DNA of 64,000 nt from Hasllibacter sp. MH4015 (GTDB lineage Bacteria > Pseudomonadota > Alphaproteobacteria > Rhodobacterales > Rhodobacteraceae): assembly GCF_020177575.1 (NCBI RefSeq), contig NZ_JAHTBK010000001.1:2930001-2994000 (forward strand). Direction: 5' to 3'. Positions 1 to 64,000 of the stretch are shown here, piece by piece. The position numbers and the translations under genes are program-made. Each line of letters opens with the position of its first letter. Position 1 is the stretch's first letter. The notes beneath the pieces were generated by a model, which was not told the DNA's origin, searched no databases, and was given only the letters and a program-made list of their open reading frames with translations.

Positions 1-93
1 CTGGATCTCCGTGGCGGGCAAAGGCGCGTCTTGCGCCACGGCGAATGCCGGGATCGCGCCCGCTCCCAATGCCATTGCGCAGGCTCGCATCAT
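1..93 (-). CDS. Secreted protein, N-terminal fragment (runs off the window)
   Basis: The complement of 93-91 is an ATG that overlaps the msrP stop codon as TGATG, so translation is probably coupled. The 31 visible codons stay open to the window edge. They encode a short basic start, a hydrophobic alanine/glycine-rich stretch and an Ala-Val-Ala-Gln end, which reads as a Sec signal peptide cleaved before QDAPLP. The usual partner of MsrP is MsrQ, a polytopic haem membrane protein. Nothing visible here looks like MsrQ, but too little is seen to exclude it further along. Function unknown. Confidence 0.6.
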   Translation of the reverse strand, partial: MMRACAMALGAGAIPAFAVAQDAPLPATEIQ

Positions 94-998
94 CAGAAGT
101 TGGCTTCCAGATCCATGCCTTCATAGAGGCCTGCGACCTCCTCCTCGTAGCCGTTAAACATCAGCGTCGGTTCGCGGCGCGCGAACAGCCCCCCGCCGAT
201 GCGCCGTTCGGAGGCCTGCGACCACCGCGGGTGAGAGACGTTGGGATTCACATTGCTATAGAAGCCGTATTCCCGCGGGTTCGCCATATTCCAGCTGGTC
301 GGCGGCTCCTCCTCCGTCAGGGTGATGCGCACGATCGACTTGATGGATTTGAATCCGTATTTCCACGGCACGACCAGCCGCATAGGCGCGCCGTTCTGGT
401 TGGGAATTTCGCGCCCGTAGATACCGGTCGCCATGATGGTCAGCGGATGCATCGCCTCGTCCAGCCGCAGACCCTCCCGGTAGGGCCAGTCAAGCACGGG
501 GACGTTCACGCCCGGCATCTCGTCGGGGCGCAGCGCCGTCTCGAACGCGACATAGCGGGCGCCGTCCTGTACGCCCACGCGGTTCAGCAGATCGGCCAGC
601 TCGAACCCGTTCCACGGGATCACCATCGACCACGCCTCCACGCAGCGGAAGCGATAGATCCGTTCCTCCACCTCGACGTCGGACATGATGTCTTCGAAGG
701 AATAGGTGCCGGGACTGTCGACCAACCCGTCGATCTCCACCGACCAAGGGCTTGTCGTGAGGGTATGGGCATTGGCGGCGGGATCGCCCTTGCCCGTGCC
801 GAATTCGTAGAAGTTGTTGTAGGTCGTGATCTCTTCCCACGTGTTTGGCTCCAGCGCCTCCTGCGCGGTCGCCCGTCCACCGATCAGCCCCGCCCCCAAC
901 AGCGCGCCGGTGCCGGCCATGATCTGGCGGCGATTCAGAAACAGGCGTTCGGGCGTCACGTCATCCCATGTCAGCTTGGATTGATAGCGGCGGGCCAT
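93..998 (-). CDS. msrP: Protein-methionine-sulfoxide reductase catalytic subunit MsrP
   Basis: Periplasmic molybdopterin enzyme of the MsrP (YedY) family, which reduces methionine sulfoxide in oxidised envelope proteins. The 301-residue length is normal. The N-terminus holds a twin-arginine signal (NRRQIM near residue 22, then a glycine/alanine hydrophobic stretch), as expected for a cofactor-loaded export substrate. Cys119 in RFRCVEAW is the expected molybdenum ligand, and the conserved [12 protein letters not shown] segment follows near residue 215. The downstream gene starts inside its stop codon, indicating an operon. Family assignment is firm from the sequence; the partner protein is not visible. 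Confidence 0.95.
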
Positions 999-1130
999 GT
1001 GGGTCGTCTCCTCGTCCTAGGTCGGGGCCTTGATGCACCATAGATGTGCCATCCCCCAAGGGCTGACATCACTTATCACGGAACGGTTAAGCGGCGTGAT
1101 TGGTTTCATCTCCACGCTGGCGATGCCCGG

Positions 1131-2633
1131 TCAGGCGGCATTCACCCCGTCGGGATAAAGGCGGTCCATCGGCAGGCTCGATCCATCGGGCTGCACGAGC
1201 CGCACATGTTCGCGGCGCATCTTCCTTGGCTCGCTCACCCCGACGGAATGGGCGATCACCTCCACCTCCTTGACGATATTCTTCGCGTAATTGGCGACGC
1301 GCATGTCCTTGTCCTCAACCACCAACCCCTCCTGGAAGCGCGGATTATGGGTCGTGATGCCGGTGGGACAGGTGTTCTTGTGACATTTGAGCGCCTGGAT
1401 GCACCCCAGCGCGAACATGAAACCGCGCGCGGAGGTCACGAAATCCGCCCCCGCCGCCAGGGCCCAGGCGACGTCGCCGGGATTGACCAGCTTGCCCGAG
1501 GCGACGATCCGGATCCGTTCCCTCAAGCCCGCCTTGTTGCGCAGGTCGGTCAGAATCGGCAGCGCCTCCCGGATCGACATACCCACCAGGTCCATAAGCG
1601 GCATCGGCGCGGCTCCGGTTCCGCCCTCCCCACCGTCGAGCGTGATGAAGTCCGGCGCATGTTCGACGCCCCGCGCGCCGACCGCCGCGAAAAGGTCGAT
1701 GAAGAATTGCTCGCTGCCCATCACCGTCTTGATGCCCACGGGCTTGCCTGTCACGCGTCGGATATGGCCGATCAGGTCCAGCAACTCTTCCGTGTTGCCC
1801 GCTTCCCTGTGGCGGTTGGGGCTGATCCCGTCGCGGCCCTTGGGCAGGCCCCGGATTTCCGCGATCTCGTCGGTGATCTTGGCGGCCGGCAGGATACCGC
1901 CCTTGCCGGGCTTGGCACCTTGGGCCAGCTTCAACTCGAACATCTTGACCTGCGGCTTGGCAGCGATCTCTTCCAACTTCTCGTCGCTCAGGTTTCCGTC
2001 GGCATCCCTGACCCCGTATTTCGCCGTGCCGATCTGGAAGACAAGGTCGCACCCCCCCTCAAGGTGATACGGGCTCAGCCCGCCTTCGCCCGTATTCATC
2101 CACGCCCCCGCCATCTGGCATCCCCGGCTCAGCGCGCGCACGGCGGGTTTGGAGATCGCGCCATAGCTCATTCCGGAAAGGTTGAAGAAACTGCCTGCCA
2201 TGTAAGGTGTGTCGCAATGCGGCCCGATGGTCAGCGGCTCGGAGCTGGAGAATTGGTCGTCCAGCGGCGGAAAGGCCGAGGGTACGAACAAGGGAGTGCC
2301 CACCACGGTTATGTTGCGGGTAGAGCCGAATGGCAGGGTGGAGCTTTTGCCCTTGCCCGCGTGTTTCACCCATTCCCGCTGCGCCCGGTTGAACGGCAAT
2401 TCCTCCCGATCCATGGCGAAGAAATACTGCCGGAAGAATTCACCAAGACTGCTGAACAATCCTCGGAACCGGCCAAGGACGGGATAATTGCGCCGGATCG
2501 CGTCGCCGGTCTGGAACCGATCGAGGAAGAACAGGACAACCACGGCCAGCACCGCCAACCCGATGACCAGCCAGAACGCGATCGCCATCGCCTCCAGAAA
2601 CACGCTGACACTTTCCATCGTTGGCATGTCCAT
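1131..2633 (-). CDS. FMN-binding glutamate-synthase-family protein
   Basis: This 500-residue protein matches the FMN/iron-sulfur domain of the large glutamate synthase subunit but lacks the glutaminase and C-terminal domains. One transmembrane helix lies near residues 12-34. The (beta/alpha)8 flavin domain carries ITLDGGEGGTGAAP and the cysteine-containing segment HKNTCPTGITT. The ATG at 2633 is preferred over one 34 codons upstream because AGGGAAG sits just before it and the upstream extension is unlike the family. Such stand-alone membrane-anchored proteins are widespread, but their reaction is not established. Calling it glutamate synthase proper would be an overstatement. Confidence 0.85.
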   Translation of the reverse strand: MDMPTMESVSVFLEAMAIAFWLVIGLAVLAVVVLFFLDRFQTGDAIRRNYPVLGRFRGLFSSLGEFFRQYFFAMDREELPFNRAQREWVKHAGKGKSSTLPFGSTRNITVVGTPLFVPSAFPPLDDQFSSSEPLTIGPHCDTPYMAGSFFNLSGMSYGAISKPAVRALSRGCQMAGAWMNTGEGGLSPYHLEGGCDLVFQIGTAKYGVRDADGNLSDEKLEEIAAKPQVKMFELKLAQGAKPGKGGILPAAKITDEIAEIRGLPKGRDGISPNRHREAGNTEELLDLIGHIRRVTGKPVGIKTVMGSEQFFIDLFAAVGARGVEHAPDFITLDGGEGGTGAAPMPLMDLVGMSIREALPILTDLRNKAGLRERIRIVASGKLVNPGDVAWALAAGADFVTSARGFMFALGCIQALKCHKNTCPTGITTHNPRFQEGLVVEDKDMRVANYAKNIVKEVEVIAHSVGVSEPRKMRREHVRLVQPDGSSLPMDRLYPDGVNAA

Positions 2634-2962
2634 GGTCACTTCCCTTCGCGCTGTCCGAGGCCCGCACCATGTTTCGCCTGCCGGCGATCCACAAGTTTCG
2701 TCCGGCGAAATGATGCGAATTTTCGCGAAATTCATAACGGCCGATCACATGATTTCACCTCAATGTGACTGGAACGCCGAAATCGCCCAGGCTTAGGCGG
2801 CGCGGCCCGTCCGTCAAGCGGTCCGGCGGAAATTCGCTTCACTTGAAAGGATATGGGGCTGTCGCATCTCGCCTCTCGTCGGACGGCCCAAGCGTCCGGC
2901 CCCGGAACCGGGCACACCCTGCCCCGCCGGGTTGACTGACAGACAGCAGAGAGAGTTTCACA
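2634..2962. other. Divergent intergenic region with a short palindrome
   Basis: 329 bp separate the flavoprotein gene (leftward) from the first fasciclin gene (rightward), so both promoters should lie here. The clearest element is TTTCGCGAAA at 2721-2730, a perfect 10-bp palindrome in a locally AT-richer stretch. It is a possible operator, but no regulator is nearby. No convincing -35/-10 pair or small gene was found. Confidence 0.35.
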
Positions 2963-3433
2963 ATGCGTAACGCAATGCTTGCCCTTGCCGCTTCCATCGC
3001 GCTGGCCGCACCCGCCTTCGCGGATGCCCACTCCAACACCATCGTCGATGTCGCAACCGAGGCCGGTTCCTTCACGACGCTTCTTGCCGCAGCCGAGGCC
3101 GCAGGCCTGGTCGAGACGCTTTCGGGCGAAGGCCCGCTAACCGTGTTCGCCCCCACCGATGAGGCATTTGCCGCACTGCCCGAAGGCACCGTTGAGGGCC
3201 TTCTGGAAGACACCGAGGCGCTGACGGCCATCCTCACTTACCACGTCGTGTCCGGTGCCGTGATGTCCGGTGATCTGACCGACGGCATGACCGCGGCCAC
3301 CGTGAACGGTGCCGAGATCACCGTGTCGCTCGATCCGGTGATGATCAACGACGCCAATGTCGTGACCGCCGATATCGAGGCGTCCAACGGCGTCATCCAC
3401 GTGATCGACTCGGTGCTGATGCCGCCGATGTAA
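2963..3433 (+). CDS. Secreted fasciclin-domain protein
   Basis: 156 residues: a Sec signal peptide (about residues 1-22, ending AFADA) followed by a single FAS1 domain. The family motifs [14 protein letters not shown] (about 60-73) and a C-terminal [13 protein letters not shown] are clear. FAS1 domains mediate adhesion or surface association; the ligand here is unknown. The start is the only suitable ATG before the signal peptide and follows AGAGAG. A paralogue lies immediately downstream, beyond a terminator-like hairpin. Confidence 0.92.
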
Positions 3434-3447
3434 GCCTCAAGGGATAG

Positions 3448-3478
3448 CGGGGGTGGCTTGGACAGCCGCCCCCGTTTT
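3448..3478 (+). terminator. Rho-independent terminator after fasciclin gene 1
   Basis: CGGGGGTGGCT (3448-3458) pairs with AGCCGCCCCCG (3464-3474) with one T-G wobble and a 5-nt loop, followed by TTTT. It separates the two fasciclin genes and covers an in-frame ATG at 3453, which argues for the later start of the second gene. Confidence 0.75.
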
Positions 3479-3524
3479 CCACGCAAGACCACTATCTGAC
3501 ACTCAACACCGAAAGGGGACCAAA

Positions 3525-4031
3525 ATGGACCGTCGTCAATTCATCACCCGCACCGCAGGCCTCGCCGCCGCAGCACCCCTCGCTGGCCTTGCCACGCCTG
3601 CACTGGCCGTGACGGGCAGCTCCAACATCGTCGAACTGGCCGCCGCCACGCCAGACCTGTCGACCCTCGTGACCGCCGTTCAGGCCGCGGGCCTGGTCGA
3701 CACGCTGTCGGGTCGCGGAAACTTCACGGTGTTCGCACCCACCAACCGTGCGTTCGACCATCTGCCCGCCGGTACGCTCGACGCGCTGCTGGCCGACATC
3801 CCGGCCCTGACCAACGTGCTGACCTACCACGTCTCGCCCGATTACTACCCCGCGTCCCAGTTCGTGGGCCAGGTGGGTGCCGTGCATCAGACCGTCCAGG
3901 GCCAGCCGATCCGTGTGGATGGCCGCTCGGGCACCGTTCTTCTGAACGGCAACACGCGCGTGACGACGGCGGATGTCTTCGCCTCCAACGGTGTTGTTCA
4001 CATCATCGACGCCGTTCTGTTGCCGCACTGA
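3525..4031 (+). CDS. Fasciclin-domain protein with Tat-like signal
   Basis: 168 residues. The N-terminus DRRQFITRT followed by an alanine-rich hydrophobic stretch looks like a twin-arginine signal, unlike the Sec-type signal of the paralogue upstream. The FAS1 core contains FTVFAPTNRAFDHLP and ends NGVVHIIDAVLLP. The ATG at 3525 follows GAAAGGGG; the in-frame ATG at 3453 lies in the preceding terminator and was rejected. A different export route for two adjacent FAS1 proteins is inferred from the signals only. Confidence 0.88.
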   Translation: MDRRQFITRTAGLAAAAPLAGLATPALAVTGSSNIVELAAATPDLSTLVTAVQAAGLVDTLSGRGNFTVFAPTNRAFDHLPAGTLDALLADIPALTNVLTYHVSPDYYPASQFVGQVGAVHQTVQGQPIRVDGRSGTVLLNGNTRVTTADVFASNGVVHIIDAVLLPH

Positions 4032-4057
4032 TCGGTCCCTATCAGTCCGGCAATCCG

Positions 4058-4090
4058 CCCCGCGCAGGTCGTCCCCCTGCGCGGGGCTTT
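4058..4090 (+). terminator. Rho-independent terminator after fasciclin gene 2
   Basis: A perfect 11-bp stem, CCCCGCGCAGG (4058-4068) with CCTGCGCGGGG (4076-4086), a 7-nt loop and a short CTTTCTT tail. Confidence 0.8.
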
Positions 4091-4177
4091 CTTGTGGGCG
4101 GGCCGGGCGCATCTGTCGGCTTGCCTCCCGCTGCGCTCTGGGGTTCCCTGACGTGACACCGCATCGGAGGGACGTCC

Positions 4178-4945
4178 ATGAAGACCGCCATTGTCACCGG
4201 CGCCGCGCGTGGCATCGGCCTTGCCACCACCGACGAATTCCTGTCCCTCGGCTGGCGCGTGGCCATGGTGGATTGGGACGGGGATGAATTGGCCGCCGTC
4301 GCCGCAACCCGCAGGGACGTCCTTGCCCTGCCCCACGACATCTCCAACCCGCAGCAGGTGGCGGCGAGCGTGCGCGAAACGCTGGATACGTTCGGCCAGG
4401 TGAATGCGCTGGTCAACAATGCCGGCATCGCGGATTTCGGACCCATCGAGGAGACGGATTTCGAGCGTTGGCGGCGGGTGATGGCGGTCAATCTCGACGG
4501 GACCTTCCTGATGTCCCAGGCTGCCACACCCGCGCTGAAGGACACGCGCGGCGCGATCGTGAACATCGCCTCCATTTCCGGCCTTCGCGCCTCCACCCTT
4601 CGCGTGGCCTATGGCACGTCGAAAGCCGCCGTGATCGCGCTGACGCAGCAGCAGGCGGTGGAATTGGGGGAGCATGGGATCCGCTGCAACGCGGTCGCGC
4701 CCGGGCCGGTTCGCACGAAGCTCGCCATGGCGGTCCATACGCCCGATATCATCGCGGCCTACCACGATGCCCTGCCGCTTAACCGCTACGGGACAGAGGA
4801 TGAGCTTGCCCAGGCCATCGTGTTCCTGTGCTCGGACAAAGCAAGCTACATCACCGGGCAGTGCCTTGCGGTGGATGGCGGGTTCGAAGCGACGGGGATC
4901 GGGTTGCCTGCCTTGCGGGGCGGGGCCGAGGGTTATCAAGGTTGA
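4178..4945 (+). CDS. SDR-family NAD(P)-dependent oxidoreductase
   Basis: Classical short-chain dehydrogenase of 255 residues, the usual length. The Rossmann glycine motif TGAARGIG is at residues 7-14, NNAG near 80-83, a serine near 132-134 and the catalytic Tyr145-x3-Lys149. The C-terminus has the common YITGQCLAVDGGF segment. An acidic residue after the second strand (VDWDGD) suggests NAD over NADP, an inference only. The substrate cannot be read from the sequence. It appears to be transcribed alone. Confidence 0.88.
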   Translation: MKTAIVTGAARGIGLATTDEFLSLGWRVAMVDWDGDELAAVAATRRDVLALPHDISNPQQVAASVRETLDTFGQVNALVNNAGIADFGPIEETDFERWRRVMAVNLDGTFLMSQAATPALKDTRGAIVNIASISGLRASTLRVAYGTSKAAVIALTQQQAVELGEHGIRCNAVAPGPVRTKLAMAVHTPDIIAAYHDALPLNRYGTEDELAQAIVFLCSDKASYITGQCLAVDGGFEATGIGLPALRGGAEGYQG

Positions 4946-5039
4946 TAAAGCGGGTTATCCATCTGAAGCAAAAAGGAATATCTGTTTCCATTAACCTGAT
5001 GTTAAGGAACTAGGCGCTACTCACGCACCTCTCCGGCAA

Positions 5040-5789
5040 TCACGCAAGCTCGGGTAGCATATCCTCAATCGCCTCGATCCGCGCCTCGGGGGCGGGGTGG
5101 GTCGACAGGAATTCCGGCGCGTTGCGCTGCGCCATCGCATCCATGCGCCGCCACAATTCCGCGGCTTCCGCCGGGTCGTAGTCAGCCCGGTGCATCAGGC
5201 GCAGACCGTAGGCGTCAGCCTCGATCTCCTGCCGTCTGGAATACGGCAGCAGCAGGCCGTACTGCGCGCCGATCCCCAACGCCCCCGCAATCTCCCTCGC
5301 GTATTCGACGTCTCCCAGATCCAGGATCGTCTGCACGGCACGCAGCCCAAATTCCGTTGCCATCTGCGCCTCGACCCGCTCCTTCGAGTGGTCGGCGTCG
5401 ATATGGCCGATTTCGTGCCCGATCACGGCGGCAAGTTGCGCGCGATTGGCAAAGACCTGGAACATGCCTTCGAACACGCCGATCTTGTTGCCCGGAAGCG
5501 CGAACGCATTGGCTTGCGGGCTTGCGAACACCGCCACTTCCCAATCGCGTGGGTCGCGGTCGTCGGCCTCAAGAAGCGCGCGGGCCGTCTCGGACAGGGC
5601 TGTTGTAAGCGTCGTGTTCGCGGACAGGGGGATCTCGCGGCGCATCTGGTCCCAACTTGCCTGACCCATCTGTTGCAGCTGCGCGTCCGACACGAGGTCG
5701 GGACGGCGGCACGCCGCAAGCGTCGGTGCGGCAAGGGCCGCCACGCCAAGGCTCAGGACGCGGCGCCGGGACAGGCAGGTGACACACAT
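5040..5789 (-). CDS. M48-family metallopeptidase, lipoprotein
   Basis: 249 residues. Lipoprotein signal with three arginines and an LAAC lipobox (Cys27). The zinc site HEIGH has His125, Glu126 and His129, with the third ligand Glu190 in EIEADAYG. It resembles LoiP/BepA-like envelope proteases that degrade or help fold outer-membrane proteins. The ATG at 5789 follows GGAGG; a 65-codon upstream extension is not family-like and would run through the clpB terminator. Downstream of clpB but separated from it by that terminator. Confidence 0.9.
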   Translation of the reverse strand: MCVTCLSRRRVLSLGVAALAAPTLAACRRPDLVSDAQLQQMGQASWDQMRREIPLSANTTLTTALSETARALLEADDRDPRDWEVAVFASPQANAFALPGNKIGVFEGMFQVFANRAQLAAVIGHEIGHIDADHSKERVEAQMATEFGLRAVQTILDLGDVEYAREIAGALGIGAQYGLLLPYSRRQEIEADAYGLRLMHRADYDPAEAAELWRRMDAMAQRNAPEFLSTHPAPEARIEAIEDMLPELA

Positions 5790-5876
5790 GATTGGACCTC
5801 CGTGACGAAAGGCAAACCCTGCGTGTGCGGAATTGGTTCCCGGCCTGGGGAGGCACCTTTTCCACCCACACACATG

Positions 5877-5906
5877 AAAACGCCCCGCCGGAAATCCGGC
5901 GGGGCG
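5877..5906 (-). terminator. Rho-independent terminator of clpB
   Basis: On the minus strand CGCCCCGCCGG (5906-5896) pairs perfectly with CCGGCGGGGCG (5891-5881) around a 4-nt loop and is followed by TTTT. It lies just after the clpB stop. Confidence 0.9.
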
Positions 5907-5934
5907 CTTCATAGTCTTGGTGGTCAGGCGCGCC

Positions 5935-8550
5935 TTAATGCACGACGGCATCGTCCGGTTTGGGCCGGTTGGACGCCGCCACACGGTCGCCCACGATCAA
6001 GCCATCGGCACCGGCGGAGACGCTGACCTCCGAGCCGTCGAAGACATCGCCGGACAGGATCATTTCCGCCAGCTGGTCCTGCAACGCCCGTTGGATCACC
6101 CGCTTGAGCGGCCGCGCGCCGAAGACCGGATCATAGCCTTCATCGGCGAGCCACGTCATCGCGCTGTCGTCGAGCGAGAGGTGGATCTTGCGATCCGCAA
6201 GACGCCGTTCCAACCGCTGCAACTGGATCTTCACGATGCCATCCATATCGTCCCGCGTCAGGCGGTCGAAGACGATCATGTCGTCCAGCCGGTTCAGGAA
6301 TTCCGGGCGGAAATGAGCGCGCACCGCGTCTATCACGTCTTTCTTCGCCTGCCCTGCATCCGTCCCTTCCGGCAGATGGCTGAGCGCCTGTGAGCCGAGG
6401 TTCGATGTCAGCACGATCAGCGTCTGCTTGAAGTCGACAACCCGCCCCTGCCCATCGGTCAGGCGACCGTCATCAAGCACCTGGAGGAGCACATTGAAGA
6501 CCTCCGGATGCGCCTTTTCGACCTCATCGAACAGGATCACCTGATAGGGGCGGCGGCGCACGGCCTCCGTCAGGACCCCGCCTTCGTCGTAGCCAACATA
6601 GCCCGGGGGCGCACCGATCAGGCGGGCGACCGCGTGCTTCTCCATAAACTCCGACATGTCGATGCGGACCATCGCCTGATCGTCGTCAAAGAGGTATTCG
6701 GCCAGCGCCTTGGTCAGCTCCGTCTTGCCGACGCCGGTCGGCCCGAGGAACAGGAAGCTGCCCAACGGCCGCCCCTCGTCCTGAAGACCTGCCCGCGCCC
6801 GGCGCACGGCCCGGCTGACGGCGGAGACGGCCTGTTGCTGGCCGATGACCCGTTTGCCAAGCTCCTCCTCCATGCGCAGCAGCTTCTCCCGCTCGCCTTC
6901 CAGCATCTTGGCCACTGGCACGCCGGTCCAGCGTTCGACAACTTCGGCGATCTGTTCGGGGCGCACGGCCTCTTCCACCATGACGTCCTCGTCCTGGCTT
7001 TCGGCGGCCTCAAGCTCCTTCTCAAGCTGCGGGATCACGCCATAGGACAACTCCCCGGCCTTGCCGAGATCGCCCCGGCGCTTGGCCTGGTCCAGTTCGG
7101 CGCGGGCCTGGTCCAGCCGCTCCTTGATCGTGCGCGCACTTTCCAGCTTGTCGCGTTCGGCCTGCCACTTGGCGGTCATCTCGGCGGATTGCTGTTGCAG
7201 GTCGCCAAGCTCCTTCTCCAGCTTCGCCAACCGGTCCTTGGAGGCGGCATCATCCTCCGCCTTCAGCGCCTCTGCCTCGATCTGCATCTGCAGGATCTGC
7301 CGGTCGAGTGCGTCCAGTTCCTCGGGTTTGGAATCGACCTCCATCCGCAGGCGCGACGCCGCTTCGTCCATCAGGTCGATGGCCTTGTCGGGCAGGAACC
7401 GGTCGGTGATGTAGCGATGGCTGAGCGTGGCCGCAGCGACCAGCGCGGAATCGGAAATCCGCACACCGTGGTGAAGCTCATACTTCTCCTTGATGCCGCG
7501 CAGGATGGATACCGTGTCCTCCACCGTGGGTTCTTCCACGACAAGGGGCTGGAACCGGCGGGCCAAAGCCGCGTCCTTCTCCACGTATTTCCGGTACTCA
7601 TCGAGCGTCGTGGCACCGACGCAGTGCAATTCCCCGCGCGCGAGGGCGGGCTTGATCAGGTTGGCGGCATCCATTGCGCCGTCGGTTTTGCCCGCGCCCA
7701 CAAGCGTGTGCATCTCGTCGATGAACAGGATGATTTCACCGGCGGCATTTGCGATTTCACCAAGGACGGCTTTCAGCCGTTCCTCGAACTCGCCGCGATA
7801 CTTCGCGCCCGCAATCAGCGCGCCCATGTCCAGCGACATCAGCGTCTTGTTGCGGAGCGATTCCGGCACGTCGCCGTTGATGATGCGCAGCGCAAGGCCC
7901 TCGGCAATCGCGGTTTTACCCACGCCCGGCTCCCCGATCAGGACAGGGTTGTTCTTGGTCCTACGGCTCAGCACCTGCATGGCGCGGCGGATTTCCTCAT
8001 CGCGGCCGATGATCGGGTCGATCTTGCCCTCGCGTGCTGCTTCCGTCAGGTCGCGGGCGTATTTGTTGAGCGCGTCGTAATTGTCCTCGGCCGACGCGCT
8101 GTCGGCGGTCTTGCCCTTGCGCAGATCGTTGATCGCGGCGTTGAGCGCCTGTGCGTTGACAGCACCGGCATCGAGCGCATCCTTGGCCTTGGATTTCACC
8201 ATGGCAAGCGCCGTCAGAAGGCGTTCGACGGCTACGAAACTGTCGCCAGCTTTCTGGGCCAGCTTCTCCGCCTCATCCAGAACCTTGGTCGTTTGCTTGT
8301 CGAGGTAGACCTGCGCGCCATCGCCCGTCACCTTCGGCAATTTCGACATGGCAAGATCAAGCGTCTCGCGCACCCGCTCCGGTGCGCCGCCTGCGCGGGT
8401 GATCAGCGTGGTGGCCAACCCCTGCTCGTCGTCCATGAGGGCCTTCAGAAGATGCTCGGGCACCAGTTTCTGGTGATCCTCGCGTTGCGCGATGGTCTGG
8501 GCGGCCTGAAGGAAGCCGCGCGCGCGATCCGTGAACTTCTCCAAGTTCAT
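5935..8550 (-). CDS. clpB: ATP-dependent disaggregase ClpB
   Basis: 871 residues, normal for ClpB. Order: Clp N-terminal repeats (about 1-145), AAA-1 with Walker [10 protein letters not shown], the long charged coiled-coil middle domain (about 400-520) that distinguishes ClpB from ClpA/ClpC, then AAA-2 with Walker [10 protein letters not shown] and the small C-terminal domain. It rescues aggregated proteins with DnaK/DnaJ in the cytoplasm. The ATG at 8550 follows AGGAGA with good spacing; six further upstream codons are not needed. A sigma32-type promoter lies about 75 nt upstream, so heat-shock induction is likely. Confidence 0.98.
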
Positions 8551-8620
8551 ATCGTGTCTCCTTATCAAAGCGCCCGTTTTGGCCCCTGCCCGCTTTGCGG
8601 CACATGGGGTCGGTCGGGCC

Positions 8621-9148
8621 TCACCGATCTAGATGGGGAGGGCGCGCGCCATTCTCAAGATCAATTCCGAACTCTGCGGCCAGCGCCTTCGACCGTGCCC
8701 GCATCGCGGCGGAGCGGTTGGTCAGCCCTTGCCTGATCCGGTCGCCAAGATCCTCGGACGCATCCGCGCCCCGGCAATAGGCGTCGAATGCCCAGACCCG
8801 GAGGAGGATCTTGTCGTGGCCGTAAAACAGAAAAAGATGCGGACGCAGGAGCCGTGCCGCGTCGGGCGCGTATTGGGCGCATTGCAGCAGGTGCAAAGCG
8901 GCGTCGGGCTTGGTGATGTCTGGCAGCCGGTCGAACAGCGTCGCCAGGTGGTGCTGTCCCAACCGGGCCTTTTCCACGAGCGCCTTGACAAGCCACGTGG
9001 CCGCGACCTCGTCGGAACCTGGAATAGCGGCGATCAGGGCCGCTTCGGCCTCGGGCGACAGGTCGTCGGCAAGGACGGCCTTGAGCGACGCGGTGTGTTT
9101 GCCGTCAAAAGCCGCAAGCGCGGCGGCGATATCCTTGGGCTGACGCAT
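8621..9148 (-). CDS. Helical-repeat-like hypothetical protein
   Basis: 175 residues, soluble, no signal peptide. It is rich in alanine, leucine and aspartate, with a helix-turn-helix periodicity that resembles HEAT/ARM-type repeats. No catalytic motif is recognised. Its last codons contain the clpB promoter, so the two reading and control functions overlap. It could be co-transcribed with clpB from an upstream housekeeping promoter. Function unknown. Confidence 0.75.
   Translation of the reverse strand: MRQPKDIAAALAAFDGKHTASLKAVLADDLSPEAEAALIAAIPGSDEVAATWLVKALVEKARLGQHHLATLFDRLPDITKPDAALHLLQCAQYAPDAARLLRPHLFLFYGHDKILLRVWAFDAYCRGADASEDLGDRIRQGLTNRSAAMRARSKALAAEFGIDLENGARPPHLDR
8630..8659 (-). 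promoter_or_regulatory. Sigma32-type heat-shock promoter of clpB
   Basis: Read on the minus strand: CTTGAG (8659-8654), 15-nt spacer, CCCCATCTA (8638-8630). This matches the sigma32 consensus CTTGAA-N13-15-CCCCATNT at nearly every position. Transcription would start near 8623, giving a leader of about 70 nt. The element lies inside the last codons of the preceding gene. Confidence 0.75.
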
Positions 9149-9401
9149 AGACCGGAGTTTGCACGGGAACGTCGAGCCGGTCCATCGCCGTCACGCCGGG
9201 GCCCTGCAACAGGCAAGGTCGCGACCATGTGCAAGCCGGGCGCGGGCCTGCCCGTGGGGGTGGCGCCCCGAACTTTCCGACTTGCCACTTTTTTCCGCCA
9301 AAGCCCCTCCAGACCATCAGCGTGGCGTTGCGTGGCCAAAGCGCCAGCCCGTCGGGACGGGCAGGCCCTCGCCCGGCGCCTTCGGCTTGATTCCGGGCGA
9401 G

Positions 9402-9821
9402 TTACCCCAAATCCCGCGCACGGATCCGGTTGCCCCTCGGCTTGTGTTCCAGCTCTGCCAGGCCCAGCAGCTCCAGCACCGGCCCCACATAATTCGCGAA
9501 CCGCCCGCGATACCCCTTGCGCAGCCCGTAATACCCACCGACCGGATTGTCCGCATCCCGCGCCCAGGCCTCCAACGTGCCGCCCTTCACCGGCTTGCCC
9601 TCATCGGCATTGCCCAGATCGACCCAATCGCCCCGCCTGCGCAGCATCTCCGCCGCATCGTCCACCGCCCGCCATTGATAGCTCAACTGCGTCTTGCCGA
9701 CCTGCACGACCAGGGCGGGCGGATCGCGGGTGTCGTCACGCCACGCCTGGTATTCGCTGCTTCCCGGCGGCGTCTTCAGCCGCCAGGGGTCGTCCGCCGT
9801 TCCGTCGCCATAGGTAATCAT
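9402..9821 (-). CDS. Conserved hypothetical protein, partner of SRPBCC protein
   Basis: 139 residues, cytoplasmic by appearance, with a DDPWRLKTPPGSSEY segment near residue 9, GGYYGLRKGYRGRFANYVGPVL near 100 and a basic C-terminus. I do not recognise a named catalytic family. The ATG at 9821 overlaps the SRPBCC stop as ATGA, so the pair is translationally coupled. A longer reading frame upstream is a shadow of the SRPBCC gene. Role probably tied to that of its partner. The 253 bp between this gene and the helical-repeat gene hold nothing I can identify. Confidence 0.75.
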   Translation of the reverse strand: MITYGDGTADDPWRLKTPPGSSEYQAWRDDTRDPPALVVQVGKTQLSYQWRAVDDAAEMLRRRGDWVDLGNADEGKPVKGGTLEAWARDADNPVGGYYGLRKGYRGRFANYVGPVLELLGLAELEHKPRGNRIRARDLG

Positions 9822-10234
9822 CTCACTGCCTCCCTCGCCAACGCGGCGGCGAATTGTTCCATGGATGCGGTCAGATCGGGGATTTGCTTGAAGATAATGC
9901 CCGCCATCGGACCAGTATAGTCTTCTCTCATGTGAAATTCGGTCCCATCCGCAACCGGGCGCAATCGGAACCACCGGGTGCCCCGGAACAGGCCAAGCGG
10001 CATCCCGCTTGACCACACCATCTCCCCCGGGGGATTCAACCTGTCCACGCGCAGTTTGAAGGCGCGTTTCGGATCGACTTCGGACCAGAGCGTGATGGTG
10101 CGCCCTTCCGCGATCTGCCCCTCGATCTTCGTGATGCCGAACGTCCCGTCCTGTAGACGGCGCGCATCGGTTAGGATCGGCCAGATCCGCTCCGGGCTTG
10201 CCGCAATCACCCGTTTCGCCTCGTAGAATCTCAT
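9818..10234 (-). CDS. SRPBCC (START-like) family protein
   Basis: 138 residues forming one START/Bet v 1-like fold: an N-terminal strand with the typical IAASPERIWPILTDARR segment, a central beta-sheet and a long C-terminal helix. The fold makes a hydrophobic ligand cavity; the ligand is unknown. First gene of a two-gene operon, divergent from a YafY-type regulator. An inverted repeat lies in the intergenic region 40 nt upstream of the ATG. Regulation by that neighbour is likely. Confidence 0.85.
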   Translation of the reverse strand: MRFYEAKRVIAASPERIWPILTDARRLQDGTFGITKIEGQIAEGRTITLWSEVDPKRAFKLRVDRLNPPGEMVWSSGMPLGLFRGTRWFRLRPVADGTEFHMREDYTGPMAGIIFKQIPDLTASMEQFAAALAREAVR

Positions 10235-10275
10235 GGCGCGTCCTTCAGCTGAGTCGCCCCTGCCTAGACCCCCTT

Positions 10276-10296
10276 ACATGACATCTTCTGTCATGT
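10276..10296. promoter_or_regulatory. Candidate operator of the YafY-like regulator
   Basis: ACATGACA (10276-10283), 5-nt spacer, TGTCATGT (10289-10296): a perfect 8-bp inverted repeat. It lies between two divergent genes and only 13 nt before the regulator start codon, where it could repress both transcripts. Confidence 0.7.
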
Positions 10297-10309
10297 TTAA
10301 ATCCACCCC

Positions 10310-10927
10310 ATGCGCGCGTCCCGCCTCCTCCGAATCCTCCTGATCCTGCAAAACCGGGGGCGCCGGACGGCGGCACAATTGGCGGCGGAGCTGGAATGCG
10401 TCCCCCGCACCATCCTGCGCGACGTCGATGCCATGACGGAGGCGGGCCTGCCGATCATTGTGCATCAAGGCAACCAGGGCGGGATCGAGTTGGGCTTCAA
10501 CTACCGCACCCGCCTGACCGGCCTGACGGAGGAGGAAGCGCGCGCGATGGCGATCCAGCTGTCCGCGCCGACACACGCCATCGACGCACTCGGGATGCCC
10601 GCCGCCCTGCATTCGGCGCGCGCCAAGTTCATCGAAAGCCTGCCCGACCGCGCGCGAAAAGCAGCGGAGGCCGCGCTTGCCGAAATTTCCGTCGCCGCGC
10701 CGGACGTCGCATCCGATCCCTACGTCATCGCCTTGGCCGAGGCGGTGCGGGACCGCCGTATCGTTCGCCTGCGCGCGCGGTCCGGGGCCTCCGTCGAATG
10801 CCACCCCGCGCGGCTTTCCTTCGATGGCGTGGCCTGGGCGCTGCACGATGCCCGCGCGCCGGACGTCGCGATCCCGCAGGGCGATTGGGGCGATCTGAAT
10901 ATCTCCGCCCGCCGCTATTGCGACTGA
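10310..10927 (+). CDS. YafY-like HTH transcriptional regulator
   Basis: 205 residues. An HTH_11 winged helix occupies residues 1-60 (LLRILLILQNRGRRTAAQLA, then RTILRDVDAMTEAGLPI), followed by the linker typical of YafY/WYL regulators. The C-terminal part is short: it ends soon after a WYL-like beta segment (HPARLSFDGVAWALHDAR), whereas full WYL regulators are about 300 residues. It is therefore a compact or C-terminally reduced member. It is divergent from the SRPBCC operon and separated by a perfect inverted repeat, suggesting local autoregulation. Confidence 0.85.
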   Translation: MRASRLLRILLILQNRGRRTAAQLAAELECVPRTILRDVDAMTEAGLPIIVHQGNQGGIELGFNYRTRLTGLTEEEARAMAIQLSAPTHAIDALGMPAALHSARAKFIESLPDRARKAAEAALAEISVAAPDVASDPYVIALAEAVRDRRIVRLRARSGASVECHPARLSFDGVAWALHDARAPDVAIPQGDWGDLNISARRYCD

Positions 10928-11245
10928 CGGGAAGCGCACGCCGGTTTTCCCCGCAAAATGCGCCTCTCGCCTCCCCACATCTAGTGCAAGGGACATTCCC
11001 CCGATGTCCTTCGGCCGCGCCGCCCTCCCCTCAATTCGGCGCGGCCACCCCTCCAAGATACATGCCCATGTTTCGGGCGTGTCGGTCCGGGCCGCAGTTT
11101 CGGTGTTTTGCGGTTCGGGCCGGTCTCACAGCCCCGGAAAACCGGGGGTTGAGGTAAGGGGAACCATATCTCGACATGTTGAGTTGTACGTGAACATAAC
11201 CCCCATAGATGGTGGTTTACGACCCCGTTAACTGGAGTATCGCTG
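10928..11245. other. Intergenic region with a strong hairpin
   Basis: 318 bp without a convincing gene. GGCCGCGCCG (11013-11022) pairs perfectly with CGGCGCGGCC (11037-11046) around a 14-nt loop but has no T-run, so it is not a standard terminator. The last 100 bp are AT-richer and probably contain the promoter of the next small gene. A small RNA is possible but unproven. Confidence 0.4.
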
Positions 11246-11437
11246 ATGTCGACCCAAGCCCTGAGTTTGCACCGCGTCGCTTATGATCCTGAAATGTCCG
11301 CCTTCCGTGCCGAGGCGCAGATCCTCGATGCCAGTGGCATCCACCGCCGCCCGATCCTGTGGCGCGGCCCCACCACGGCGGATTTCAAGCGCATCGCGCG
11401 CGGCCTGCGGGACGCGGCGCTTGGCGGCACCGCCTGA
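11246..11437 (+). CDS. Small hypothetical protein (63 aa)
   Basis: 63 residues, charged, no signal or membrane segment. The start ATG is preceded by GGAG at about 8 nt. The frame shows the strong third-position GC of real genes here, which supports coding. It precedes pyrF by about 60 bp on the same strand. No family recognised. Confidence 0.65.
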   Translation: MSTQALSLHRVAYDPEMSAFRAEAQILDASGIHRRPILWRGPTTADFKRIARGLRDAALGGTA

Positions 11438-11498
11438 CATGGACTTCCCCCGCCCGCGTCCCTAAACGAGGCGCGTGAGTTGAACCGGGGGAATGGCC

Positions 11499-12188
11499 AT
11501 GGCCGATGATCGTCTAATCGTGGCGCTTGATGTGCCAAACGTGGTCCAGGGCCTCGACCTGGCGGAGCGTCTGGGCGACAGTGTCAGCTTCTACAAGATC
11601 GGGCTCGGCATGTTGACGGGCGGCGGGCTGGCGCTGGCCAATGAGCTGAAGCAGGACCACGGCAAACGCATCTTCCTCGACATGAAGCTCTTCGATATCA
11701 GCGCCACGGTGGAGGCGGCGGTGCGCGGCCTCAGCCAGTTCAATCTCGATTTCCTGACCGTCCATGGCGATCCGCACGTGGTGCGTGCCGCGAAGGCAGG
11801 CGCTGCGGGATCGGACACGAAAATCCTCGCCGTGACCATTCTGACCTCGCTCGACCGCGCCGATCTCGACGCTTCGCTGATCCGCGACGGCGCGATCCCC
11901 GACCTGGTCGCCGAGCGCGCCAGCCGCGCGTTCGAGGCGGGGGCCGATGGCGTCATCGCCTCCCCCCAGGAAGCCGCGATGATCCGTGGATTGCCCGAGG
12001 CCGATGGACGCCTGATCGTCACCCCCGGCGTGCGCCCGACCGGCGCGGCGCTCGGCGACCAGAAACGCGTCTCCACCCCGCGCGAGGCGATCGCGGCCGG
12101 AGCCGACCACATCGTCGTGGGCCGCCCGATCTGGCAACACCAGGACCCGCGCGCCGCGGCTCAGATGGTGGTGTCGGAATTGCCATGA
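11499..12188 (+). CDS. pyrF: Orotidine 5'-phosphate decarboxylase
   Basis: Last step of de novo UMP synthesis: decarboxylation of OMP. 229 residues. LIVALDVPN opens the barrel; the catalytic DMKLFDISATV segment lies near residues 60-70; the phosphate-binding VTPGVRP and HIVVGRPIW are near the C-terminus. Of two close ATGs the one at 11499 has the better distance from GGGGGA. The C-terminus now ends SELP with a TGA overlapping the next start. A second copy of the gene's last 34 bp downstream still reads into SELPA and a stop, showing an insertion at the 3' end. Confidence 0.96.
   Translation: MADDRLIVALDVPNVVQGLDLAERLGDSVSFYKIGLGMLTGGGLALANELKQDHGKRIFLDMKLFDISATVEAAVRGLSQFNLDFLTVHGDPHVVRAAKAGAAGSDTKILAVTILTSLDRADLDASLIRDGAIPDLVAERASRAFEAGADGVIASPQEAAMIRGLPEADGRLIVTPGVRPTGAALGDQKRVSTPREAIAAGADHIVVGRPIWQHQDPRAAAQMVVSELP
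12151..12184 (+). repeat. 34-bp direct repeat, copy 1 (3' end of pyrF)
   Basis: Starts GCGCCGCGGCTCAGATGG and ends GGAATTGCC. Identical to 13036-13069, exactly 885 bp downstream. This copy is the functional end of pyrF. Confidence 0.95.
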
Positions 12189-13036
12189 GCCTTACTCTCA
12201 CGACCCTTCTGAGGGCCATGTACCCGGCATTCTCGCCGCTCCAGACGAAACTGCATCTGGCACAATGGAACGGGTTGGAGCACCCGCTGGAGGTGTTCGA
12301 GGCGGGAGATTTCGATGTCTGGCAAGCCGCTCAGACGGCCAGGAATTTCAACCGGGATTTTGTCGTTTCTCTGATCGCTACGCCTTCACCGGACACCTGG
12401 CTCTTCGCCGGCTGCTGGCATGTGGAGGGCGATCCGGATTTTGGCCCGGCGGACTATGACACGCTGGTAGGGCGCAACGGACCAGACACTTACAACTATA
12501 CGCTCACGCCGGTTGCGGCGACCGCCGATCTGTCGGGGCGATTGAACATCCGCTACATCAAGACCGCGCGCGCATCGTATCGCCTGTTTGAAACACTATC
12601 GGACCAATTGCTTGTCTCCTCCCTCATGGATGCTCCTCGCGGAACCCCGCGTTTCCGTGGCTATCGATCTGTCCGGCTAAAGTGGCGAACACTGCAGCGG
12701 ATCATAGCCGAGCGTCCCGACGATTGGAGGACGGCCTTGTCGTCTGTCGGGGGCGTCTACCTGATCGTGACCGCCGATGGTCATCAATATGTTGGTTCTG
12801 CCCACGGCGAAGAAGGTTTTTGGCGCAGGTGGTCCACCTATGTCGAGACCGGAGGCCATGGCGGAAACGTTGGGTTACAGGCATTGATGCGGGATCAGGC
12901 CGACGTTACCCAGTCGTTTCAATTCTCAATCCTCGAAACAGCAGATACGGGGGCGTCGCGTGAACACATCATCGCACGCGAAAGCCATTGGAAACACGTT
13001 CTGGGGTCGCGATCTACGGGATTGAACCTCAACTAG
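12185..13036 (+). CDS. Free-standing GIY-YIG nuclease-domain protein
   Basis: 283 residues. An N-terminal domain of about 185 residues is not recognised. The C-terminal GIY-YIG domain is complete: GVY (190-192), YVG (202-204), arginines 214/215 after the first helix, Glu266 in the metal-binding position and Asn281/283 near the end. All catalytic residues are present, so activity is plausible. The ATG overlaps the pyrF stop as ATGA, and the stop codon's last base is the first base of the second repeat. AT-richer codon use than its neighbours and flanking direct repeats point to acquisition. Alternatives are a homing-type endonuclease or a defence nuclease. Confidence 0.85.
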   Translation: MSLTLTTLLRAMYPAFSPLQTKLHLAQWNGLEHPLEVFEAGDFDVWQAAQTARNFNRDFVVSLIATPSPDTWLFAGCWHVEGDPDFGPADYDTLVGRNGPDTYNYTLTPVAATADLSGRLNIRYIKTARASYRLFETLSDQLLVSSLMDAPRGTPRFRGYRSVRLKWRTLQRIIAERPDDWRTALSSVGGVYLIVTADGHQYVGSAHGEEGFWRRWSTYVETGGHGGNVGLQALMRDQADVTQSFQFSILETADTGASREHIIARESHWKHVLGSRSTGLNLN

Positions 13037-13069
13037 CGCCGCGGCTCAGATGGTGGTGTCGGAATTGCC
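13036..13069 (+). repeat. 34-bp direct repeat, copy 2 (displaced pyrF tail)
   Basis: Exact copy of 12151-12184. In the pyrF frame it continues into GGCCTGA, giving SELPA and a stop: the presumed original end of pyrF. It also encodes the C-terminus of the convergent gene 13046-13912. Confidence 0.95.
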
Positions 13070-13912
13070 GGCCTGACCCTTTTCACGCGCCTTCTGCATC
13101 GCGCGTACCTCGGCCCGCGTGGGCGGAAGCGTCAGATCATCGAGCGTGTCGCAGTAGAATGCGAAGGAATTCGGCAGCCAGAACCGCGCCTCCAGGCTGC
13201 GGTGCTGGGTGGCGGCGAAACCCACGATGGGCGATTCCATATCGACCTCGTCGCGCCCCAGCGTCGGATGGGCCATGTCCATCATCAGGCAGGCCATGGC
13301 CGCGACACCCTCGGGCGTGGCCTCGAAGATGATCTGATCTGCCGCCGCCGGATCGAAGTCGACATGGTGGGCATCCGCCGCGCCCCAGCCATAGGCGAAA
13401 AAGGGGCGGTCCTGCGGATCGACCCTGTGGACGGGCGCCATGGCCCGATCCGCGAAAGGATGGCGCCAGACTTCCTGCGGCCAGTATTCGTACCCGGTGA
13501 ATTGCTGCGGTTTCTGGCCGAAAAGCTTGTGGTCACGCGGCATCGGGTGGTCGATACGGGTATAAAAGGTCCGGGCGCGGCTCGTCGGATGGGTCAGGGT
13601 CAGACCCGCCCATTCGCGGCCCGACAAAAGCAGATGCATCAGCCACAGCCCGAACCGGCGCATCCCCTCAGCCTCGGCATAGACCTCGAACCCGTGGCTG
13701 ACCCCGATCACCTCGAACGGCAGATCGTTGCCGGCGCTGTCACCGGCCCATCCCATGCTGCGCAGAAAGGCGGTGTCGATGACCATGCCACCGAATTCGG
13801 TAAGGTCGGCCAGCGCGTCCGGGAAATCCGCGGGCCGGAAGGTCAGGTCATCGTCCGGCCCAAGCGCCGCCACCTTCTCGGACAGCGGCGCATAGACCGA
13901 CAGATCAGTCAT
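13046..13912 (-). CDS. Conserved hypothetical protein convergent to pyrF
   Basis: 288 residues, soluble, aromatic- and histidine-rich, no signal. I do not recognise the family; no catalytic motif stands out. Its last eight codons lie in the second copy of the pyrF-tail repeat, so before the insertion it overlapped the pyrF 3' end tail-to-tail. It overlaps the NfeD gene by 8 nt at its start, making it the third gene of an SPFH-NfeD operon. Confidence 0.8.
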   Translation of the reverse strand: MTDLSVYAPLSEKVAALGPDDDLTFRPADFPDALADLTEFGGMVIDTAFLRSMGWAGDSAGNDLPFEVIGVSHGFEVYAEAEGMRRFGLWLMHLLLSGREWAGLTLTHPTSRARTFYTRIDHPMPRDHKLFGQKPQQFTGYEYWPQEVWRHPFADRAMAPVHRVDPQDRPFFAYGWGAADAHHVDFDPAAADQIIFEATPEGVAAMACLMMDMAHPTLGRDEVDMESPIVGFAATQHRSLEARFWLPNSFAFYCDTLDDLTLPPTRAEVRAMQKAREKGQAGNSDTTI

Positions 13913-14183
13913 TGATGTCGTGGTCGAAATTCTTCACCTGCCCCTGATACACGCCCAGCCAGCGCCGCAGCCCCAGCCAGGAAATCAGCGAAAGCACCGC
14001 GAAGACGACCAGAAGGATCGGCAGGGAAGCCGCCACGGGCACACCTATCAAGAGCAGGAACGCGATGATCCCCGCACCGATCCCGAACCCCAGCAGCAGG
14101 TAGGAGGGCAACAGAACCTCTCCCACCGCCAGTGCGATGGCCGCAACACCCCAGACCCACCATTGGCTCCATAGCGGGTCCAT
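13905..14183 (-). CDS. NfeD-family membrane protein
   Basis: 92 residues with three hydrophobic segments (about 8-28, 30-50 and 52-70) and a short cytosolic tail: the short NfeD form without the ClpP-like protease domain. NfeD proteins pair with SPFH/stomatin proteins in membrane-domain organisation. Here the SPFH gene ends at the base where this one starts (14183), so they are co-translated. Confidence 0.88.
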   Translation of the reverse strand: MDPLWSQWWVWGVAAIALAVGEVLLPSYLLLGFGIGAGIIAFLLLIGVPVAASLPILLVVFAVLSLISWLGLRRWLGVYQGQVKNFDHDIND

Positions 14184-15061
14184 CAGCTGCGCCCTTTCAA
14201 CATCTGGAACGCCTTGCCGAAGGCATCCACGGCGTCCGCGGGAACCACGATCGTATTACTGCCCGCTCCCGACGACATGGTTCCGATGGCTTTCACCTGC
14301 TCCAGCGCGATGTTGTATTGCACCGCTTCCAGCCCGCCCTTGGCGATGGCTTCGGCCACGACGCCCGTGGCGTAGGCTTCGGCGTCCGCGGTGATGCGGC
14401 GGGCCTCGGCCACCTGCTTGGCCTCGTAAAGCTGCGCGTCGGCGGCCAGCTCCACCGCCCGGCGCTGACCTTCGGCGCGGGTCACGGCGGCGCGCCGCTC
14501 GCGTTCCGCATTCAACTGCTGCAACATCGCGTCGCGCGTTGCCTGGTCAAGGTTCACGTCGAGGATTTCGGCCCGCGTCACCTCGATCCCCCAATCGTTC
14601 ACCGCCTCTTCCACCTGCGCCTTGATCTGCGTGATGAGGGCGGAGCGGTTCGATTGCACCTCGTCGAGGTCCATCTTGCCCATCTCGGCCCGCACGATCC
14701 CGGCGACGGTCGTGGCGATCGCGCCATCCACGTCCCGGATACGGTAGACGGTCTTTTCCGGCTCCAGGATGCGATAGAAGACGGATGTGTCGATCTTCAC
14801 CAGCACGTTGTCCTTGGTGATCGCGTCCTGCTCGGCATTGGGCAGCTGACGCTCCAGCACCGACACCTTGTGGGCCACCCGGTCCAGGAAGGGCACGATG
14901 AAGTTGATCCCCGGCCCCAGCACCGATTTGAGGCGGCCGAACCGCTCGATCACATGTTTTTCCGATTGCGGCACGATGCGGATCGCAAGGAATACGCACA
15001 GGATCAGGAATACGAATACGGCAAGCAGGAACAGGTTCCCGCCCAGAATATCTTCGAGCAT
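14183..15061 (-). CDS. SPFH/stomatin-like (QmcA-type) membrane protein
   Basis: 292 residues: one N-terminal transmembrane helix, an SPFH/band-7 domain (VERFGRLKSVLGPGINFIVPFLD; later VDGAIATTVAGIVRAEMGKMDLDEV), and a coiled-coil alanine/glutamate-rich region that drives oligomerisation. The ATG at 15061 follows AGAGGA; an ATG 12 codons upstream has no ribosome site. It forms an operon with NfeD. Role in membrane quality control is known of the family and inferred here. Confidence 0.92.
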   Translation of the reverse strand: MLEDILGGNLFLLAVFVFLILCVFLAIRIVPQSEKHVIERFGRLKSVLGPGINFIVPFLDRVAHKVSVLERQLPNAEQDAITKDNVLVKIDTSVFYRILEPEKTVYRIRDVDGAIATTVAGIVRAEMGKMDLDEVQSNRSALITQIKAQVEEAVNDWGIEVTRAEILDVNLDQATRDAMLQQLNAERERRAAVTRAEGQRRAVELAADAQLYEAKQVAEARRITADAEAYATGVVAEAIAKGGLEAVQYNIALEQVKAIGTMSSGAGSNTIVVPADAVDAFGKAFQMLKGRS

Positions 15062-15184
15062 GGCTAAAATTCCTCTGAATTGATCTTCGATCTTCATATG
15101 CTGAGGATATGCGGGTTTGGAGCCTCCGACTCCACCCCTAATCGACGGCGGAAATCCCGCAAAACGCAGCGAAAGGGCCTGAAA

Positions 15185-15640
15185 GTGACGATCCCGATGC
15201 GCAGGGCAGGACCCGAGGATGCGGATGCCGTCGCCGCCCTGGTCGACGCGGCCTATCGCCCCTGGATAGACGTCATGGGCATGACACCCGGCCCGATGCT
15301 GGACGATTACGCCGCGCGGATCGCACAGGATTGGGTCGGGCTGCGCGACGATGCGCAGGGACTGGCGGAGGTCATGGTGCTGATCGAGACCGATGATGCG
15401 CTGTTGCTCGACAACCTCGCCATCCGTCCCGACCTACAGGGACAGGGGCGCGGCAAGGGCCTGCTCGATGTGGCCGAAGCCGTCGCGCGGGACCGGGGTT
15501 TCACCCGCCTTCGCCTTTACGCGCACGAGAAGATGGCGGCCAATATCGCGTTCTATTCGCGCCACGGCTTTGCCATCACCCACCGCGTCACGGAACACGG
15601 GCTGCGCCGCGTCTACATGGAAAAACCGCTCACCCCTTGA
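15185..15640 (+). CDS. GNAT-family N-acetyltransferase
   Basis: 151 residues with the GNAT core: a beta-bulge strand LLLDNLAIRPDLQGQGRGKGLL, containing the acetyl-CoA pyrophosphate loop QGQGRG, and a C-terminal AFYSRHGF segment. The start is a GTG at 15185, preceded by AAAGGG; an ATG 35 codons upstream would overlap the SPFH gene and add an unrelated tail. Substrate unknown. Confidence 0.87.
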   Translation: MTIPMRRAGPEDADAVAALVDAAYRPWIDVMGMTPGPMLDDYAARIAQDWVGLRDDAQGLAEVMVLIETDDALLLDNLAIRPDLQGQGRGKGLLDVAEAVARDRGFTRLRLYAHEKMAANIAFYSRHGFAITHRVTEHGLRRVYMEKPLTP

Positions 15641-15658
15641 ACGCCGGGTGCCGCGTGG

Positions 15659-15970
15659 TCAGGCCAGCGCGATCCGCATCGGCCCTTTGCCCGGAAGCCG
15701 CACGACCTCTCCGCGCACTTCCATCTCCAGCTTCACCGTCACCACGTGCCAGCCCAGCTTGCCCAGCCGCTCCAGATCATCGGGCTCCATTCTTGCGCCC
15801 ACCGCGTCACGCAGGTCCCTGTTCAGCATCCCCTCCGCGCCCGCCTCTTCCAGCACGGCGCGAATGGCGGCCCGGACGGCCTCGAATTTCCAGACCGGGA
15901 TATTGCTCGTCGCGCCCTTGCCCTCCGCCGGAGTGCGGCAGGCGATCCGCTCTTCACTGTCCTTCGCCAT
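15659..15970 (-). CDS. DUF6958-type small protein
   Basis: 103 residues, cytosolic. The segment VWKFEAVRAAIRAVLEEAG and the helix-rich middle followed by LGWHVVTVKLEMEVRGEV suggest a winged-helix-like fold. It resembles the DUF6958 family as I remember it, but no function is known. Convergent with the acetyltransferase gene. Confidence 0.7.
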   Translation of the reverse strand: MAKDSEERIACRTPAEGKGATSNIPVWKFEAVRAAIRAVLEEAGAEGMLNRDLRDAVGARMEPDDLERLGKLGWHVVTVKLEMEVRGEVVRLPGKGPMRIALA

Positions 15971-16039
15971 GGCGCATCCTCCTCCCGCGCCTGACTACCA
16001 CATCTTCCGGCCCGGCCCAAAGGCGCGTATCCTGCGCCC

Positions 16040-17293
16040 ATGCCCGCCCTTTGCCGTGATTGCCTGGAAACCTTCGACAATGCACGCCGCTGCCCGGCCT
16101 GCCGGTCGCCGCGCGTCACCTCGCATCCGGAGCTTTACGATCTTCCCATCGCCCACATGGATTGCGACGCCTTCTATGCCTCCGTCGAAAAGCGCGACAA
16201 TCCGGAGCTGCGCGACAAGCCCGTCATCATCGGCGGCGGGCGGCGCGGCGTCGTCTCCACCGCCTGCTACATCGCGCGGATCAAGGGCGTGCGCTCGGCC
16301 ATGCCGATGTTCCAGGCCCTTAAACTCTGCCCCGAAGCGGTGGTCGTGCGCGGCCGGATGGACACCTATGTGGAGGTCTCCAAACAGATCCGCCAGATGA
16401 TGGAGGAGATGACGCCCTCCATCGAACCCCTGTCGCTGGACGAGGCGTTCATGGACCTCACCGGCACCGCCCGCGTCCATGGCCGCCCACCCGCCGTGAT
16501 GCTCGCCCGCCTCGTGAAGCGGATGCGGGACGAGATCGGGATCACCGGCTCCATCGGCCTCAGCCACAACAAGTTCCTGGCCAAGATCGCGTCGGATCTC
16601 GACAAACCGCGCGGCTTCTCGGTGATCGGCGCGGCGGAAACGCAGGACTTCCTGTCGGACAAACCCGTGCGGCTCATCTGGGGCATCGGCGCGGTCGGGC
16701 AGGCCTCGCTCAACAAGGCCGGCATCCACACCTTCGCGGACCTGCAAAGGTGGCAGAGGGAGGCGCTCCACGACCGCTTCGGCTCCATGGGGGAACGGCT
16801 CTGGCATCTGGCACGCGGCGAGGACCACCGGTCGGTCAAACGCAACCGCCCCGTCAAGGGCGTGTCGAACGAGACCACGTTCAACGACGACATCGCCGAT
16901 ACCGACCTTCTGGACGGCCATATCTGGCGCATGGCGGAAAAGGTGTCTGACCGCCTGAAGGCCAAAGGCATTGCCGGGCGCACGGTCACGCTGAAACTCA
17001 AGCGGGCCGATTTTAAACTGATCACGCGGCGCTCCACGCTGCCCGATGCGACCCAGACGGCGGATCGCATCTATTCCACCGCGCGGGCGCTCTTCGACCG
17101 GATGGAGCACCCCGATCCCTACCGCCTCCTGGGCGTGGGCGTGTCGGACCTGATCCCGGCGGAGCAGGCCGATCGGGAGGGGAATTTGCTCGACCCGCAG
17201 GAGGCCGCGCGGCTCAAGGCCGAACGGGCCACCGACGTGATCCGCGACCGCTTCGGGGCCGACGCGATCCTCAAGGGCCGCGCCCTGCGCTAA
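16040..17293 (+). CDS. dinB: DNA polymerase IV with N-terminal zinc ribbon
   Basis: Y-family translesion polymerase, 417 residues. A Cys4 ribbon (C5, C8, C18, C21), typical of alphaproteobacterial DinB, precedes the catalytic core. The acidic residues are Asp41 in HMDCDAFYASVE and Asp134-Glu135 in SLDEAF. Thumb and little-finger domains follow (about 240-390). No clear alphaproteobacterial SOS box (GTTC-N7-GTTC) was seen just upstream, so damage control is not supported here. Confidence 0.95.
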   Translation: MPALCRDCLETFDNARRCPACRSPRVTSHPELYDLPIAHMDCDAFYASVEKRDNPELRDKPVIIGGGRRGVVSTACYIARIKGVRSAMPMFQALKLCPEAVVVRGRMDTYVEVSKQIRQMMEEMTPSIEPLSLDEAFMDLTGTARVHGRPPAVMLARLVKRMRDEIGITGSIGLSHNKFLAKIASDLDKPRGFSVIGAAETQDFLSDKPVRLIWGIGAVGQASLNKAGIHTFADLQRWQREALHDRFGSMGERLWHLARGEDHRSVKRNRPVKGVSNETTFNDDIADTDLLDGHIWRMAEKVSDRLKAKGIAGRTVTLKLKRADFKLITRRSTLPDATQTADRIYSTARALFDRMEHPDPYRLLGVGVSDLIPAEQADREGNLLDPQEAARLKAERATDVIRDRFGADAILKGRALR

Positions 17294-17303
17294 GGCTCTG
17301 GCC

Positions 17304-17330
17304 TTCTTTGCTTCGAAAATACCTCGGGGG
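17304..17330. repeat. Rhodobacterales-type intergenic motif, copy 1
   Basis: On the minus strand it contains GAGGTATTTTCGAAGCAAAG. It resembles 24791-24816 and, more loosely, 46286-46326. All three are in non-coding gaps near gene ends. Role unknown. Confidence 0.5.
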
Positions 17331-17335
17331 GGCAA

Positions 17336-17384
17336 GGGGGGCCGCGCCCCCCAAAAGGGGTGGGAGGGCGGGCCCTCCCACCCC
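17336..17384. terminator. Two consecutive GC hairpins between convergent genes
   Basis: Hairpin 1: GGGGGGC (17336-17342) with GCCCCCC (17346-17352). Hairpin 2: GGGGTGGGAGGG (17357-17368) with CCCTCCCACCCC (17373-17384). They sit tail-to-tail between dinB and the amidohydrolase and probably terminate both; neither has a classical T-run, only AAAA between them (TTTT on the minus strand after hairpin 2). Confidence 0.6.
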
Positions 17385-17390
17385 TCAAAT

Positions 17391-18248
17391 CTACTCCGCG
17401 GCCAACGCCACCCGCCCGGGCATCGCGCCGATCACGCGGGCCAGCACCTGGGTGATGATCCGCTTCATCGCCTCGAAATTCCCGTTCGGACGCACCAGCC
17501 GTTCGTTCATGTAAAGCGCGCGGTCGATCTCCACCTGGACCGCGTTCAGGCCGCTGGCCGGACGCCCGTATCTCTGGGTGATGAACGCACCCGCGAAAGG
17601 CGCGTTGCGGCTGACCACAAGGCCCGCATCCAGGAAGCCTTCCTCCAGGATGTCCACGATCTCCGTGGCCGCCGATGCGCCGAAACGGTCGCCCAGCACC
17701 ACGTGGGGCCGGGGCGTGCCGGGGCGCACCACCGCGTCCAGCGCCTCGTGGGGCATGGAATGGAAATCCAGCAAGACCGCGCGCCCAAAATCCGCTTTCG
17801 CCGCGCGCATCAGGCGCTCCAATTCCGCGTGATAGGGCTTCCAGACCTGCGCGATCCGCGCCTCCGCCTCCGCGCGGGTCAGCTTGCCGCGATAGATCGA
17901 CCGCCCGTTGGCCACCACCCGTGGCACCACGCCCAGGCCGGAATTGATCCGCGGCGTCTGCACCACGCGGCTCACCCCGTCGACCACGCCGGGGTCCAGT
18001 TCGTCCGCCGCCCGGTTCAAGTCGAGGTAGGCGCGGGGCCATTCCGCGGCCAGAAGCGGCGCGCCCAGGTCCGGGGCCGCCGCGATCAGGCGATCCATGA
18101 ACGCATCCTCCGACGACCGGATCGTGCGCTCGTCCAGGACCGAGGCGCGCAGGAAACTCGCCGGGTAATGCCGCCCGGAATGGGGCGAGGCCACGATGAC
18201 GGAGCTTGTCACCTCAACGGGCAGGTCCAGACGAAAAGCGGGGTGCAT
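17391..18248 (-). CDS. N-formylglutamate amidohydrolase family protein
   Basis: 285 residues. SVIVASPHSGRHYP near residues 13-26, RAYLDLNRAADELDP near 73-87, the HSMPHEA segment and the C-terminal QVEIDRALYMNE match the HutG/FGase family, zinc-dependent enzymes releasing formate from N-formylglutamate in histidine breakdown. No other hut gene is nearby, so the physiological substrate is uncertain. The ATG at 18248 follows CGGAG; a 36-codon upstream extension lacks family similarity. Confidence 0.88.
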   Translation of the reverse strand: MHPAFRLDLPVEVTSSVIVASPHSGRHYPASFLRASVLDERTIRSSEDAFMDRLIAAAPDLGAPLLAAEWPRAYLDLNRAADELDPGVVDGVSRVVQTPRINSGLGVVPRVVANGRSIYRGKLTRAEAEARIAQVWKPYHAELERLMRAAKADFGRAVLLDFHSMPHEALDAVVRPGTPRPHVVLGDRFGASAATEIVDILEEGFLDAGLVVSRNAPFAGAFITQRYGRPASGLNAVQVEIDRALYMNERLVRPNGNFEAMKRIITQVLARVIGAMPGRVALAAE

Positions 18249-18420
18249 GGGGGCTCCGGGCAGATGGGACGACGTGGGGTGATATAGCCCGTTTTTCCGC
18301 CATGCCAAAAGCCCTTGCGGTACGGGGGGACTCCTTTTATACGACCGCTCACCCACGCGGTCCCCGCGCCCGGATCCATGCCAGCAGGCAAGACCCGGAT
18401 GCAGGTCAAACGGGCAATAC

Positions 18421-18495
18421 GGGCGATTAGCTCAGCGGTAGAGCACTTCGTTGACATCGAAGGGGTCACTGGTTCGATCCCAGTATCGCCCACCA
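18421..18495 (+). tRNA. tRNA-Val (anticodon GAC)
   Basis: A complete cloverleaf: acceptor GGGCGAT/ATCGCCC, D-stem GCTC/GAGC, anticodon stem CTTCG/CGAAG around TTGACAT with GAC at 18453-18455, T-arm ACTGG-TTCGATC-CCAGT. The CCA end (18493-18495) is encoded. It reads GUC valine codons. Confidence 0.97.
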
Positions 18496-18496
18496 A

Positions 18497-18523
18497 CCGA
18501 TACTTTTCGCAGAAAAGTGTCGG
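18497..18523 (+). terminator. Hairpin immediately after tRNA-Val
   Basis: CCGATACTTTTC (18497-18508) pairs with GAAAAGTGTCGG (18512-18523), one T-G wobble and a 3-nt loop. No T-run follows, so it may be a processing or weak termination signal. Confidence 0.45.
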
Positions 18524-18657
18524 GCGACAGGGTCGCCGCGCAGCGGCGGTCCCGGAAGCAGGCCCCCCACCGGGCCACGAGGCATTCACCGGATGCGCCC
18601 GCCGCGTCCAAGGATCAACCAGGCGCAGATGACGCGCCGCGATGAAGGAGACGACCC

Positions 18658-18783
18658 ATGAAGGTCAAGAACTCACTCCGCTCGCTCAAGAACCGCCATC
18701 GCGACTGCCGCGTTGTGCGCCGTAAGGGCCGCGTCTACGTGATCAACAAGACGCAGCGCCGGTTCAAGGCCCGCCAGGGCTGA
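18658..18783 (+). CDS. rpmJ: 50S ribosomal protein bL36
   Basis: 41 residues, [20 protein letters not shown] onward, ending FKARQG. This is the alphaproteobacterial bL36 form with only one of the zinc-ribbon cysteines, so it is the non-zinc (C-minus) type. AAGGAG precedes the ATG. A strong terminator follows 30 nt after the stop, so it is a single-gene unit downstream of tRNA-Val. Confidence 0.97.
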
Positions 18784-18811
18784 GATCGACCCGAGCGATC
18801 AGACCGAAATG

Positions 18812-18834
18812 GCCGTCCCCCGGGACGGCTTTTT
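18812..18834 (+). terminator. Rho-independent terminator of rpmJ
   Basis: GCCGTCC and GGACGGC pair across a CCCG loop (18812-18829), followed by TTTTT. Confidence 0.9.
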
Positions 18835-19018
18835 CATGTGCGGCTTTCCCATACGCGGCTTTTCCACGCTCAAAAGGCCGGGTTTCGGCGGCGACCCGCC
18901 CAAATCCCCACGCAATCGTGACCGGCGCCGCGCTGCGGGAAATACACCATCGGCAGATCGCGGCGAATCCGGTATGCAGGGCGGATATTCATGTTTCTTT
19001 TTTCACGAGGCCCCGCCC

Positions 19019-19171
19019 ATGGCACGCCTGACCGCCCTTTTGATGACGCTCCTGACCCTCGCCCTTTCGCAAGCCGCCTTCGCGCAGGCAGCCGACACCT
19101 GCGACGGGTCCACCAATACAGCGAATTGCCCACCGTCCGGGGATAACGGCCAGGTCAATATCGACCCCTAA
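19019..19171 (+). CDS. Small secreted peptide (50 aa)
   Basis: A signal peptide (about residues 1-22, ending AFAQA) leaves a mature part of under 30 residues, rich in Asp, Asn, Gly and with two cysteines (ADTCDGSTNTANCPPSG). ACGAGG precedes the ATG at 19019. The upstream part of the open frame overlaps the rpmJ terminator and is not coding. The family is unknown; the two cysteines could form a disulfide. Confidence 0.55.
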   Translation: MARLTALLMTLLTLALSQAAFAQAADTCDGSTNTANCPPSGDNGQVNIDP

Positions 19172-19193
19172 GCCGCAGGCATCCGACATCCGT

Positions 19194-19730
19194 TCAGCGT
19201 TCGCGCGCCCGAATCTCGGCCAGGGTATAGCGGGACGCAATCGGCCCCTCATCGCCGGGGATGAAACCCGGCGCCTGGCCCATGCAGCCCAGCCCGCAGA
19301 TTTGTGTCGCCACTTGCCGCGCGCCGTCGATGTACCACAGGCGTCCGCCCGGCGTCGCGACATAGCCGTTCACCCCTTCCGCATGATCGCCCATCACGTC
19401 GTCCGACGACGGCACCTCGCTCAACGCGCTCCGGTCGAAACCCGCATGGGTGTGGAAGCTCGCCACGATCTCCACGAACCGGCTTTCGTCGGCCCGGCTC
19501 AGGCACCCGAAACTGTCGCCGCGCGACACCTCCGTCGCCATCAGCCGCCCGTCCGGCATCCGCCCGATATAGCCGCAATATTCCACGTTTTCCGCGAAGC
19601 TGCGCGGCTGCAATTGCAACAGCACCGCGCGCGCCGCCGCCAGTTCCGCCGCGTCCTGCGCCCGTGCCGCGCCCGATCCCACGGGCATCAGCACCAGCGC
19701 CAGGAGGGCCGTGATGATCGCCGGTCTCAT
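19194..19730 (-). CDS. DUF4329-domain secreted protein
   Basis: 178 residues: a Sec signal peptide (about 1-24) and a DUF4329 domain with the JAB/JAMM-like features SFHTHAGF (about 90-97) and SEVPSSDD (about 102-110). DUF4329 is also found as a C-terminal domain of polymorphic toxins; a metal-dependent peptidase-like role has been suggested but is not proven here. It overlaps the pseudo-caspase gene by 4 nt (ATGA), so the two are co-translated. Confidence 0.8.
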   Translation of the reverse strand: MRPAIITALLALVLMPVGSGAARAQDAAELAAARAVLLQLQPRSFAENVEYCGYIGRMPDGRLMATEVSRGDSFGCLSRADESRFVEIVASFHTHAGFDRSALSEVPSSDDVMGDHAEGVNGYVATPGGRLWYIDGARQVATQICGLGCMGQAPGFIPGDEGPIASRYTLAEIRARER

Positions 19731-21445
19731 TCGATCACTCCATCCAGCCGCAGGATACCGCCCACGGTTTCGGCCAGCAGGCGCACGACCGATTGCTGAT
19801 CCAGATAACCCGTCACCGTGATCCCGCGCGCGCGCTGGTAGCGGCGGATCGCCCGGCGGGAGCGTTCATCGAAACGTCCGTCCACGCGCCCCGGCTCCAG
19901 CCCCAGGGCGGCCAGCCGCTGCTCGATCAGGGACCGGGTGACGGGCGGCAGGTTCAGCGACGCCTCGCGCGCCTCGAACTGGGCGATCTGCTGCGGGGTG
20001 AACCCGCCGCCCTGCCCGGTCAGGATATCGATCTGCGCGCGGGCCTGGTCGACGAAGGCCCCGTTGGGGTTGTCGTTGATATAGGCGCGGTAGGCCGCGA
20101 CGCTGTTCTGGGCGCGGGCGACGTCCCACGCGGCGCGGTCGCGGGCCTCCGCCTCGGCGCGGCGGGCGCGGTCGATCTCCTCCACACGCGCCTCCGCCTG
20201 CTCGGCGAACAGCCCGTCGGGATAGCGCTCCAGATAGGCGCGCAGCCCCTCCTCCGTGGCGCCCTGCCCCGTCACCTGCCAATAGGCGCGGTCGGCCCGT
20301 TCGGCCTCCTCCCGCGCTTGGCGCGCCTCCTCCTCAAGCTCTGCCGCGCGGACCGAGGCCTGCTGGCTGAGGGCGTTGATCTGCGCCGTATCAAGGTAGC
20401 CCGTCACGACGAAGCCCCGCGCATTCTGCCATCCCCGGATCGCGTTGCGCGTGCCGGAGCCGAAGATCCCGTCGATGCCCCGCGTATCATAGTCGAGGAT
20501 CGACAGGCTGCGCTGGATCTGCTGGCGTTGCTGGCGTGTCAGGTTCAGCGCCTCCTCGGCGGCTTGCGCCACGGCGGTGGGGTCATTTTCGAACGTGTCG
20601 ATCTGGGCGCGGGCATCGGCGGCGTAGAACCCGTTCGGATAGCGGTTGAGATACGCGCGATACGCGCCGACCGTGTCCAACTCCTCCGCCGCTTCCCACA
20701 GCGCGATCTCTTCCGCGCCCGGTTGGTTGAGCTGCGGCGACGTGGGCGGCTGGGTCGGCGCCGGCGCGGACGGGGTCGCCGCCGGGAAGAACGGCAATTC
20801 GGACGAGACGAACCCGAAGGCCCGCAAACCGCGGCTACTGGACAGCGCCGCCTCAAGGTCCGCACCGGGCACCAGCAAGGTTTCGGTCGTGAAATCCGCA
20901 AGGTCATCCGGCGCACCGGCCAGAACGGTCACACCTTGCGGCGCGTCCACCCGGCCCACGCCGACACCAAGGCCCGCGCCCAGGTCGATGCGCCGCCGCT
21001 CCAGCCCCAGAAGAACGATAGATCGCCCCGGCGCGGTCGCCGCGACATCCATCAGGACGGACAGGGGCAGGCCATCGCCGCTGACTGTCGCAAGGTTCGG
21101 TTCGTCCACGTCCGATCCCAGAAGCCACGAATCGCTGTTGGACCGCGCGAAATGACCCACGGCGGCGACCAGCACACGGTCCTCTTCATCCGCGTTCATC
21201 AACCGCTCCAACCCGCGCCGCAGGTCGTCGCCATCCCCGTCGGCCACGGTGATGACGTCAAAGCCCGCCGCCGACAGATCGCCACGCAGACGCTCGATCT
21301 CGCTGGCCTGTCGCAGGTTCTGGGCGTTGGAATAGCGGTCGTTGACCAGCAAAAGCGCGGTATCGGCCCGCACCTCCGTGGCAGCGATGGCGGACCCGAG
21401 GCCGGTCAAAACGGCGAGTGCCGTGGCGAGGGGGCGAATGGGCAT
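19727..21445 (-). CDS. Pseudo-caspase and peptidoglycan-binding periplasmic protein
   Basis: 572 residues. After a signal peptide (about 1-28) comes a caspase-like fold (about 29-205). The histidine loop is preserved in reduced form (AAVGHFARS), but the strand that should end in the catalytic cysteine reads SIVLLGLERRR, so it is probably inactive. Two PG_binding_1 domains follow: one near 315-360 (DYDTRGIDGIFGSGTRNAIR) and one at the C-terminus (LGLEPGRVDGRFDERSRRAI). TPR-like segments with alternating AYRAYLNRYPNG/AYRAYINDNPNG lie between. It is likely a cell-wall-bound scaffold. Confidence 0.82.
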   Translation of the reverse strand: MPIRPLATALAVLTGLGSAIAATEVRADTALLLVNDRYSNAQNLRQASEIERLRGDLSAAGFDVITVADGDGDDLRRGLERLMNADEEDRVLVAAVGHFARSNSDSWLLGSDVDEPNLATVSGDGLPLSVLMDVAATAPGRSIVLLGLERRRIDLGAGLGVGVGRVDAPQGVTVLAGAPDDLADFTTETLLVPGADLEAALSSSRGLRAFGFVSSELPFFPAATPSAPAPTQPPTSPQLNQPGAEEIALWEAAEELDTVGAYRAYLNRYPNGFYAADARAQIDTFENDPTAVAQAAEEALNLTRQQRQQIQRSLSILDYDTRGIDGIFGSGTRNAIRGWQNARGFVVTGYLDTAQINALSQQASVRAAELEEEARQAREEAERADRAYWQVTGQGATEEGLRAYLERYPDGLFAEQAEARVEEIDRARRAEAEARDRAAWDVARAQNSVAAYRAYINDNPNGAFVDQARAQIDILTGQGGGFTPQQIAQFEAREASLNLPPVTRSLIEQRLAALGLEPGRVDGRFDERSRRAIRRYQRARGITVTGYLDQQSVVRLLAETVGGILRLDGVIE

Positions 21446-21694
21446 GGCGAAAACTCCGTCCGTGGGATTCGTTGCTTTGCGGTGGTTTAGCATGGTTTCG
21501 CGTTGTCACCCGATAGCAGCCTTGGTCCCGCAACCGCGGCGCGCCGTGTCATCGGATGACAAAAGCGGCGGCATCGGCGCGTTGGTGCCGATCCCTCCCC
21601 GTCGGGGCGATTGAAACATCCCCCGCCGCCGCACCGTTGCATAGTGAACCGGCCATCGCGCCACCCTTTCTGCACATCAAGGAGGATCCGGACC

Positions 21695-22015
21695 ATGACA
21701 CGTCTCCCGCACACGGCATTTGCAGGGCTGATCGCGCTCGCATCCGCCACGGCGCTGATCCCGGCCCCGGCCCACGCCCAGTTCGAGGCGCAAAGCGTGC
21801 AGAGCTTTCTGGCCGCCGACGCGAACGGGGATGAGCGCCTCACCCCGGGCGAATTCCGCGTCTTCATCCAGCAGATGGCCGCCTATGGCGCACCGATGTC
21901 GATCCGCATCCGCAATCTCGGTGCCTATGGATGGGCCTTCCGCCGCGTCGATGCGAATGGCGACGGCCTCGCCACGCCGGAGGAGCTGCGCGCCGCCGAA
22001 GCGCGCGGGGAATAG
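21695..22015 (+). CDS. Small secreted EF-hand protein
   Basis: 106 residues: a signal peptide (about 1-28, ending AHA) and two EF-hand calcium loops, DANGDERLTPGEF and DANGDGLATPEEL, both with the Dx[DN]xDG pattern. AAGGAGG lies before the ATG at 21695; an earlier in-frame ATG has none. A periplasmic or surface calcium binder; partner unknown. Confidence 0.82.
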   Translation: MTRLPHTAFAGLIALASATALIPAPAHAQFEAQSVQSFLAADANGDERLTPGEFRVFIQQMAAYGAPMSIRIRNLGAYGWAFRRVDANGDGLATPEELRAAEARGE

Positions 22016-22018
22016 GGC

Positions 22019-23227
22019 TCAGTCGTAGCTGCGCTGGTCGTCGATCACCTTGCCGTCATTGGGCAGGCTGCCCGGTGCCACGATCTCGACCCGGCCGCTC
22101 AGCTTCATCGTGGCTTTCACCTTGTCCGCCAACGCGGCCTCGTCTGCGCCGTCCGCTTCCACCTGCACGACCATCACGTCCCGCTCCCCGTCGCGGCGGG
22201 CGATGACGCGGGCCTTGGCAATGCCGGTTTTGGCCACGAACTCCGCCACCTGCTCCGGCCGCACGAACATGCCCTTGATCTTGGTGGTCTGGTCCGCGCG
22301 GCCCATCCAGCCCTTAATGCGCGCATTGGTGCGCCCGCACGGGCTTTGCCCCGGCATCATCGCGCTCAGATCGCCCGTGGCGAACCGGATCAGCGGGTAA
22401 TCGGGGTTGAGGGACGTCACCACGACCTCTCCCACCTCGCCATCGGCGACCGGGTCCCCGGTGCCGGGGCGCACGATCTCAACGATGACCCCTTCGTCAA
22501 GGATCATCCCCTCCATCGCCTTGCTCTCATAGGCGATATTGCCCAGATCGGCGGTTGCGTAACATTGCAGGCAGGTGATCCCCCGATCCGCGTATTCCTG
22601 CCGCAGGCTCGGGAACAGCGCCCCGCCCCCCACCGCCGCACGGGTAAAGGCCAGCGTTTCCCCCACCTCGTCGGCGTGGTCCAGGATCACTTTCAGGTAA
22701 TCCGGCGTGCCCGCATAAGCCGTGCAGCCGATATCCTTCGCGGCGCGCACCTGCAATTCCGTCTGCCCCACGCCCGCGGGCAGCACGGCGGCCCCCACGG
22801 CCCGCGCGCCGCTCTCGAAGATCATGCCCGCCGGCGTCAGGTGATAGCCGAAGCAATTCTGCACGATGTCCCCCGCGCCGATCCCCAGCGCATGCAGGAA
22901 CCGGCCCATCCGCCACCAATCGTGGCTGACCCCGCCCGGTTCATAAATCGGGCCGGGGCTCTGGAACACATGGGCGACGTTCGACACGGCCATGCCCCCG
23001 AAGGGCGGTTTCTCCGCCTGCCACGCCACCAGGTCCGACTTCCGCAACACCGGAAGCCGCGCCAATTCGCCAAGGTCGCCCAGCGCACCGTCCCCGGGCA
23101 GGCAATTGTCCTCCGCCGCCCGCACCCGCGCTAGCTGCGCGTTCAGCGCCTCCAACTGCTCCGCCGCGCGCTGATCCGCGCTGCGCGTCTCCAGCGCGTC
23201 GAAATGGCCTTGGCTTTTGTCCAACAT
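22019..23227 (-). CDS. Phenylacetate-CoA ligase-like (PaaK) AMP-dependent ligase
   Basis: 402 residues, the PaaK size. It activates an aromatic or other carboxylic acid to its CoA thioester via an acyl-AMP. Seen: FQSPGPIYEPGG, the YAGTPDYL core segment, TSLNPDYPLIRFATGDLSAM (adenylate-forming A5-A7 region) and GRADQTTKIKGMFVRPEQV near the C-terminus. The classical P-loop is weak, as in the short ligases of this type. Last gene of the liv cluster, so the transported compound may be its substrate. Confidence 0.86.
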   Translation of the reverse strand: MLDKSQGHFDALETRSADQRAAEQLEALNAQLARVRAAEDNCLPGDGALGDLGELARLPVLRKSDLVAWQAEKPPFGGMAVSNVAHVFQSPGPIYEPGGVSHDWWRMGRFLHALGIGAGDIVQNCFGYHLTPAGMIFESGARAVGAAVLPAGVGQTELQVRAAKDIGCTAYAGTPDYLKVILDHADEVGETLAFTRAAVGGGALFPSLRQEYADRGITCLQCYATADLGNIAYESKAMEGMILDEGVIVEIVRPGTGDPVADGEVGEVVVTSLNPDYPLIRFATGDLSAMMPGQSPCGRTNARIKGWMGRADQTTKIKGMFVRPEQVAEFVAKTGIAKARVIARRDGERDVMVVQVEADGADEAALADKVKATMKLSGRVEIVAPGSLPNDGKVIDDQRSYD

Positions 23228-23240
23228 TCTTCGCGCTCCT

Positions 23241-23849
23241 TCAGATCTTGTGACCGCTCAGCCGGGCGGGCGCGCCGACAGCGTCCTCCAGCATCGGTAC
23301 CACGTCGACATGCCACCATTGCTTGCGCGCCACGGGGTCCGGATCGAGATGCGGCCAGTTCCAGAACTCGATCGCGATGTCCGCAAGAAAGACCGGGTCT
23401 TCCAGCGTCCAGTCCGTGACCCTTGGCGCGGCATCGCACAGCACGCATTGCGCCGTGGCCCCATTCACCCCGTCACACCATTCAACGGCCGCGCGGCCGA
23501 TATGGTCCATCTGGTCGCCGAACTGGTCATCGCCATCGGTAGTCGTGCCGCCACAGACCGGGCAATCGAACCCTTCCGCGAAGCCCAGCGCATAGGCGTT
23601 GAAATACCGCTCCGCCATGAACGCGACCCCGTTGGTCCGCATGTCGAGAAGCGTGTCGCCATAGGCCGTGGCCTCCGCCGCTTTCGGCCCGGGCCTCAGG
23701 ATCAGCGTCCCGCGCCCGGCAAGGACCGCGTCGGGGTCGTGGGACCCGCCGACCAGCCCGGCCTCGCGCAGCGCGGCCTCCGCCGCCGCCACACCCCCCG
23801 ACACATCCGTCACGCCGGTAAACGCCACCATGGTGACACTTGATCCCAT
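23241..23849 (-). CDS. Cysteine-rich hypothetical protein in liv operon
   Basis: 202 residues, soluble. Two CxxC pairs, FDCPVCGG and AQCVLCDAA, may bind zinc. The C-terminus is tryptophan-rich (FWNWPHLDPDP). The ATG at 23849 overlaps the livF stop as TGATG; an alternative start 4 codons earlier exists. Placement between livF and the PaaK-like ligase suggests a role in the same pathway. Family not recognised. Confidence 0.72.
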   Translation of the reverse strand: MGSSVTMVAFTGVTDVSGGVAAAEAALREAGLVGGSHDPDAVLAGRGTLILRPGPKAAEATAYGDTLLDMRTNGVAFMAERYFNAYALGFAEGFDCPVCGGTTTDGDDQFGDQMDHIGRAAVEWCDGVNGATAQCVLCDAAPRVTDWTLEDPVFLADIAIEFWNWPHLDPDPVARKQWWHVDVVPMLEDAVGAPARLSGHKI

Positions 23850-24697
23850 CAGCTCAACCAACGCTTCCGGCGGCGATAGGACCGCACGTCGCGGAAACTC
23901 TTCCGCCCGTCCTCCGACATGCCGAGGTAGAATTCCTTCACATCCGGGTTTTCCCGCAATTCCGCCGCCGGGCCGTCCATCACGACGCGACCCGATTCAA
24001 GGATGAAGCCGTAATGGGCGAACCGCAGCGCCACGTTGGTGTTCTGTTCCGCCAGCAGGAACGTCACCCCCTGCTCCTCGTTCAGGCGCTTCACGATCCC
24101 GAAGATCTGCTCCACCAATTGCGGCGCAAGCCCCATGGACGGCTCGTCCAGCAAGATCGTCTCGGGCCGGGACATCAGCGCGCGACCGATGGCGCACATC
24201 TGCTGCTCCCCGCCGGAGGTATAGCCCGCCTGACTCGTCCGGCGCTCCTTCAGGCGCGGGAAGTAATCATAGACGAGGTCCAGATCGGCCTGGATCGCCG
24301 CGCGCCCGTCTTTTCTTGTATAAGAACCGGTGAGGAGGTTTTCCTCCACCGTCAGATGCTCGAAGCAATGGCGCCCCTCCATCACCTGGATCACCCCGCG
24401 ATCGACCAGGTCCGATGGGCTCAGATCCGCCACTGGCTCCCCGCGATAGCGGATGGAACCCTTGGTGACTTCCCCGCGCTCGGAATGCAGCAGGTTGGAG
24501 ATCGCCTTGAGCGTCGTCGTCTTGCCCGCGCCATTGCCCCCCAGAAGCGCGGTGATGCCGCCCTTGGGCACCTTCAGGGACACGCCTTTCAGCACAAGGA
24601 TCACGTGGTTGTAGATCACCTCGATATTGTTGACCTCCAGCAGCGTTTCCGCCTGCGCCTCGGTCACGGTCTCTTGCGCCTGATCCAGCATCTTCAT
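23849..24697 (-). CDS. livF: Branched-chain amino acid-type ABC transporter ATP-binding protein LivF
   Basis: 282 residues. Walker A GGNGAGKTT, signature TSGGEQQ, Walker B TILLDEPSMG and the switch histidine region are present. The order of livG, livH, livM, binding protein, livF on one strand supports LivF. It has a 20-residue N-terminal extension rich in Gln/Glu. It energises import with LivG. The true substrate may be an organic acid, given the two CoA ligases in the same operon. Confidence 0.92.
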   Translation of the reverse strand: MKMLDQAQETVTEAQAETLLEVNNIEVIYNHVILVLKGVSLKVPKGGITALLGGNGAGKTTTLKAISNLLHSERGEVTKGSIRYRGEPVADLSPSDLVDRGVIQVMEGRHCFEHLTVEENLLTGSYTRKDGRAAIQADLDLVYDYFPRLKERRTSQAGYTSGGEQQMCAIGRALMSRPETILLDEPSMGLAPQLVEQIFGIVKRLNEEQGVTFLLAEQNTNVALRFAHYGFILESGRVVMDGPAAELRENPDVKEFYLGMSEDGRKSFRDVRSYRRRKRWLS

Positions 24698-24790
24698 CCC
24701 CGGTTAAGGTTAACGGCGCCCGCGCGTCCCGTCGCTCCTCGGACCTCCGGCCCTCCTCGCAACGGTTTCATATCGCGCGGCGCTCCGCCC

Positions 24791-24816
24791 ATCTTCGCTT
24801 TCCAAATACCTGAAGC
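24791..24816. repeat. Rhodobacterales-type intergenic motif, copy 2
   Basis: Minus strand includes CAGGTATTTGGAAAGCGAAG, alike to 17304-17330. Lies in the 168-bp gap between the binding-protein gene and livF. Confidence 0.5.
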
Positions 24817-24865
24817 CCGACGGCAACGACCCGCGCCGCCGCCGGACATGTCTAGTGCGCCGGGA

Positions 24866-26146
24866 TCAGCTTTCCGCGCATTGCGGCTCGATCCCGTTTT
24901 CCTCGGCATATTGGGCCGAATCTTCCATGACCAGCGGCTGGGTCACGCTGTCATCGGGCGCGATGAAATCGGTGAGCGTCACCCAGTTCTCCCCGTCCCA
25001 TTGCTGCATGATCGCCATGCCGGTGCCGCCGTGATCTTCGCAGGTCACGGTGAATTCCGGCCCGATGCCCGGCATGCCCGCTTCCTCCATCGTGGCCGCG
25101 TCGATCACCAGCGCCTCCATCGCGTCGCGCATATGCGCCGCCGTGATCTCGGCCTCGCCCGACATCTCTTGCGCCAGTTCCGCCGCTTCTGCCGCCAGGA
25201 AGGCCGCATACATGCCGCGGGTATAAAGCACGTTGCCGATATTGGTGCCGTCACCGGCGGCCAGGCCCGCATCCACGACATGTTCGCGGATCTCGTCAAA
25301 GACGGGCATGTCGCCCAGGCGGTTCATGTTCAGCGCCCGGTAGCCCGCGGCGTCCGCACCTGCGGATTCCACGTCATGGTCCGCACCGGCCCACCAATTG
25401 CCGATGAAGTTCTCCATCGGGTAGCGGATGTTGATGGCCTCCTGAACCGCGACCTGGTTCATCACGCCCCAGCCCCACATCACGACGTAGTCGGGACGCT
25501 CCCGGCGGATTTGCAGCCACTGGTTGCCCTGCTCCTGGCCCGGATGGTCCACCGCGATCTCGGTGAGCGAGAAGCCATGCATCTCCGACAGCGATTGCAG
25601 GGTGCGGATCGGCTCCCGCCCGTAGGCGGAATTGTGGTAGAGCAGCGCGATCGTCTGCCCTTCGAGGGAGCCGTCGTTTTCCTCAAGCAACTGGTTCACG
25701 ATCACGCTCGCCGCATCCCAGTAATTCGCGGGATAGTTGAACGTGTGGCTGAAGACGTTGCCGTTCGCGGCGGATGTCCGGCCATAACCCATCGTGTGAA
25801 GCGGGATGCCATCGGCGGTGGTGCGCGGGATCAGCTGGTACGTGATGCCGGTCGACAGCGGCTGATAGACCAGCGCGCCTTCACCACGGGTCGACTCGTA
25901 GCATTCCACACCCCGCTCGGTGTTGTAGGCGGTCTCGCATTCCACGACCCGCGCCTCGACCCCGCCGATGCCGCCATCGCGCTGGTTGAGCAGCGTGAAG
26001 TAATCGGCGTAGCCATCGGCAAACGGGATGCCTCCCGCCGCATAGGGCCCGGTACGGTAGCTCAGGCTCGGGAACACGAGGTCCGCCATTGCGGGCGTTC
26101 CCGCCACCATCGCGCTTGTCAGCGCCAGCATTGTCAGTTTCTTCAT
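24866..26146 (-). CDS. ABC transporter periplasmic substrate-binding protein (Peripla_BP_6)
   Basis: 426 residues with a Sec signal peptide (about 1-21). The mature part has the two-lobe type I binding fold of the Leu/Ile/Val family, with GRTSAANGNVFSHTFNYP and AHMRDAMEALVIDAATM among the recognisable segments. It is longer than LivJ/LivK (about 370), as are the members linked to aromatic or acyl substrates. The specificity pocket cannot be read by eye. It lies between livM and livF. Confidence 0.92.
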   Translation of the reverse strand: MKKLTMLALTSAMVAGTPAMADLVFPSLSYRTGPYAAGGIPFADGYADYFTLLNQRDGGIGGVEARVVECETAYNTERGVECYESTRGEGALVYQPLSTGITYQLIPRTTADGIPLHTMGYGRTSAANGNVFSHTFNYPANYWDAASVIVNQLLEENDGSLEGQTIALLYHNSAYGREPIRTLQSLSEMHGFSLTEIAVDHPGQEQGNQWLQIRRERPDYVVMWGWGVMNQVAVQEAINIRYPMENFIGNWWAGADHDVESAGADAAGYRALNMNRLGDMPVFDEIREHVVDAGLAAGDGTNIGNVLYTRGMYAAFLAAEAAELAQEMSGEAEITAAHMRDAMEALVIDAATMEEAGMPGIGPEFTVTCEDHGGTGMAIMQQWDGENWVTLTDFIAPDDSVTQPLVMEDSAQYAEENGIEPQCAES

Positions 26147-26225
26147 CGGGTCATTCCTCCCTTGGATTTTTTCCGATTTCTTGGTTTGCCCGGGCCTCCC
26201 GCCCGGTCTTGGCAGCGCGCCCCGC

Positions 26226-27311
26226 TTAGTGCGGGAAGGGCCACAATCTCAGTTTTTCCTTCGCCAGCCCCCACAATCGCGCCAGCCCGTGCGGCTCCAC
26301 GATCAGGAAGAACATGATCAGCGCGCCCACGATGACGAACTGGAAATGCGCGCTCAGCGCCGTATCCAGCCCGAAGCTGTCGACCAGCAACAGCTTCAGC
26401 GCCACGGGCAGCAGCACCATGAAGGCCGCCCCCGCGAAGCTCCCGAAGATGGAGCCGAGCCCGCCGATGATGATCATGAACAGGACCAGGAACGACTTGG
26501 TGATGCCATAGACCTCCCCCACTTCCACGGCGCCCAGATAGACGGTGAAGAGCAGCGCCCCCGACACGCCCACGTAGAAGCTGGAGACGGCGAAGGCGGT
26601 CAGCTTGGCCTTCAGGGGGTTCACCCCGATGATCTCCGCCGCGATATCCATGTCGCGGATCGCCATCCATTGCCGCCCCATCGTGCCCCTTGTCAGGTTC
26701 CGCGCGACCCAGGCCAGCACGAAGACGAAAAGGAAGCAGAACAGGTATTTCGCCCAGGCCTCCGCGTTGGGGCCGGTCACGGGGATGTTCACGAAGTAGA
26801 AGAAATCCCGCTCCGGCGCGCTGATCTGCCCGGAGGCGGAGTAATTGTAGAACCACGGCACCTTGTTGAAGAGCCACACGAGGAAGAACTGCGCGGCCAG
26901 CGTCGCCACCGCCAGGTAGAAGCCTTTGATCCGCAATGACGGCAGGCCGAACGCCACGCCCACCATCGCCGTCATGAACCCGCTCAGCAGCGTGATGGAG
27001 ATCATGTCGAGCCCCGGGAACGCCGTCATCAGCTTGTAGGACGTATAGGCCCCCACTGCCATGAACCCGCCCGTCCCAAGGCTGACCTGCCCGCAATACC
27101 CCGTCAGGATGTTCAGCCCGATCGCCGCGATGGCGTAGATCAGGAACGGCACCAGCAGCGAATTCGCCCAGTAATCGTTGATCAGGAACGGCACCACGAC
27201 GGCACCGACAAAGAGCGCCACGTAGTAACACAGCCGATCGAACTTGATCGGGAAGGTCTGGTTGTCTTCGCCGTAAGTGGTCGAGAAATCACCTGCTTCA
27301 CGGTACAGCAT
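26226..27311 (-). CDS. livM: Branched-chain amino acid-type ABC permease LivM
   Basis: 361 residues with about ten hydrophobic helices. The typical LivM segments are TGYCGQVSLGTGGFMAVGAY near 100 and the C-terminal GGLGSIFGSFAGAAFMVLLP. AAGGGAG precedes the ATG. Partner of LivH in the inner membrane. Confidence 0.93.
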   Translation of the reverse strand: MLYREAGDFSTTYGEDNQTFPIKFDRLCYYVALFVGAVVVPFLINDYWANSLLVPFLIYAIAAIGLNILTGYCGQVSLGTGGFMAVGAYTSYKLMTAFPGLDMISITLLSGFMTAMVGVAFGLPSLRIKGFYLAVATLAAQFFLVWLFNKVPWFYNYSASGQISAPERDFFYFVNIPVTGPNAEAWAKYLFCFLFVFVLAWVARNLTRGTMGRQWMAIRDMDIAAEIIGVNPLKAKLTAFAVSSFYVGVSGALLFTVYLGAVEVGEVYGITKSFLVLFMIIIGGLGSIFGSFAGAAFMVLLPVALKLLLVDSFGLDTALSAHFQFVIVGALIMFFLIVEPHGLARLWGLAKEKLRLWPFPH

Positions 27312-27374
27312 CTCAAACGCTCCCTTTGTTGGTCAGACAGACCACCATGTCCGTTCTGTTCGTGCGGTCCGCCA

Positions 27375-27767
27375 TCATCTCGACAGCGCGCGAAACGCCA
27401 GAGCCATGACCGCGCCATGGCCGACAAAGGCGATGACCCACAGCAGGTAGGTTGCGGGATTGCCGGTCTCGGTTCCGATGAATACCAGCATCCCGGCGAT
27501 CAAGAGGACCGCCACGATCGCAAGCGTCACCCATCGCATCGGGCCGTCCATCCGCACGATGAGCGCGGTGCCAAACCCTGCAACCCAAATGCCCAGCCCC
27601 AGCATCCACTCGCCCCAACCGCTCGCTCGACTGGGTCCACCGGCCCAGTTCGCCACCATCAGAAACGGCACAAGCAGCCCGGTGAACAGGATCGCCAACG
27701 CGCAATAGCCACCAACAACGAACAGCAAGAGCCGAACGAGCAGCGGTTTCGGTTGATCCTGCGCCAT
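27375..27767 (-). CDS. Small membrane protein between livH and livM
   Basis: 130 residues with four hydrophobic segments and short polar ends. It begins 5 nt after livH and is tightly packed in the operon. Nothing links it to a known transporter subunit. It may be a recent addition, since liv operons do not usually carry it. The ATG three codons earlier would overlap livH. Confidence 0.7.
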   Translation of the reverse strand: MAQDQPKPLLVRLLLFVVGGYCALAILFTGLLVPFLMVANWAGGPSRASGWGEWMLGLGIWVAGFGTALIVRMDGPMRWVTLAIVAVLLIAGMLVFIGTETGNPATYLLWVIAFVGHGAVMALAFRALSR

Positions 27768-27772
27768 ATGCC

Positions 27773-28759
27773 TCAAACCCGCTCAATGATCTTCTCCCCA
27801 AAGAGGCCCTGCGGCCGGAACACCAGGAACACCAGCGCCAGCACATAGGCGAACCAGTTCTCCGTCGCGCCGCCGATCATCGGGCCGATGGCGAACTCGA
27901 ACAGCGCCTCGCCCACGCCGATGATCAGCCCGCCCACGATGGCCCCGGGGATTGACGTGAAGCCGCCCAGCATCAGCACCGGCAATGCCTTCAACGCGAT
28001 GAGCGAAAGCGAAAACTGCACGCCCGATTTCGACCCCCACATGATCCCCGCCACCAGCGCCACCATGCCCGCCAGCGACCAGACCAGGATCCACACGTAG
28101 TTTAGCGAAATCCCGACGCTCAGCGCCGCCTGGTGGTCATCGGCCACCGCCCGCATCGCGCGGCCATTCTTGGTGTATTGCGAATAGGCGATCAGACCCA
28201 TCACGAGGATCGCCGCGATGATCGCCGCCGCGATGTCGAGATTGTCGATGAAGAAGCCATACCCCAACGCCTCGAACGTCGTGGTGTCGATCCAGTCGTT
28301 GATCCCCTGCGGCAGACCCACATCGAGGTTCCGGATCTCCGAGCCCCACATCAGGTCGGAAATTCCTTCAAGGAAATAGGCCAGCCCGATCGTCGCCATG
28401 AACAGGATGATCGGCTCCTGCCCCACCAGATGCCGGAACACGAACCTCTGCACGAGATAGGCGAAGGCGACCATGATCAACACGGTCAGAAGGATCGCGA
28501 TCAACGCCGGCACCTCCCACCCGAAATAATGGATGTCGGTCCCGAAGATCGCATTGATCAGATGCCCGAACGGCACGCGGCCCTGCTGGATGCCCACCAG
28601 CGTCATCGCCGCGAACAGAGCCATGACCCCTTGCGCGTAGTTGAAAATGCCCGACGCCTTGAAGATCAGCACGAAGCCAAGCGCCACAAGCGCATACATC
28701 ACGCCGTTCAAAAGCCCGTTCAGGGTCACTTCCATGGCGAAGATTAACTGGTCAGGCAT
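27773..28759 (-). CDS. livH: Branched-chain amino acid-type ABC permease LivH
   Basis: 328 residues, about eight to nine helices. GLLNGVMYALVALGFVLIFKASG near the N-terminus and a C-terminal GGFTSIPGAIVGGLIIGVGEALFE are LivH hallmarks. The start at 28759 follows a strong AAGGAGG. It forms the transmembrane pore with LivM. Confidence 0.94.
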   Translation of the reverse strand: MPDQLIFAMEVTLNGLLNGVMYALVALGFVLIFKASGIFNYAQGVMALFAAMTLVGIQQGRVPFGHLINAIFGTDIHYFGWEVPALIAILLTVLIMVAFAYLVQRFVFRHLVGQEPIILFMATIGLAYFLEGISDLMWGSEIRNLDVGLPQGINDWIDTTTFEALGYGFFIDNLDIAAAIIAAILVMGLIAYSQYTKNGRAMRAVADDHQAALSVGISLNYVWILVWSLAGMVALVAGIMWGSKSGVQFSLSLIALKALPVLMLGGFTSIPGAIVGGLIIGVGEALFEFAIGPMIGGATENWFAYVLALVFLVFRPQGLFGEKIIERV

Positions 28760-28793
28760 CCTGAGCCTCCTTGGGCAATTGGTGCGGGGCCAC

Positions 28794-29300
28794 TCATTCG
28801 CAAACCCCCGGCGGCAACGCATCAAGACCGCCGCTCATGGTGAAGTTCACCCCGCCGCTTGCGGCGAAGATGTTTGCCGTACCGTCCAGCGTGCCGCATA
28901 GGGCGAACGGTGCCCGGACAGCGGGGTCATTGATCGGAACAAGGCGTCCCTCGGTCACTTGCGCCGCGATCCAGGCATTCACGACCGGTTCGGCGAGGGA
29001 CGGATCCGGGCCCGCGCCCGAATACGTACACAACGTCCCGTCCTCGCCGTGCACCACGGACAGCGACAGTCCCATGCCGCCGAAGGCCCCCACGGCGCTG
29101 CCGGTGCTTTCGTTGACGCTGGGATAAGGCAACAGCACGTCCAGCCCCGGCGGTGCGAATTCATCGACAGCACCCCCGGCGATCCAGGTCACACAGCTTT
29201 GCATGATGTCCACGAACGCCTCGGGCGAAACCTGTGCTTGCGCGGGGGACACCACCCCAAACGTCACGGCCGTACAAAGCGAGATGGAAAAGCGCCTCAC
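28794..29300 (-). CDS. Secreted protein of the liv-embedded cassette (1)
   Basis: 168 residues. GTG start at 29300, 2 nt from the upstream stop, with GGAGAG before it. Signal peptide (about 1-21, ending AQAQ), then a mature domain with SCVTWIAGG and GMGLSLSV...GEDGTLC. The same layout (C-x2-W-x2-GG, then a GM strand and EDG-x2-C) occurs in the cassette gene at 30361-30897, so these two are probably divergent paralogues. Function unknown. Confidence 0.75.
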   Translation of the reverse strand: MRRFSISLCTAVTFGVVSPAQAQVSPEAFVDIMQSCVTWIAGGAVDEFAPPGLDVLLPYPSVNESTGSAVGAFGGMGLSLSVVHGEDGTLCTYSGAGPDPSLAEPVVNAWIAAQVTEGRLVPINDPAVRAPFALCGTLDGTANIFAASGGVNFTMSGGLDALPPGVCE

Positions 29301-29302
29301 CC

Positions 29303-29743
29303 TCAACTCTCCAAATTCGTCTCGATGACGGTCAGGCGCGCGCCCTCCCGGTCGATTTCCACCTCGATCAGCGGCTCGCGCCACGTGGTCGATTGCAGAA
29401 GCTGGATCGCCGGATCGGCGCTGTCGATGGGGCGGTAGCGTCCGCTGTCCAGCGCCGCGCGCACCCAATCGTCCACCTCCGTGCCGAAGGCCCCGTGGAT
29501 CGCGCAGAACTGGATCAGCGCCTCCGGGGTGGATTGGCTCAACCGCCACGCCCCCGCATCGGCCATCCACGTTTGGCTATCGGAATCCTCCGCCGTCAGG
29601 GTCAAACCGTCCGTATCGCTCGCCTCCACCGCTTCCATGGGCGTCAGACAGCGGGCCTCGAACTGCGCGAACGCATCCTCGATCTGGGCCGCGGCGGGAA
29701 ACGCCACGAACAGCGCCGCCGGGATGAGGCGCAGATCACGCAT
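29303..29743 (-). CDS. Secreted protein of the liv-embedded cassette (2)
   Basis: 146 residues. Its signal peptide (MRDLRLIPAALFVAFPAAAQ) is nearly identical to that of the next cassette gene, while the mature domain is unrelated by eye. Mature region acidic with two cysteines. It overlaps the upstream gene by 8 nt (ATGCGTGA). Function unknown. Confidence 0.75.
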   Translation of the reverse strand: MRDLRLIPAALFVAFPAAAQIEDAFAQFEARCLTPMEAVEASDTDGLTLTAEDSDSQTWMADAGAWRLSQSTPEALIQFCAIHGAFGTEVDDWVRAALDSGRYRPIDSADPAIQLLQSTTWREPLIEVEIDREGARLTVIETNLES

Positions 29744-29749
29744 CGCACG
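29684..29749. repeat. 66-bp direct repeat, copy A (signal-peptide region)
   Basis: 64 of 66 bases match 30309-30374. Covers the signal-peptide codons, start codon and 8-nt overlap junction of the gene at 29303-29743. Confidence 0.9.
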
Positions 29750-30368
29750 GCACCTCGCCCGGTTGGGTTGGTTCATCGTGGAATTCCACACTCTGCAATC
29801 CGAACCCCTCATAGGTGTTTACCGAAAGTCTCAGGGCCGTTCCGTCATTGCGGCACGCCAACAACCGCCCTCTCGCCGAAATCTGACCATGGCCGACATC
29901 GTAGTCCGTCACCTCGAACGGCTGAACGACCCGCCTGAATTCGTCCATAACCCCAATGATCCAATTGACGATGATCTGGCGGTTCTCTGATGCCACGGGC
30001 GTCAGCCAGACAAGGCAGCCTGCAATGCGGCGCGCATCCTCGGGCGTTTCGAACGGCGAAAACCTGGGGTCATGAGACACGATCAGCATCGTCTGAGACG
30101 GATCGCCATCGGCGTTCAGGTCGAAAAACGCATGCCTCAGATCGTCGTCGAAGCTCGCGCCACGATTCGTCTCCCGCGGGGTGCCGGTCACTTCGACAGG
30201 CGCCTCCAAAATGATCGCGGCATCGCGCAGCGCGACGGCATTGCTGCACAGGCGTATGCGCTCACCAACCAGATACATCTCGGGCGTGGCTTCAAACCTC
30301 GCGCTCTCCTGGGCCGCGGCGGGAAACGCCACGAACAGCGCCGCCAGGATGAGGCGCAGATCACCCAT
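29736..30368 (-). CDS. Secreted protein of the liv-embedded cassette (3)
   Basis: 210 residues. Signal peptide MGDLRLILAALFVAFPAAAQ; mature part contains FFDLNADGDPSQTMLIVSHD (calcium-loop-like DLNADGD) and a C-terminal CRNDGTALRLSVNTYEGFGLQ beta region. It starts at 30368, overlapping the preceding gene by 8 nt (ATGGGTGA). A longer upstream frame is a shadow of the preceding gene. Function unknown. Confidence 0.75.
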   Translation of the reverse strand: MGDLRLILAALFVAFPAAAQESARFEATPEMYLVGERIRLCSNAVALRDAAIILEAPVEVTGTPRETNRGASFDDDLRHAFFDLNADGDPSQTMLIVSHDPRFSPFETPEDARRIAGCLVWLTPVASENRQIIVNWIIGVMDEFRRVVQPFEVTDYDVGHGQISARGRLLACRNDGTALRLSVNTYEGFGLQSVEFHDEPTQPGEVPCDA

Positions 30369-30374
30369 CGCACG
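30309..30374. repeat. 66-bp direct repeat, copy B (signal-peptide region)
   Basis: Differs from 29684-29749 at two bases. Same relative position in the next cassette gene, so the two genes share a duplicated 5' module. Confidence 0.9.
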
Positions 30375-30897
30375 CCCCCGCGACGCCCAACGCGTCCTCC
30401 GTCCCCCATTCCAGCCGCACGGCCAGCCCCTCGCCCCCGTCAAGCGCGTAGGTGACGGAAAAGAGCCCGCTCGGCACGTCGCAGATCGCGTATCCCGACC
30501 CGACCAGCAGCGCCGTGCGCCCGGTCTCCAGAAGCCCGTCCATGTGATCGAAAAGCCGGGCGTAGTCATCGCCTTGGGTCACGGCACCCTGGCCGCCCAT
30601 GGCGCAGATGACCTCCCCGTCCTCCTGCGTCAATTCGACGGTCATGCCCGTGCCGTCCAGCCGATAGAGGTATTGGCCGGCCACCGCGAAGACCTGCACG
30701 TAATCGGGGTCGGCCTCGAAAGGCGTTGCGTCCGCGAAACCGCCCTCGGCCCAATCCATGCAATGCTGCGTCACCCGCAACAGCTCCGTGCCGGGGGCGG
30801 TTTGCGCATGGCCCGGTGCGCCCGCTGCAAGGAACATTGCCGTATATACCAAGGCTATACCGACCCTATACCGGTAATATACGCCGGTTTCAGTCAT
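30361..30897 (-). CDS. Secreted protein of the liv-embedded cassette (4)
   Basis: 178 residues. Overlaps livG by 8 nt (ATGACTGA). The N-terminus (TGVYYRYRVGIALVYTAMFL) is encoded by an array of TATACC repeats and ends in a signal-peptide-like APGHAQ. The mature domain has HCMDWAEGG and GMTVELTQEDGEVIC and parallels the cassette's first protein. Function unknown. Confidence 0.75.
   Translation of the reverse strand: MTETGVYYRYRVGIALVYTAMFLAAGAPGHAQTAPGTELLRVTQHCMDWAEGGFADATPFEADPDYVQVFAVAGQYLYRLDGTGMTVELTQEDGEVICAMGGQGAVTQGDDYARLFDHMDGLLETGRTALLVGSGYAICDVPSGLFSVTYALDGGEGLAVRLEWGTEDALGVAGACDG
30845..30883. repeat. Four TATAC(C/G) motifs spaced exactly 11 bp
   Basis: TATACC at 30845, 30856 and 30867 and TATACG at 30878. 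The 11-bp step equals one helical turn. It lies inside the first codons of the cassette gene just after livG. Confidence 0.8.
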
Positions 30898-31711
30898 GGG
30901 AGACCCCGAGATAAGCGTCGATCACTTCTTGATTGTTACGCACCTCTTCCGGCGTCCCGTCCCCGATCTTCTTGCCGTAATCCATCACGACCACGCGGTC
31001 GCTGAGGTCCATGACAACGCCCATGTCATGCTCGATCAGAACGATGGTCGTGCCGAACTCGTCATTCACGTCGAGGATGAAGCGCGACATGTCTTCCTTT
31101 TCCTCCACGTTCATCCCCGCCATGGGTTCATCCAGCAACAGGATTTGCGGCTCGGCGGCCAGCGCGCGCGCCAGCTCCACCCGCTTTTTCAGACCGTAGG
31201 GAAGGCGTCCCACCGGTGTCTTCCGGATCGACTGAATCTCAAGGAAATCAATGATTTCCTCGGCTTTCGCGCGGTTTCTCGTTTCCTCTTCCTCGGCCTT
31301 TCCCCACCACAGAATCTGGCTGGCGAAACCGGCTTTCATGTGGTTCAGGCGGCCCGTCATCACGTTGTCCAGAACGCTCATCCCCTCGAAGAGCGCGATG
31401 TTCTGAAACGTCCGCGCGATGCCCTGGCGCGCGACCTGGTAAGGCTTCATCGGCGGCCGCTTGGAGCCGCGATAATACACGTCGCCTTCCTGCGGATGGT
31501 AGAACCCGCTGATGACGTTGAGCATGGAGGATTTGCCCGCCCCGTTGGGCCCGATAATGGCGCGGATTTCTCCTTCGCGCACGTCGAACGAGATGTCCTT
31601 GATCGCCTCGACCCCGCCGAACCTGAGCGTGATCCCCCGCATCTCCATCACCACCGGCCCGATGGTCCGCCCGTCGGCGGTGACGTAGCTTTCTGTCGCG
31701 TTATCAAGCAT
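30890..31711 (-). CDS. livG: Branched-chain amino acid-type ABC transporter ATP-binding protein LivG
   Basis: 273 residues. Walker A GPNGAGKSS, the Q-loop ARTFQNIALF, the LivG-type signature LPYGLKKRVELARAL in place of LSGGQ, Walker B ILLLDEPMAGMN, and the ALIEHDM-like switch VLIEHDMGVVM. Starts 1 nt from the stop of a small membrane-protein gene. ATPase partner of LivF. Confidence 0.93.
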   Translation of the reverse strand: MLDNATESYVTADGRTIGPVVMEMRGITLRFGGVEAIKDISFDVREGEIRAIIGPNGAGKSSMLNVISGFYHPQEGDVYYRGSKRPPMKPYQVARQGIARTFQNIALFEGMSVLDNVMTGRLNHMKAGFASQILWWGKAEEEETRNRAKAEEIIDFLEIQSIRKTPVGRLPYGLKKRVELARALAAEPQILLLDEPMAGMNVEEKEDMSRFILDVNDEFGTTIVLIEHDMGVVMDLSDRVVVMDYGKKIGDGTPEEVRNNQEVIDAYLGVSHD

Positions 31712-31966
31712 TTATTCCGCCCCTTCCCGCGACGCCTGCGCGGCCCTGAAGATCAGCGCGCCGATCAGCCCGTAGATGACCAGCGCGATCAGCGCCCAGA
31801 CGAAATTCGCCTCGATCACCCCCGGCATTCCGATCACCAGCGCCGCCAGCCCGCACAGGCCAAGCGCGCCGCTTTGCACGATCATCGCGCCCTTGCTCAC
31901 GTACCGCCCCGCCACCCACGACGCGACAAAACCCAGCAAGAAGAAACCGACCGCCACAAGGGTCAT
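31712..31966 (-). CDS. Small membrane protein upstream of livG
   Basis: 84 residues with three hydrophobic helices (about 3-20, 28-47, 55-75). It lies between the acyl-CoA synthetase and livG in the same operon. The ATG at 31966 is chosen because the region before it belongs to the 3' end of the synthetase gene. Family not recognised. Confidence 0.7.
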   Translation of the reverse strand: MTLVAVGFFLLGFVASWVAGRYVSKGAMIVQSGALGLCGLAALVIGMPGVIEANFVWALIALVIYGLIGALIFRAAQASREGAE

Positions 31967-32024
31967 GGGCGCACCTCCCGCGGGATGGGGGGCGGGGCGT
32001 CGCGCCTGCACGCGCGTCCGCCCG

Positions 32025-33998
32025 TCATTCCGCAGCCATCCGGTTCGCATCGACCGGCACCGTGGCCGCATCGCGGATTTCCAACGTCGCCGAGATCTTG
32101 CCCTTCCGGCCATCCTCGTAGGTCACTTCCGTCTCGGTGTATTTCTCGGACGATCCGTCATAAAGCGCCTCGATCAACTCGCCGAATTTCTCCTCGATGA
32201 TCCGCCGCCGCACCTTGCGGGTCCGCGTCAGCTCTCCGTCATCGGCGTCCAGCTCCTTGTGCAGCACGAGGAACCGCGCGACTTGGCAGTGGGACAGCAT
32301 CGGGTCCTCCGCGACGGAGCGGTTCACCGCCTCAACGTGGGATTGGATCGAATCCAGCACCTGGGGATGCCCCGCCAATTCCTGGTAGGAGGCATAGGCG
32401 ATGTTGTTGCGCTCCGCCCAATTGCCCACAGCGCTCAGGTCGATATTGATGAACGCGGTGCAGAACTCCCGCTCGTTTCCGAAGACCACGGCCTCCAGAA
32501 TATCGGGATAGAACTTCAGCTTGTTCTCCACGAATTTCGGCGCGAATAACCCGCCCTGGGCCATTTTGCCCACATCCTTGGCGCGGTCGAGGATGCGCAG
32601 ATGTCCGGTGTCCTCCTCGATGAAGCCTGCGTCGCCGGTGGCCACCCAACCCTCCGCATCCTTGGTGGAGGCCGTGCTTTCGGGGTTCTTGAAATACTCC
32701 ACGAACGTACCGGGCGAGCGGTAGAAAACTTCCCCGTTATCGCCGATCTTCAATTCCACCCCGGGCGACGGCACGCCGACCGTATCGGGGCGCACTTCGT
32801 GGTCGGGTTGCTGGGTGATGAAGACACTCGCCTCCGTCTGCCCGTAAAGCTGCTTCAGGTTGATCCCGAGCGCGCGGTAGAAATCGAAAATCTCCGGCCC
32901 GATCGCCTCCCCCGCGGTATAGCCCACGCGCACGCGGCTCATGCCGAGCGTATTCTTGAGCGGTCCGATCACCAGAAGGTTGTCGAGCGCATAGGCCAGC
33001 TTTTCGCCGCCCGAGACGGGCTTGCCGTCCAGGATCTTGGGGCCTGTCACCTTGGCGCGCGCCATGGCGCGGTCAAACAGGCCCTTCTTGAATTTCCCCG
33101 CATCCTCCATCCGGATCATCACGGAGGTCAGCAGCGTCTCGAACACACGCGGCGGGGCGAAGAAATAGGTCGGCCCGATCTCCCGCAGATCCATCATCAT
33201 CGTGTCGGCACTTTCGGGGCAATTCACGCAGAACCCGGTCCAGTACGCCTGCCCGATGGAGAAGATGAAATCCCCCACCCAGGCCATCGGCAGATAGGCC
33301 AGCACCTCGTCATCGGGCCGCAACCCGTCGAATTCGGAGGAGGATTTCGACGCCTCGATGATATTGCGGTTCGACAGGACAACGCCCTTCGGCTTGCCCG
33401 TCGTGCCGGAGGTGTAGAGCATCACGCAGGTGCTGTCATAGGTCAGCTCCGCCTCGCGGGCGGCCAGATCGTCTTTCAGGCTCGCGCCCGCTGCGGCGCC
33501 CTTGGCCTGCACATCTTCCAGCGCATGCAGAGCGCCGTGGTCGTATTTCCGCATCCCGCGCTTTTCGACGTAGATCACGTGCTCGATGCCGTGCAGCGTT
33601 TCCTGCGCCTCGATCACCTTGTCGACCTGTTCCTGGTCGCCCGCGATCACGAACCGCGCGCCGCAATGGTCGAGCACGTAAGTCATCTCTTCCGCGACGG
33701 CATCCTGGTAGAGCGGGACGGGCACGGCGCCCGCCATTTCCACCGCGACCATCGACCAGTAGAGCGCGGGGCGGTTGCGGCCGATGACGGCAACGTAATC
33801 GCCCCGGTTCAGGCCAAGCTCCAAGAGGCCGAGGGCGATCTTCTCGATCTCGTCGGCCGTCTCGGCCCAGGTCCAGCTTTGCCAGATCCCGAATTCCTTT
33901 TCGCGGTAGGCGGGGCTATCACCGAAGCGCGTCGCGTTACGGCGAAGCAGCGCAGGCACGGATTGCGGCGCGCCCGAAGGCGGTGTCGTATCAGCCAA
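32025..33998 (-). CDS. Long-chain acyl-CoA synthetase-like AMP-dependent ligase
   Basis: 657 residues, the FadD15/long-form ACS size. The P-loop MLYTSGTTGKPKGV (about 192-205), YGQTEASVF (about 388-396), GWVATGDAGFI and the C-terminal RTRKVRRR follow in the usual order. It forms acyl-AMP and then acyl-CoA from a fatty or branched acid. The start codon is TTG at 33998, preceded by GGGAGG; no better ATG exists. First gene of the operon containing livGHM, binding protein and livF, so uptake and activation are linked. Confidence 0.92.
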   Translation of the reverse strand: MADTTPPSGAPQSVPALLRRNATRFGDSPAYREKEFGIWQSWTWAETADEIEKIALGLLELGLNRGDYVAVIGRNRPALYWSMVAVEMAGAVPVPLYQDAVAEEMTYVLDHCGARFVIAGDQEQVDKVIEAQETLHGIEHVIYVEKRGMRKYDHGALHALEDVQAKGAAAGASLKDDLAAREAELTYDSTCVMLYTSGTTGKPKGVVLSNRNIIEASKSSSEFDGLRPDDEVLAYLPMAWVGDFIFSIGQAYWTGFCVNCPESADTMMMDLREIGPTYFFAPPRVFETLLTSVMIRMEDAGKFKKGLFDRAMARAKVTGPKILDGKPVSGGEKLAYALDNLLVIGPLKNTLGMSRVRVGYTAGEAIGPEIFDFYRALGINLKQLYGQTEASVFITQQPDHEVRPDTVGVPSPGVELKIGDNGEVFYRSPGTFVEYFKNPESTASTKDAEGWVATGDAGFIEEDTGHLRILDRAKDVGKMAQGGLFAPKFVENKLKFYPDILEAVVFGNEREFCTAFINIDLSAVGNWAERNNIAYASYQELAGHPQVLDSIQSHVEAVNRSVAEDPMLSHCQVARFLVLHKELDADDGELTRTRKVRRRIIEEKFGELIEALYDGSSEKYTETEVTYEDGRKGKISATLEIRDAATVPVDANRMAAE

Positions 33999-34215
33999 GA
34001 TGTCCTCCCTATCACCGGTTTTTCACCGATGCACACGCACCGCGTCCCTTGTTCGGACAAGACGCTGGCCGCGCCCCTTAACGTGCCACAGAAGAGATGT
34101 CGGTCAAGCGTTACCTGACTTTTTCGCAATCCTTTCGAATTGTAACAGGCCGTTCAGGGGCCTTGGCGCGGGTCGTGCGCCAAGCTAGCCATGGGGGCGG
34201 AGGGACGTTTGAGCC
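33999..34215. promoter_or_regulatory. Divergent control region of the liv operon and two-component system
   Basis: 217 bp. CTTGTTC/GGACAAG at 34048-34061 is an imperfect palindrome. TTTCG at 34122-34126 and again at 34133-34137 is an 11-bp-spaced direct repeat of the kind OmpR-family regulators bind. No secure -35/-10 pair found. A binding site for the adjacent regulator is inferred, not shown. Confidence 0.45.
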
Positions 34216-36123
34216 ATGCCACGCGAACGCATCACGGAGAGCTTTACCCGCGCCGGTCTGAACCTGATCCAGCAGGCGCTGTCGATCTACGATGCCGATT
34301 TGCGGCTGGCCGTCAGCAACCGCCCGTTCCAGGAGATGTTCGGCCTGCCCGAACGTCTGGTCAGTCCGGGCGCCGGGTTCGAAGATACGATCCGCTACCT
34401 TGTCGAAAGCGGTGAATATGGCGCGGTCGACGACGTGGACGATTTCGTGCGAACCCGCGTCGAACAGGCCCGCGCGTTTCAACCCCATTACATGGAACGC
34501 ACCCGCGCGAATGGCCGGACCATCTCCGTCGAAGGCTCGCCCCTGCCCGATGGTGGCTGGGTCACGGTCTATACCGACATCACCCCCGCCAAGCGGCAGG
34601 AGGCGCTTTTGCGCGCCCGGTCCGAGGAATTGTCCGACCAGCTTCTGTCCCACGCGGAGGAGCTGTCGCGCACAAACCGCCAGTTGGAGGCCACGATCGC
34701 CCAATTGCAGGAGGCGAAGGCCGCCTTGGGGGAGTTGGAGGCCCGCACCCGCACCGTGACGGAGATGACGCCCGCCCACATCGCCCATGTCGATGCGGAC
34801 GGATATTACACCTTCACCAACCGCCGCCTGTCGTCGCTTTTGCCCGGGCGGCAAAGCGATATCGTCGGACGATCCTTCGCGGAGGCGCTCGGGGCGGACA
34901 CCGCGGCCATGTTGCAGCCCAAGCTTGCCGCGGCCGCCGATGGCACGCCGACGCTGACGGAATTCACCGATCCCAGTTCCGGGCGGCGCATCCGCACGGC
35001 CTTCACGCCCGACGAACGCGGCGAGGGCGGGGTGTACCTTCTGTCCACCGACGTCACCCAGGAAACCCAGGCCCGCGCGGCGCTGGAGCAGACCCACAAG
35101 AGAGAGATGGCGGCGCAACTCACCAGTGGCCTTGCCCACGATTTCGCCAACCTGCTGACCATCATCCTCGGCCTGCAAACGCAGTTGGAGAAGATGCCCC
35201 TGCCCGACGGCGCAAAGGACCTGACGGCGGCCACGCGCCTTGCGGTGCGGCGCGGCGGGCGATTGCTCGACAAGATCGCCGACATGACCGGCGCGCGGGA
35301 GGTGCGGCCCGCCCCGGTCGTGATCGACGACTTCCTCGCCAGTTTCGAGCCGCTGGCCCGCGCGACCCTGCCCGGTTCGGTGACGCTCGACCTGCAGAAC
35401 GCCCTGTCGCACAAGGCCCTGATGCTGGATGCGGGATCGGTCCAGGACGGGCTTTTGAACCTGGTCCTGAATGCCCGCGACGCGATGGAGGGCAAGGGGG
35501 CGATCACCGTGAGCTTGCGCGACGTCAAGGGGACGTGGCTGGAGATCCGCGTCACCGATACCGGCCCGGGCTTTTCGGACGCCGCGTTAGACAGTGCGCT
35601 CAATCCGTTTTTCACCACCAAGGGGCAGGACGGTTCGGGCCTTGGCCTGACAATGGTCTACGACCTTGTGAAGCTGGCGGGCGGCACGGTGCAGATCGGC
35701 AATACCGAAGGCGGCGCGCAGGTCCTTCTGCGCCTGCCGCTGCGCCCCGTGACCGATGAGACGCAGCCGCGCCTGATCCTCTTGGTCGATGACGTGGACG
35801 AGATCCGCACGCAGGTGCGGGAGGATCTGATCGGCCTCGGCCACAGGGTGCTGGAGGCCGCATCGGCGGAGGAGGCGCTGGCCCTTGCCGATCTTCCGGG
35901 CCTTGATTGGGTCCTGTCGGATATTCGCCTGGGCGCGGTGGATGGCGTGGCGCTTCTGACGGATATCGCCGCGCATCACCCGCATCTGCACCTCGCCCTC
36001 ATGACGTCCCTGCCCGCATCCGATCCGCTGCGGATGACGGGGGCACGGCGCTGGCCGGTACTGGACAAGCCGGTCGATCCCGGCGCGCTTCACGCGCTGA
36101 TGACCCAAGAGGTCGCGGCATGA
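34216..36123 (+). CDS. Hybrid sensor histidine kinase (PAS-PAS-HisKA-HATPase-REC)
   Basis: 635 residues, no transmembrane segment, so a cytoplasmic sensor. A PAS-like region (about 15-120), a coiled coil (125-180), a second PAS (about 182-285), the H-box SGLAHDF with His308, ATP-binding N-box NLVLNARDAM (about 415-424), G1 DTGPGF (448-453), F box NPFFTTK and G2 GSGLGLTM. A receiver domain follows with Asp569 and Lys618. It is co-translated with the response regulator (ATGA). The input signal is unknown; the PAS domains suggest a small ligand or redox cue. Confidence 0.9.
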   Translation: MPRERITESFTRAGLNLIQQALSIYDADLRLAVSNRPFQEMFGLPERLVSPGAGFEDTIRYLVESGEYGAVDDVDDFVRTRVEQARAFQPHYMERTRANGRTISVEGSPLPDGGWVTVYTDITPAKRQEALLRARSEELSDQLLSHAEELSRTNRQLEATIAQLQEAKAALGELEARTRTVTEMTPAHIAHVDADGYYTFTNRRLSSLLPGRQSDIVGRSFAEALGADTAAMLQPKLAAAADGTPTLTEFTDPSSGRRIRTAFTPDERGEGGVYLLSTDVTQETQARAALEQTHKREMAAQLTSGLAHDFANLLTIILGLQTQLEKMPLPDGAKDLTAATRLAVRRGGRLLDKIADMTGAREVRPAPVVIDDFLASFEPLARATLPGSVTLDLQNALSHKALMLDAGSVQDGLLNLVLNARDAMEGKGAITVSLRDVKGTWLEIRVTDTGPGFSDAALDSALNPFFTTKGQDGSGLGLTMVYDLVKLAGGTVQIGNTEGGAQVLLRLPLRPVTDETQPRLILLVDDVDEIRTQVREDLIGLGHRVLEAASAEEALALADLPGLDWVLSDIRLGAVDGVALLTDIAAHHPHLHLALMTSLPASDPLRMTGARRWPVLDKPVDPGALHALMTQEVAA

Positions 36124-36821
36124 GCGCGCCCCTCGTCACGATCCTGGATGATGAGCCGCAGATCCGCGCGATGCTGTCCGATGCCCTGACGGAGGCCGGG
36201 TTCCGCACCCTCACCTTCGCCCGCGCGACGGAGTTCGAGGCGGCGTTGCGCAAGACCACGCCCGATGTCTGCCTTGTCGATCTGGGCCTGCCGGACCGGG
36301 ACGGGCTGGCGCTGGTGCATCGGCTGGCGCTCGAATCCGGGTCGTCGATCATCATCATCTCTGGCCGCGCGCAGGTGCAGGATCGCGTGACAGGGCTGGA
36401 GCTGGGGGCGGACGACTACATCATCAAGCCGTTCGATCCGGTGGAGGTCGTGGCCCGCGTCCGTGCCCGCCTGCGCAGCCCGAAAGCACCCGATCGTGCG
36501 CAGGCCGTTGCCATGTTCAACGGCTGGACCGCGTCCTTCGACAGCTACACGCTGGTGGCCGAAGACGGGTCGCAAACACCGTTTTCCCACGCGGAGGGGG
36601 AGGTGCTGCGCCTGTTCCTCGAATCGCCGAAACGCCTGATCTCCCGCCAGCAGATGCAGGAAAGCCTGGGCGGGGCGGCGGGCGAAAGTTTTGACAGGGC
36701 GATGGATGTCCGCATCTCGCGCCTGCGCACGAAGCTGCGCGAAGACCCGAAAAACCCGCGCCTGATCAAGACGATCTACGGCGCGGGTTATATCTTTCTC
36801 GGTGAAGTGCGCTGGACCTAG
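36120..36821 (+). CDS. OmpR-family response regulator
   Basis: 233 residues: a receiver domain with acidic pocket Asp10/Asp11, phosphoacceptor Asp54 in CLVDLGLP and Lys103, then a winged-helix DNA-binding domain (about 130-228; SFDRAMDVRISRLRTKLREDP and the terminal KTIYGAGYIF). It overlaps the kinase stop by 4 nt. Such regulators bind direct repeats spaced by about 11 bp as dimers. It ends overlapping the convergent DUF2383 gene by 4 nt. Confidence 0.93.
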   Translation: MSAPLVTILDDEPQIRAMLSDALTEAGFRTLTFARATEFEAALRKTTPDVCLVDLGLPDRDGLALVHRLALESGSSIIIISGRAQVQDRVTGLELGADDYIIKPFDPVEVVARVRARLRSPKAPDRAQAVAMFNGWTASFDSYTLVAEDGSQTPFSHAEGEVLRLFLESPKRLISRQQMQESLGGAAGESFDRAMDVRISRLRTKLREDPKNPRLIKTIYGAGYIFLGEVRWT

Positions 36822-37294
36822 TCCGCGATGGCGCGGGCTTCGTCCAGCACCGCTTCCAATTCTGCCAGCATGTCGGCAAGCGCCTGGCGGTCCGGACCTT
36901 CCGGCACTTCGGCCATGGCGTCGTGGAAAGCGTCGGTCACGTATTCCTCTCCGTCGATGGCGCGTTCCAGCGCGTCGTCGTCGATCTCATCGAACAGGGC
37001 ACGGAGCGAGATGACGGTCTTGTTCACCGTCGTCATGACAGAGCCGTCGGTGTCCGGCGTGCCGCCCATCCCGTTGATGAGGGAGGCAAGCTGACCGGCA
37101 TGAACCCGGTGGATCTCGTGGATCTTGCGCAGGATCGGCAGAACCTCTGCCTCGGCCTCTTCGACCATTTTGTCGTAGCCGGCCAGCGCGTCACAGGTGC
37201 GCGTCAGGGCTTTCTGGATGGCGTCGATATCGGCGCGGGTTTCGTCGGCTTCGATCGGTTGCACGGGCGGGTAGGGGGCGGCGGGGGTGGCCAT
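36818..37294 (-). CDS. DUF2383-type four-helix-bundle protein
   Basis: 158 residues, acidic, all-helical, ferritin-like four-helix bundle by pattern (IHEIHRVHAGQLASLINGMGG in the middle). Members of this group (PA2169-like) are stress-associated with unclear function. No metal-ligand set is obvious. Divergent from the next gene. Confidence 0.8.
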   Translation of the reverse strand: MATPAAPYPPVQPIEADETRADIDAIQKALTRTCDALAGYDKMVEEAEAEVLPILRKIHEIHRVHAGQLASLINGMGGTPDTDGSVMTTVNKTVISLRALFDEIDDDALERAIDGEEYVTDAFHDAMAEVPEGPDRQALADMLAELEAVLDEARAIAD

Positions 37295-37425
37295 GGCGGG
37301 TCTCCGTCACATTGGGTTTCAGAATGTCGTCTGGCAGATCAACCCGCAAAACCGGTGATCGGTTCCCCCGTCCGGCAGCGCCTGCTAGCGTCGGCGCGTT
37401 GCTGTCCGCAATCGAAGGGTCCGCC

Positions 37426-38481
37426 ATGCCACATCTCTGGGTTCGCGCCGAGGAGCGCGCCAATGAACGCCGCGTCGGGATCACACCCAAAGGGGTGCAG
37501 GCGCTTCTGGCTGCCGGTTTTCAGGTGACGGTGGAGGATAGCGCCACGCGGATCATCCCCGCGCAGGAGTACCGGGACGCGGGTGCGACCACTGCACAGG
37601 CCGGCACGTGGCGGGACGCGCCGCACGATGCGATCATCTTCGGGCTTAAGGAACTGCCCGGGGATACGGGGCCGCTTGTTCACCGGCACATCCTTTTCGG
37701 CCATGCGTTCAAGGGCCAACCATCCGGCCCCGACCTGCTGCGCCGGTTTCGCGAAGGCGGCGGGGCGCTCTATGATCTGGAATACCTCGTGGATGACACC
37801 GGACGCCGGGTATCGGCCTTCGGGTTCTGGGCGGGCTATGTGGGTGCGGCGCTGTCGATCCTGGCCTGGGCGGCGGCGCAGGGCGGCAGCAAGATGCAAG
37901 CCGTTACCGACTGGGACCACAAGGAGGCGTTGATCCTCGACGTGACGGAGGCATTGGCCCGCATCGGCCATAGGCGCCCCACCGCCATCATCATCGGCGC
38001 CCTTGGTCGCACCGGCACCGGGGCATCCGCATTTTGCGAGGCGATGGGCGTCGCCCCCACCGGCTGGGACATGGCGGAGACGGCGAAAGGCGGCCCCTTC
38101 CCCGAGATCCTGACCCACGACATCTTTCTCAACTGCATCCTCGCCTCCCCCGGCGTGCCGGTCTTCGTGCCGGACAACGCCCGCTCAGAGCCGCGCCGCC
38201 TGTCAGTGATCGGCGACATCGCATGCGACCCGGACAGCGCCTATTCCCCGATCAAGGTCTATGACCGTGTGACCACATGGTCCGATCCGGTCCTGAGAAT
38301 CGCCGATGATCCGGTGCTGGATGTGATGGCGATCGACAATCTGCCGTCGCTGTTGCCGCTGGAAAGCTCCCAGGATTTCGCGGACGAGCTTCTGCCGCAC
38401 CTTTTGGGCCTGGATGACATGGCCTCCGGCGTCTGGGGCCGCGCCAACGAAACCTTCAGAGCGGCCCTGGCCGAGCTTTGA
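37426..38481 (+). CDS. Saccharopine dehydrogenase-like (lysine-forming) enzyme
   Basis: 351 residues. AlaDH/PNT N-terminal domain with RAEERANERRVGITPKGVQ, a central dinucleotide-binding part (PTAIIIGALGRTGTGASAF near 190) and ETAKGGPFPEILTHDIFLNC after it. This matches the NAD-dependent L-lysine-forming saccharopine dehydrogenases found in bacteria with lysine catabolism or AAA-like routes. The ATG at 37426 opens the conserved domain; the preceding 38 codons are in the divergent gap. The physiological direction is unknown. Confidence 0.85.
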   Translation: MPHLWVRAEERANERRVGITPKGVQALLAAGFQVTVEDSATRIIPAQEYRDAGATTAQAGTWRDAPHDAIIFGLKELPGDTGPLVHRHILFGHAFKGQPSGPDLLRRFREGGGALYDLEYLVDDTGRRVSAFGFWAGYVGAALSILAWAAAQGGSKMQAVTDWDHKEALILDVTEALARIGHRRPTAIIIGALGRTGTGASAFCEAMGVAPTGWDMAETAKGGPFPEILTHDIFLNCILASPGVPVFVPDNARSEPRRLSVIGDIACDPDSAYSPIKVYDRVTTWSDPVLRIADDPVLDVMAIDNLPSLLPLESSQDFADELLPHLLGLDDMASGVWGRANETFRAALAEL

Positions 38482-38488
38482 GCCGGGG

Positions 38489-38803
38489 TCAGAGCAGGTC
38501 GTCTTCCTGATCTGCCACGTCAAGACCCAGGGCCTCCGCGCCCGCTTCCAGGTGGTCGGCAAAATGAGGGCTGCCGAACAGGTAGTCCGCGGTCGGCACT
38601 GACGCCTCCGCCATCGCCGTCGCGCGGGCCTCCGCGAAATCCTCCGCCTCGAAGCTGCCGCGCCCGATCCAGAAGATCGCGACCAGATCGGCCTGCTCCT
38701 CCGGTCCCAATCCTTCCAGAAAGCCGCGCAACTCGCCCTCGGCCCGTTCCATCTCGTGACCCATCAGGATCACCTGCGCCACCGATCTTGCCGTGATGTC
38801 CAT
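38489..38803 (-). CDS. DUF3775-domain protein
   Basis: 104 residues, acidic, helical. EEQADLVAIFWIGRGSFEAEDFAEA and the terminal PHFADHLEAGAEALGLD match the DUF3775 family. Cytoplasmic; function unknown. It lies tail-to-tail with the lysine dehydrogenase-like gene, 8 nt apart. Confidence 0.82.
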   Translation of the reverse strand: MDITARSVAQVILMGHEMERAEGELRGFLEGLGPEEQADLVAIFWIGRGSFEAEDFAEARATAMAEASVPTADYLFGSPHFADHLEAGAEALGLDVADQEDDLL

Positions 38804-38873
38804 ATCCTGTCCTCCGCTTGCGTATGGGACAGGTCATCATACCACGAGACGCGGTGCCTTGACCGGGATCAAG

Positions 38874-39611
38874 TCAGCGACGGAAGAACAGCCATTCGTA
38901 GATCGACGTGGGAAGGAACCGCGACAAGCGGAAGACGAGGCCGAAGCCGAACGGAAACGCCTTGTGGAAACTGTCGTCATTCATGTGCTCGAACACTTCC
39001 TGCGCGGCGGCGTCGGGCTCCATGATGAAGGGCATGTCGAAATCGTTCTGCTCGGTCAGGCGGGTCTTGATGAAGCCGGGATTGGCGATCTGCACCTCCA
39101 CGCCCGTGGCTTTCAGATCGCCGTGCATGGACTCGGCCAATGCCATCAGGCCGGCCTTCGACGCGGAATACCCGATGGCACCGGGCAGGCCGCGATAGGC
39201 CGACAGCGACCCGATCAGCACGATATGGCCCTTGTCGGCCTCCACCATCTTGCCGATTACCTGCCCGACGACGCGCGCGGCACCGGTCAGGTTGATATCG
39301 AACATCTGCTCCACCTTGTCGGCGTCCCAATCCTGCGCCTTCATCGGCGAGTAGACCCCGGCAAGGAAGACCATGCCGTCCACGGCCCCGATCTCCGCCG
39401 CTGCATCCTCCACCGAGTTGCGGTCGGAGATGTCGACGGGAACGATGCTCGACGCGCCGGGAAGCTCAGCGGCCAATTCCTCCAGCCGGTCGGTGGAGCG
39501 TGCCGACAGCACCAGCTCCACGCCCGACCGGCTCATGATGTGGGCGAGGCTGCGGCCAAGGCCCTCGGACGCGCCCACCAGCCAATACTTTTTCCCGCTC
39601 CAGTCCCGCAT
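38874..39611 (-). CDS. SDR-family oxidoreductase of the RpoE-type stress operon
   Basis: 245 residues. GASEGLGRSLA (Rossmann motif; residues 13-23), NSVEDAAAEIG, a catalytic Ser in IGSLSAY and YSASK. Two ATGs in tandem (39614 and 39611) overlap the upstream MFS stop; the second has the better spacing from AAGGA. Last gene of a four-gene operon facing away from rpoE-chrR. Substrate unknown, perhaps a lipid or aldehyde product of oxidation. Confidence 0.88.
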   Translation of the reverse strand: MRDWSGKKYWLVGASEGLGRSLAHIMSRSGVELVLSARSTDRLEELAAELPGASSIVPVDISDRNSVEDAAAEIGAVDGMVFLAGVYSPMKAQDWDADKVEQMFDINLTGAARVVGQVIGKMVEADKGHIVLIGSLSAYRGLPGAIGYSASKAGLMALAESMHGDLKATGVEVQIANPGFIKTRLTEQNDFDMPFIMEPDAAAQEVFEHMNDDSFHKAFPFGFGLVFRLSRFLPTSIYEWLFFRR

Positions 39612-40855
39612 CATCGTTCCTTTCCAATTGGTCGCGGCAGCTCCGTCACTGCCAAAAGGGCCATTGCCAGAAGTTTTAGGGCGCAAGGCAGGCCCGCATA
39701 GAGGTAAATCAGCACATCCACCGACATGGGCGTCGGTCCGCCATCATTATTGAACCCCGCCGCATCCAGCGCCGGCAGCAGTGCGATCGCCGCAAGCGCC
39801 AACGTGGCCTTGGACACGAAGGCCCACAACCCGAAACCGGAACTCGCATCGGGCGCGATTTGTTCCATCCGTGCCGCAAACGCCGCCGGAAGCAGCGCGA
39901 AATCCGCCCCCAGCGCGAAGCCCGTCACGATGCACACGGCGGCGAAGGCCCACAGATCGCCGGGGCCAAGCGCCAGCACGGTGACGAAGCCCGCAACGGC
40001 CAGCGTCATCGCCGCAAACAGCATCGGGCGGCTGCCGAAGCGCCGCGCCAGCCGCGTCCAGACGGGGGCCGAAGCTGCGGCCATCAGGAAGAACCCGATC
40101 AGGTACGCCCCTTCCCATCCCGGCGCCTGCAACGCGGTTTCGACATAGAACAGGAAGAGGGTGGAGGTGACGGCGACGGGCGCCGCATTCAGAAGCGCGA
40201 TCAGAAGCAGGCGGCGCGCCAACGGATCGGCCAGGACCGGGCCGAACCCCGCGCCCGCCTCCACCCGGCCCCCGCCCCATTCCGCGCGCATCAGCCACAG
40301 CGCCGCCCCGACCAGCACCGCGAACCCCAAGGCGAAGGATGCGAACGGCGCGCCGGTGAAGCCCAGGGCGAAGGGCGCGATGGAAGCCACGCACACCCCG
40401 AGAAGCGCGCCCGTCTCCCGCCAGGCGGCGAGGCTCAGATGCCCCCCCGCGCCCAGACGCTGTGCCGCGCCCACACCTTCGGCATACATGCAGATCGTCA
40501 GGAACGAGAAGGCGGAGAAGAGGCCGATCATCATCACCGTGAACCAGATCAGCGGGGGCATCGGCGGGGTAACGGCGAACAGGCCCACCATCGAAAGCGC
40601 CATGATCGTACCCGCCAAAGCCACCGCCATCCCCCGTGCGGCCCGGGTGCGGCTGGCGACCCATCCCAGCACCGGGTCCTGCACGAAATCGAACAGCCGC
40701 AGCACGAAAAGGACACCGGCCAGCGCCGTCAGGCCGACGCCATAGCTGTCGACGTAGAATTTCGGCGCGTGGATGTAGATCGGCAGCCCCGCGCAGGCGA
40801 GCGTGGCGGCGAAAACGGCATAGGCGGGACGGGACGGCAGCATCGCGGATGTCAC
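39611..40855 (-). CDS. MFS transporter (GPH/MFS_2-like)
   Basis: 414 residues with about 12 helices. RLFDFVQDPVLGWVASRTR near residues 50-68 is the characteristic loop 2-3 motif of the glycoside-pentoside-hexuronide branch. The start is a GTG at 40855, overlapping the DUF1365 stop (GTGA) and following GGAGGAGA. The substrate cannot be inferred. Co-transcribed with SDR, DUF1365 and FAD oxidoreductase genes. Confidence 0.85.
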   Translation of the reverse strand: MTSAMLPSRPAYAVFAATLACAGLPIYIHAPKFYVDSYGVGLTALAGVLFVLRLFDFVQDPVLGWVASRTRAARGMAVALAGTIMALSMVGLFAVTPPMPPLIWFTVMMIGLFSAFSFLTICMYAEGVGAAQRLGAGGHLSLAAWRETGALLGVCVASIAPFALGFTGAPFASFALGFAVLVGAALWLMRAEWGGGRVEAGAGFGPVLADPLARRLLLIALLNAAPVAVTSTLFLFYVETALQAPGWEGAYLIGFFLMAAASAPVWTRLARRFGSRPMLFAAMTLAVAGFVTVLALGPGDLWAFAAVCIVTGFALGADFALLPAAFAARMEQIAPDASSGFGLWAFVSKATLALAAIALLPALDAAGFNNDGGPTPMSVDVLIYLYAGLPCALKLLAMALLAVTELPRPIGKER

Positions 40856-41616
40856 CGCGAGATCTCCTCCGTCGGCGGTTCGGGCCGGACGCGGTAACGC
40901 GCGCCCTTCCACCAGAGCTTCAGCGCCTGCCAATGGATCAGGCTCAACACCCGCCGCGATCCGAAGGGACGGCGCAGGGCCGCGCGCAGGATGGAGCCCG
41001 TCGTGAGCTCCGCACGCGGGCCGGTCAGGGTCGCATAGACGCCCTCATTGCCGGTGGAAAAGTCGATCCAGATGCCCACGCGGTCCGGACGGATGTCGAA
41101 GCGGAACGCATACCCCCCCTCGATCGGCTGGAAGGGGGAGACGTGGAAGATTTTCTGCGCCGTCAACGTATCTTCGCGCTTGATCGGGCGGTGGTCGTGG
41201 TGGGCGCAGAGGTAGGAATGCCGGTCCCCGAACGTGTTGGACACTTCCGAAATCACGGCCCGCAGCCGCCCCTGCCTGTCATGGGCCAGCCAGAAGGAGA
41301 CCGGGTTGAAGACATGGCCCAGGACCCGCGGCTGCGCCAGAAGCATCAGCTTGCCGTCGGTCACATCGCCCAGTCCGTGGGCCGCCAGCGCCGCCCTGGC
41401 CCAAGGCGCGCCCTGACCCTGTTTCGGGGGGCCGCCATGGTCCCGATCCCAGAGCGAGAAGAAGCCCGCGCGGTTGCGTCCGAACCCGAACGGGCCGCGC
41501 GCGCCGCCCTCCGCATCGAGCATCACGTAGTCGATGCCATAGCGAAACGCATTCTCCACCGGTCCGCGCCTGGTGTGGAGCGTTTGTCCCGCGATATGGT
41601 CGATCCCCTCGCTCAT
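40852..41616 (-). CDS. DUF1365-family protein
   Basis: 254 residues. LGHVFNPVSFWLAHD (about 99-113), EVSNTFGDRHSYLC and FHVSPFQPIEGGYAFRF are the DUF1365 hallmarks. The family commonly follows a FAD-dependent amine-oxidase-like gene and a cyclopropane fatty acid synthase; here the flavoprotein is present and no synthase is seen. ATG overlaps the flavoprotein stop (ATGA). Function unproven; a role in fatty-acid modification is suspected for the family. Confidence 0.88.
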   Translation of the reverse strand: MSEGIDHIAGQTLHTRRGPVENAFRYGIDYVMLDAEGGARGPFGFGRNRAGFFSLWDRDHGGPPKQGQGAPWARAALAAHGLGDVTDGKLMLLAQPRVLGHVFNPVSFWLAHDRQGRLRAVISEVSNTFGDRHSYLCAHHDHRPIKREDTLTAQKIFHVSPFQPIEGGYAFRFDIRPDRVGIWIDFSTGNEGVYATLTGPRAELTTGSILRAALRRPFGSRRVLSLIHWQALKLWWKGARYRVRPEPPTEEISR

Positions 41617-42905
41617 GCGGCCAGCACGCTCCGATCCTTTTCCTTCAGGCCCTGCACGACATCCATCGCGCTTGCATAGCCGTCCTCGTGAAACCCGTTC
41701 TTCATCCACGCGCCGCAGAACCATGTGGCGTTGTCGCCGTTCAGGCCCCGGATCGTGGATTGCGCGGCCAGTGCGGCAAGGTCGTAGACCGGGTGACTGA
41801 ACTCCGCCACGTCGTAGACCAGCTTGTCGTCAATCGGCGCGCGGCTGTTGAGCGTCACGAAAAGCGGGTCGCTTTCCGGGATCGGTTGCAGGCAATTCAT
41901 CCAGTAAGTCAGGTCGATCGGCCCGCCTTCATGGCCCTTCCGCTCGGTGTAATTCCAGCTTGACCACGTCGCGCGGCGCCGGGGCATCGCGCGGGCATCA
42001 GCGTGAAGGATTGCGCTGTTGGGCTGGTACCGCACGGCAGACAGGGCGGCCTGTTCCGCGGGCGTCGGATCGGCCAGAAGCGACAGGGTTACATCGGAAT
42101 GGGTGGCGAAGATCACCTCGTCGAAATGCTCCCAATGGCCCTCTTGTTGGACCTCGACCCCGATGGGGGTGCGCCGCACCGCTTGCGCACCGCGACCCAT
42201 GCGGATGTCCACGCCCCGTGTGCGCATCGCCCGCTCCAGTCGGGTGACATATTCGATGGACCCGCCCTGCACCGTGTACCATTGGTGCTGACCGGTCGAT
42301 TGCATCAGATTGTGGTTTCGGAAGAACCGGACCAGCGCCTGGGCGGGGAAATCCATGATCTCCTCTTTCGGGGTGGACCAGATCGCGCCGGAAATCGGCG
42401 TCAGGTAGTAGTCGCGGAACCACGGACCCATCTGCATCTGGTCCATCAACGCACCCAGCGTGATGGTGCTGTCGGTCGCCAAGGCCTCCGCCTCCGCGTT
42501 GAAGCGCAGAAGGTCGCGGATCATCCGCAGGTAACCGGGGCGCGCTATGTTGCGCGGCTGCGCGAACAACGCGCGCAGATTGCGCAGCCCGTACTCGATC
42601 CGCCCCCCGTCGATGGAGGCGGCGAAGGACATGTCGGATTTGGCCGTGGGCACGTCCAGTTCCTTGAACAGGCGCACGAGGTTGGGATAATTGACGTGGT
42701 TGAACACGATGAACCCGGTATCGACCGGCTGATCCCCGTTCTTGCCCGCAACGATCGTCCTTGCATGGCCGCCCAATCGCCCCTCCGCCTCGATCAGGGT
42801 GACGTGGTGGTCCGGGGACAGGTGATAGGCCGCGGCCATGCCGGATATCCCTGCGCCGATGATCGCGATCTTCTTCGGCGCGGTTTGCATTGTCTCGAAC
42901 GGCAT
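41613..42905 (-). CDS. FAD-dependent oxidoreductase (amine-oxidase-like)
   Basis: 430 residues. The dinucleotide fold is at the N-terminus: IAIIGAGISGMAAAYHLS, ending in EAEGRLGGHA; the C-terminal FAD segment is GLNGDNATWFCGAWMKNGFHEDG. AAGGGGAAG precedes the ATG at 42905. Such proteins accompany DUF1365 in RpoE/ChrR-type loci of Rhodobacterales. An ECF-type promoter (42970-42941, minus strand) ends 36 nt upstream. Confidence 0.9.
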   Translation of the reverse strand: MPFETMQTAPKKIAIIGAGISGMAAAYHLSPDHHVTLIEAEGRLGGHARTIVAGKNGDQPVDTGFIVFNHVNYPNLVRLFKELDVPTAKSDMSFAASIDGGRIEYGLRNLRALFAQPRNIARPGYLRMIRDLLRFNAEAEALATDSTITLGALMDQMQMGPWFRDYYLTPISGAIWSTPKEEIMDFPAQALVRFFRNHNLMQSTGQHQWYTVQGGSIEYVTRLERAMRTRGVDIRMGRGAQAVRRTPIGVEVQQEGHWEHFDEVIFATHSDVTLSLLADPTPAEQAALSAVRYQPNSAILHADARAMPRRRATWSSWNYTERKGHEGGPIDLTYWMNCLQPIPESDPLFVTLNSRAPIDDKLVYDVAEFSHPVYDLAALAAQSTIRGLNGDNATWFCGAWMKNGFHEDGYASAMDVVQGLKEKDRSVLAA

Positions 42906-42940
42906 ATCTTCCCCTTGGTCGCCTGCATCAGTGCTTGAAA

Positions 42941-42970
42941 GGGATACGTGGTGCAACCGCGCGCAGATCA
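42941..42970 (-). promoter_or_regulatory. RpoE-type ECF promoter of the flavoprotein operon
   Basis: Minus strand: TGATCT (42970-42965), 18-nt spacer, TATCCC (42946-42941). It parallels the rpoE-side promoter in the same gap and the TGATC-N18-TA pattern known for Rhodobacter RpoE. The transcript start would be about 30 nt before the ATG. Confidence 0.65.
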
Positions 42971-43026
42971 AAGAATTACTTTGCTTAATCCCTGTAAATG
43001 AAAGCTTTTCACCGGATAGATTAATG

Positions 43027-43056
43027 TGATCCAACCTAGGAACTGATCCGTATACC
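43027..43056 (+). promoter_or_regulatory. RpoE-type ECF promoter of rpoE-chrR
   Basis: TGATCC (43027-43032), 18-nt spacer, TATACC (43051-43056). Transcription would start near 43063, excluding the ATG at 43061 as the rpoE start and indicating autoregulation. Confidence 0.7.
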
Positions 43057-43144
43057 TTGTATGCTGATCGCGAACGACCACGCTGAAGCAACCTATGGTG
43101 TACCGATCGGGGCCCTTGGCGGGCCTCGGGACGTTCACCGTGAC

Positions 43145-43708
43145 ATGCGTGGGAAGACCGTGACGGCACACGACAACACAGAGGCGCAGTGGATCGCAAG
43201 AATAGCGGCCGTTGCGCAGGACCAAGACAGGAAAGCCTTTGCCGAAATCTTTCGGCATTTCGCCCCTCGGGTGAAGGCGTTCCTGATGAAGTCCGGGGCC
43301 GATGAAAGCCTCGCTGAAGAATGTATGCAGGACGTCATGGCCACCCTTTGGCACAAAGCGCATATGTATGATCCGTCCCGGGCCTCTGCGGCCACGTGGA
43401 TCTTTACCATTGCGCGGAATCGCAAGATCGACCTCTTGCGCCGCTACGCCAGGCCCGACCCCGAGGAGCTTCCCTGGGGTCCGGAAGCCGCGCCCGACCA
43501 GGCGGATGTCATTGCATTGCAACAGGATTCGACCCGGCTCGTCCAGGCTATCGCCAAGCTGCCGGAAAAACAGCGCATGCTGATTCAACGCGCCTATTTC
43601 GGCGATCTCACCCATGCGGAGATCGCGGCGGAGACTGGTCTGCCCCTTGGCACGATCAAATCCCGGATTAGGTTGGCGCTGGACCGGCTGCGCCACTCCA
43701 TGAGCTGA
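43145..43708 (+). CDS. rpoE: ECF sigma factor RpoE (singlet-oxygen-type)
   Basis: 187 residues with sigma region 2 (AFAEIFRHFAPRVKAFLMK... DVMATLWHKAHMYDPSRASAATWIFTIARNRKIDLLRR) and region 4 (LPEKQRMLIQRAYFGDLTHAEIAAETGLPLGTIKSRIRLALDRLR). ATG 43145 is preferred as it lies after the predicted transcript start; a GTG at 43160 preceded by GGGAAG is an alternative. Adjacent chrR and the two ECF promoters support the ChrR-controlled group. Region 4 binding to promoters here is inferred from motifs. Confidence 0.93.
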   Translation: MRGKTVTAHDNTEAQWIARIAAVAQDQDRKAFAEIFRHFAPRVKAFLMKSGADESLAEECMQDVMATLWHKAHMYDPSRASAATWIFTIARNRKIDLLRRYARPDPEELPWGPEAAPDQADVIALQQDSTRLVQAIAKLPEKQRMLIQRAYFGDLTHAEIAAETGLPLGTIKSRIRLALDRLRHSMS

Positions 43709-43733
43709 CAGACAAAACGACCAGACCGAAAAA

Positions 43734-44375
43734 ATGACCGATATCAAACACCACGTCCCCGATGACCTTTTGATGGGTTACGCGACAGGCGCGCTTCCCC
43801 AAGCGTTCGACCTCGTCGTAGCCACCCATGTCTCCCTGAACGACGATGCGCGCGCCCGGCTTGAAAGCTTCGAGGCGATCGGCGGCGCCGTCTTGGAGGA
43901 GCTTGAGCAAGCCGAGATCGCCGAGGACAGCCTTGAACGCACCATGGCGCTGATCGGCGGCAAGCCCCCCACCCCGCGCAATCCGCCCAAGCCCGGCACC
44001 TTCCCGGCCCCGCTCCAGAACGCCGTCGGCGGCGATGAGGAGGCCGTGCGCTGGCGCTATATCGGGCGCGGTGTGCGGCAATGCGTTGTCCATTCCGACG
44101 AGCACGGGACCGCGCGCCTTCTGCGTATCCCCGCCGGCGGCTCCATGCCCGCCCACAGCCACAACGGGACGGAGATGACGCTGGTTCTCAAAGGTGCGTT
44201 CCGGGACGAGGACGGCATCTTCGCCCGCGGCGATCTGGAAGTGGCCGACGACCAGGTCAACCACACGCCCGTCGCCGAACCGGGGGAAGATTGCATCTGC
44301 CTGATCGCGACCGATGCGCGCCTGAAATTCCAGGGCCTTCTGCCCCGTATTGCGCAACCCTTCATCGGTATCTGA
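43734..44375 (+). CDS. chrR: Anti-sigma factor ChrR with altered zinc-binding anti-sigma domain
   Basis: 213 residues: an N-terminal anti-sigma domain (about 1-80) and a C-terminal cupin domain (about 110-200). Cupin ligands His141, His143, Glu147 and His177 are all present, and Cys187 and Cys189 are retained. In the anti-sigma domain His6 and His32 are present, but the positions of the two zinc cysteines known in Rhodobacter sphaeroides (HxxxCxxC) hold Asn36 and Ala39. The gene follows rpoE by 25 nt. It likely still binds RpoE, perhaps by a zinc-independent fold. A hairpin terminator follows. Confidence 0.92.
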   Translation: MTDIKHHVPDDLLMGYATGALPQAFDLVVATHVSLNDDARARLESFEAIGGAVLEELEQAEIAEDSLERTMALIGGKPPTPRNPPKPGTFPAPLQNAVGGDEEAVRWRYIGRGVRQCVVHSDEHGTARLLRIPAGGSMPAHSHNGTEMTLVLKGAFRDEDGIFARGDLEVADDQVNHTPVAEPGEDCICLIATDARLKFQGLLPRIAQPFIGI

Positions 44376-44401
44376 TTGCGCCCACCGCGCCCCCTGCCCC
44401 G

Positions 44402-44428
44402 AACGCCGCGCCAATCGCGCGGCGTTTC
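44402..44428 (+). terminator. Hairpin after chrR
   Basis: AACGCCGCGC (44402-44411) pairs with GCGCGGCGTT (44417-44426) around a 5-nt loop; only three T in the tail. Confidence 0.6.
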
Positions 44429-44449
44429 GCGTACCGGGACCGTCGCCCC

Positions 44450-44653
44450 ATGAGCCGCTTCGGCCCGGGCCGGGGCGAACACAAGCTGCGTCTGGCCATC
44501 AGCCTGGCCGGTCTCACGCTGCTGACCCTGGCCTATGCGCGCAACGGAATAGGTGGTATCGCGTCGCTTGAGATTGCGATCATCGGCGCGGCCTTTTTCG
44601 GAGGCTCCGCCCTTTGGTCCGCATGGCAACTCTGGAAGGACCGCCCCGAATGA
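44450..44653 (+). CDS. Small membrane protein (67 aa)
   Basis: 67 residues, two hydrophobic segments (about 15-32 and 38-57), a basic N-terminus. Short but its stop overlaps the next ATG (ATGA), supporting an operon with 44650-44886. Function unknown. Confidence 0.65.
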   Translation: MSRFGPGRGEHKLRLAISLAGLTLLTLAYARNGIGGIASLEIAIIGAAFFGGSALWSAWQLWKDRPE

Positions 44654-44886
44654 CCACCGGAGCCACAATCCGCTTCATCCTCGAAGTGCTCGTCTTCATC
44701 GCCTGGGCGTTTATGGCCTATTCCGTCTGGTCGAAATTGCGCCGCCGGGACGCGGATCAGGCCCACGGCTTTTCGGCACAACTGCGCCATTGGTGGTCGA
44801 ACGACGCGGACCGGCAGGAGCGGAACACGCTGGTCTGGCTGACTCTCGTCCTGCTCGCCATGCTGGCCATCAACATCGCGCTCTGA
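44650..44886 (+). CDS. Small membrane protein (78 aa)
   Basis: 78 residues with two helices (about 5-25 and 55-75) and a basic loop with SKLRRRDADQAHG. Overlaps the preceding gene by 4 nt. Followed 7 nt later by the pseudouridine synthase, so likely co-transcribed. Function unknown. Confidence 0.65.
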   Translation: MTTGATIRFILEVLVFIAWAFMAYSVWSKLRRRDADQAHGFSAQLRHWWSNDADRQERNTLVWLTLVLLAMLAINIAL

Positions 44887-44893
44887 CCCCGCG

Positions 44894-45547
44894 ATGCCGG
44901 ACAATTTCGTCTACAACCCGCCACAGACCCAACTCGACATCCTTCACGAAGACCACGAACTGATCCTCGTGAACAAGCCCGCGGGCCTTCTGTCGGTGCC
45001 CGGCAAGGGAGATCACCTGGCCGATTGCCTGATCGCGCGCCTGCAGGAGGCATTCCCCGAGGCGCTTCTGGTCCATCGCCTCGACATGGACACATCCGGC
45101 GTCATGGTCTTTGCCCGCACGCCCCATGCCCAACGCCATCTCGGGCTGCAATTCGAGAAGCGCCAAACGAAGAAAGCCTACGTTGCGCGCGTCTGGGGAG
45201 AGGTCTCGGAGAAAGAGGGGCATATCGACCTGCCGCTCATCGTCGACTGGCCGAACCGCCCCCTGCAACACGTGAACTTAGAGACGGGCAAACCGGCGGA
45301 AACCGATTGGCGGCGGATGCGCATCGAGGAGGGCACCACGCGGATGCGCCTTTTCCCGAAAACCGGCCGCTCCCACCAACTCCGCGTCCATATGCGTGAA
45401 ATCGGCCATCCGATCCTGGGTGATCCGTTCTATGCCACGGGCGCGGCGCGCGACTTTCCCCGCCTGATGCTCCACGCCGAAAGCCTCAAGCTTCGCCACC
45501 CCGACGGCGGCATCGGCATGACCTTCCGCGCGCCGGTGCCGTTTTAG
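44894..45547 (+). CDS. RluA-family pseudouridine synthase
   Basis: 217 residues. Catalytic aspartate in VHRLDMDTSGVMVFA (HRLD, about 61-64); also KPAGLLSVPGKG and the C-terminal KTGRSHQLRVHMREIGHPILGDPFY. Short form without S4 domain, as in RluA, which modifies 23S U746 and tRNA U32. Exact target inferred by size only. Confidence 0.92.
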   Translation: MPDNFVYNPPQTQLDILHEDHELILVNKPAGLLSVPGKGDHLADCLIARLQEAFPEALLVHRLDMDTSGVMVFARTPHAQRHLGLQFEKRQTKKAYVARVWGEVSEKEGHIDLPLIVDWPNRPLQHVNLETGKPAETDWRRMRIEEGTTRMRLFPKTGRSHQLRVHMREIGHPILGDPFYATGAARDFPRLMLHAESLKLRHPDGGIGMTFRAPVPF

Positions 45548-45559
45548 GGGTGGCGTAGG

Positions 45560-46237
45560 CTAAGACGAGACCTCCCAGTCACATCCGGTCAGCGCCGGAT
45601 TGTCCTCCCGTGGATTCGACGGCGTCTCCGTCACGTCCAGGCAATAGGCAAACTCCCGCATCCGCTCCGCCACCCGGTGGAAGAAGTCGGGTCGATCCGC
45701 CGGATTCTCCGGGAAGTAGAGCCGCGCCTTGAGCCAGATCAGATCATCCGGCGGATAGGTCGCCCGCACGACGCACAAGCTCACGGAGAGCATGTCCTCG
45801 TTCTGAGTACACCCAACCCGAAATCCCGCCGATGGGTCCGATGGGAAGTACTCAAGCCGCGCCAGGGACCCGTTCGACGGTCCGTAGATGTCAAAGCCTT
45901 CAAGGTACATGTGCTCCGGCACCTGCTCCCGGCTCAACAGAACATCGTCGCGCCGATCCGCAATCCTGACCGAAACCGGGATCGTATCGGAAACCGGGAT
46001 CGACAACGGCACCATGTCCACATGGAAGACCGTTTCACGCAGGATCGGGTCCTCTTCGATGATCGCGTTCAACCATGCGATGCGCTGCGGGGCAAAAAAC
46101 GGCGGGTCATCCTCCACCTCTCTTGGCACCTCTCCCAGCCAGAATGTGCGGGACGACAGCTCTACCGTCTGGGCCGCGGCACCGGACGCAGCCGTCATGC
46201 ATGCAAGCCAAACCCATAACGCACACCGTGTGATCAC
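45560..46237 (-). CDS. Hypothetical secreted protein
   Basis: 225 residues: signal peptide (about 1-22) and a beta-rich mature domain with four cysteines (RVGCTQNE, LCVVRAT, AYCLDVT and TGCDWEVSS) that could form two disulfides. No family recognised. It is transcribed alone, convergent with the pseudouridine synthase. Confidence 0.75.
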   Translation of the reverse strand: MITRCALWVWLACMTAASGAAAQTVELSSRTFWLGEVPREVEDDPPFFAPQRIAWLNAIIEEDPILRETVFHVDMVPLSIPVSDTIPVSVRIADRRDDVLLSREQVPEHMYLEGFDIYGPSNGSLARLEYFPSDPSAGFRVGCTQNEDMLSVSLCVVRATYPPDDLIWLKARLYFPENPADRPDFFHRVAERMREFAYCLDVTETPSNPREDNPALTGCDWEVSS

Positions 46238-46285
46238 CCTTGCCCCTCTCCAAGACCCGTTACGCCGACACCCCAGACCTGCGCC

Positions 46286-46326
46286 TTTCGTCTTCCATGT
46301 GCCAAAAATATCCCCGCCGGAGGCAT
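46286..46326. repeat. Rhodobacterales-type intergenic motif, copy 3
   Basis: On the minus strand GGGATATTTTTGGCACATGG followed by a GAAGACGAAAGG end. Loosely matches 17304-17330 and 24791-24816. The whole 242-bp gap 46238-46479 holds no gene I can support. Confidence 0.4.
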
Positions 46327-46479
46327 CCGACGGACATCACACGCAGTGTCATACGCGATGGACCCATTACGGGAGGGTGGGCGGGGCGATGGCGCAAGCC
46401 GAGCGTCGCCCGACCTCCGCCCAGTCGCGACCTGACTGACCCACCGAACCAATCAGCGACCCCAGGACCGAACCGCGGC

Positions 46480-47913
46480 TCAGCCCCAGCCGGACACCGC
46501 CTTCGTCTCCAGGAACTCATGCAGGCCGAACCGCCCGCCCTCGCGGCCATTGCCCGACTGCTTGTACCCCCCGAAGGGAGAGCCCTGGCCGAAGCCCTGC
46601 CCGTTGCCCTCGACCATCCCCGACCGCAGCCGCCGCGCCACACGGCGCAGCTTCTCCTGGTCTCCGGTCTGCACGTAATTCGTCAGGCCGTAATCGGTGT
46701 CATTGGCAATCGCCACCGCGTGATCCTCGTCGTCAAACGGCATGATCGACAGGACGGGCCCGAAGATTTCCTCGCGATAGATCGTCATGTCTGGCGTGAC
46801 ATCGGCGAACACGGTTGGCCGGATATAGTAGCCCCGGTTCAGGTTCTCGGGTCGCCCCGTTCCCCCGGCCAGAAGGCGCGCACCTTCGTCGATGCCCGCC
46901 TGGATCAGGTCCTGGATCTTGTTGAACTGCACCTCGGACACCGCAGGGCCGATATGGCGGCCTTCTTCGCTGGCGGGGCCGACGGTGACCTTGGCCGCCG
47001 TTTCCGCCGCCTGCTCAACCGCCTGATCGTAGCGTGAGCGCTCCACCAACATCCTTGTGGGCGCGTTGCAGGATTGGCCGGTGTTGCGGAAGCAGCGGAT
47101 CACACCTTGCTTGACCGCCTTCTCGTCGGCATCCGCGAAGATGATATTCGCGCCTTTGCCACCCAGCTCCAGTGACACGCGCTTGATCGTCTCCGCCCCG
47201 GCCTTTGAAATCAGTCGCCCGGCCCGCGTCGATCCGGTGAAGCTCACCATGTCGACGTCCTCGTGGGCCGACAGCTGGCTGCCCACACCCGGCCCGTCGC
47301 CGTTGACCATGTTGTAGACGCCCGCGGGTACGCCTGCTTCGTCCATGAATTCACTGAACAACAGGCCCGACAGCGGCGCGATTTCGGACGGTTTCAGCAC
47401 CATCGTGCAGCCCGACAGAAGCGCCGGGATCACCTTCAGGACGATCTGGTTCATCGGCCAGTTCCACGGCGTGATCAGCGCGCAAACTCCCACGGGCTCA
47501 TAGACCGTGCGCTCGGTCGGGGCCCAATCGCCCAGGGGATGATCCCAGACGAAATCCCTTGCGGCGCGGAGGAACCCTTCGAGGTGCCATGAGCCCGCGC
47601 CCACCTGCTGCGCCCTTGCGAGGTCAAGCGGTGCGCCCATCTCCTTGCTGATCGCCTGGGCCATCTCCTCGGCGCGCGCGTTATAGACCTCCAGGATCTT
47701 CTCCGTCAGCGCGATACGCTCCGCCGGGTCGCTGTGGCCCCAGGTCTTGAAGGCGTCCTTCGCGGCAGCGACCGCCGCATCGGTATCGGCCTGATCCCCG
47801 AGGGAGATCGTTTCGCACACATCTTCGGTTGACGGTTCGATCACGTCGAAGTCGCGCGCGGCGGCTGGGGCGACCCACGCGCCGTTGATGTAGAAGTTCT
47901 TTGCGTTGCCCAT
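46480..47913 (-). CDS. NAD(P)-dependent aldehyde dehydrogenase
   Basis: 477 residues, standard size. Active residues: Glu in LELGGKGANI (GGKG), Cys in NTGQSCNAPTRML, and GFGQGSPFGGYKQSGNGREGG near the end. PWNWP precedes the cofactor region. AGGGAGG lies before the ATG at 47913; a 47-codon longer frame upstream is dropped. It oxidises aldehydes to acids; substrate unknown. Confidence 0.92.
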   Translation of the reverse strand: MGNAKNFYINGAWVAPAAARDFDVIEPSTEDVCETISLGDQADTDAAVAAAKDAFKTWGHSDPAERIALTEKILEVYNARAEEMAQAISKEMGAPLDLARAQQVGAGSWHLEGFLRAARDFVWDHPLGDWAPTERTVYEPVGVCALITPWNWPMNQIVLKVIPALLSGCTMVLKPSEIAPLSGLLFSEFMDEAGVPAGVYNMVNGDGPGVGSQLSAHEDVDMVSFTGSTRAGRLISKAGAETIKRVSLELGGKGANIIFADADEKAVKQGVIRCFRNTGQSCNAPTRMLVERSRYDQAVEQAAETAAKVTVGPASEEGRHIGPAVSEVQFNKIQDLIQAGIDEGARLLAGGTGRPENLNRGYYIRPTVFADVTPDMTIYREEIFGPVLSIMPFDDEDHAVAIANDTDYGLTNYVQTGDQEKLRRVARRLRSGMVEGNGQGFGQGSPFGGYKQSGNGREGGRFGLHEFLETKAVSGWG

Positions 47914-48129
47914 GGCGGCCTCCCGTTCCGTTTCGCGCGGGACCGTGACAGGGGCGCGGGACTTCTGCAAGACGTCTCGTCTTTCCCGACCGCCCGCATC
48001 GCGAATGCGCGTTCCGCCCCGCGTATGCCCGCTGGACCGCCCGGCCTTATCCACGCATTACGCCTTCCCGTCCGCCAGGCCGCCGCCTATGTTGTGCCGC
48101 AACGAACCGACCCATGAAAGGAGCGTCCC

Positions 48130-48783
48130 ATGGCCCTGCGCATCAACGACGAAATCCCGAACCTCACGGTGGAAACCGATCAGGGCACGATCAGCCTGCA
48201 CGATTATGTCGGCGACGGCTGGATGATCCTGTTCTCCCATCCCAAGGACTTCACCCCCGTCTGCACGACGGAATTCGGCGCCGTGGCGCAGCTGGCCGAT
48301 GAATGGGCCGCGCGCGGCACCAAGGTGCTTGGCGTGTCGGTCGATGGCGTGGAAGATCACAAGAAGTGGAAGGGCGATATCGAGGCCGTGGGCGGCGCCA
48401 AGGCGGGCTTCCCCATCGCCGCCGACACCGACCTCGCGATTTCGGAGGCGTTCGACATGCTGCCCGCGGAAACCGCGCTGCCGGAAAACCGCACCCCCAA
48501 CGATACCGCCACCGTGCGGTCGGTCTTCATCATCGGGCCGGACAAGAAGCTGAAGCTGACCATGACCTATCCGATGAATGTGGGCCGCAACTTCGCCGAG
48601 GTTCTGCGCGCGCTCGACGGGTTGCAGACAGCGGCCAAGGAAAACGTCGCCACCCCCGCCAATTGGGTGCCGGGTGAGGATGTCGTGGTGCCCGTGGCCG
48701 TGTCCGACGAAGACGCGATCGCCAAATACGGCTCCATCGACACCAAGCTGCCCTACCTGCGCATGGCGAAACTGCCGTCCTGA
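48130..48783 (+). CDS. 1-Cys peroxiredoxin (Prx6-type)
   Basis: 217 residues. Peroxidatic Cys45 in PKDFTPVCTTEFG is the only cysteine in the protein, defining the 1-Cys group. The extended C-terminal domain with NVGRNFAEVLRALD and AVSDEDAIAKYG fits Prx6. AAAGGAG precedes the ATG. It detoxifies hydroperoxides, using an external thiol or ascorbate-like reductant. Confidence 0.93.
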   Translation: MALRINDEIPNLTVETDQGTISLHDYVGDGWMILFSHPKDFTPVCTTEFGAVAQLADEWAARGTKVLGVSVDGVEDHKKWKGDIEAVGGAKAGFPIAADTDLAISEAFDMLPAETALPENRTPNDTATVRSVFIIGPDKKLKLTMTYPMNVGRNFAEVLRALDGLQTAAKENVATPANWVPGEDVVVPVAVSDEDAIAKYGSIDTKLPYLRMAKLPS

Positions 48784-48817
48784 ACAAGGACCGTCGGGTT
48801 CATCCGCCCGTCACAAC

Positions 48818-48848
48818 AAAAAGCCCCGGCCAGTCGGTCGGGGCTTTT
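48818..48848. terminator. Bidirectional terminator between peroxiredoxin and L,D-transpeptidase
   Basis: AAAAAGCCCCGGCC and GGTCGGGGCTTTT pair around a short loop; runs of A before and T after serve both strands. Confidence 0.85.
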
Positions 48849-48870
48849 GCAGTCTGAGGGGTTCGCCGGA

Positions 48871-49491
48871 TCAGCTGTGCAGGATCGCGCGGCTGCCGGT
48901 CGTCACGTTCTCGGCCAGCTGGATCACATGGTCGTTGACCAGGCGCACACAGCCCGAGGACGCGGAGGTTCCGATGGACCATGGCTGCGGCGTGCCGTGG
49001 ATGCGCAGATACGTGTCCCGGCCCCCGGCATAGAGGTACAGCGCGCGCGCGCCCAACGGGTTGTCGGGGCCACCGGGCACACCACCGGCATATTGCGCGT
49101 AGATATGCGGCTCCCGCGCGATCATGTTGGCGGTCGGCGTCCAGGACGGCCATTCGGCGACACGCTGGATGCGGAATCGGCCGGGCTGGTAAAGGCCCGC
49201 GCGACCCACGGCCACGCCGTAGCGCATCGCGGTGCCGTCATTGCCGATGTGATAGAGGTAGCGCGCGGTCGGGTCGACATGGATATCCCCGGGCGTCAGG
49301 CCCGCATTATGCGCGACGCGCTGCGGCATGAAGCGCGGGTGCAGACCCCAGGGGTTGGGGCCGTCCGCCGTGGCCTGTTCGATCGTGTCATCCAGATCCA
49401 AACCCACGGCATCCTGTGCCAGCGCGGGCATCGCCAGCGCGCCGGAAAACAGCGTGGTGGTCGTAATGATGAAATGGCGACGGGTCAGCAT
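48871..49491 (-). CDS. L,D-transpeptidase (YkuD)
   Basis: 206 residues. A Tat-like signal (LTRRHFIITTTTLF) then the YkuD domain: HGTPQPWSIGTSASSGCVRL, containing the catalytic Cys and the SxGCxR motif. It cross-links peptidoglycan or attaches proteins. The ATG at 49491 starts the signal; upstream in-frame sequence is not coding. Confidence 0.92.
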   Translation of the reverse strand: MLTRRHFIITTTTLFSGALAMPALAQDAVGLDLDDTIEQATADGPNPWGLHPRFMPQRVAHNAGLTPGDIHVDPTARYLYHIGNDGTAMRYGVAVGRAGLYQPGRFRIQRVAEWPSWTPTANMIAREPHIYAQYAGGVPGGPDNPLGARALYLYAGGRDTYLRIHGTPQPWSIGTSASSGCVRLVNDHVIQLAENVTTGSRAILHS

Positions 49492-49665
49492 TTTGTTCGT
49501 CCTACAGTGTCGGTCGTTAAGAATCACTTGTGTCATTGTGGGATGGCAGGGGACCTGTGGACAAGTCCCCGCCCCCGCGATTCCAATCACAAGTTGGTAA
49601 GGAAACCCGGCAAATGAAGCCTCGGTTCCGGGATTCTTACCATTTGTCGCAGTCGGGCGCCCGGA

Positions 49666-50130
49666 TCACGGCAATGGCAGCTCGGTTGTTGCCTTCAATT
49701 CCTTCAACACGAAGGTGCTGTGCAGTTCCCGGACATGGGGCGATCGCAGCAAGCTGTGGGTCATGAACGCCTCGTAGGCTTCGACATCCGCCACCCGGAT
49801 CTTCAGCCAGTAATCCATCGCCCCCGACGTCGCGAAGCATTCCACCACTTCCCCGTGGCGATGGATCAGCTGCGCGAACCCCGCCACCGTCTCCTCCTTG
49901 TGGTCCCTCAGGCTCACGGCGGCCAGCACGGTCAGCTTGCAACCGGCCCGCGCCGGATCCAGCAGCGCCACGCGCCCCCGGATCAGCCCCGCCGCCTCAA
50001 ACTCCTGTACCTTGCGCCAGAGCGTGCTTTGCGCCATCCCGCATCTCTCCGCCAGTGCGGCAAGGGACAGGGACGCATCGCGTTGGATTTCCCGAAGTAA
50101 GCGCCGCTCTTGGTCAGAAAATTTCGCCAT
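49666..50130 (-). CDS. Lrp/AsnC-family transcriptional regulator
   Basis: 154 residues: a winged HTH (about 1-50; SLAALAERCGMAQSTLWRKVQEFEAAGLI) and an RAM effector-binding domain (about 65-150). Divergent from phhA with a shared 114-bp control region, so it is a likely regulator of phenylalanine hydroxylase. The long open frame overlapping phhA on this strand is a shadow; only the part from 50130 fits the family. Confidence 0.9.
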   Translation of the reverse strand: MAKFSDQERRLLREIQRDASLSLAALAERCGMAQSTLWRKVQEFEAAGLIRGRVALLDPARAGCKLTVLAAVSLRDHKEETVAGFAQLIHRHGEVVECFATSGAMDYWLKIRVADVEAYEAFMTHSLLRSPHVRELHSTFVLKELKATTELPLP

Positions 50131-50181
50131 GGCGCTATATTCCGGCAATTCTTCCCAAAATTCAAGCGCAGGCGGGCCAAT

Positions 50182-50199
50182 CCGGAAACACCTTTCCGG
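50182..50199. promoter_or_regulatory. Inverted repeat in the lrp-phhA gap
   Basis: CCGGAAA (50182-50188), CACC spacer, TTTCCGG (50193-50199): perfect 7-bp arms centred between the two divergent starts. A candidate operator for the Lrp-like protein. Confidence 0.55.
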
Positions 50200-50244
50200 C
50201 GCGTTCGGTATCGTCACACCAATTCCGATACAGGAGCGTCCAAC

Positions 50245-51033
50245 ATGCCGCTGTCCACCGATTACGCCTCCAAGATCCCCGGCCCCGACGGGCTGATCGC
50301 CTACACGGCGGAGGAGCGTGCCGTCTGGCGCGACCTCTACGCGCAACAGATCCCCGTTCTGCGGGACCACGCCTGCCGGGCCTATCTGGAGGGGCTGGAT
50401 AAACTGGCCATGGACGGCACGGACGTGCCTCAGGTGCGAGATATCGACGCCCGCCTTGCCCGCATTAGCGGCGCGGGCGTGAAAGCCGTGGATGCCCTGA
50501 TCCCGCAAGACGAGTTCTCCACCCTCCTGAAGAACCGCAAGTTCCCGATGGCCACTTTCATCCGGCGGCGCGAGCATTTCGATTACATCGAGGAACCGGA
50601 CATCTTCCACGAGTGTTTCGGCCATTGCCCGATGCTGACCAACGACGCCTTCTGCCGCTTCATGGAGCAATTCGGCGCGCTTGCCCTTGATCTGGGCGAC
50701 GAGTGGTCCGAACGCCTGTTCCGCTTGTTCTGGTTCACGGTCGAATTCGGCGTGATCCGCGAAGGCGGGGCGCTCAAGGCCTTCGGGGCGGGCATCATCT
50801 CCAGCCCCGGGGAATTGGCCAATGTCGTCCACGGCACCCCGATGGTGGAGCCGTTCGACCTCCTGACCGTCCTGCGCACGCCCTACCGGATCGACATCGT
50901 GCAGCCCGTCTATTTCGAGATCGAGAGTTTCGAGCAATTGGCCGCGAGCCTCGATTGCGACATGGAAGCGATGTTGAAGGAGGCCGCCCACCGGTGTGAC
51001 CTGCCCGCCCGATTCGAGGCGAAGGCGGCCTGA
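50245..51033 (+). CDS. phhA: Phenylalanine 4-monooxygenase
   Basis: 262 residues, the bacterial catalytic-domain-only size. It hydroxylates L-phenylalanine to L-tyrosine with tetrahydropterin and O2. Iron ligands His122 and His127 (FHECFGHCPM) and Glu167 (FTVEFGV). The start at 50245 follows CAGGAG. Divergent from an Lrp-type regulator, as usual for amino-acid catabolism genes. Confidence 0.96.
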   Translation: MPLSTDYASKIPGPDGLIAYTAEERAVWRDLYAQQIPVLRDHACRAYLEGLDKLAMDGTDVPQVRDIDARLARISGAGVKAVDALIPQDEFSTLLKNRKFPMATFIRRREHFDYIEEPDIFHECFGHCPMLTNDAFCRFMEQFGALALDLGDEWSERLFRLFWFTVEFGVIREGGALKAFGAGIISSPGELANVVHGTPMVEPFDLLTVLRTPYRIDIVQPVYFEIESFEQLAASLDCDMEAMLKEAAHRCDLPARFEAKAA

Positions 51034-51157
51034 GATGAGGTCTGCGTACTCCATCCGAACAGTCGCGTTGCGGGTCTAAGCGGGCTCTTGATCGCTGCAA
51101 TCGCGAAGTGCACATTGTGAGTGCACCGTGACAAGAGTAAATTATGGAGACCCAGTT

Positions 51158-51469
51158 TTGACGGAAAAACTTCCTGAGCTGGACAAGCAGCTTTCCGACA
51201 GCGAGATGACCGAGGAACAAAGAGTGGCGCTCTCGCAAATTGACGCTGAAATCGAGACTATAACAGCACTGATTGACAGTTATTTGGAAGCGAAAGGCAT
51301 CCCGCTATCCGCTGAGTCAATCTCGTTCACCTTCGACAGAGACAAATCCCTCATGAAAAGAATGAAGGACTTGCCTGACCCGAACACGCCATTCGGCTGT
51401 GCGTCGTGCAGATATGGCCCGCGGATTGCTTGCCCCGGCTACATGTGTCCGGGAGAGTATGAGCCATGA
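51158..51469 (+). CDS. Cys-rich, coiled-coil small protein in an AT-richer patch
   Basis: 103 residues. A charged, coiled-coil-like N-terminal two thirds and a C-terminal FGCASCRYGPRIACPGYMC with four cysteines spaced C-x2-C-x7-C-x5-C, a possible zinc site. TTG start at 51158 with GGAGA before it; a GTG at 51128 is an alternative. Codon use is clearly AT-richer than neighbours, a sign of acquisition. Family unknown. Confidence 0.6.
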   Translation: MTEKLPELDKQLSDSEMTEEQRVALSQIDAEIETITALIDSYLEAKGIPLSAESISFTFDRDKSLMKRMKDLPDPNTPFGCASCRYGPRIACPGYMCPGEYEP

Positions 51470-51757
51470 ATCATGCGCGTTTTGAGCAACGAGCAAGCAG
51501 TTGAGAAAGCTGGGCACCGCCTCAAGTAATGCACGGCCCATCTCATTAATGGCGTCTTGCGTTCATCGCAATGGCAGCTACACAGTTTGCGAGCATTTAC
51601 GCTGAAAAACGTCCGATTTGAGCTATTCTAACTGACATCAATGTCAGCTTTTCGCGCCGTGAGTTCGCTTGCGCCCGTTGTGTTCCCCCTCGTCATCGCC
51701 AAACGCAAAAGGCCCCGGCGTTTCCACCGGGGCCTCTCCATTCTCAAAGCAAGCCGC
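51470..51757. other. Non-coding AT-richer gap with pnp terminator
   Basis: 288 bp, no supportable gene. The right part contains the pnp terminator. Composition is lower in GC than flanks, extending the patch that starts near 51050. Confidence 0.5.
51707..51734 (-). terminator. Rho-independent terminator of pnp
   Basis: Minus strand GGCCCCGG (51734-51727), 8-nt loop, CCGGGGCC (51718-51711), then TTTT. Confidence 0.9.
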
Positions 51758-53887
51758 TTATTCCGCGTCTTCCTTCGCCATCTCTTCGCCGGTCTCCTGG
51801 TTGACCATCTTCATGGCCAGCCGGACCTTGCCGCGATCGTCGAAGCCGAGCAGCTTGACCCACACTTCCTGGCCCTCTGTCAGGACGTCGGAAGGGTGGT
51901 TCAGGCGGCGGTTTTCGATCTGGGACACGTGGACCAGGCCGTCGCGTTTGCCGAAGAAGTTCACGAAGGCGCCGAAATCGACGATCTTCACGACTTTGCC
52001 CTTGTAGACCTTGCCTTCCTCCGGCTCCGCCACGATCGAATGGATCATGTCATAGGCCTTCTGGATGCTGTCGCCATTGGGCGAGGCGATCTTGATGATC
52101 CCATCGTCGTTGATGTCGACCTTGGCGCCCGACACTTCCACGATCTCGCGGATCACCTTGCCGCCCGACCCGATCACTTCACGGATCTTGTCGGTGGGTA
52201 CCTGCATCGTCTCGATGCGCGGCGCGTGTTCGGAGAATTCACCGGCTTCGGTCACGGCCTTCGACATCTCACCCAGGATATGGAGACGCCCGGCTTTCGC
52301 CTGCTCCAGGGCCTTTTCCATGATCTCCTGCGTGATGCCGGCGACCTTGATGTCCATCTGCAGCGACGTGATACCGGCTTCGGTCCCCGCCACTTTGAAG
52401 TCCATGTCGCCCAGGTGGTCTTCGTCCCCCAGGATGTCGGTCAGGATGCCGTAGGAGCCGTCCTCTTCCAGCACGAGGCCCATGGCCACACCGGCAACCG
52501 GCGCCTTCAGCGGCACACCCGCGTCCATCATCGACAGCGAGCCGCCACAGACCGACGCCATCGACGACGAGCCGTTGGATTCGGTGATCTCCGACACGAC
52601 CCGCACGGTGTAGGGGAAGTCCGTCGCCGCCGGCAGAACCGCCTGAAGGGCCCGCCATGCCAGCTTACCATGCCCAATCTCACGACGCCCCGGAGGGCCC
52701 ACGCGACCGGCTTCACCCACCGAATAGGGGGGGAAGTTGTAGTGCAGCAGGAAGTTGGATTTGAAGTTGCCATGCAGCGCGTCGATGAACTGCTCATCGT
52801 CGCCCGTGCCGAGCGTCGTCACAACCAGACCTTGCGTCTCACCCCGGGTAAACAGCGCCGAGCCGTGGGTCCGCGGCAGAACCTTGGTCTCGCACACGAT
52901 GTCCCGCACTTCGTCGAGCGCACGGCCGTCGATCCGGCGACCGTTCTTCACCACGTCCGAGCGCAGAACCGTCGATTCCAGCTTCTTCAGGGCTGCCGAA
53001 AGGTTCGGATCTTCCAACTGCTCCTCGGACAGGCCTTCCTTCACGCCCTCTTTCACCGCGGCCACAGCGTTCTGACGCTCCAGCTTGTCGGTGATCGCAT
53101 AGGCTTCGCGCATCTTGTCTTCGCCCGCCGCGCGGATCGTCTCGTAGAGCTCCGAATAATCCGGCGCCTGGAAGTCGAACGGCTCTTTCGCGGCGTCTTC
53201 GGCCAAGTCGATGATCAGGTCGATGACCGGCTGGATGCTCTCATGGGCGAATTTCACCGCCCCCAGCATTTCGGCCTCGGACAGCTCATAGGCTTCCGAT
53301 TCCACCATCATCACGGCGTCTTTCGTGCCCGCCACAACCAGGTCGAGCCGCTGCTCGGGGTTGTTGCGCAGGTCGTGCATGTCGTCGACCGTCGGGTTCA
53401 GGATATACTCGCCATCCTCGAAGCCCACTCGGCAGCCCGCGATCGGCCCACGGAACGGCGCGCCCGAAATCGTCAGCGCAGCCGAGGCCGCGATCATCGC
53501 CACCATGTCCGGGTCGTTCACGAGGTCATGGGACAGCACCGTGCACATCACCAGCGTCTCGTTCTTGAAGCCGGGGACGAACAGCGGGCGGATCGGACGG
53601 TCGATCAGACGCGCGGTCAGGGTTTCCTTCTCGGTCGGCCGGGCCTCCCGCTTGAAGAAGCCGCCGGGGACCTTGCCCGCAGCGTAGTATTTTTCCTGGT
53701 AGTGAACCGTCAGCGGGAAGAAATCCATTCCCGGCTTCGGTTGCTTCGCGAACGTCACGTTCGCCATGACGGAGGTCTCCCCCAGCGTCGCAATCACAGA
53801 CCCATCGGCCTGACGGGCCACACGGCCCGTTTCCAGTGTCAGCGTCTCTTCGCCCCACTGGATCTCTTTCTTCACAATGTTGAACAT
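51758..53887 (-). CDS. pnp: Polyribonucleotide nucleotidyltransferase (PNPase)
   Basis: 709 residues. Two RNase PH domains (about 1-225 and 320-545), KH ([11 protein letters not shown], near 555-565) and S1 ([28 protein letters not shown], about 620-690). Phosphorolytic 3'-5' RNA decay and degradosome-linked RNA turnover. Usually right after rpsO; here 2.7 kb of other genes lie between them. Confidence 0.98.
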
Positions 53888-54121
53888 CTGCGTTTCCTAT
53901 TCGAGGGCCCTCGCGGCCCCTGCCGCGTCCCTCATCCATATGGCGGCCCCATTGCCGCCGACCCCTGTCCTTTGCGGGTGCCGGGGTCAGGGCACCGCGT
54001 CTCAGATGCGCGGGGCATACACGGGTTGAGGGGGATTGGGAAGGGGAGGGGTGGTTGGGAAGGAGTTCTGGCCAAACAATTACTTGGTAGCATGACCTAG
54101 GAGTGGTCCACAACGCCTTAG

Positions 54122-54640
54122 CTACTTACCCACTGCATTCAAACTCGCCAGTGCTTCCAAGGCCTTCTTGATAGCGTCTGCGTGTCCATCGTAGATCTTC
54201 GAGACGACGTCGAAGTGTTGCGATGACACTGTCAGATACCCATCTTCAAAGTTATCAGCGAGAAGCGATACCTTCGCCATAGTGTTTTCCGCAGCGAAAA
54301 ATGCGAGCATTACTTTTTGTGACAGCTCAGGCCCGAGTAGTCCCAGTTCCTGGACCACGTTTGGGAGAAATCTGATCTTCAATTCGGGAAATTTGACGAA
54401 TTCACCATCCTCCGGTTTTGGAAAATCAGAAGCTAACAACATGGCGCCGGACAGAATCTCCAACTCGCTTCGAACTAATGCGGCGACTGCACAAGCCCTC
54501 GCGTCTCTCTCACGCTCCTGAAGACGCCTGGCGTTCTTTGCGTTGAACCATAAAGTGAAAATTACCCCGCCGAACCCAACAATACCCACTGCGAGCGACT
54601 GAAATCGCTCAAGCGCGTCAATTCCTTCTGCCCAGTCCAC
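54122..54640 (-). CDS. Hypothetical membrane-anchored protein
   Basis: 172 residues: one N-terminal helix (about 14-34), a basic coiled coil (KNARRLQERERDARA), then a soluble helical domain. Markedly AT-richer codon use than neighbours, and located in an otherwise syntenic rpsO-pnp gap, so probably acquired. The general build resembles small membrane proteins of accessory islands, but no function is recognised. Confidence 0.65.
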   Translation of the reverse strand: MDWAEGIDALERFQSLAVGIVGFGGVIFTLWFNAKNARRLQERERDARACAVAALVRSELEILSGAMLLASDFPKPEDGEFVKFPELKIRFLPNVVQELGLLGPELSQKVMLAFFAAENTMAKVSLLADNFEDGYLTVSSQHFDVVSKIYDGHADAIKKALEALASLNAVGK

Positions 54641-54901
54641 TGGATACTCCCCTTACCTGCCTCTAATTGAGCAAAACGCTTCAGCGCCCTTGTGTCTGTT
54701 CATATTCAAATAGCATTTGGTTTTGTCCGATGCCCAGCGGGTTAACAGCGGCGAAGCCGCCCCGCCATCGACGGGCCTGCCCCGGGCCCGGCGATTTGGC
54801 CACCCCACGCGCTCCGTTCAATCGTCACGATGACCTGGCCACCATAAACTGCCACCCGCACCCGTCAGGATCGCCGCACCCAGGCCCGTCAATGTCGGTG
54901 C

Positions 54902-55612
54902 TCAGCGCCCGGAACCCCGCTCCGGCAACCCATAGGCCTTCCGAGCCGTCACCAGCCGCAGATCCTCCGGGTCCATCCCCAGGCTCATCACCGTCCCCCG
55001 ATCGAACCGCCCCTTCGCGACGTCCCGGTCATAAACCGTCCCGAACAGCGCATCGATCCAGCCCATCCCGAAACTCACATGGTAATTGCTGTCATGGTCG
55101 TTGAAGTGATGCCGCAGATGCTCATGCGTCACCCTCCGCCCGAACCACCCCTTCGGCACGTTCAGATGCGCCAGCGTGTGGCAATATTCATAGAATGTGA
55201 ACGCAGAAACCGAGCCCAGGAACAGTGCCACCGCCCCGAACACAGCCGCATCGGCCAGCCCAAGCACCGGCCACAACACCAACGTGTGCAGCACCACAGC
55301 CCCCACCCCGAATTTTACCGCGAACCAGTCGTCCCCGCCGGTGAAAAACTCCGGGTTGTTCGGAAACTCATGGTGCCCGATATGCGCCCGGTAGAGCGCA
55401 TTGAACGGCGACTGCTCCGCCGGCGGGTCGCGATGATAGACGAAGCGGTGCAGGACGTATTCAACGAAGAATTGCAGCACGATCCCATAGGCCAAGGCCA
55501 CGCAAACGAGCCACCCGAAATTCACCGCAAACAGCACAACGCCCGCCACCCAAAACGGCGCCAACCGCTGCAATCCGCCCATATGGATCAACACCCGCAC
55601 CGTCGCGATCAT
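54902..55612 (-). CDS. Fatty-acid hydroxylase/sterol-desaturase-superfamily membrane protein
   Basis: 236 residues, four to five helices. The diiron histidine clusters are clear: HRFVYH, HIGHH, HTLAH and HEHLRHHFNDHDSNYH. It modifies a lipid substrate (hydroxylation or desaturation); substrate unknown. ATG 55612 follows AGGAGG; the ATG 7 codons earlier has no better site. Confidence 0.88.
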   Translation of the reverse strand: MIATVRVLIHMGGLQRLAPFWVAGVVLFAVNFGWLVCVALAYGIVLQFFVEYVLHRFVYHRDPPAEQSPFNALYRAHIGHHEFPNNPEFFTGGDDWFAVKFGVGAVVLHTLVLWPVLGLADAAVFGAVALFLGSVSAFTFYEYCHTLAHLNVPKGWFGRRVTHEHLRHHFNDHDSNYHVSFGMGWIDALFGTVYDRDVAKGRFDRGTVMSLGMDPEDLRLVTARKAYGLPERGSGR

Positions 55613-55797
55613 GGCCTGGCCCTCCTCGTCCAAACCCTAGCCCGACAGCCCCCGACCCGAGAACCAAAACCCCACGTCACCCGCTCCCGCAGGGTGGGTG
55701 AAACCCACCAATCCATCCCTTAACAAAGGGTAAACAAGATCGCCTTAATATCATGGTTTCAATGTGTTAAGCCCGGGTTGCAACCTTGCAACCTCAC

Positions 55798-56490
55798 TCA
55801 CTCCCCCAAAATCTCGCTCACCGTCACGAACTCGAACCCCCGCGCGGCCAGCCCCTCCACGATCTCCGGCAGGGCGTCCCGCGTGGCCGCGCTTCCGCTG
55901 AACATGCCGTGCAGCAAAACGATGTCCCCCGCCCCAGCGCGGGTGATGACATGGGCCGCGATATCCGCCGCGCTGGCCCCGGGGCCAAGGTCGGTTTCGG
56001 GCTCCAGCGACCACATGATCGTGGGCCGCCCCATCCGCGACAGCACCCAGGGCAGCACGATCAGTTTCTTGCCGAAGGGCGGGCGGAAATGGATTGGGCC
56101 ATCGTATCCCAGGGCCCGGATCGCCGCATCGGTGTCCTCGATCTCGCGGTGTATTTCGGCGGGTGACATCAGGATCATCCGCGGATGGCTCCACGAATGG
56201 TTGCCGACCTCGTGGCCCGCGTCGACGATGGCCTGCGCCGCCTCCGGGTTTGCCACGATGTCCTGCCCGACCAGGAAGAACGTCGCCGGCACATCGCCCA
56301 AGGCATCGAGAAGCGGCTGCGTGAACCGGGCCGAAGGGCCGTCATCGAACGTAAGCGCGATGACCGGACGATCCGTCTCCGCCCGCGTCACGATCTCTCC
56401 GAACAGCTGAACCGACCGCGCCCGGCTCAATTGGTACGCGCCCACCACAAGCAGGGCGAGGCACAGGATCGCGATCAGGAAGGTCCGCAT
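55798..56490 (-). CDS. Polysaccharide deacetylase (NodB-type)
   Basis: 230 residues. N-terminal helix (about 1-20) as signal anchor. NodB motif 1 TFDDGPS (about 47-53) with catalytic Asp and metal-binding Asp, motif 2 HEVGNHSWSHP with the two metal histidines, then FRPPFGKK. Removes acetyl groups from a GlcNAc polymer in the envelope. Start 56490 is chosen because upstream bases lie in the rpsO terminator. Confidence 0.88.
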   Translation of the reverse strand: MRTFLIAILCLALLVVGAYQLSRARSVQLFGEIVTRAETDRPVIALTFDDGPSARFTQPLLDALGDVPATFFLVGQDIVANPEAAQAIVDAGHEVGNHSWSHPRMILMSPAEIHREIEDTDAAIRALGYDGPIHFRPPFGKKLIVLPWVLSRMGRPTIMWSLEPETDLGPGASAADIAAHVITRAGAGDIVLLHGMFSGSAATRDALPEIVEGLAARGFEFVTVSEILGE

Positions 56491-56520
56491 CGGCCAAGCG
56501 TATCTCGGATCGACGCCGCG

Positions 56521-56551
56521 CAAAACAAAAAGGGCCGCGCGATGCGGCCCC
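56521..56551 (-). terminator. Rho-independent terminator of rpsO
   Basis: Minus strand GGGCCGC (56550-56544), loop ATCGC, GCGGCCC (56538-56532), then TTTTTGTTTTG. Confidence 0.88.
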
Positions 56552-56574
56552 TTCCAATCCCGATACGCGCCGGT

Positions 56575-56844
56575 TCAGCGGCGGATGCCGAGGCGCTTGA
56601 TCAGGTCCTGATACCGGGCCTCATCCTTGGCGCGGGTGTAATCGAGAAGCTTCCGGCGCTGCGCGACCATCTTCAGAAGGCCACGGCGGCCGTGGTTGTC
56701 CTTCTTGTGGGTCTTGAAGTGCTCGGTCAGGGTGGTGATGCGGCTTGTCAGGATGGCAACCTGGACTTCGGGCGAACCGGTGTCGCCTTCCTTGGTGCCG
56801 AATTCCTTCATCAGGCGTTGCTTTTCGTCAGCAGTGATCGACAT
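56575..56844 (-). CDS. rpsO: 30S ribosomal protein uS15
   Basis: 89 residues, normal length. [22 protein letters not shown] and [20 protein letters not shown] are the rRNA-binding segments. AAAGGAG before the ATG at 56844. Followed by its own terminator; in most relatives pnp would be next. Confidence 0.98.
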
Positions 56845-57249
56845 CGGGGTCTCCTTTGACATTCAAGGGTTATGGCGCAAGCCGGGATGTCGTCCAGCAG
56901 GGCCCGTGGAGGGTCCGCATCTTTGCGGATGGCGGCACCTACACCGAATCCCCACCCATGGGAACCCCCCGCGTCCGGCCTGCCCTCGGGGCGGTTAACC
57001 AGACCTGGAAAAGTGGGAAGAATTTTCGGGAAGTTGACGGTATAAACCCCTTGGCCTTCAGCATTCGGCAAGACCCATTGCCCAATGTGAACCGGCTGGA
57101 GCTTTGTTCGCGATTCCGCCCCCCGGGCGGCGATCCGGCCGGGCAGTTCCCGCATTCGATTGCCAGAAGGCAAAGGCCAGCCTGTCCCGATTGCGGGTCA
57201 CGGCACCTTCACCACTGCTTTTTGCCACCTGAAACCCGAGGGGTCTGTC
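56845..57249. other. Divergent gap between rpsO and the RTX gene
   Basis: 405 bp. Should hold the rpsO and RTX-gene promoters, but no secure -35/-10 pair or operator was recognised. No gene is supported here. Confidence 0.5.
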
Positions 57250-58977
57250 ATGTTTATCGCCGGAAGTGTCCTTGCCATGCTGCTTGTCGGTCTGGCCGTG
57301 GACGGGCTCGTGTCTGGCCCGGACGAGGAGGGGGAGGAGGTTGATCCCCTCGCCCTTGAGGAGGAGGAGACCGATCAATCCGGCGTGCAGAGCACCGCTT
57401 TGTCCGACCTCCTGTTCTCCGGCGACGACGCGCCCGAGGAGGGGGAGGAGGACAACCAGGCCGGTCCCGACGCGCTCAACTACACACCGCTCGACCAGAT
57501 GCCCGAGGAGGAGGCCACACCGGAAGGGCTCGTCCAGTTCGAGGCGGAGCTTGACGAGAATTGGATCGCCGCATCCGAGGATGGCGTCGCGCCCGCTGAC
57601 CTGCTGGACGTGGAACGCGTGACAACGCTCCAAGATGGCTCCGACGTGCCGCTGGTCGATAGTTTCGAGCCGGGCACGGACCATATCGTGCTGGATTTCG
57701 ACGGGGCGGAGGATGACGCCCCGACCATCGAAATCGAGGTCAATGAAGCGGATGGCTCCGCCACGATCCTGGCCAATGGCGTCCCGGTCTCCGTCGTGGC
57801 CGATGGCGAAGGTTTGACCCCCGAACACATCCGCGTCGTGATGTCCGAGATGGGCGACGGCGATCCGGCCGTTCTTCCCGATGAGGCGGACACGACAAGC
57901 GATGCCGAATCGCGCGGCGATGCGGTGGGCGGGCCTGCAACCCTGCCCGGTGTCGGCGACCTTGACCTCCCGGAGATCGGGCCGGATGCACCCCTACCGG
58001 GCGATACCACGGATGCCCTGCTTCCTAACGTCATCGAGGAGGCCGACACGATCGTGGGCGACGTGATCGACACCGTTGAGACCGTCTTGCCGCCCATCAT
58101 TGACCCGATCGTGGACGTGGTGGAGACGATCGGCGATGGCATCCCCGCTGCGGAGGACGTGAACGCGATCCTTGATGGTGTCACGGGGGACCTTTCCGAT
58201 CTGGGCGGCGCCTCTGACGTTCTGGATGCGCGCGCCGACATGGATGATGCCTTCGGCACCGGCGGGACCGACGCCCTGACCGGCACGTTCAACGATGATG
58301 AGATCACCGGCACCGACGGACAGGATGCCTTGTTCGGTGACGAAGGGGACGACACCCTGTCGGGCGGGGCCGGCAACGACGAATTGCACGGCGATTTCGG
58401 AGATGACGTCCTCGAAGGGGGTGCCGGCGTCGATTTCCTGTCGGGCGGGGAGGGTAACGACGCGCTCGATGGCGGCGGGGACCGTGACCTTCTGTTCGGG
58501 GAAGACGGCGATGACCTGCTTTACGGCGGTGCCGCCGATGACTTCCTGCAAGGCGGCAGCGGCGCGGACACATTGAACGGCGGCTCGGGCAATGACGTGC
58601 TCGATGGCACCTTCTCCCACAACGGTCACGATCAGGATGCCGGGGATGCGCTTTGGGGCGGTGATGGCGATGACACGATCATCGTGGGCCAGGACGATAC
58701 CGCCATCGGCGGCGCGGGCGCGGATGTCTTCACGAGCGGGGATTACATCGACGCCGCCAACGGCGCCATTGCAGGCCACGTGGCCGACTTCGACCCGTCA
58801 CAGGATCGGATCGAGGTGATCTTCGACCCCGGGATCAACCCCGACCCGGTGGTGGAAGTGCAGGATTTCGATGACGGCTCCGGCGCGGATATCCTGCTGA
58901 ACGGGGAAGTGATCCTGAGCGTGTCGGGGGCGCAGGGCCTCGATCCCGGCCTGATCGACCTGCGGTCCGTCGCCTGA
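57250..58977 (+). CDS. Membrane-anchored RTX-type calcium-binding protein
   Basis: 575 residues. An N-terminal hydrophobic helix (about 1-18) is followed by a very acidic, low-complexity linker (about 20-330), then about nine RTX-like nonapeptides GGxGxDxLxG (about 338-500), e.g. GGAGNDELHGDFGDD. The C-terminus ends with a beta domain (RIEVIFDPGINPDPV). RTX repeats bind calcium. An N-terminal anchor instead of only a C-terminal secretion signal is unusual. GAGGGG precedes ATG 57250. Confidence 0.85.
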   Translation: MFIAGSVLAMLLVGLAVDGLVSGPDEEGEEVDPLALEEEETDQSGVQSTALSDLLFSGDDAPEEGEEDNQAGPDALNYTPLDQMPEEEATPEGLVQFEAELDENWIAASEDGVAPADLLDVERVTTLQDGSDVPLVDSFEPGTDHIVLDFDGAEDDAPTIEIEVNEADGSATILANGVPVSVVADGEGLTPEHIRVVMSEMGDGDPAVLPDEADTTSDAESRGDAVGGPATLPGVGDLDLPEIGPDAPLPGDTTDALLPNVIEEADTIVGDVIDTVETVLPPIIDPIVDVVETIGDGIPAAEDVNAILDGVTGDLSDLGGASDVLDARADMDDAFGTGGTDALTGTFNDDEITGTDGQDALFGDEGDDTLSGGAGNDELHGDFGDDVLEGGAGVDFLSGGEGNDALDGGGDRDLLFGEDGDDLLYGGAADDFLQGGSGADTLNGGSGNDVLDGTFSHNGHDQDAGDALWGGDGDDTIIVGQDDTAIGGAGADVFTSGDYIDAANGAIAGHVADFDPSQDRIEVIFDPGINPDPVVEVQDFDDGSGADILLNGEVILSVSGAQGLDPGLIDLRSVA

Positions 58978-59019
58978 ACCGGGCCTCGCACCGCGCGGAC
59001 GCCGGTGGGGCAGCCCGTC

Positions 59020-59904
59020 CTACGCCTCCCGGAAATGGGGAAGAACCGCGTCCAGCACGGCCTGCGGCACTTCCTCCATCGCGAAGTGGCCCGAATTGGC
59101 CAGGGCGCAGCCCCGGACATCCGCGGCCCAGTCGCGCCACACGCCCAAGGGGTCACCCGTGCGTGCCGGAAAGCCGCCCTCGGCCCAGACAAACAGCAAC
59201 GGGGCCGCGATCCTGTCGCCCGACGCGCGGCTTTCCGCGTCGATCCGGCGGTCCAGCGTCGCCCCCGCCCGGTAATCGTTGCACATCGCCGCCACCCGCG
59301 CCGGGTCCGCCCCTTGCGCGCGGTAGCTTTCCAAGGCCGCGTCGGAGAAGACGGAAAGGTCCTTGCCATGGGTCCAGCTTGCCAGCGTGAAGTCGATATA
59401 TCCCGGCCCGTCGGCCAGGATCATCCGCTCCGGCATGGGTGCGGCTTGCGCAAGGAAGGTCCAATGGTAGGCTGCAAGGGCCAGGTCCGCATCCCACGCC
59501 GCCCAGAAATCACCGGTCGGCACGATCTCTATGATGCCGAGGCGGTCCACGCGCGCAGGATGATCCAGCGCCAGCCGATAGCTGACCCGCGCGCCCCGGT
59601 CGTGGCCAAGGATATGGGCACGGTCCAGCCCCAGCGCATCCATCAGCCCGACAATATCCTTTGCCATTTCCCGCTTGGCATAGACGGCCGCCCCTTCAGG
59701 CGCATCGCTGTCGCCATAGCCGCGCAGGTCCGGGACGATCACATCGAACTCTTCAGCCAGGCGCGGGGCGACCTTCTCCCAGCAGCGGTGGTTCTGCGGA
59801 AAACCGTGCAGCAGGATCAGCGGCTTGCCCTGCCCGGCCCGGTGGACGCTCAATTCGATGCCATTCGTCGAAACCCGTGACGCCGCTAAGCCCTCGATTG
59901 CCAT
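59020..59904 (-). CDS. Alpha/beta hydrolase, fluoroacetate-dehalogenase-like
   Basis: 294 residues. Nucleophile elbow GHDRGARV with Asp102, Arg103 and Arg106; halide-site residues His147-Trp148 and Tyr211; catalytic His273. These align, with a constant 7-8 residue offset, to Asp110, Arg111, Arg114, His155, Trp156, Tyr219 and His280 of the Rhodopseudomonas palustris fluoroacetate dehalogenase. The acid-position residue is Glu126 rather than Asp. Likely a haloacetate dehalogenase or close relative; true substrate to be tested. Confidence 0.85.
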   Translation of the reverse strand: MAIEGLAASRVSTNGIELSVHRAGQGKPLILLHGFPQNHRCWEKVAPRLAEEFDVIVPDLRGYGDSDAPEGAAVYAKREMAKDIVGLMDALGLDRAHILGHDRGARVSYRLALDHPARVDRLGIIEIVPTGDFWAAWDADLALAAYHWTFLAQAAPMPERMILADGPGYIDFTLASWTHGKDLSVFSDAALESYRAQGADPARVAAMCNDYRAGATLDRRIDAESRASGDRIAAPLLFVWAEGGFPARTGDPLGVWRDWAADVRGCALANSGHFAMEEVPQAVLDAVLPHFREA

Positions 59905-59907
59905 CCC

Positions 59908-60426
59908 TTATCCCTCCCACAGAACCGGTTGCACGGCATAGCCGATATAGAGCGGATGCTTCGGATGCCCCGCCTTCGACAGACCAAGATGGTAGAGCGG
60001 GCGCCCCGACGCACGCAACAGAGCCTCGACCGCCGGACCACGGCCCAGATGTTCGCCATGGGTGCCCCAGGCGCAGATGATCCGGTCCGCCCAGTCCAGA
60101 CTGTCAAGGATCGCGGCATCGTTGCCGGGCCCCACCGGATCGTCGGCCCGGCGCATATCCCGCGGATCGGTCGCGCGCCACGCGAAGATATTGAGCACCC
60201 GGAACGCACCGAACCCAAGCGCGCGGGCGCGGCGCTCGCACCGTTCCACTGTCGGGTCATTCTGGATCTCGGTGGCGGTGGAGGGGTTGAGCATGATGAA
60301 CAGCGCCCTCTCGCCCGCCGGGTCCCAGACCCGGGTAAGGGAATAGCGATAGTTTTCGCAATCGGAATAGATCGCGATCGATGCCGCATCGTCCTTCTGA
60401 AACGTCCGTTCGATCATGCCGTCCAT
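59908..60426 (-). CDS. DUF1643-family protein
   Basis: 172 residues. FIMLNPSTATE (about 43-53), RVLNIFAWRATDP and ICAWGTHG are DUF1643 hallmarks. Function unknown; family members occur in accessory regions. The start is uncertain: ATG 60426 or 60417. It ends 3 nt from the hydrolase start, suggesting co-transcription. Confidence 0.82.
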   Translation of the reverse strand: MDGMIERTFQKDDAASIAIYSDCENYRYSLTRVWDPAGERALFIMLNPSTATEIQNDPTVERCERRARALGFGAFRVLNIFAWRATDPRDMRRADDPVGPGNDAAILDSLDWADRIICAWGTHGEHLGRGPAVEALLRASGRPLYHLGLSKAGHPKHPLYIGYAVQPVLWEG

Positions 60427-60541
60427 CGCCACCCATCCGCCCGGTGAACAGAACAATGCCGGGCCGTGTAAAGGCAAGTGGCGCATCCGGCGTCGCACGG
60501 ATTACACGCGCCGCGCCGGCAATCCCGTTCCGGCACGAAGC

Positions 60542-61447
60542 TCAAAGGTTGAAGACCCGTTCGGGATGAAGCTCCCCCGACCGGAACCGGCCAATCGCGA
60601 CCGGCTGCCCGTCGAAAGAGGCCCAGGCCAGATCGCCGTATTCCGCGTCTCCGGGCAGGACCTGCCCCGGATTGCCGTTCTTCAGCCGCGTCACTCCGGC
60701 TTCGGTCGCACGCAATTTCGGTATGTCGCCAAGGGCAAGTGCCACGGGCTGCAACAGGGCGTCGATCTCCTCGCTCCGCGCCAAGGCCTCGACCCGGTCC
60801 AGCGTCACTGCATCCTCGATGTCGAACGGGCCAACCCATGTCCGGCGCAGCCATAGCACGTGGCCAAGGCATCCCAGCGCCGCGCCGAGATCGCGCGCGA
60901 TGGACCGGACATATCCGCCGGAGCCGCATACAAACAGCAGATCGACATGATCCGCGTCGGGCCGGGCCACGAAGCTCAACTCATCGACATAGAGGTCCCG
61001 TGCGGCCAGTTCCATCGTGTCACCCGCGCGCGCAATGTCATAGGCGCGTTCGCCGTCTACCTTCACCGCGGAGAATTGCGGCGGCACCTGGCGGATATCG
61101 CCCACGAAGGCGGTCAGGGCGGCCTTGATCTCATCGTCCGAGGGGCGCGCCGCGCGCGTCTCCAACACCGCGCCCTCGGCATCATCCGTTCGCGTGGAGA
61201 TGCCAAGGCGGACCCGGAATTCGTAGGCTTTCAGCGCGTCACCGAGATATGCGATGGTCTTCGTCGCCTCGCCCAAAGCGACCGGCAACATGCCCGTGGC
61301 GTCCGGGTCGAGCGTACCGGCATGGCCCGCCTTCTTGGCATCGAAGGCCCACCGCACCTTGTTCACGACGGACGTGGATGTCAGGCCTGCCGGTTTGTCG
61401 ACCAGCAGCCATCCCGAAATGTCCCGGCCCTTTTTCCTGCGCGCCAT
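60542..61447 (-). CDS. truB: tRNA pseudouridine(55) synthase
   Basis: 301 residues. [15 protein letters not shown], then [18 protein letters not shown] with the catalytic Asp. Makes Psi55 in the T-arm of tRNAs. Part of the rbfA-truB-rpsO-pnp group, here separated from rbfA by the glycosidase gene. Confidence 0.96.
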
Positions 61448-61480
61448 GGGGTGCCTCTCCCTGCCCTGAAGGCCGGTCTG

Positions 61481-62239
61481 CTAGCCACCCTCGCCCGAGC
61501 CGTCAAGCGCCGCCTCGTCCACGACGACGCCGAGGATCGGGCCGATGGGAAAGCCAAGGTCGGACCGCCCGATTTCAGGCGCGTGCAGGCGCGAGACGCG
61601 GCCATCGAAATAAAGCGCGTTGGGCGTTTCCAGGTAATCCCGGAAGAACCGCGCGAAATGGTGGAAGTTCACGGCCTGGTCGGAGATGACCATCCACATC
61701 CGTCCGCCATCCGCCTCGATCCCCACACCGTTGCGGATGTTGAGGCTGTCGCTGTCGGGCAGGAAACGGGGATGCAAGTCGCCGTCGATCACCAGCATCG
61801 GCCCCGATTGGGTCGCGTGGGTGCATTCCGGCGGATTCTCCGCGAAGGCGCGGCTTTCGATCACCGCCGCGCCGTCCTCTCCCAGGCACAGCACGCCATT
61901 AGGCAGGAGGCCGAAATTTCCCGGCCCGTCGGAGGTGATGATGCGCATTTCCTGCTCCCCATCCTCCACGTAGAGCCCGACGGGGCTGCGATCCTCGTGG
62001 AACATGCCGGCATTCATTGCGATGCCAAGGCGCGCGCCCTGGGGCAGTTCATTCTCGACGCGGCTGAATGTGCCGTAAACCTCGCCCGCATCGTTGCGCA
62101 GGAACAGACGGACATTGGCCTGTGTAAGGTCGACCTCGCAGGCGGTAAACTCGGCGCCATCGAACAGCACGGTTTCGCATTGTGCGTCGCCCATCGTGGG
62201 GGCCATCATCGCGCCCAGGATGGTGAGCAGACGGATCAT
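61481..62239 (-). CDS. Phosphodiester glycosidase family (NAGPA-like) secreted protein
   Basis: 252 residues. Signal peptide (about 1-19, ending GDA), then [18 protein letters not shown] (about 74-91) and the conserved [11 protein letters not shown] and the terminal FDGRVSRL. Family members (DUF2233/NAGPA) cleave sugar phosphodiesters. Its ATG overlaps the rbfA stop (ATGA). Activity inferred from the family. Confidence 0.85.
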
Positions 62240-62655
62240 TCCTGGTCCTCCCGCCGGTCCACCGCTTCCACGTCGCGGCGCACTTCGGCGCGGGACAGCA
62301 TTTCGCGGGTCTCATCCATCCGGTCGAACGTCTCGTCGATGACGAAGCGCAGGTCAGGGGCGTATTTCAGGGTCAGGTCCTTGCCAAGCGCGCGGCGCAA
62401 CTCGCCCTTGTTGCGTTTGAGCGCGTCGATGGCCGCATCGCGGTCCCCGCCGCCGAGCGGCATGACGTAGACGGTCGCGATCTTCAGATCGGGACTCGTG
62501 CGCACCTCGGCCACGGTGATCGACATCCCGTTGAGCGCGGGATCATGCACCTCGCCCCGCGACAGCACGCTCGACAGCGTGCGCCGGATCAATTCCCCGA
62601 CCCGCAACTGTCGCTGCGAGGGTCCGGGGCCGTCGTGATGTGAATTGCGTGCCAT
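62236..62655 (-). CDS. rbfA: 30S ribosome-binding factor RbfA
   Basis: 139 residues. [22 protein letters not shown] and the KH-like [20 protein letters not shown], ending in a basic/acidic tail. Assists 30S maturation and cold adaptation. GAGGAAAG before the ATG. The usual infB partner is not downstream here. Confidence 0.96.
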
Positions 62656-62767
62656 GGCTCTTTCCTCAGGCCCCAGAGGTAGGCCATGCGCGCCCATCCC
62701 GCAAGCTGGCGCTTCCTTGTTCGGCGCGGTTCCGTTACGACCTGTCGCAGCGAGGACGGAGGTGAAG

Positions 62768-63577
62768 ATGAGCAATGTGGGCATAGCCGTGATGGGCGCA
62801 TCGGGCCGGATGGGCCGGATGCTGACTGAGACGATCAATGCCTCCGACAAGGCGCATCTCGTGGCTGTCACCGAACGGCCCGACCATGATTGGATCGGGT
62901 CCGACCTGGGTGAGGTTCTGGGCGGCGTCGCGTCGGGCGTGCCGGTCCTGGGCGACCCGCTGGAGGCCATTGTGAAGGCCCAGGCGGTCATCGACTTCAC
63001 CTCTCCAGCCGCCACAATCGCTCACGCGAAATTGACGGCGCAGGCGCGGGCCGTCCACGTGATCGGCACGACCGGCATGTCCGACGACGATATCGCGGCG
63101 CTCGATACCTGCGCGCGCCACGCCACCATCGTTCGGGCCGGCAACATGAGCCTTGGGGTCAACCTGCTCGTGCGGCTGGCGCAGGAGGTCGCCGCCGCGC
63201 TTGATGACGATTTCGACGTGGAGATCGTGGAGGCCCATCACCGCCACAAGGTCGACGCCCCATCGGGGACCGCCCTGATGCTGGGGGAGGCTGTTGCACA
63301 AGGGCGCGGCGTCGATCTGGGCGACGTCTCCGACCGGGGGCGCGACGGCATCACCGGCGCGCGGGAGCGGGGGCATATCGGCTTTTCCTCGATCCGGGGC
63401 GGCGACGTGGTGGGCGAACATGACGTGATTTTCGCCGCCGAAGGAGAGCGGATCGTGCTGCGCCATCTGGCGACCGATCGGGCGATCTTTTCGCGCGGCG
63501 CGCTGAAGGCCGCACTTTGGGGACAGGGTAAGCCGCCGGGCCATTACTCCATGATGTCGGTGCTTGGTCTGGCTTGA
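62768..63577 (+). CDS. dapB: 4-hydroxy-tetrahydrodipicolinate reductase
   Basis: 269 residues. Dinucleotide motif [14 protein letters not shown] at the N-terminus, catalytic [15 protein letters not shown] (about 158-172). Second DAP-pathway committed step, NAD(P)H-dependent, for lysine and peptidoglycan. ATG 62768 opens the fold directly. Divergent from rbfA. Confidence 0.97.
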
Positions 63578-63633
63578 AGCACGGGGGCACTGGCCTAACT
63601 TCTGGCGCGACCCAAACGGATCAGGAGCGCCCG

Positions 63634-63993
63634 ATGAAATCCCACCTCACCGCCCTTACCGCACTTGTCGTGAGCTTCGCACCCCTTCCCGCAATGGCAG
63701 ATCTTGAGCGTATCACCGACCGCGGCGCGTTCCTGTCTGCCGTCGAGGGCCGCGAATTGAGCCGCCTTGGCGTCAGCCTGCGTGTCTCACCGAACGGAAC
63801 CATCGCCGGACGTGCCCTGGGGCGCGACGTGACCGGGACGTGGTCGTGGGAGAACGGGATGTTCTGCCGGACGCTGGATGCGGGCGACCGCCAATTCGGG
63901 CGCAATTGCCAAGTGGTCAGCGTGGATGGCGGCAATATCCGGTTCCATGCCGATCAGGGCACCGGCGACATCGCGGATTTCCGGATCAGGTAA
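63634..63993 (+). CDS. Small hypothetical secreted protein
   Basis: 119 residues: signal peptide (about 1-22, ending MADL), then a beta-rich domain with two cysteines and GTIAGRALGRDVTGTWSWENGMFC. GGAG precedes the ATG. Downstream of dapB by 56 nt. Family not recognised by name, although such small domains are frequent in Rhodobacterales. Confidence 0.75.
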   Translation: MKSHLTALTALVVSFAPLPAMADLERITDRGAFLSAVEGRELSRLGVSLRVSPNGTIAGRALGRDVTGTWSWENGMFCRTLDAGDRQFGRNCQVVSVDGGNIRFHADQGTGDIADFRIR

Positions 63994-64000
63994 GGGCGCG

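Follow-up and report, generated by a model that had tools for sequence, protein, structure and literature searches.

How lone defence genes enter chromosomes without an integrase or a transposase is poorly resolved. In Hasllibacter sp. MH4015, within the 64,000-nucleotide stretch of DNA that was analysed (the window), a gene for a predicted GIY-YIG nuclease is located at the 3' end of pyrF between two direct repeats, and this locus raises the question of how a single gene came to be placed there. The features of the locus are listed below.

11493 to 12188, + strand: pyrF, orotidine 5'-phosphate decarboxylase (OMPdecase, E 3.4e-49; PRK00230, E 1.8e-73)
12151 to 12184, no strand: direct repeat copy 1, 34 nt, the present pyrF end (exact repeat; two copies in the genome)
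12185 to 13036, + strand: uzuA-type gene, 283 aa, complete ORF (PADLOC UzuA, E 3.3e-61; PHROG 26160, E 1.7e-53)
12185 to 12730, + strand: N-terminal part of UzuA, residues 1-182, no sequence family (AF2 pLDDT 91.0; no Foldseek match at E <=0.001)
12752 to 13033, + strand: GIY-YIG nuclease domain, residues 190-283 (I-TevI profile match, E 1.2e-9; invariant columns)
13036 to 13069, no strand: direct repeat copy 2, 34 nt, putative relic of the original pyrF tail (exact repeat; two copies in the genome)
13070 to 13076, + strand: remainder of the putative original pyrF tail, completing ...SELPA-stop (sequence reading)
13046 to 13912, - strand: convergent ORF, 288 aa (ORF list; homologues adjoin pyrF in relatives)

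Sequence comparison identified a perfect 34-bp direct repeat at 12151-12184 and 13036-13069 with a spacing of 885 nt, and the genome holds two copies of this sequence at up to 3 mismatches. Exact direct repeats of 34 nt are expected by chance about 1e-10 times per random 64-kb window of the same composition; one other direct repeat of at least 24 nt within 6 kb was reported in the window (29684/30309). The insert between the copies measures 851 nt and is taken up by a single ORF, complete from its ATG to its stop codon and 852 nt long, with its final base as base 1 of copy 2. The insert opens with ATGA, which forms both the start of uzuA and the stop codon of pyrF, whose last residues are supplied by copy 1, and copy 2 together with the following 7 nt continues in the pyrF frame as ...SELPA-stop. 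Copy 2 also holds the final codons of the convergent ORF, a point absent from the preliminary description of this DNA, and when the flanks are joined the original pyrF end would have overlapped that ORF by 31 bp. The GC content of the gene is 58%, compared to 64% for the window, and its GC3 is 66%, compared to 84% for pyrF and 81% for the convergent gene. Terminal inverted repeats were not found (the best 20-mer match was 11/20, and 247 of 300 random window segments reach at least 11), a sigma-70-type scan for a promoter or terminator returned no match, and the convergent ORF matched nothing in Pfam or NCBIfam. The preliminary description had reported the exact repeat and its spacing, a present pyrF ended by copy 1, a second copy that continues the pyrF frame, and one AT-richer gene that starts on the pyrF stop, and each of these observations was borne out. 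Its statement that the insert carries no integrase also holds, and none of the nine matches to the phage-integrase family in the genome (E <=1e-5) lies within the window.

Related genomes were surveyed with one genome per species, and the family, order and class were sampled with 394, 292 and 385 genomes respectively. Within the genus, the gene was present in one of 13 genomes (E <=1e-5). The empty sites that the preliminary description had proposed to look for were found, as in seven of the 12 other genomes the same convergent gene lies immediately after pyrF. Measurement of the gene ends in seven relatives revealed three pairs that abut (2 bp apart), two that overlap by 4 bp, and two in which the frame stays open for a further 415 and 598 bp. 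The occurrence of the repeat in genomes without the gene, named in the preliminary description as evidence against its reading, was not observed; in all 12 relatives the pyrF-tail repeat is absent within about 1.5 kb downstream, where the best match to the genome's own 34-nt tail is at most 23/34. Compared to the tail of the window, those of the relatives show 5 to 15 differences over the 34 positions while the two copies in the window are identical, which suggests that sequence of the host itself was recently duplicated. The nearest aligned UzuA relatives belong to other families, with a best identity of 47%. On these comparisons, the most fitting reading of the locus is that one gene was gained recently and that the target was duplicated with it.

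The PADLOC UzuA model match covers residues 38-283 of the 283, and by this match the protein is UzuA, of the Uzume anti-phage system, with a predicted role in phage defence. Uzume, reportedly first described by Millman in 2022, stands as a single-gene system, and uzuA is likewise the only ORF of the insert. Among solved relatives of the nuclease domain, I-TevI gives the best match to a profile built from 12 homologues. Pfam GIY-YIG matches 10 of the 12 homologue rows at E <=0.1, with a best value of 7e-6, and the window protein is not one of these 10. Furthermore, Y192, Y202, R215, E266 and N281 are invariant in 37 aligned rows, in agreement with the earlier description of a complete GIY-YIG protein. 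However, it should be noted that HMMER pairs R215 three residues off Arg27, which we take to be the catalytic arginine position in the I-TevI match, and that we infer the register there. The partner domain of UzuA is N-terminal, whereas that of I-TevI is C-terminal. The N-terminal part belongs to no sequence family and its profile matches no solved structure by sequence. When its predicted structure was searched with Foldseek, 45 of the 50 listed rows were named YTH proteins, mostly repeated YTHDC1 and YTHDF2 entries, with a best E of 0.03 and a TM of at most 0.36; the modelled domain bears a weak, unproven resemblance to YTH/EVE modified-base readers.

Among known processes, the closest kind is the insertion with long target duplication of restriction-modification (R-M) genes (Nobusato 2000 and Furuta 2010, as cited in PMC3874152 and PMC3031569). 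As described in those sources, that process shares with the present locus a nuclease or defence gene, no known mobile element, direct repeats of the target and an empty allele in relatives, and here a target repeat was found at both ends with a single copy at the empty site of the relatives. The present locus differs from those descriptions in that it has one ORF, no methylase, no flanking noncoding DNA and the gene of another defence system, and in that the duplication is 34 bp rather than ~100 bp. Because the one-ORF insert holds no R-M gene set, the locus was classed as working like long target duplication and not as a member of it. Compared to Uzume, whose mechanism is listed as unknown (PMC10482375, PMC12926258), no family-level difference was seen, and the unusual part is the genomic setting. 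Unlike GIY-YIG homing endonucleases, UzuA was seen with no intron or intein and without an insertion site in common. CMoRE/PD-T4-3 (PMC12923530), a type IV modification-dependent restriction enzyme of the GIY-YIG kind, is similar to UzuA as a single-gene defence that joins GIY-YIG to a second domain; however, its domain order is opposite and its sensing domain is reported in that source to be without homologues, and the CMoRE structure ranked 39 in the whole-protein fold search with UzuA (E 0.67). In EVE-GIY-YIG fusions a modified-base reader is proposed to be joined to GIY-YIG (PMC7641849), whereas the YTH/EVE likeness of UzuA is below significance. A GIY-YIG gene has also been described in an Aeromonas integron cassette (PMC10609294).

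To set the locus beside others of its family, 139 UzuA loci were assembled from the best 80 of 384 confirmed genome-contig matches, 19 viral loci, 11 plasmid or phage loci and 29 genus-to-class loci including the window; this is a convenience sample with some close kin. Repeats were tested within 260 nt of the gene in 137 of these loci, two (L149 and L158) being too short, and L028, L034 and L045 stand outside the 139, though they were included in one repeat scan. Five of the 137 loci exceed a score of 14, the largest value that shuffled sequence reached at any locus: the window, L090, L041, L105 and L062. The 109-bp repeat of L090 (Clostridia) was rejected as a target duplication, as it is dispersed with 28 matches in its genome, and that of L041 (alphaproteobacterial; 70 nt, 68 alike, bracketing uzuA alone) was rejected with 20 genome matches, four of which span 65 nt or more. 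L105 (Verrucomicrobiales) is doubtful, with four repeat copies within its locus. Also set aside were L035, in which a 46-bp repeat (91%, 2116 bp apart) takes in further ORFs, and L053, in which a 15-nt repeat encloses uzuA and a neighbouring gene. In the Hahella locus L062 a 90-nt repeat (81%) was found, of which the initial 22-24 nt belong to a dispersed sequence of REP type and the remaining 68 nt (55 alike) were found at these two places and nowhere else. From its sequence, L062 could be an older second case of target duplication, a possible one that leaves the odds of the explanations below unchanged.

Paired sites and neighbourhoods were also compared. In phage-plasmids, comparison of a site that carries uzuA with one that lacks it revealed an insertion between two genes without duplication. 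Related uzuA genes in complete E. coli genomes were confined to plasmids (two queries identified them in 9 and 10 of 5426 genomes), and consequently E. coli offered no chromosomal pairs for comparison. The one Klebsiella plasmid pair compared revealed a replacement and not a clean insertion, and in a Pseudomonas plasmid pair the gene was on both plasmids. In an Acinetobacter plasmid, a 23-bp repeat that is XerC/D-like by eye brackets a toxin-antitoxin pair together with uzuA. A search of viral contigs with the single window protein confirmed no match, and no constant partner gene emerged when the annotated gene names of ten neighbourhoods on plasmids and phages were read by eye. pyrF was found in none of the other UzuA loci of the 139-locus set (flanks up to 1.5-5 kb). 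Several genera of the same family carry a distant UzuA clade within their ruvA-ruvB operon.

The account that we favour, and consider probable, is that a horizontally acquired UzuA gene was recently inserted as a bare ORF at the overlap of pyrF and the convergent ORF, with a 34-bp target duplication. A staggered or gapped break that was then repaired, or illegitimate recombination, would have captured the foreign DNA, and filling in of the target sequence on both sides would have produced the duplication. The insertion step left no diagnostic trace, and an integrase that acted in trans and produced an att-type duplication would account for the 34-bp repeat equally well. Integrase-type insertion, with the 34 bp serving as attL/attR cores at the 3' end of a gene and a recombinase acting in trans or since lost, is a lesser candidate that we consider unlikely. 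Repeat length and a rebuilt gene tail are typical of integrase islands and both are seen here, the genome does encode the nine phage-integrase-family matches mentioned above, and the Acinetobacter plasmid suggests that UzuA can sit in recombinase-served modules; however, the unit is a bare 851-bp ORF, none of the 12 relatives has a second element repeating the pyrF tail, and the nearest integrase-family match is ~320 kb away. A donor carrying pyrF-uzuA could instead have been joined by homology-facilitated illegitimate recombination, through homology in pyrF and microhomology 34 bp upstream of the tail end. This would yield exactly the order of parts observed, but seems improbable, because the lack of pyrF beside every other uzuA in the set speaks against such a donor, and because identical copies, in a genus whose tails differ at 5-15 of 34 positions, would require that the donor be of the same species or very near.

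It is similarly improbable that UzuA mobilised itself by nicking or cutting the pyrF tail, with the gene copied in by a homing-like or long-target-duplication mechanism. The I-TevI-like catalytic domain, the lack of a constant partner in the ten neighbourhoods, the wide occurrence of UzuA over Bacteria and Archaea and the possible older case in Hahella are consistent with this idea, but the 137 tested loci yielded one clear and one possible locus-unique repeat, the phage-plasmid insertion proceeded without duplication, and pyrF did not emerge as a shared target gene within the 139-locus set. Moreover, I-TevI-type GIY-YIG enzymes leave short staggers, and a single cut would therefore not give a 34-bp duplication. 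These data leave the suggestion that the nuclease determines the site unsupported; likewise, the proposal of a single-gene mobile unit entering at gene tails stands as to a one-gene insertion with duplication of the pyrF tail, but not as to gene-tail entry as a rule. A bolder version, in which the UzuA ORF alone is a minimal self-mobile unit whose modification-sensing nuclease nicks and duplicates tight gene junctions (the pyrF end here, ruvA-ruvB elsewhere) and is kept partnerless as the host's unmodified DNA is no substrate, is likewise improbable.

Under the favoured account of a captured bare ORF, our guess, which the varied gene ends of the seven measured relatives weaken, is that the insert persisted because neither gene was damaged once the target had been duplicated, with copy 1 restoring the pyrF end and copy 2 preserving the end of the convergent ORF. 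Expression of uzuA is probably achieved by translational coupling to pyrF via the ATGA overlap. UzuA would likely cleave phage DNA, perhaps recognising modified bases through its N-terminal domain, and a partner methylase would be unnecessary for an enzyme of this kind, which would explain its ability to settle alone.

Altogether, the event at this locus is so recent that the two ends and the duplicated target remain legible, as does the empty allele in the relatives, and the insert has the same boundaries as the ORF. The locus provides a clean example of a predicted defence gene that appears to have moved by itself, and a substrate for asking whether the nuclease participates and whether the 34-bp repeats allow precise excision. 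The UzuA label also covers the clade embedded in ruvAB, and defence labels can thus include proteins with a possible housekeeping role.

The uzuA-type gene of the window, whose product resembles the Uzume anti-phage protein UzuA, is bracketed by two exact 34-nt direct repeats, as the preliminary description had claimed. The repeats and the genes that they touch are arranged as follows:

11493-12188, forward strand: pyrF
12151-12184: repeat copy 1, which ends the present pyrF
12185-13036, forward strand: uzuA
13036-13069: repeat copy 2
13046-13912, reverse strand: convergent ORF

These are the only two copies in the genome when up to three mismatches are allowed, and the expectation for such a repeat in a random window of equal size and composition is approximately 1e-10. 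The 851 nt between the copies contain one ORF of 283 codons; its start codon shares an ATGA with the pyrF stop codon at the beginning of the insert, and the final base of its own stop codon is supplied by repeat copy 2. The lower GC content previously ascribed to the inserted gene was confirmed (58% vs 64%), and GC3 is 66% in uzuA vs 84% in pyrF. Repeat copy 2 also contains the final codons of the convergent ORF, a detail absent from the preliminary description, and when the flanks are joined in silico, pyrF ends in ...SELPA and overlaps the convergent gene by 31 bp. The best terminal inverted repeat of the insert matched at 11/20 positions, no better than random segments. A sigma-70-type scan, which does not reach other promoter types, found no promoter in 11400-13300, and we infer that uzuA is expressed by coupling to pyrF. 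Elsewhere in the window, a 74-nt direct repeat (29684-29757 and 30309-30382; 93%) covers the start and signal-peptide parts of two adjoining ORFs for secreted-looking proteins, the remainders of which look different.

Among 13 genomes of the genus (one per species, with no second strain of the window's species), pyrF was present in all 13 and uzuA in one (E <=1e-5). The homologue of the convergent ORF lies directly 3' of pyrF in seven of the 12 other genomes (L003, L004, L006, L007, L008, L010 and L013). Among seven relatives measured, the ends of the two genes abut in three, overlap by 4 bp in two, and in two the frame extends much further. The stretch examined in L012 held no such homologue. 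No repeat of the pyrF tail was found within ~1.5 kb downstream in any of the 12 relatives (best match <=23/34), and their pyrF tails show 5 to 15 differences from that of the window over the 34 positions. Identical repeat copies in the window, together with differing tails in the relatives, point to a recent duplication of the species' own pyrF tail sequence. Neither of the outcomes named beforehand as refuting an insertion, i.e., vertical descent of uzuA with no empty sites or the repeat in genomes lacking the gene, was encountered in this sample of single strains. In the remaining four relatives, extra genes separate pyrF from the convergent-ORF homologue, namely a MarR-like and a second gene (L005 and L011) or a membrane protein gene (L009 and L014; all named by eye), and the pyrF 3' end has therefore seen repeated gene gain or loss, without tail repeats.

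Direct repeats were sought within 260 nt of uzuA at 137 of 139 loci, some of them close kin, with a cut-off score of >14, the highest shuffle maximum across all loci. Five loci exceeded it: the window (34/34), L062, L090, L041 and L105. Target duplication was rejected or is doubtful for L090 and L041, where the repeat is dispersed (28 and 20 genome matches, respectively), and for L105, with four copies within its locus. In L105, a Verrucomicrobiales MAG, this repeat is 75 nt long, and three copies stand at or just before gene starts, that of uzuA included. In L062, from Hahella, uzuA lies alone between 90-nt direct repeats (4801-4890 and 5877-5966; 81%), the first 22-24 nt of which belong to a dispersed REP-type sequence. 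The other 68 nt, of which 55 agree, occur genome-wide at these two places only, and an old target duplication may therefore lie behind them. Of two phage-plasmids, L053 carries uzuA and pHCM2 (L160) lacks it; where the latter has ~10 nt between two genes, the former has ~1058 nt, and no duplication accompanies the insertion. In none of the 138 other loci was pyrF found. With one clear and one possible case among 137 loci, gene-tail duplication as a UzuA rule was not borne out, and the family as sampled has neither a duplication rule nor a common target gene at pyrF.

On an Acinetobacter plasmid (L058, 3005-4715), uzuA and a toxin-antitoxin pair lie between copies of a 23-bp repeat that looks XerC/D-like by eye, an arrangement like that of pdif modules; UzuA can thus be carried in modules served by host recombinases. 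An alphaproteobacterial genome of ~2 Mb (L047, G662:C165:4000-20000) holds two uzuA copies with related neighbours repeated, and an intergenic TGTTTCGCGCGAAACA palindrome family that presumably resembles parS.

At the window locus, uzuA was most probably captured by break-repair or illegitimate recombination with the target filled in, an account that, taken whole, we consider fairly probable. Insertion without duplication would change one of the two gene ends and with duplication both are preserved; since both were spared, it is possible that the duplication is what was kept, by survivorship, and was not dictated by a site-specific enzyme. It is also possible that an integrase acting in trans made the insertion, as the length and position of the repeat suit such an event and the genome has nine integrase-family matches at other places. 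Self-insertion by the UzuA nuclease finds little support. The locus has a known likeness: passages of PMC3874152 and PMC3031569 describe restriction-modification systems that can insert with long, variable target duplications (~100 bp), and single component genes that can seem mobile. The window locus works alike, but is without the restriction-modification pair, the defining content of those insertions. The literature searched, with subscription papers mostly outside it, yielded no account of a UzuA insertion accompanied by duplication of its target.

The window protein matched the PADLOC UzuA models (3.3e-61 and 3.5e-36) and PHROG 26160 (1.7e-53), and no family above cut-off in Pfam and NCBIfam scans. 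All rows of two homologue alignments, A3 (12/12) and A2 (16/16), matched UzuA, the A3 profile matched the I-TevI catalytic domain (1.2e-9), and Y192, Y202, R215, E266 and N281 are invariant across 37 rows. AlphaFold2 modelled the protein with high confidence (pLDDT 91.5; 91.0 for residues 1-182 alone). A whole-protein fold search gave no match at E 0.001, with the UvrC GIY-YIG domain at rank 3 (E 0.068). With residues 1-182, the N-terminal part, 45 of the 50 rows listed were YTH proteins by name, mostly a few proteins repeated, and 2p5d and THYN1, which we take to be EVE-type, were also listed; none of the listed rows reached E 0.001, and TM was <=0.36. That the N-terminal part may be a modified-base reader is a lead, no more. 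EVE-GIY-YIG fusions and a modification-dependent GIY-YIG enzyme are described in parts of PMC7641849 and PMC12923530, respectively, and passages of PMC10482375 and PMC12926258 give the Uzume mechanism as unknown.

Relatives of the protein were found in 399 plasmid and three phage records, and range over Proteobacteria, Clostridia, Planctomycetes and Archaea. The closest of 49 other rows was from Hahella (47% identity). In the tree, the window protein falls in a 38-row group, where it has no partner with strong support, and stands away from a 12-row clade composed of its own family, probably Rhodobacteraceae; five other rows from that family form a separate clade within the 38-row group.

Distant UzuA-type GIY-YIG genes were seen directly before a RuvB-like ORF at nine of 12 family loci examined (L021, L022, L023, L026, L027, L030, L031, L032 and L033). 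The gene end shares bases with the scripted RuvB-like ORF start in seven of the nine, and a RuvA-like ORF lies just upstream in eight. These names were given by eye except in L022, where NCBIfam identified ruvA (2.6e-50, above cut-off) and matched RuvB over its first 120 residues (2.3e-49; partial, and under the cut-off for the whole protein). Three embedded proteins matched a UzuA model (1.5e-52 to 3.6e-55), and the L027 query had relatives in 13/394 family genomes (E <=1e-30), not all in the ruvA-ruvB setting. The embedding occurs across several genera, and this setting suggests that the embedded UzuA-type gene has a role in repair or recombination, despite its PADLOC UzuA label.
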